DNA of 12,147 nt from an uncultured Bacilli bacterium. GTDB lineage: Bacteria > Bacillota_I > Bacilli_A > RF39 > UBA660. The DNA lies in NCBI GenBank assembly GCA_947627965.1, contig CANQYA010000018.1:1-12147 (forward strand). Reading direction: 5' to 3'. Numbering within the stretch: the stretch's first letter is position 1; every line of letters starts with the position of its first letter. Below the pieces are notes generated by a model. The model was not told the DNA's origin and made no database searches. It saw only the letters and a program-made list of their open reading frames with translations. Position numbers and translations under genes: made by a program. Positions 1-12,147 of this stretch are shown here, one piece after another.

Positions 1-133
1 ATAAACTTGGTGAAGCAGTACCTGTACCATAAGATACTATCTTTAAAGTTATATCATTTTTGTTATATATATCTTTTAATTGATTTTCGTGATTTTCATC
101 AGCAATTATTATTAATAATTTTAATTTAGTCAT
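1..133 (-). CDS. P-II-like signalling protein, N-terminal part (runs off the window)
   Basis: The 44 codons visible read M-T-K-L-K-L-L-I-I-I-A-D-E-N and continue to V-S-Y-G-T-G-T-A-S-P-S-L. This matches the first beta strand and first helix of the P-II fold, followed by the G-x-G-T-A-S segment at the base of the T-loop as found in P-II-like proteins encoded next to DUF1538 genes. P-II proteins are small trimeric regulators that bind nucleotides and control transporters and enzymes. The ATG lies inside the end of the upstream DUF1538 gene (8-base overlap), with a GGGGAG ribosome binding site about 6 bases before it, so the two genes are probably translationally coupled. The C-terminal part lies left of the window, so the ligand-binding residues cannot be judged. 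The family call rests on a short stretch and on the neighbour. Confidence 0.72.
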   Translation of the reverse strand, partial: MTKLKLLIIIADENHENQLKDIYNKNDITLKIVSYGTGTASPSL

Positions 134-1628
134 ATTCTTCTCCCCAATCAAAATCAATAATTGAATCATCAAGATCATCGACATTAATAACTGTTTTGTT
201 TCGATATTTATAGATAATTCCTACGATTTGAATAGTAATTAGTGGTGCCAAAGAGACAAGTGCCGCAATACCAAAAGCTCCTTTTAAAACATTAGTGCCT
301 GTTGCTAAGCATATACCTATTGTTATTGGTAAAAGGAAAGCAGCGGTTAACGTTCCTCCTGTAGCACCTCCAGCATCGAAAGCTATAGCTGTAAAAAGTT
401 TAGGACAGAAAAGCATTAAAACTAAAGATAGAATTTGACCTGGAATAATGTAATATAAAAATGAAGTATTAGTAAAAATTCTTATTATTGACATACCTGT
501 TGCAATACTTACTCCTAAAGCTAAACTAATATTTAAAGTCTTTTTGGAAATATTACCTTCGGTTATTTCTTCAATTTGGCTATTCAATACTTGTACAGCA
601 GGTTCGGCTATAGCAATATAAAAAGCTATTATCATTCCTAAAGGAATTAAAAGATATTTATATTGAGTACCAGCAATATATTTTCCAATAAAATAACCCA
701 TATCCATAAAACCGACATTAGCCGAAGTAAAAAATAAAGTTAATCCTAAGAAAATAAGGACAATACCAAGTATTATTTTACGCATTTCTATTTTTGAAAT
801 AGCTCTAGTTAGAAATTGAAATATAACAAAAACTACTAATATTGGTGATAAAGAAATAATAACATCAGAAATAGATATCTTTAACTGTTCGATATAATCG
901 ATAAAATTAATATTTAATCTAATTAAATTATAGGGATCATAAGAACTAGTTGGCGAATATATTAACGCTAGTAACATAACCATAATAATTGGTCCTACCG
1001 AACACAAAGAAACTAGACCGAAACCTGATTCTTGAGCTTTTTTATCCGTACGATTAGCAACTAAACCAACACCTAATGTAAGAATAAATGGTAAACTGAT
1101 CGTTCCTGTCGTAATACCTCCTGTATCAAAAGCCACAGGAACAAATTCTTCGGGTATAAAAAAGGTAAAAACTAAAACAATAATATAGCCAATTAAAAGC
1201 ATTACATTTAAACTCCAACCATATAATGACCTCAATGACGATAACAACAATGAAAGCCCTACCCCAACTCCAATAACTATAATTAAAGTTAAAGTGGGAA
1301 TTGATGTTATTTGTTGAGCTAAAACTCTTAAATCAGGTTCAGCTACCGTTACAACAGTACCTATAATAAAACTAACTAATAAGACAATCCATATTTTTTT
1401 ACTTTTAACTAATTTATTACCAATTTTTTCCCCAATAAGGATCATCGATATATCTACTCCAAAAGTAAATAAAGCACTTCCTATTATCAAAATTATTGAA
1501 CTAATGATAAATGACGCAATCAAAGATGGAGTAACAGGAACAAATATCGAAAGAAAAGCAACAATTAAAACAATAGGCATAATTGTACTAAAAGATTCTT
1601 TTAAATTAGATTTAAAAATTCCTAACAT
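126..1628 (-). CDS. DUF1538 family polytopic membrane protein
   Basis: A 500-residue, very hydrophobic protein with an internal duplication. The first half has A-E-P at 97-99, F-D-T-G-G-I-T-T-G-T at 167-176 and F-G-L-V-S-L-C-S-V-G-P-I-I at 203-215. The second half repeats these as A-E-P (341-343), F-D-A-G-G-A-T-G-G-T (417-426) and F-G-I-A-A-L-V-S-L-A-P-L-I (452-464), about 245-250 residues later. This two-repeat pattern with conserved F-D-x-G-G is typical of DUF1538, a membrane family of unknown function that I infer to be a transporter from its inverted or tandem repeat architecture. The C-terminus is acidic (D-D-L-D-D and D-W-G-E-E) and cytoplasmic if the usual charge rule applies. The start is supported by AAAGGGG about 5 bases before the ATG. 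The gene overlaps the P-II-like gene downstream, recalling the pairing of AmtB with GlnK. Function and substrate are not known. Confidence 0.85.
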   Translation of the reverse strand: MLGIFKSNLKESFSTIMPIVLIVAFLSIFVPVTPSLIASFIISSIILIIGSALFTFGVDISMILIGEKIGNKLVKSKKIWIVLLVSFIIGTVVTVAEPDLRVLAQQITSIPTLTLIIVIGVGVGLSLLLSSLRSLYGWSLNVMLLIGYIIVLVFTFFIPEEFVPVAFDTGGITTGTISLPFILTLGVGLVANRTDKKAQESGFGLVSLCSVGPIIMVMLLALIYSPTSSYDPYNLIRLNINFIDYIEQLKISISDVIISLSPILVVFVIFQFLTRAISKIEMRKIILGIVLIFLGLTLFFTSANVGFMDMGYFIGKYIAGTQYKYLLIPLGMIIAFYIAIAEPAVQVLNSQIEEITEGNISKKTLNISLALGVSIATGMSIIRIFTNTSFLYYIIPGQILSLVLMLFCPKLFTAIAFDAGGATGGTLTAAFLLPITIGICLATGTNVLKGAFGIAALVSLAPLITIQIVGIIYKYRNKTVINVDDLDDSIIDFDWGEEYD

Positions 1629-1642
1629 ATATACCCCTTTCT

Positions 1643-1690
1643 ATGATTATATTTTTATATGATTATATTTTTATATGATTATATTTTTAT
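1643..1690 (-). repeat. Three exact tandem 16-bp repeats before DUF1538
   Basis: The plus strand shows ATGATTATATTTTTAT three times in perfect tandem (1643-1658, 1659-1674, 1675-1690), followed by one diverged copy (about 1691-1706). Read in the direction of the gene, each unit contains TATAAT. The array lies between the DUF1538 ribosome binding site and an upstream extended -10 promoter. It could provide repeated -10 elements or bind a regulator, and it could expand or contract by slippage. Confidence 0.85.
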
Positions 1691-1714
1691 ATGCTCATAT
1701 TTTATTATATTAAT

Positions 1715-1723
1715 ATTATAACA
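1715..1723 (-). promoter_or_regulatory. Extended -10 promoter for DUF1538
   Basis: On the minus strand TGT-TATAAT forms a TG-N extended -10 element, about 87 bases before the DUF1538 ATG. There is no good -35 at 16-18 bases, which is tolerated with an extended -10. The transcript would carry the 16-bp repeat array in its leader. Confidence 0.45.
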
Positions 1724-1751
1724 CGTTGGAACAATAATAAAATATTAATTT

Positions 1752-1786
1752 AAAAAAAAGCTATCAATCTTACTTGATAACTTTTT
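1752..1786 (-). terminator. Intrinsic terminator of the csoR-like gene
   Basis: On the minus strand GTTATCAA-GTAAGA-TTGATAGC gives an 8-bp stem with one G-U pair and a 6-base loop, followed by eight T. An A-run precedes the stem, so it might also work weakly in the other direction. It lies about 10 bases after the stop codon of the csoR-like gene and separates it from DUF1538. Confidence 0.8.
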
Positions 1787-1795
1787 TAGGAATTT

Positions 1796-2068
1796 TTAAT
1801 CGATACGAGTAAACAAAGTAATTATTTCGTCGACGGTTTCTAAATTACCATTTTTTAACTCCTCTACTACTTTATTAGATAAGTGATCTCTAATAATTGT
1901 TTTACTAAATCCTTTTAAGGAATTAATAATAGCAGATATTTGAATTAGAATATCGTCACAATCTCTCTCGTCAGTAATCATTTGTTTTATTCCTCTAACT
2001 TGTCCTTCGATACGACTAAGTCTTGTGTTTAATTCCTGTCTTCTTTGATTGTCATCTACTTTTTCCAT
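1796..2068 (-). CDS. CsoR/FrmR-family (DUF156) repressor
   Basis: A 90-residue all-helical repressor of the CsoR/RcnR/FrmR/CstR family, which senses copper, nickel or cobalt, formaldehyde, or sulfane sulfur through a few Cys and His residues. Family hallmarks are R-L-x-R-I-E-G-Q-V-R-G-I at 16-27, Cys37, and H-L at 62-63. The usual copper sensor has Cys-His-Cys; here Cys37 and His62 are present but the third position is Lys66 (H-L-S-N-K-V instead of H-L-x-x-C-V), and there is no second cysteine. It is therefore unlikely to be an ordinary copper sensor; the effector is unknown. The start at 2068 is chosen because AGGAGG lies 4 bases upstream, while an ATG at 2116 would put the promoter and ribosome binding site inside the gene. 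It has its own terminator and no linked copper ATPase or sulfurtransferase in the window. Confidence 0.88.
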   Translation of the reverse strand: MEKVDDNQRRQELNTRLSRIEGQVRGIKQMITDERDCDDILIQISAIINSLKGFSKTIIRDHLSNKVVEELKNGNLETVDEIITLFTRID

Positions 2069-2086
2069 ATTTCCTCCTATATCTTC

Positions 2087-2116
2087 ATTATATACCCCTT
2101 CTAAGTATATGGTCAA
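2087..2116 (-). promoter_or_regulatory. csoR promoter with an operator-like inverted repeat inside it
   Basis: On the minus strand a -35 TTGACC (2116-2111) and a -10 TATAAT (2092-2087) are 18 bases apart. The spacer and edge of the -10 hold the inverted repeat ATATAC-N9-GTATAT (2090-2110) with a GGGG run next to the right arm. A-T-rich arms around a G/C-tract are the known operator style of the CsoR family, and the position would block RNA polymerase. Autoregulation is inferred. Confidence 0.7.
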
Positions 2117-2270
2117 ATATTATATAAATATTTTATTTGGTAAATTTTGGGAATTATTAAATATTTACTAAAAAAATGCATATAAATTACTGTTTTTGTT
2201 TTATTAATACATTTTTTATAACTAAATAATTATTAATAAATTATATTAATTGTCAAAAAAAGGAAAATAA

Positions 2271-2825
2271 TTATATATATAATCCTTCTCCTTTTTTATC
2301 CTCATTATTTTTTAATTCGTATTTTTTCACACATACTGCTTTATTTAATTTAAGACTTTGTGGTACATCAATAATTCGTTGATTAGTCGATCCCCTAAAA
2401 TGGGCATTTAAACTTTTCTTTTCTAAGACAAACCTACCGTCAACTAATACGTCTAGTTCATTTAATAATTCGAGCATTTTAGGATTTTTTTCGGCTATTT
2501 TTAATAACTGTTCAAAAGTATACCCTGTATAACACCATACATTTAATCCTAGTTGATGGCAATATTTAGCAATATCGAGTGATGGTTCAACTTGAAACAT
2601 GGGATCCCCACCTGATAAAGTAATACCATTAACTAATTTTAATTCACTTATACCTTTTTTTATATCCTCAGTATCGGCAATAAATCCGCCATTAAAATCA
2701 TGGGTTTGAGGATTATGGCATCCTTTGCAATTGTGACTGCACCCTTGCATCCAAACAACTGCTCTTATTCCTTCACCGTCAACTATACTATCAGCTTGTA
2801 GGTTGCTAGCAAGTCTTACTTTCAT
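2271..2825 (-). CDS. nrdG: Anaerobic ribonucleoside-triphosphate reductase activating protein
   Basis: A 184-residue radical SAM activase. It uses a [4Fe-4S] cluster and S-adenosylmethionine to place the glycyl radical on NrdD, the class III ribonucleotide reductase. The cluster-binding motif C-x3-C-x2-C is C29, C33, C36 in G-C-S-H-N-C-K-G-C-H-N-P. The SAM-binding G-G-D-P lies at 72-75. The N-terminal D-S-I-V-D-G-E-G-I-R is also typical, and the length is close to the family norm with a slightly long charged C-terminus. The ATG follows the stop of the 62-codon glycyl-radical ORF by 5 bases and has no clear ribosome binding site, so it is probably translated by reinitiation. It is the last gene of the nrdD operon. 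No good intrinsic terminator is visible after it. Confidence 0.95.
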   Translation of the reverse strand: MKVRLASNLQADSIVDGEGIRAVVWMQGCSHNCKGCHNPQTHDFNGGFIADTEDIKKGISELKLVNGITLSGGDPMFQVEPSLDIAKYCHQLGLNVWCYTGYTFEQLLKIAEKNPKMLELLNELDVLVDGRFVLEKKSLNAHFRGSTNQRIIDVPQSLKLNKAVCVKKYELKNNEDKKGEGLYI

Positions 2826-2830
2826 AAGAT

Positions 2831-3019
2831 TTAATTACTGCAAGAACAAATACCAGTAGTATCGTGTTTTACACGATCGTGTTCTTCTGCACGTTTACTG
2901 TCGTTAAATCTATCAACTGTACCAACTAAATATCCTGTTATACGACGAATTCTTTCAAATCCAACTCCTTCTCCAACTTGTTTTCCTACTGCTTTTCTTT
3001 CTTCTTCGATTTTTTCCAT
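2831..3019 (-). CDS. Detached glycyl-radical domain of anaerobic ribonucleotide reductase
   Basis: A 62-residue protein that matches only the C-terminal end of NrdD: F-E-R-I-R-R-I-T-G-Y-L-V-G-T at 21-34, then D-R-F-N-D-S-K-R-A-E-E-H-D-R-V-K-H up to residue 52. In complete NrdD proteins the glycine of R-(V/I)-(T/C)-G-Y-L carries the stable radical made by NrdG; here this is G29. The main nrdD ORF upstream ends without this segment. The ORF has its own ribosome binding site (AGAGGTG, about 6 bases before ATG), starts 16 bases after the nrdD stop and ends 5 bases before nrdG. It ends in I-C-S-C-S-N (C58, C60). It may act like GrcA/YfiD, the small glycyl-radical subunit that restores pyruvate formate-lyase, but as a permanent partner. 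A split by recent mutation or assembly error is also possible. Confidence 0.85.
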   Translation of the reverse strand: MEKIEEERKAVGKQVGEGVGFERIRRITGYLVGTVDRFNDSKRAEEHDRVKHDTTGICSCSN

Positions 3020-3078
3020 AATTACACCTCTTTCTTTATTTATTACAATCGCAAATCAAATTTGTGATTTTTTCCATA
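3008..3078. repeat. 13-bp direct repeat spanning the nrdD split
   Basis: GATTTTTTCCATA occurs on the plus strand at 3008-3020 and again at 3066-3078, 58 bases apart. On the coding strand both copies read T-ATGGAAAAAATC and encode M-E-K-I: internal residues 759-762 of NrdD in one case, the start of the 62-codon ORF in the other. Loss of one 58-bp unit would put NrdD in frame with the glycyl-radical segment. The repeat is A-rich and is also a plausible gene start, so chance is not excluded. Confidence 0.75.
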
Positions 3079-5351
3079 CTAACTGATTCTCCTTCACGAC
3101 GTCCACATTTTGGACATACATCGTGAATAATACCAACATATCCACAAACAGGATCCCTATCGACAGGGTGATTTATTGCTCCATAACCAATACCTTCTTT
3201 TTCCATAAGACGAATAATACTCTCAAAAGCCTCTAAATTCTCAGTTGGATCACCATCTAATTCAATATAAGAAATATGTCCAGCATTAGTTAAAGCATGA
3301 TACGGAGCTTCCAAATGAATTTTTCTTGCTACACTTATATTGTAATATACTGGAATATGGAATGAATTGGTATAGTAAGCTCTATCGGTTACACCTTTAA
3401 TTTTTCCATATACCGCTTTATCAATATTAGTAAATCTTCCTGATAATCCCTCAGCTGGTGTTGCTAAACAAGTAAAATTCAAATTATATTTATCACTATA
3501 TTCGTCACATTTATCACGAATAAACTTTATAATTTTTAATCCTAATTCTTGAGCTTCCTCACTTTCGCCATGATGTTTACCAATTAAAGCTTTCAAACAT
3601 TCTGCAAGTCCTATAAAACCGATACTTAAGGTTCCATGTTTTAATACTTTACGCAATTTATCGTCAGGTTTTAACTTTTCAGAATCTAACCAAACACCTT
3701 GTCCTAATAAGAATGGGAAGTTATAAGCATGTCTACTGCATTGTATTTCAAAACGATCTAACAATTGGTCTTTTACAAGCTCGACAAGTTCTCCTAATTC
3801 TTCAAAGAAACCATCAATATCAGGTTTATCTCTACCATTTACTATTCCATGTTTAATACCTAATCTTGGTAAGTTAATAGAAGTAAATGATAAATTACCA
3901 CGCCCTGGTGTTACAGCTTTATCAGGATCGACATGATTTCCTAAAACCCTAGTTCGGCAACCCATATAACCAACTTCCGTTGTAAAATCTCCTTCTTTAT
4001 AATATTGTTTATTAAATGGAGCATCGATAAAAGAAAAGTTAGGGAATAATCTTTTAGCAGATACTTTGCATGATAATTTAAATAAATCATAGTTAGGATC
4101 TCCTGGATTAAAGTTTACCCCTTCTTTTACTTTAAATATTGAAATTGGGAAGATAGGTGTTTCACTATGTCCTAATCCTGCATCAACTGCTTTTAAGTAA
4201 TTTTCAATAACCATTCTTCCTTCACTTGATGTATCAGTACCAAAGTTAATAGATGAGAATGGTACTTGAGCTCCTGCTCTTGAATGCATTGTATTTAAGT
4301 TATGAACAAAAGCCTCCATAGCTTGATAAGTAATACGATTAGTCTTTTTTAAAGCTTTATCATATGACATTTCAAATAATCTTTTAACTTCGCTAGAATC
4401 TTTAAAGAATTTATCGAAGCAATTTATATCTAAATCAATACTATCTAATTTATCTATTTCCTTTATAACACTATTAAAATTAACGAATTTACCAAAATCA
4501 CTATAATCTAATAAATCAGATAAAGTTTGTTTAAATTGTTTTCTAAATGTTTTTAATACTCCTGGTGCTAGATAATAGTCAAAAGCAGGAATACTTTGAC
4601 CACCATGTTGATCGTTTTGGTTTGACTGAATAGCAATAGCTGCTAAAGCAGAATATGACATAATGTCTTGTGGTTCGCGTAAATGTCCATGTCCTGTTGA
4701 AAAACCATTTTTAAATAATTTTTCCAAATCAATTTGCATACAAGTTGTCGTTCCCATTGGTAGGAAATCCATATCGTGAATATGAATATCACCTTCGTCG
4801 TGAGCATCAGCATATTTTTTCTTCATTAAATAAGCTTTAGCAAATTCTTTTGATACCGTTGATCCATATTGTAACATTGTACCCATGGCTGTATCACCGT
4901 CAACGTTAGCATTTTCTCTTTTAGTATCGTCTTCGTGAGCTGACTTCAATCCAAGTCCTTCCAAAGTTTTTAAAAATTTATGCATTTTTTTATCGTCGAA
5001 AAACATAGCTCGTGATTGATTTCTTCTTTCGCGATAATCAGAAAATGATTGATATACATCTTGATAACCTTTTCTTTTTAATTCGTCTTCGATAATATCT
5101 TGAATTTCTTCAATTTTTATTTTTTCTTCATCTTTATAGTCTTTTTCAATACGTTTAATAACAGCTTGATATACTTTTTGAATATCTTTTTCATTATAAG
5201 TAGGTACTTCTTCTTCCGAATTAGTATCGTGTTCGACATTATCGAAACCTTTTTTAATAGCCATTGCTATTTTAGTACCATTAAAATCAACTTTCTTACC
5301 ATTTCTTTTAACTACTTTTAAGTTTTCCAAAAGTTCTTCACTTGTAACCAT
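3036..5351 (-). CDS. nrdD: Anaerobic ribonucleoside-triphosphate reductase, lacking its glycyl-radical end
   Basis: A 771-residue class III ribonucleotide reductase large subunit, which makes deoxynucleotides without oxygen. An ATP-cone allosteric domain covers about 12-110 (V-V-K-R-N-G-K-K-V-D-F start). The catalytic barrel follows, with C204 in T-T-T-C-M-Q-I-D-L and C465 in Y-M-G-C-R-T-R-V-L-G-N as the likely active-site cysteines by comparison with T4 NrdD. Near the end, R-D-P-V-C-G-Y-V-G and C-P-K-C-G-R-R-E-G-E (C736, C746, C749) represent the zinc site, with D733 where a first cysteine is often found. The protein then stops after I-C-D-C-N-K (C767, C769); the R-I-T-G-Y-L glycyl-radical segment is missing and is encoded by the next ORF. 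GGAGG lies 9 bases before the chosen ATG. It forms an operon with the radical ORF and nrdG. Confidence 0.95.
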   Translation of the reverse strand: MVTSEELLENLKVVKRNGKKVDFNGTKIAMAIKKGFDNVEHDTNSEEEVPTYNEKDIQKVYQAVIKRIEKDYKDEEKIKIEEIQDIIEDELKRKGYQDVYQSFSDYRERRNQSRAMFFDDKKMHKFLKTLEGLGLKSAHEDDTKRENANVDGDTAMGTMLQYGSTVSKEFAKAYLMKKKYADAHDEGDIHIHDMDFLPMGTTTCMQIDLEKLFKNGFSTGHGHLREPQDIMSYSALAAIAIQSNQNDQHGGQSIPAFDYYLAPGVLKTFRKQFKQTLSDLLDYSDFGKFVNFNSVIKEIDKLDSIDLDINCFDKFFKDSSEVKRLFEMSYDKALKKTNRITYQAMEAFVHNLNTMHSRAGAQVPFSSINFGTDTSSEGRMVIENYLKAVDAGLGHSETPIFPISIFKVKEGVNFNPGDPNYDLFKLSCKVSAKRLFPNFSFIDAPFNKQYYKEGDFTTEVGYMGCRTRVLGNHVDPDKAVTPGRGNLSFTSINLPRLGIKHGIVNGRDKPDIDGFFEELGELVELVKDQLLDRFEIQCSRHAYNFPFLLGQGVWLDSEKLKPDDKLRKVLKHGTLSIGFIGLAECLKALIGKHHGESEEAQELGLKIIKFIRDKCDEYSDKYNLNFTCLATPAEGLSGRFTNIDKAVYGKIKGVTDRAYYTNSFHIPVYYNISVARKIHLEAPYHALTNAGHISYIELDGDPTENLEAFESIIRLMEKEGIGYGAINHPVDRDPVCGYVGIIHDVCPKCGRREGESVSMEKITNLICDCNK

Positions 5352-5386
5352 TTTTTACTACCTCCATTACCTCTCTCTTAATTAAA

Positions 5387-5414
5387 ATTTTAATACATCC
5401 TTGGTGAAAGTCAA
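5387..5414 (-). promoter_or_regulatory. Promoter of the nrdD operon
   Basis: On the minus strand -35 TTGACT (5414-5409) and -10 TAAAAT (5392-5387) are 16 bases apart, about 36 bases before the nrdD ATG. I looked for NrdR-type boxes around it and saw none. Confidence 0.6.
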
Positions 5415-5727
5415 TACATTTATAAAACATTTTTATTGTAATTTTGTTCGATACTTTTTGAAACCCTTATTTTATAAGCATTTTTACTAAAAAAATCTTT
5501 TTTTCAAAAAATGTAAATTAACATTTTTTAATTTTTTTTGACTTTTTTATTTTTTTATATTTTTATTGATTTCCTTTATTTATAAGGGGTTGCAAGCGTT
5601 TTTTTGCTTTTTTGATTTTTATTTTTTTACTAAAAATTAACTTTTTTAAATTTTTTCATTTTTTAATTTTCCTTATTTTTTCTCTTTTTTCTAAGGCACT
5701 TTTTCTTGACATTTCCTATTTTTTATT

Positions 5728-5763
5728 AAAAAAAGAAGTGTCAAATTCTTAAAAAAACACCTC
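5728..5763 (-). terminator. Probable terminator of the DUF1003 gene
   Basis: On the minus strand GAGGTGT and ACACTTC form a 7-bp stem (one G-U pair) with a 15-base loop, directly followed by seven T. The ACACTTC arm can instead pair within a longer imperfect hairpin with TTGACA / TGTCAA ends (5706-5744), so the two structures exclude each other. Confidence 0.5.
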
Positions 5764-5805
5764 AAAAAATTAACACTATTTTTTTGTCTAATATTTGTCG
5801 AACAC

Positions 5806-6321
5806 TTAGTCTTTTTTTTCACTATCATTTATTTCTTTTATGTATGCTAAAATTTTATTTTGATTTTGTAAAACTTTCTCAATATGATCGTGCAACTGCT
5901 CTAAAATTAATTCACTTTTTAAATCAGTATGATAATCATTTTTATTTCTTATCATATCTTTTTTAGCTTGTCTATTTTGGCTCATCATGATAATAGGAGC
6001 TTGCAATGCCGCAAGACAAGATAGTAATAAATTAAGTAAAATAAATGGATATGGATCAATAGCATTTACTAAAACGACACCATTAATAATAATCCACAAC
6101 AATAAAAAGGCACAAAACAAGATAATAAAAGTCCAACTACCCGCTACTTCGCTTAATTTATCGGCAACTTTATCACCAAAAGTCATTTTCTCATCATTTT
6201 CTTTATCGACATCAACTGTTATCGGACTGTTAACTAATAAGTCAAGCATTTCTTCCTCATCTTTTTCGTCAATATCTTTATTAAGTAACATTTTTACAAT
6301 TTCTTTTTTCTTCTTTTCCAT
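5806..6321 (-). CDS. DUF1003 family membrane protein
   Basis: A 171-residue protein matching DUF1003: F-G-D-K-V-A-D at about 48-54, G-S-W-T-F-I-I, then two membrane segments separated by the signature D-P-Y-P-F-I-L-L-N-L, and Q-A-P-I-I-M-M-S-Q-N-R-Q-A-K-K-D after the second. The C-terminal 50 residues (L-E-Q-L-H-D-H-I-E-K-V-L-Q-N-Q-N-K-I) look helical or coiled-coil. The family is widespread but its function is unknown. The start at 6321 has GGGAGG 7 bases before it; the earlier ATG at 6336 would overlap that site and is rejected. A TG-N-TAAAAT extended -10 lies just upstream at about 6350. It appears to be a single-gene unit ending in a hairpin. Confidence 0.9.
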   Translation of the reverse strand: MEKKKKEIVKMLLNKDIDEKDEEEMLDLLVNSPITVDVDKENDEKMTFGDKVADKLSEVAGSWTFIILFCAFLLLWIIINGVVLVNAIDPYPFILLNLLLSCLAALQAPIIMMSQNRQAKKDMIRNKNDYHTDLKSELILEQLHDHIEKVLQNQNKILAYIKEINDSEKKD

Positions 6322-6395
6322 AATATATCCTCCCATAACTATACTAATATTTTATCATAGTTTAATATTTATGTATTAGTTTTTGTTATTTTTAA

Positions 6396-7310
6396 TTAAA
6401 CGGCAAACAATACAATTTCCGTTGGGAACAAATAATTACCATAATATCTTAAATAGAATTTGTAACTAGGGCATATTTCTTTAATCATTTTTGGTATTTT
6501 CCAAATATCGTAGTGATTATGATAAACTGATATTAATAATTTAGGGTGTTCTTTAACAATATGCTCTTTCGCACCAATTAAAGCCTTATACTCACTTCCT
6601 TCAATATCCATTTTTATTAAAGTAATTTTTTCTTTTATATCTTTATCTAACGAAGTAGCTTTAACCTTTTCACCTTCAATACTTAAAGCATTAGCTGATA
6701 ATGATTTGCTATTATAATTCATATGTAAAATTTCTTCTTTATCACTAACTGCTTTATTTTTTAATATAATATTGGAATACTCTTTTAAATTATTTTTAAG
6801 TATATTAAAAGAATCTTTAGTCATTTCATAACAATATATTTTATTATAATTACCATAACTATTAATAAAATCCAACGTCGTATCGCCTATATATGCTCCA
6901 ACATCGACAAAAACTTCATTTTGACAGGGTAATATATCTAAATCAAAATAATGACAATAAGTATTATCCATAAGTGATTTTAAATTTTCAAAATCATAAT
7001 CATACCAATTATATAAAATACTAAAAAGCAACTTTTTAGAGCGATAATCATTCAGATTTTCGTAGAGAAATGTTAAAGCTTCTAAATGATTGTAAAAGGT
7101 ATCAACTTTATTTTCTATTTCTTCAAAAATATTATCTTGGTAACTTAGTTTTCCCCAGTAGTCATAATCATTTAAAAATTTTTCGATAGCTAGCTTCGTT
7201 TCTTTTGGTAAATTCATATATTTATCTTTGATATGATTAAATAATTCTTCTTTTGTCTTATTATTAATCCTATCTATCAACCAATAAAAATTATTATCTA
7301 CATAATTCAT
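6396..7310 (-). CDS. FkbM-family SAM-dependent methyltransferase
   Basis: A 304-residue protein. Residues 1-130 form an uncharacterised, charged helical region rich in Tyr, Asn and Lys. Residues 133-304 are a class I methyltransferase of the FkbM type: motif I V-F-V-D-V-G-A-Y-I-G-D-T-T at 133-145, the acidic ribose-binding position E162 after I-Y-C-Y, and the family signature L-I-K-M-D-I-E-G-S-E at 231-240. FkbM enzymes usually O-methylate sugars, polyketides or peptides. No glycosyltransferase or biosynthetic neighbour indicates the substrate here. A GGTGAT sequence lies 5 bases before the ATG, and a TATAAT sits only 10 bases upstream (7325-7320), so a transcript starting there would be almost leaderless. 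Readthrough from hsp20 is hindered by its terminator. Confidence 0.9.
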   Translation of the reverse strand: MNYVDNNFYWLIDRINNKTKEELFNHIKDKYMNLPKETKLAIEKFLNDYDYWGKLSYQDNIFEEIENKVDTFYNHLEALTFLYENLNDYRSKKLLFSILYNWYDYDFENLKSLMDNTYCHYFDLDILPCQNEVFVDVGAYIGDTTLDFINSYGNYNKIYCYEMTKDSFNILKNNLKEYSNIILKNKAVSDKEEILHMNYNSKSLSANALSIEGEKVKATSLDKDIKEKITLIKMDIEGSEYKALIGAKEHIVKEHPKLLISVYHNHYDIWKIPKMIKEICPSYKFYLRYYGNYLFPTEIVLFAV

Positions 7311-7352
7311 TTAATCACCATTATATGATATTCTTTTTATTAGTTACACATG

Positions 7353-7378
7353 AAAAAAAGCGTCCTAAAACGCCTTTT
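7353..7378 (-). terminator. Intrinsic terminator of hsp20
   Basis: On the minus strand GCGT and ACGC arms (with flanking A-T pairs AAAA/TTTT) enclose a 6-base loop, followed by a run of seven T. It starts directly after the hsp20 stop codon. The flanking A and T runs could let it act in both directions. Confidence 0.85.
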
Positions 7379-7379
7379 A

Positions 7380-7775
7380 TTATTCAATCTCAATGGTTTT
7401 TTTAGTTTCGACAGCTTCTTTTTTAGGAACAGTAAGTTTTAACATACCATCTTTAAATTCTGCTTTAATATTATCTGTCTCTAAATCACCTAAATAAAAT
7501 GATCTTTGATATTTACCGTAAGTTCTTTCCCTACGTATATAATTTTTATCTTCGTCTTCGACCTCGTCTTTCTTCTCAGCTGTAATTGTTAAATATCCAT
7601 TATCGGTTTCGATATTGATATCCTTTTTTTCAAATCCAGGAATATCCATTTCAATATGATAATCGCCACCTTTTTCGTAAATATCGCATTTCATTGCATT
7701 CTTAGTACTACTTGAAGTAGTTAAGAAGTCATCAAAAAAATCATCTAGATAATATCTTTTTGGGATTATATTCAT
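7380..7775 (-). CDS. Hsp20/alpha-crystallin small heat shock protein
   Basis: A 131-residue small heat shock protein, an ATP-independent chaperone that holds unfolding proteins. The alpha-crystallin domain runs from about residue 28 (C-D-I-Y-E-K-G-G-D-Y-H-I-E-M-D-I-P-G-F) through Y-I-R-R-E-R-T-Y-G-K-Y-Q-R-S-F-Y-L-G to the typical F-K-D-G-M-L-K-L-T-V-P-K near the end. The C-terminal T-K-K-T-I-E-I-E contains the I-x-I oligomer-contact motif. The start at 7775 follows AAGGAAGGG by a normal distance; an ATG at 7793 lies at the expected transcription start and is rejected. The gene is monocistronic, with a strong promoter, a CIRCE operator and its own terminator, so it is expected to be induced by heat through loss of HrcA repression. 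Confidence 0.95.
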   Translation of the reverse strand: MNIIPKRYYLDDFFDDFLTTSSSTKNAMKCDIYEKGGDYHIEMDIPGFEKKDINIETDNGYLTITAEKKDEVEDEDKNYIRRERTYGKYQRSFYLGDLETDNIKAEFKDGMLKLTVPKKEAVETKKTIEIE

Positions 7776-7799
7776 ATCCACCCTTCCTTTCATAATTAC

Positions 7800-7828
7800 G
7801 TTATACCACTCCTTTTAGCACTTGTCAA
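7800..7828 (-). promoter_or_regulatory. hsp20 sigma-A promoter
   Basis: On the minus strand a consensus -35 TTGACA (7828-7823) and -10 TATAAC (7805-7800) are separated by exactly 17 bases, giving a leader of roughly 18 bases. The -35 lies inside the CIRCE element. Confidence 0.85.
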
Positions 7829-7841
7829 CAGAGTTTGCTAA
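7815..7841. promoter_or_regulatory. CIRCE operator (HrcA binding site)
   Basis: TTAGCACTT-N9-GTTTGCTAA has the 9-9-9 layout of CIRCE (TTAGCACTC-N9-GAGTGCTAA) and matches 15 of the 18 arm positions. It covers the -35 of hsp20, so HrcA binding would block transcription. CIRCE usually controls groE and dnaK; its use on hsp20 puts this gene in the HrcA regulon. Confidence 0.85.
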
Positions 7842-7896
7842 TTTTCATGATTTTTTCACATTTATATTATGTAAAGGAAGGAAAAAAATTATACAT

Positions 7897-8556
7897 TTAT
7901 TTTATTAATTCAATAAAAGATGACGGCACATCGGTTTCAAATTCTAATATTTTTCCATTTATTGGATTAATAAGTTTTAATCTATAAGCATGTAAATACA
8001 TTCTTTTGAAATTGTCTTTTTCCCCATATTTATAATCTCCTACAATTGGGTGACCTATATCTTTCATATGAACACGAATTTGATTTTTTCTACCAGTTTT
8101 AATAGAAATATCTAATAAGCTATATTTATTATTACTTTTTACTACACGATACTCGGTAATTGCTTTCTTCCCATCACCATCTTTAGAGGAATATGTTAGT
8201 AAGGTCTTAGTTTCTTTAAGCCAGGAAGTTACGGTACCCCTATCATTATCTAAAACACCATTAACTACTGCTAAATATTTTCTTTCTTTAACTAAATTAT
8301 CCCAATCATTTTGTAATTTTAATTTCAATAACTCAGTTTTAGCAAATAAAACTAAACCAGATGTATCTTTATCTAAACGGTGAACAATAAATATTTTATT
8401 ATTTTTATTTTTCTTTTTTATATAAGTATAGACACGATGAAATAAAGTTTTTTCTTTCTCTTTATCCGTTGCTATCGTTAATAAACCATATGGTTTATTA
8501 ACCACTAATATATCTTTATCTTCGTAAACAATATCTATTCTTTCATTTTTTTTCAT
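7897..8556 (-). CDS. RluA-family pseudouridine synthase
   Basis: A 219-residue enzyme that converts uridine to pseudouridine in rRNA or tRNA. It shows V-V-N-K-P-Y-G-L at 18-25, the catalytic signature H-R-L-D-K-D-T-S-G at 59-67 (D62 is the catalytic aspartate by family alignment), and T-G-R-K-N-Q-I-R-V-H-M near 160. It has no N-terminal S4 domain, unlike RluD/RluB, and matches the short RluA/RluC-like members, so the target position cannot be assigned. An AGAGGT ribosome binding site lies 5 bases before ATG and overlaps the stop codon of the DUF2752 gene (7-base gap), so it is the third gene of that operon. No clear terminator follows; a weak TTTACAT/ATGTGAA hairpin lies just downstream. Confidence 0.92.
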   Translation of the reverse strand: MKKNERIDIVYEDKDILVVNKPYGLLTIATDKEKEKTLFHRVYTYIKKKNKNNKIFIVHRLDKDTSGLVLFAKTELLKLKLQNDWDNLVKERKYLAVVNGVLDNDRGTVTSWLKETKTLLTYSSKDGDGKKAITEYRVVKSNNKYSLLDISIKTGRKNQIRVHMKDIGHPIVGDYKYGEKDNFKRMYLHAYRLKLINPINGKILEFETDVPSSFIELIK

Positions 8557-8563
8557 ATTACCT

Positions 8564-8983
8564 CTATCTAACTACTGTAGGAATTAAATAATCAAAATAA
8601 GGAATATTCCTTATAATACCAAAACCAATAGTAACAATAATTAATATTATCCATACTTTATTACTTATTTTTTTATAAAAATAAGTATCTGATCCCCTTA
8701 ACCATTTAATAAAAGCATCTACTACTAAAAATATAGTAAAAGGTAAAAAGATAAAAAGAAGGGGATTAAAGCGAAAAGCTTGGTAAAAATCTATTCTCAA
8801 TAAAGAGACTATCATTCTTGTAATCCCACACCCGGGGCAGTAAAGATGCGTTATTTCGTGGAAAAAGCAAGGAATAACAATCCCAAATTTTACAAAAAGA
8901 ATAACATAAATAATGGCTAACAAAACACTAATAAATAGAATTTTTAAAGATAATAATAATCTTTTTTTAGAAATATTTTCCAT
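8564..8983 (-). CDS. DUF2752 family membrane protein
   Basis: A 139-residue membrane protein with the DUF2752 signature H-L-Y-C-P-G-C-G-I-T-R-M-I-V-S-L-L-R at about 46-63, followed by D-F-Y-Q-A-F-R-F-N-P-L. There are about three membrane segments: 10-35, 74-92 and 108-125. The C-P-G-C pair suggests a redox or metal function, but none is established for the family. No ribosome binding site is visible before the ATG; instead a perfect A-T palindrome followed by T (8991-9009 region) fills the 24-base gap after the DUF4234 gene. Translation may depend on coupling to that gene. The next gene, an RluA-family enzyme, follows after 7 bases. Confidence 0.88.
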   Translation of the reverse strand: MENISKKRLLLSLKILFISVLLAIIYVILFVKFGIVIPCFFHEITHLYCPGCGITRMIVSLLRIDFYQAFRFNPLLFIFLPFTIFLVVDAFIKWLRGSDTYFYKKISNKVWIILIIVTIGFGIIRNIPYFDYLIPTVVR

Positions 8984-8990
8984 AAAGAAA

Positions 8991-9009
8991 AAAAGAATTA
9001 AATTCTTTT
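8991..9009. repeat. Perfect A-T palindrome between the DUF4234 and DUF2752 genes
   Basis: AAAAGAATT-A-AATTCTTTT is a 9-bp perfect inverted repeat. In the direction of the genes it begins at the DUF4234 stop codon and continues into a T run, the layout of a weak terminator or an RNA-processing hairpin within the operon. Confidence 0.6.
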
Positions 9010-9367
9010 ATTGTGCATTTTGTTTTGCAAAGCCATTTAATTCATTTTGCATTAAGCAGTAGTTAACAATTCCTAAACCAACGATTTGTAAAATTAAATA
9101 TAGAATAGAATTATCATTACTTGGTAAATTATTGTTAGTTTTTGCAACTACTTCAGCCTTACCCATTTTGTAAGCCCAATAATATCCGTAAATTCCACAA
9201 GTAATTAATGTTAGTAAGAAATCTCTTCCCCCTGATAAACTGTTATCTCCACTAACAGTCTTCATGTCGTCTGTTAACTGAATAAACCAAATAATTCCAT
9301 AAATACCACAAGTAACAATGGATAACAAAACGCAAACAACAATATCCCTTTCTTGAACAGCTTTCAC
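9008..9367 (-). CDS. DUF4234 family small membrane protein (GTG start)
   Basis: A 119-residue protein with the DUF4234 pattern R-D-I-V-V-C-V-L-L-S-I-V-T-C-G-I-Y-G-I-I-W-F, repeated in a second half as L-L-T-L-I-T-C-G-I-Y-G-Y-Y-W-A-Y-K-M-G; a third hydrophobic segment lies near the end. The function of the family is unknown. I choose the GTG at 9367 because AGGAGG lies 8 bases before it and the resulting start (M-K-A-V-Q-E-R-D-I-V-V-C) is the family norm; the ATG codons further upstream overlap or precede the -10 box. It is the first gene of a probable operon with the DUF2752 protein and an RluA-type pseudouridine synthase. Confidence 0.88.
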   Translation of the reverse strand: MKAVQERDIVVCVLLSIVTCGIYGIIWFIQLTDDMKTVSGDNSLSGGRDFLLTLITCGIYGYYWAYKMGKAEVVAKTNNNLPSNDNSILYLILQIVGLGIVNYCLMQNELNGFAKQNAQ

Positions 9368-9395
9368 TCCTAATACCTCCTCTTTTCTTAGTTCC

Positions 9396-9424
9396 ATTAT
9401 AATATTACTTTTTCTATAAATCAA
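9396..9424 (-). promoter_or_regulatory. Promoter of the DUF4234-DUF2752-RluA operon
   Basis: On the minus strand -35 TTGATT (9424-9419) and -10 TATAAT (9401-9396) are separated by 17 bases. Transcription would begin about 22 bases before the GTG, which supports that start. Confidence 0.8.
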
Positions 9425-9692
9425 TAAAAAGATAGAGAAAAGAAAAAAATATTACGCACCTTTTTTGGATACTTAAAATCTTCTCAAACCCTTATAAACA
9501 AAGGGTTTTACAAATTTTACACTTTTAAAACTGATAAATTTAGGATTGTAATATTATTTTTATATAAATTAATACCAAGATAGTAAAAAATAATAATAAG
9601 ACATTCTTATTCCATCTTTAGAAAATGGAATTTAACTTTTCACTTTATGACATTTTTAAATCGAATATATTAAGTATCATATTTATCGTTTA
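9425..9692. other. Gap between the helicase and DUF4234 genes, with two hairpins
   Basis: No coding sequence is supported. It holds AAACCCTT-N7-AAGGGTTT (9486-9508), an 8-bp stem and the most GC-rich patch nearby, and ATTCCAT / ATGGAAT with a longer imperfect stem (9609-9631). Either may end helicase transcription, but neither is followed by a good T run on the minus strand. Confidence 0.5.
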
Positions 9693-11228
9693 CTACATTT
9701 TTAATACTTTTACTGCTTTACTTTTATCCTTTAATAATTCCTTAACAAAAATAGAACTATTAATATAAGGCGTTAAAAGATAAACATAATTTTTAGTTCT
9801 AGTAAGTGCTACATAAAATAATCTTCTTTCTTCACTAAAAGGATAATATTCCTTATTATTACTTACTAATCTTAATATTTTATTATCAACAATTTGACAA
9901 GGAAAACCATTTAATCCATTTATTAAATTAATAATAATAACATTTTCTTCTTCTAATCCTTTCGCTTTATGAACAGTTAAATAATACATATCTATATCTT
10001 TATTATTTTTATAAATTAACTTATTACCATTTAATTTTAAATCTTCATTTAAAAGCATCTTAACATCATTATTATTTCTTCCTAATATTAAAATAGGTGT
10101 TTTAAAATCATTATATATTTTAGTAATTAAGTTTAAAAAAGTTTTTTTAATATCTTTATAAAAGACAATTTTTATTGGATACTTAATACTTTTATTAGAT
10201 TTTAATTCTTTTTCTATTTGATATTTATTTTTAGTTATAAAATTAGTCATTATCTTGATAAGTTCACTACAATTTCGATAATTATTTTCTATCTTCATAA
10301 TTTGCGAACCTTTAAAATATTGTTGAAAATTCCAAAATAAAGATATATCACAACCAGTAAAACGATAAATAGCTTGGTAATCGTCTCCTACTACCATAAA
10401 ACGAGAGTTACAACAATTAATAATCTCTTTAATCAAATTAAACCTAATAAATGATGTATCTTGGTATTCGTCTATAATAATATACTTAATATCTTTTTTA
10501 ATACCTTTATTTTTTACACACTCAGTAGCTAAAGTTATCATATCGTCAAAATCTATTTCTTTATTATTACTTAGATAATTAGAATAAATTAAATAAATAT
10601 TAAGTACTATTATTAAAAATATTTTTTCTTTTGGATAATTAAAATTATATATTTTCTTAATCTTTTTTAAAAAAGAATTAAAATCTTTTACAGTATAGTT
10701 ATGGCATTTAAATAAATGGATAAAAGTAATAATATTTTTTTCTAATGCTTTTATCTTTTCATAATTACTATTGTAAAATTTCATATATTGTTTTTCTATA
10801 CTATATATAGGTCTTATTTTAAAGTATTTCAATAAGTATTTCATAAACTTTGGTTCTTTTAAAACAGTTATCTCTAAAAATTCATGAACAATAAAATCTA
10901 AAAGGTTTTCATCACTAATCTCGTATGAATAGTTATTTTCTTTTAATATTTCTAAGGATAATTTATGGAAAGTATATACAGGTATATCGTAGTTAATTAA
11001 ATTTTTTATTTTATTTTTTAAACTGTTACTAGCTTCTTTAGTAAAAGAGAGACACAATATTTGATTAGGACTTAATCCTTCTATAGTAATTAAATACTTA
11101 ATTTTACCTACAATAGTAAGGGTTTTACCACTACCAGCTCCTGCTACTACTAATAAGTAATTAGTATTATTAAAAATTATTCTTTTTTGATCGTTATCTA
11201 AAAAATATTTACCTACTTTATAATCCAT
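9693..11228 (-). CDS. Compact UvrD/HelD-like superfamily 1 DNA helicase
   Basis: A 511-residue ATP-dependent helicase with all main superfamily 1 motifs: Q motif near D13-Q14, Walker A A-G-A-G-S-G-K-T at 29-36, Ia L-S-F-T-K-E-A-S at 60-67, T-F-H-K at 86-89, Walker B I-I-D-E-Y-Q-D-T at 251-258, motif III G-D-D-Y-Q-A-I-Y-R-F-T-G at 281-292, motif IV N-Y-R at 316-318, motif V V-H-K-A-K-G-L-E at 419-426, and motif VI A-L-T-R-T-K at 474-479. G-D-D-x-Q-x-I-Y-R-F-x-G resembles DNA helicase IV (HelD). It is shorter than UvrD/PcrA (about 700-750 residues): only about 100 residues separate motifs IV and V, so the 2B subdomain seems to be missing. The start follows AAAAGGTGA by 5 bases. It is rich in Ile, Asn and Lys. 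Likely roles are repair or restart of replication. Confidence 0.92.
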   Translation of the reverse strand: MDYKVGKYFLDNDQKRIIFNNTNYLLVVAGAGSGKTLTIVGKIKYLITIEGLSPNQILCLSFTKEASNSLKNKIKNLINYDIPVYTFHKLSLEILKENNYSYEISDENLLDFIVHEFLEITVLKEPKFMKYLLKYFKIRPIYSIEKQYMKFYNSNYEKIKALEKNIITFIHLFKCHNYTVKDFNSFLKKIKKIYNFNYPKEKIFLIIVLNIYLIYSNYLSNNKEIDFDDMITLATECVKNKGIKKDIKYIIIDEYQDTSFIRFNLIKEIINCCNSRFMVVGDDYQAIYRFTGCDISLFWNFQQYFKGSQIMKIENNYRNCSELIKIMTNFITKNKYQIEKELKSNKSIKYPIKIVFYKDIKKTFLNLITKIYNDFKTPILILGRNNNDVKMLLNEDLKLNGNKLIYKNNKDIDMYYLTVHKAKGLEEENVIIINLINGLNGFPCQIVDNKILRLVSNNKEYYPFSEERRLFYVALTRTKNYVYLLTPYINSSIFVKELLKDKSKAVKVLKM

Positions 11229-11282
11229 AAAAGTCACCTTTTCTATTATTAAAAAATAATAAAAAAAAAGCAAATTACTAAA

Positions 11283-11312
11283 ATTATAATTTACTTAAAA
11301 ATTTTGTAACAA
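11283..11312 (-). promoter_or_regulatory. Possible helicase promoter
   Basis: On the minus strand -35 TTGTTA (11312-11307) and -10 TATAAT (11288-11283) are 18 bases apart, about 55 bases before the helicase ATG. The -35 is weak in this A-T-rich setting. Confidence 0.4.
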
Positions 11313-11351
11313 AATATGAAAATACATAGTACAAAATTAAAAATTATTTAA

Positions 11352-11600
11352 TTAAAATATATTGCTTTTCTTAAAATTTATAGATTTTACAAGTTTTCTA
11401 TTAATCGCATCAACATTATCGTAGGTATAACCTACAATTTCTTCTTCTAGAGTTTTTACATCAGCATATGCTTTAACTCTATTTGACCATTCTTGTAAGA
11501 ATAATAAATCTTTATTAGAAAATTTAGTAAAATCCATATTTTTTATTTTATCTACTAAATTAATTTTTACATCATAATTAATTAGCTCATTAATGTCCAT
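11352..11600 (-). CDS. Small protein of unknown function, 82 residues
   Basis: I do not recognise this protein. It begins M-D-I-N-E-L-I-N-Y-D and is predicted soluble, with no membrane segment, no signal peptide and no cysteine. It is charged, and the middle part (about 26-60) with L-L-F-L-Q-E-W-S-N-R-V-K-A-Y-A-D-V-K-T-L-E-E-E-I looks helical. It is likely real because AAGGAGG lies 6-7 bases before the ATG and a good promoter (TTGCTT, 17 bases, TATAAT) precedes it. It lies between a YnbB-like gene and a helicase, both on the same strand; the 123-base gap to the helicase, with a possible separate promoter, gives no firm link. Confidence 0.75.
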   Translation of the reverse strand: MDINELINYDVKINLVDKIKNMDFTKFSNKDLLFLQEWSNRVKAYADVKTLEEEIVGYTYDNVDAINRKLVKSINFKKSNIF

Positions 11601-11625
11601 GTCATCCCTCCTTGATTGCTTTATG

Positions 11626-11654
11626 ATTATAATTTATTTATATGAAAAAAGCAA
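11626..11654 (-). promoter_or_regulatory. Promoter of the 82-residue protein gene
   Basis: On the minus strand -35 TTGCTT (11654-11649) and -10 TATAAT (11631-11626) are 17 bases apart, giving a leader of about 20 bases that includes the AAGGAGG site. Confidence 0.7.
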
Positions 11655-11699
11655 GAAAAGTTGTATATTTTTTATTTTTCATTGGTCTTTTCTTTGTTT

Positions 11700-12147
11700 T
11701 TATTTACATTTTAATAAATGATTAATGGCATTTAGAACACCTAATTTACCATATTGATAAGTTAATGATCCTTGTTGATAGGCAATAAAAGGTGGTCGCA
11801 TTGGTCCATCACAACTAAATTCAATTGAAGAACCTTGGGTAAAACTACCTGATGCCATTATTACTTCGTCGTCATATCCAGGCATAGGTGCTGGAGTGGG
11901 AACTACAAAGGAATCGATTGCTGAAAATTCTTGGACACCTTTACAGTATTCAACTAATTTATGGGGATCATTAAAGATAATATTTTGAACAATATCGGCT
12001 CTTATATCGTTATATTTTGGTTCTACTTCATAACCTAATTGTTCTAACATATAACTAGTTAAGATAGCTATTTTTAAACTGCTAGCAACAACACTTGGAG
12101 CTAAATATAAACCTTGTAATATTAATTTATTCATTCCCATACTTGGT
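11700..12147 (-). CDS. Methionine gamma-lyase-family PLP enzyme (YnbB-like), C-terminal part
   Basis: The reading frame is open to the right edge of the window, so the start and the PLP-binding lysine are outside. About 148 residues are visible, roughly the last third of a family usually a little over 400 residues long. Recognisable stretches are Q-G-L-Y-L-A-P-S-V-V near the left part, F-V-V-P-T-P-A-P-M-P-G-Y-D-D-E-V-I-M-A-S-G-S-F-T-Q-G-S-S-I-E-F-S-C-D-G-P-M-R-P-P-F (split here by hyphens), and Y-Q-Q-G-S-L-T-Y near the end, which are characteristic of the family often annotated as aluminium-resistance or methionine gamma-lyase family. It is a fold-type I PLP enzyme; the true substrate is uncertain. 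A wide hairpin with AAGAAAAG / CTTTTCTT arms just downstream could be its terminator but overlaps the next promoter. Confidence 0.9.
   Translation of the reverse strand, partial: PSMGMNKLILQGLYLAPSVVASSLKIAILTSYMLEQLGYEVEPKYNDIRADIVQNIIFNDPHKLVEYCKGVQEFSAIDSFVVPTPAPMPGYDDEVIMASGSFTQGSSIEFSCDGPMRPPFIAYQQGSLTYQYGKLGVLNAINHLLKCK

Follow-up and report, generated by a model that had tools for sequence, protein, structure and literature searches.

A putative two-chain class III ribonucleotide reductase with a stand-alone glycyl-radical protein in uncultured Bacilli

The locus described here raises the question of whether a class III (anaerobic) ribonucleotide reductase can carry its radical glycine on a polypeptide separate from its active site. 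To our knowledge, the radical glycine and the catalytic site share one chain in the solved glycyl radical enzymes, and GrcA is an optional repair part. The window, i.e., the whole 12,147-nucleotide stretch of DNA that was analysed, comes from an uncultured member of the Bacilli and encodes an NrdD body, a small ORF, and directly after it NrdG (Table 1). The first-pass annotation had described a 771-residue body with the ATP cone, the catalytic cysteines, and the C-P-K-C site but without the radical segment, and had assigned that segment to a separate ORF with its own ribosome binding site between nrdD and nrdG. Both readings hold: profiles and alignment agree on the body, and the small ORF lies where it was placed. 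The sequence AGAGGTG stands upstream of its ATG, 16 nt separate the body stop from this ATG, and the two ORFs are in different frames.

Table 1. Features of the nrdD–nrdG locus in window coordinates.
Feature	Position	Strand	Description
NrdD body	3036-5351	-	771 aa; ATP-cone, barrel, active-site and finger-loop Cys, C-terminal Cys site; radical glycine absent
Stand-alone glycyl-radical protein (small ORF)	2831-3019	-	62 aa; from profile and structure-sequence alignment
NrdG radical-SAM activase	2271-2825	-	184 aa; TIGR02491 6e-45, above cut-off
Cys204 of body (TTTCMQ), putative active-site Cys	4740-4742	-	C in 98/98 split and 33/33 fused rows
Cys465 of body, finger loop MGCR	3957-3959	-	C in 98/98 split and 33/33 fused rows
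Cys736, Cys746, Cys749 (DPVC...CPKC), staying with body	3105-3146	-	Pattern in 95/95 split bodies
Body tail GRREGESVSMEKITNLICDCNK	3039-3104	-	Resembles the segment preceding the glycyl loop in one-piece NrdD
Ribosome-binding-site-like AAGAGGTG before small ORF	3025-3032	-	From sequence
GEGVGFERIRR lead-in motif of small ORF	2942-2974	-	Common to viral stand-alone proteins
Predicted radical glycine Gly29 of the 62-aa protein (TGYL)	2933-2935	-	Aligns to PcNrdD glycyl loop; in 95/95 split loci (partly by construction, see text)

The full NRDD domain, barrel plus radical end, is covered only by both chains together. In Pfam, the body matches ATP-cone (1.1e-15) and NRDD positions 1–532 (4.6e-190), and the small ORF matches NRDD positions 533–562 (3.1e-7, above the gathering score). 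The NCBIfam model PRK07111 is cut at nearly the same point, with positions 3–715 of 746 in the body and 711–744 in the small ORF. Against the solved NrdD of Prevotella copri (PcNrdD, PDB 8p23), the body corresponds to residues 9–708 and the small ORF to residues 707–738, and the PcNrdD glycyl loop RITGYLVGT recurs in the small ORF. An AlphaFold model of the body has a mean pLDDT of 81 and PcNrdD as its top fold matches; barrel fold and sequence are likewise shared with the one-piece enzymes of T4 (1h78) and S. thermophilus (9d3x). In contrast to these single chains, the radical glycine here is not on the active-site chain, and a GEGV.FERI-like segment is present on either side of the cut. The body tail has low pLDDT in the model and is similar to the N-terminus of the small ORF; the loose pattern [VI][PSND]x[ED] is found in 95/95 split body tails. 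By homology, we take Cys204 to be the active-site cysteine and Cys465 to be the thiyl radical cysteine, and the C-terminal cysteines are likely a structural metal site, as in PcNrdD.

The split is conserved among relatives. A script classified 99 of 119 loci as split and 13 as fused, leaving 7 unclassified by pattern; the set combines 80 named loci chosen by similarity (75 split) with 39 others (24 split), and one species may be represented by several loci. Within the order, the split occurs in at least 58 of 194 genomes, and the small ORF was confirmed in all but six of those 58. A search for the 62-residue ORF beside truncated nrdD genes, as the first-pass annotation had proposed, thus finds it in many independent assemblies. 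The TGYL motif belongs to the patterns used to find small ORFs, viral ones included, so that its presence is partly by construction; nevertheless, none of the 80 named loci was left unclassified. In a FastTree phylogeny with local support values, two fused rows nest among split rows, the deep branches being weakly supported. An uninterrupted nrdD in a related strain, named beforehand as evidence against the split, was met with only in a loose sense: the congener G073 has one, but its 798-aa product is only distantly related and belongs to another NrdD subtype. The split pair was not found in G073, the sole congener searched.

Artificial breakage of one nrdD by a base error in sequencing or assembly, as might be imagined for two ORFs in different frames on a contig of a fragmented genome, is scarcely credible given the 99 split loci from many assemblies and the changes beyond a single base: the body has an additional tail, the small ORF has a new N-terminus, and the pieces lie −17 to 49 nt apart.

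Without the radical glycine, the body would be inactive by itself, and the locus might therefore be read as a truncated pseudogene with a leftover 3′ piece. However, both pieces are under purifying selection: the median dN/dS is 0.137 over 2810 pairs of radical cores and 0.147 over 514 pairs of body C-termini from 40 loci. The 37-aa core of the small protein is found in 95/95 split loci and the MGCR finger loop in 95/95 split bodies. The active-site and finger-loop cysteines are invariant in the alignment of 98 split and 33 fused rows; the TTTC pattern as such matched only 53/95 split bodies because the neighbouring residues vary. Nor was an intact copy generally found elsewhere. No other long NrdD was detected in 44 of 52 genomes, a set selected for the split, or in the window's own genome (67.65% complete), and class I/II reductases (PF02867) were found in none of 56 genomes searched, including G111 (one 1.26-Mb contig), nor in any of 50 genomes from which named loci come (45 split). 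By their titles, the named split genomes are MAGs, and the other split genomes are 90–97% complete. These results speak against a second intact nrdD beside a decaying one, which the first-pass annotation had listed as a way to overturn its reading. Because no other long NrdD and no class I/II reductase was found in these sets, the split pair is probably the sole reductase of these genomes. Decay is therefore very unlikely: 75 of the 80 named loci are split, the relative frames are random (see below), selection is purifying, and the catalytic residues are invariant, which argues against error and decay alike.

A programmed frameshift, readthrough, or bypass could instead join the two frames into one normal NrdD. 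The spacer is short, and the pieces share a frame in 37 of the 99 split loci. Yet, the three relative frames occur 37, 33, and 29 times, i.e., at random, and a general frameshift or readthrough mechanism is therefore spoken against. Moreover, an in-frame ATG with a purine-rich site ahead of it is present in 98 of the 99 small ORFs (a loose test with no background control), and 46 of 50 viral contigs encode the small protein with no body to be joined to. Joining is thus improbable, though less so than error or decay.

These viral proteins bear on what the small chain may do. The check for a body took 50 of 80 viral loci, mostly longer contigs. Many of the phage stand-alone radical proteins are about 45–60 aa, within homologue lengths bounded at 0.55–1.75 times the query and with many from short contigs that may yield fragments; 66 of 76 viral ORFs contain G-x-[GN]-x(1,2)-FERIRR. 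The occurrence of the small protein by itself in many gut phages suggests a swappable radical part. Chromosomal stand-alone NrdD radical proteins also exist and are 90–98 aa long. In one genus, such a protein is encoded directly after a superoxide reductase (desulfoferrodoxin; 2 of 7 loci). The parallel with GrcA drawn in the first-pass annotation is strengthened by these phage and chromosomal proteins.

The main role of the radical protein might be to serve as a spare for NrdD damaged by oxygen, the adjacent body being permanently in a cleaved-like state. Consistent with this, a full NrdD is also present in 6 of the 7 genomes with a 90–98-aa protein, locus L240 has the order full nrdD, small protein, nrdG, and the desulfoferrodoxin neighbour points to oxygen. 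GrcA/YfiD and T4 Y06I, spare parts for pyruvate formate-lyase (PFL), provide the precedent: each is a small autonomous glycyl-radical protein able to serve a radical-less body, as the relevant passages of PMC8683613 describe. On the other hand, no intact NrdD was found to spare for in 44 of the 52 split genomes, and the oxygen link comes from two loci of one genus, in one of which (G258) no NrdD at all was found. A chiefly spare-part role therefore has somewhat less than an even chance.

Collectively, these observations make it highly probable that the pair is a functional class III ribonucleotide reductase of two polypeptides. The body would supply the ATP-cone, barrel, active-site cysteines, and C-terminal Cys site, and the 62-aa protein the glycyl-radical loop and C-terminal tail. 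Body, small ORF, and nrdG may share one message, and separate translation of the pieces is evident from the sequence, namely the body's own stop, the small ORF's own ribosome-binding site, and frame independence. As one-piece structures suggest, the small protein would dock on the body with its loop inserted into the barrel next to Cys465. NrdG would generate the glycyl radical on Gly29, on the small protein alone or in the docked pair, and the radical would move to Cys465 and drive reduction. The reductant may be formate, since the finger loop is MGCR; this is uncertain because 22 of the 52 split genomes, G111 among them, have no strong match to a full-length, PFL-like PF01228 enzyme. The other 30 have a strong PF01228 glycyl radical enzyme, in one chain, with no short PF01228 protein among the matches listed. 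Since the radical sits on a separate chain that costs little to make, an oxygen-cleaved copy of this chain could be exchanged while the body is retained. A probable origin of the split is that a stand-alone radical protein, either duplicated or acquired from outside, removed the need for the C-terminus of the body itself.

In the broader interpretation, the obligate two-chain reductase with its detachable radical subunit, together with what are probably spare parts, would form the NrdD counterpart of GrcA/YfiD. It is about an even bet that these proteins constitute a shared pool of detachable cartridges, in which gut bacteria of this lineage exchange the radical part once oxygen has damaged it, other Firmicutes hold one in reserve, and phages bring their own so as to maintain or commandeer the host reductase during infection. 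Unlike GrcA/YfiD, the small ORF does not match Gly_radical (PF01228), its sole Pfam match at E up to 1 being NRDD (PF13597), and it is about half the size. Most split genomes also lack a detectable full-length parent enzyme (44 of the 52 selected), the small ORF being the sole radical source found for NrdD rather than a spare. Another split reductase, that of Pseudomonas aeruginosa, belongs to class II, depends on B12, and uses no glycyl radical. It is likewise a two-chain ribonucleotide reductase (PMC4520616). Phage nrdD genes also occur in pieces, but the passages on them in PMC3653736 and PMC12363816 attribute the breaks to group I introns, inteins, or endonucleases, or leave them unexplained, and mention no stand-alone glycyl-radical protein. 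No description of a two-piece class III reductase with a separate radical protein was found in open-access full texts. Even in one-piece NrdD, the radical domain is mobile (PMC11226230). If the two-chain reading is true, mixing the subunits of such an obligate two-chain glycyl radical enzyme would make it possible to study how the radical is loaded and unloaded. A passage of PMC8683613 leaves open whether glycyl radical enzymes other than PFL have spare parts, a question that the stand-alone NrdD proteins make testable; the phage protein is, in addition, a candidate phage metabolic gene.

Some minor observations concern the neighbouring and related proteins. Of 95 split loci, 85 have nrdG as the next gene downstream, and in the other 10 it is absent from the fetched stretch. 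A C-terminal extension of NrdG, considered as a split-specific adaptation, was rejected since it is also present in closely related fused loci. In the 95-aa chromosomal proteins, the N-terminal domain is modelled as beta-alpha-beta-beta (pLDDT 71) and gave no fold match at E <= 0.001; ribosome-hibernation-factor chains are among its top fold rows with E above 0.2, which is a lead only. Where such small proteins currently bear a name, it is either hypothetical protein or just anaerobic ribonucleoside-triphosphate reductase.

On the sequence evidence, the division of the class III reductase into two chains at the nrdD locus of the window is real and conserved, and the enzyme is very probably functional. 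As the first-pass annotation had proposed, a body carrying the Cys site ends before the glycyl-radical segment, which occupies a separate small ORF with its own ribosome-binding site. In this DNA of 26% GC, the two ORFs are in different frames with 16 nt between them, and AGAGGTG precedes the ATG of the small ORF. The body ends in ...DPVCGYVGIIHDVCPKCGRREGESVSMEKITNLICDCNK, and the small ORF includes ...GEGVGFERIRRITGYLVGTVDRFNDSKRAEEHDRVKH... Pfam NRDD is shared out without overlap (1–532 on the body, 533–562 on the small ORF). NCBIfam PRK07111 (746 positions) matches the body at 3–715 and the small ORF at 711–744; in the solved one-piece NrdD of Prevotella copri (8p23), residues 9–708 correspond to the body and 707–738 to the small ORF. 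By these alignments, the cut passes through the radical domain, leaving the Cys site with the body and the glycyl loop and tail on the small chain. An AlphaFold-type prediction of the body alone gave a barrel of good confidence (mean pLDDT 81, the best blocks reaching 98) with poorly defined last residues (blocks of 54 and 38), and its best fold matches were P. copri NrdD chains. A metal-sensitive repressor family protein (PF02583, window 1796–2116) adjoins the nrd genes.

Coordinates of the nrd genes of the window and of stretches with nrdD or radical-protein genes at other loci
Feature	Location	Strand	Remarks
NrdD body, 771 aa	window 3036–5351	minus	ORF in window
Glycyl-radical small ORF, 62 aa	window 2831–3019	minus	ORF in window
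NrdG	window 2271–2825	minus	ORF in window
Prophage-borne radical protein	L122 3820–4068		adjoins weak terminase-small match and invertase
Prophage-borne radical protein	L123 3895–4068		adjoins weak terminase-small match and RusA
Prophage-borne radical protein	L124 3869–4159		near tail gene
Eggerthella lenta phage nrdD, 952 aa, with interrupted small radical ORF	L243 1697–5048 (OP172808)		intein-like insert in finger loop (by reading)
Stretch with stand-alone NrdD radical protein, 94 aa	L155 2736–3385		directly after desulfoferrodoxin
Stretch with stand-alone NrdD radical protein, 90 aa	L157 3372–4053		directly after desulfoferrodoxin; no NrdD found in genome

Conservation of the split in related genomes, suggested earlier as a check, was borne out. 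Genome contigs were scanned with the body; among the best 80 of 558 relatives, classified by script, 75 are split and 5 fused, and 39 further loci from order genomes comprise 24 split, 8 fused and 7 outside the classification pattern, counts that are not frequencies, since the loci were picked for likeness to a split body and some species are present twice. Candidatus Pelethosoma (L049) and Candidatus Coprovivens (L066) are among the organisms with a split locus. At 85 of 95 split loci nrdG comes immediately after the small ORF; at 10 it is missing from the fetched stretch. NRDD was matched in 183 of 194 order genomes, each at least 90% complete except the window's own (67.65%). At least 58 of the 194 have a split-like body, with the match ending at 530–539 (50) or a stop within it (8); for six of these the call was made from the body without the small ORF. 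Among 121 class genomes outside the window's family (83 with NRDD), no body ending near 530–539 was found beside a radical match; three divergent bodies end at 545–546, and a few are fragmented. No adjacent body/radical pair was present among the matches listed for 98 genomes of a Clostridia relative's class (91 with NRDD). The adjacent cellular split therefore looks like a trait confined to a single Bacilli lineage, most of whose members are uncultured.

Across 99 split loci, the relative frames of the two pieces are distributed 37/33/29, which argues against a frameshift or readthrough joining them as a general rule, and the first in-frame ATG of the small ORF (present in 98) lies −17 to 49 nt from the body stop, which argues against sequencing error as the source of the split. 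A purine-rich site precedes an in-frame ATG in 98/98, by a loose pattern with no background control. Selection acts on both pieces: a 37-residue core is kept in 95 distinct small ORFs (its TGYL part was demanded by the search pattern) with a median dN/dS of 0.137 (2810 pairs), and a 66-aa body segment has a median of 0.147 (514 pairs, 40 loci). Cys204, finger-loop Cys465, Asn486 and Cys736 are identical in all 98 split and 33 fused rows.

A second intact nrdD elsewhere had been named as a possible objection. Searches covered 56 genomes picked mainly for showing the split, which 52 have by count. No other long NRDD was found in 44 of the 52 (at E values of up to 1, disregarding some short, weak matches); the other 8 do have a further long match (G076, G147, G129, G119, G069, G134, G047 and G175). 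The class I/II domain PF02867 was found in 0 of the 56 genomes at E 0.01, with 11 of 14 control genomes positive; 50 genomes that contain named loci, 45 of which are split, likewise gave no match. In G111, a single 1.26-Mb contig, the split pair is the only NrdD. Since such cells must make dNTPs, the pair is, judged from gene content, very probably active, unless they live on salvage. Counting against this, no split pair was found in the window's congener, G073, whose NrdD is 798 aa, distant (102.7 bits) and, by reading of its sequence, has a glutaredoxin-like C-terminal extension; the incompleteness of the window's own genome (67.65%) also counts against it. Such a 798-codon NrdD of another subtype, with the extension read after the radical segment, is seen at L126 (G073) and L149 (G236). 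L126 also has an NrdD-like ORF of about 643–675 aa close to the full NrdD, with an NRDD match ending before the radical end, as do G097, G152, G008, G013, G015 and G017; it is possibly a second subunit or a paralogue.

Mechanistically, the small chain would dock on the body in trans, NrdG would activate the radical chain, the two chains together would carry out catalysis, and the radical part might be exchanged after oxygen damage. This mechanism is plausible because the radical domain of one-piece NrdD turns mobile and undetectable with dATP (PMC11226230), and GrcA/YfiD restores cleaved pyruvate formate-lyase (PFL), YfiD and T4 Y06I being described as the only validated spare parts and others as possible for further glycyl radical enzymes (PMC8683613). 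A PF01228 glycyl radical enzyme, probably PFL, is one chain in 30 of the 52 split genomes (E 1.4e-35 or better; frames 740–783 aa), the window's genome being one of the 30, and the listed matches include no short PF01228 protein; glycyl radical enzymes are thus not split as a rule in these genomes. The finger loop of the body is MGCR, a type tied to formate use in E. coli (PMC9669993); formate may be the reductant, although 22 of the 52 lack a strong PFL-like PF01228 match. Phage nrdD genes in pieces are in print (PMC3653736, PMC12363816, PMC2988022), the breaks being either tied to introns or inteins or left unexplained. Searches of open-access PMC full texts turned up no stand-alone NrdD glycyl-radical protein and no split at this place; an earlier notice, for instance in subscription papers or curated RNR databases, is possible.

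When 132 bodies, cut back so as to leave out the split trait itself, were placed on a tree, the split label changes 6 times versus 30.3 in shuffles (0/500 as low). One group of 94 (support 88) holds 92 of 98 split rows, with two fused rows inside; outside it lie L103 with L109, L011, and the viral bodies L173 and L170 with L208. Given the weak deep support, the pattern may reflect one origin with re-fusion, several origins or transfer. The body tail resembles the small protein's lead-in beyond shuffled tails (0.05 or below) in 63 of 95 loci, and a loose pattern, [VI][PSND]x[ED], occurs in 95/95 tails, as though the stretch leading into the glycyl loop were present twice. Tandem duplication could have produced this; alternatively, a stand-alone protein may have arrived, after which the body lost its original end.

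Free NrdD radical proteins form a wider family, found in phages and in gut Firmicutes. Of 8000 candidates scored against the 62-aa query, 7979 proved to be related; they are confined to a length range around the query and some of them fragments, many coming from short contigs. Three split genomes (G136, G187, G175) carry extra radical copies away from nrdD (L122, L123, L124). An IMG/VR search gave 224 relatives of 244 stretches, 80 being kept. The parallel with a detachable radical domain, drawn in the first-pass annotation, gains support here: of 50 viral contigs searched whole, 46 have a stand-alone radical protein without a body, 2 a one-piece and 2 a split NrdD, although records may be fragments. 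Viral split NrdDs are L170, L173 and, as a third case, L208; at L173 the radical ORF lies before the body. One terminase profile matches in 20 of the 50, and 15 of 20 chosen neighbours have a PHROG match, endolysins, DNA methyltransferases, an exonuclease and PAPS reductases among them. Among 76 short viral ORFs, 66 share a GxG..FERIRR lead-in. A start accompanied by a ribosome-binding-like site is present in 58, and 48 of these 58 would span 41–65 aa, the choice of start leaning short. In an isolated E. lenta phage, the nrdD product ends without a glycyl loop, and a small radical ORF, interrupted in the record, lies downstream.

On chromosomes, stand-alone matches occur in 7 of the 121 other class genomes (frames 92–108 aa), six of which also have a full-length NRDD; the seventh, G258, has none. 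Six of the seven read as proteins of 90–98 aa in which roughly 55 residues precede the radical segment; the seventh protein, at L153, is masked by an overlapping ORF. The N-terminal domain is beta-alpha-beta-beta in the predicted model (mean pLDDT 71). For this chromosomal form, 7986 of 8000 scored candidates were related, some named anaerobic ribonucleoside-triphosphate reductase (Ruminococcus). P0151, a 162-aa protein on a 1074-base contig and possibly an artefact, joins a deaminase domain (PF00383) to the radical segment. The desulfoferrodoxin (superoxide reductase) gene just upstream in L155 (G311) and L157 (G258), of one genus, suggests an oxygen-stress role; a Crp-type regulator is also near the gene in L155. 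In G215, a body without the glycyl loop runs straight into nrdG (L158); a single stand-alone radical match was detected, at a distance of over 1 Mb (L156), and a one-piece NrdD is also present. At L240, from the Clostridia draw, a complete nrdD is followed by a stand-alone radical gene and then nrdG, an order possibly intermediate between spare part and split.
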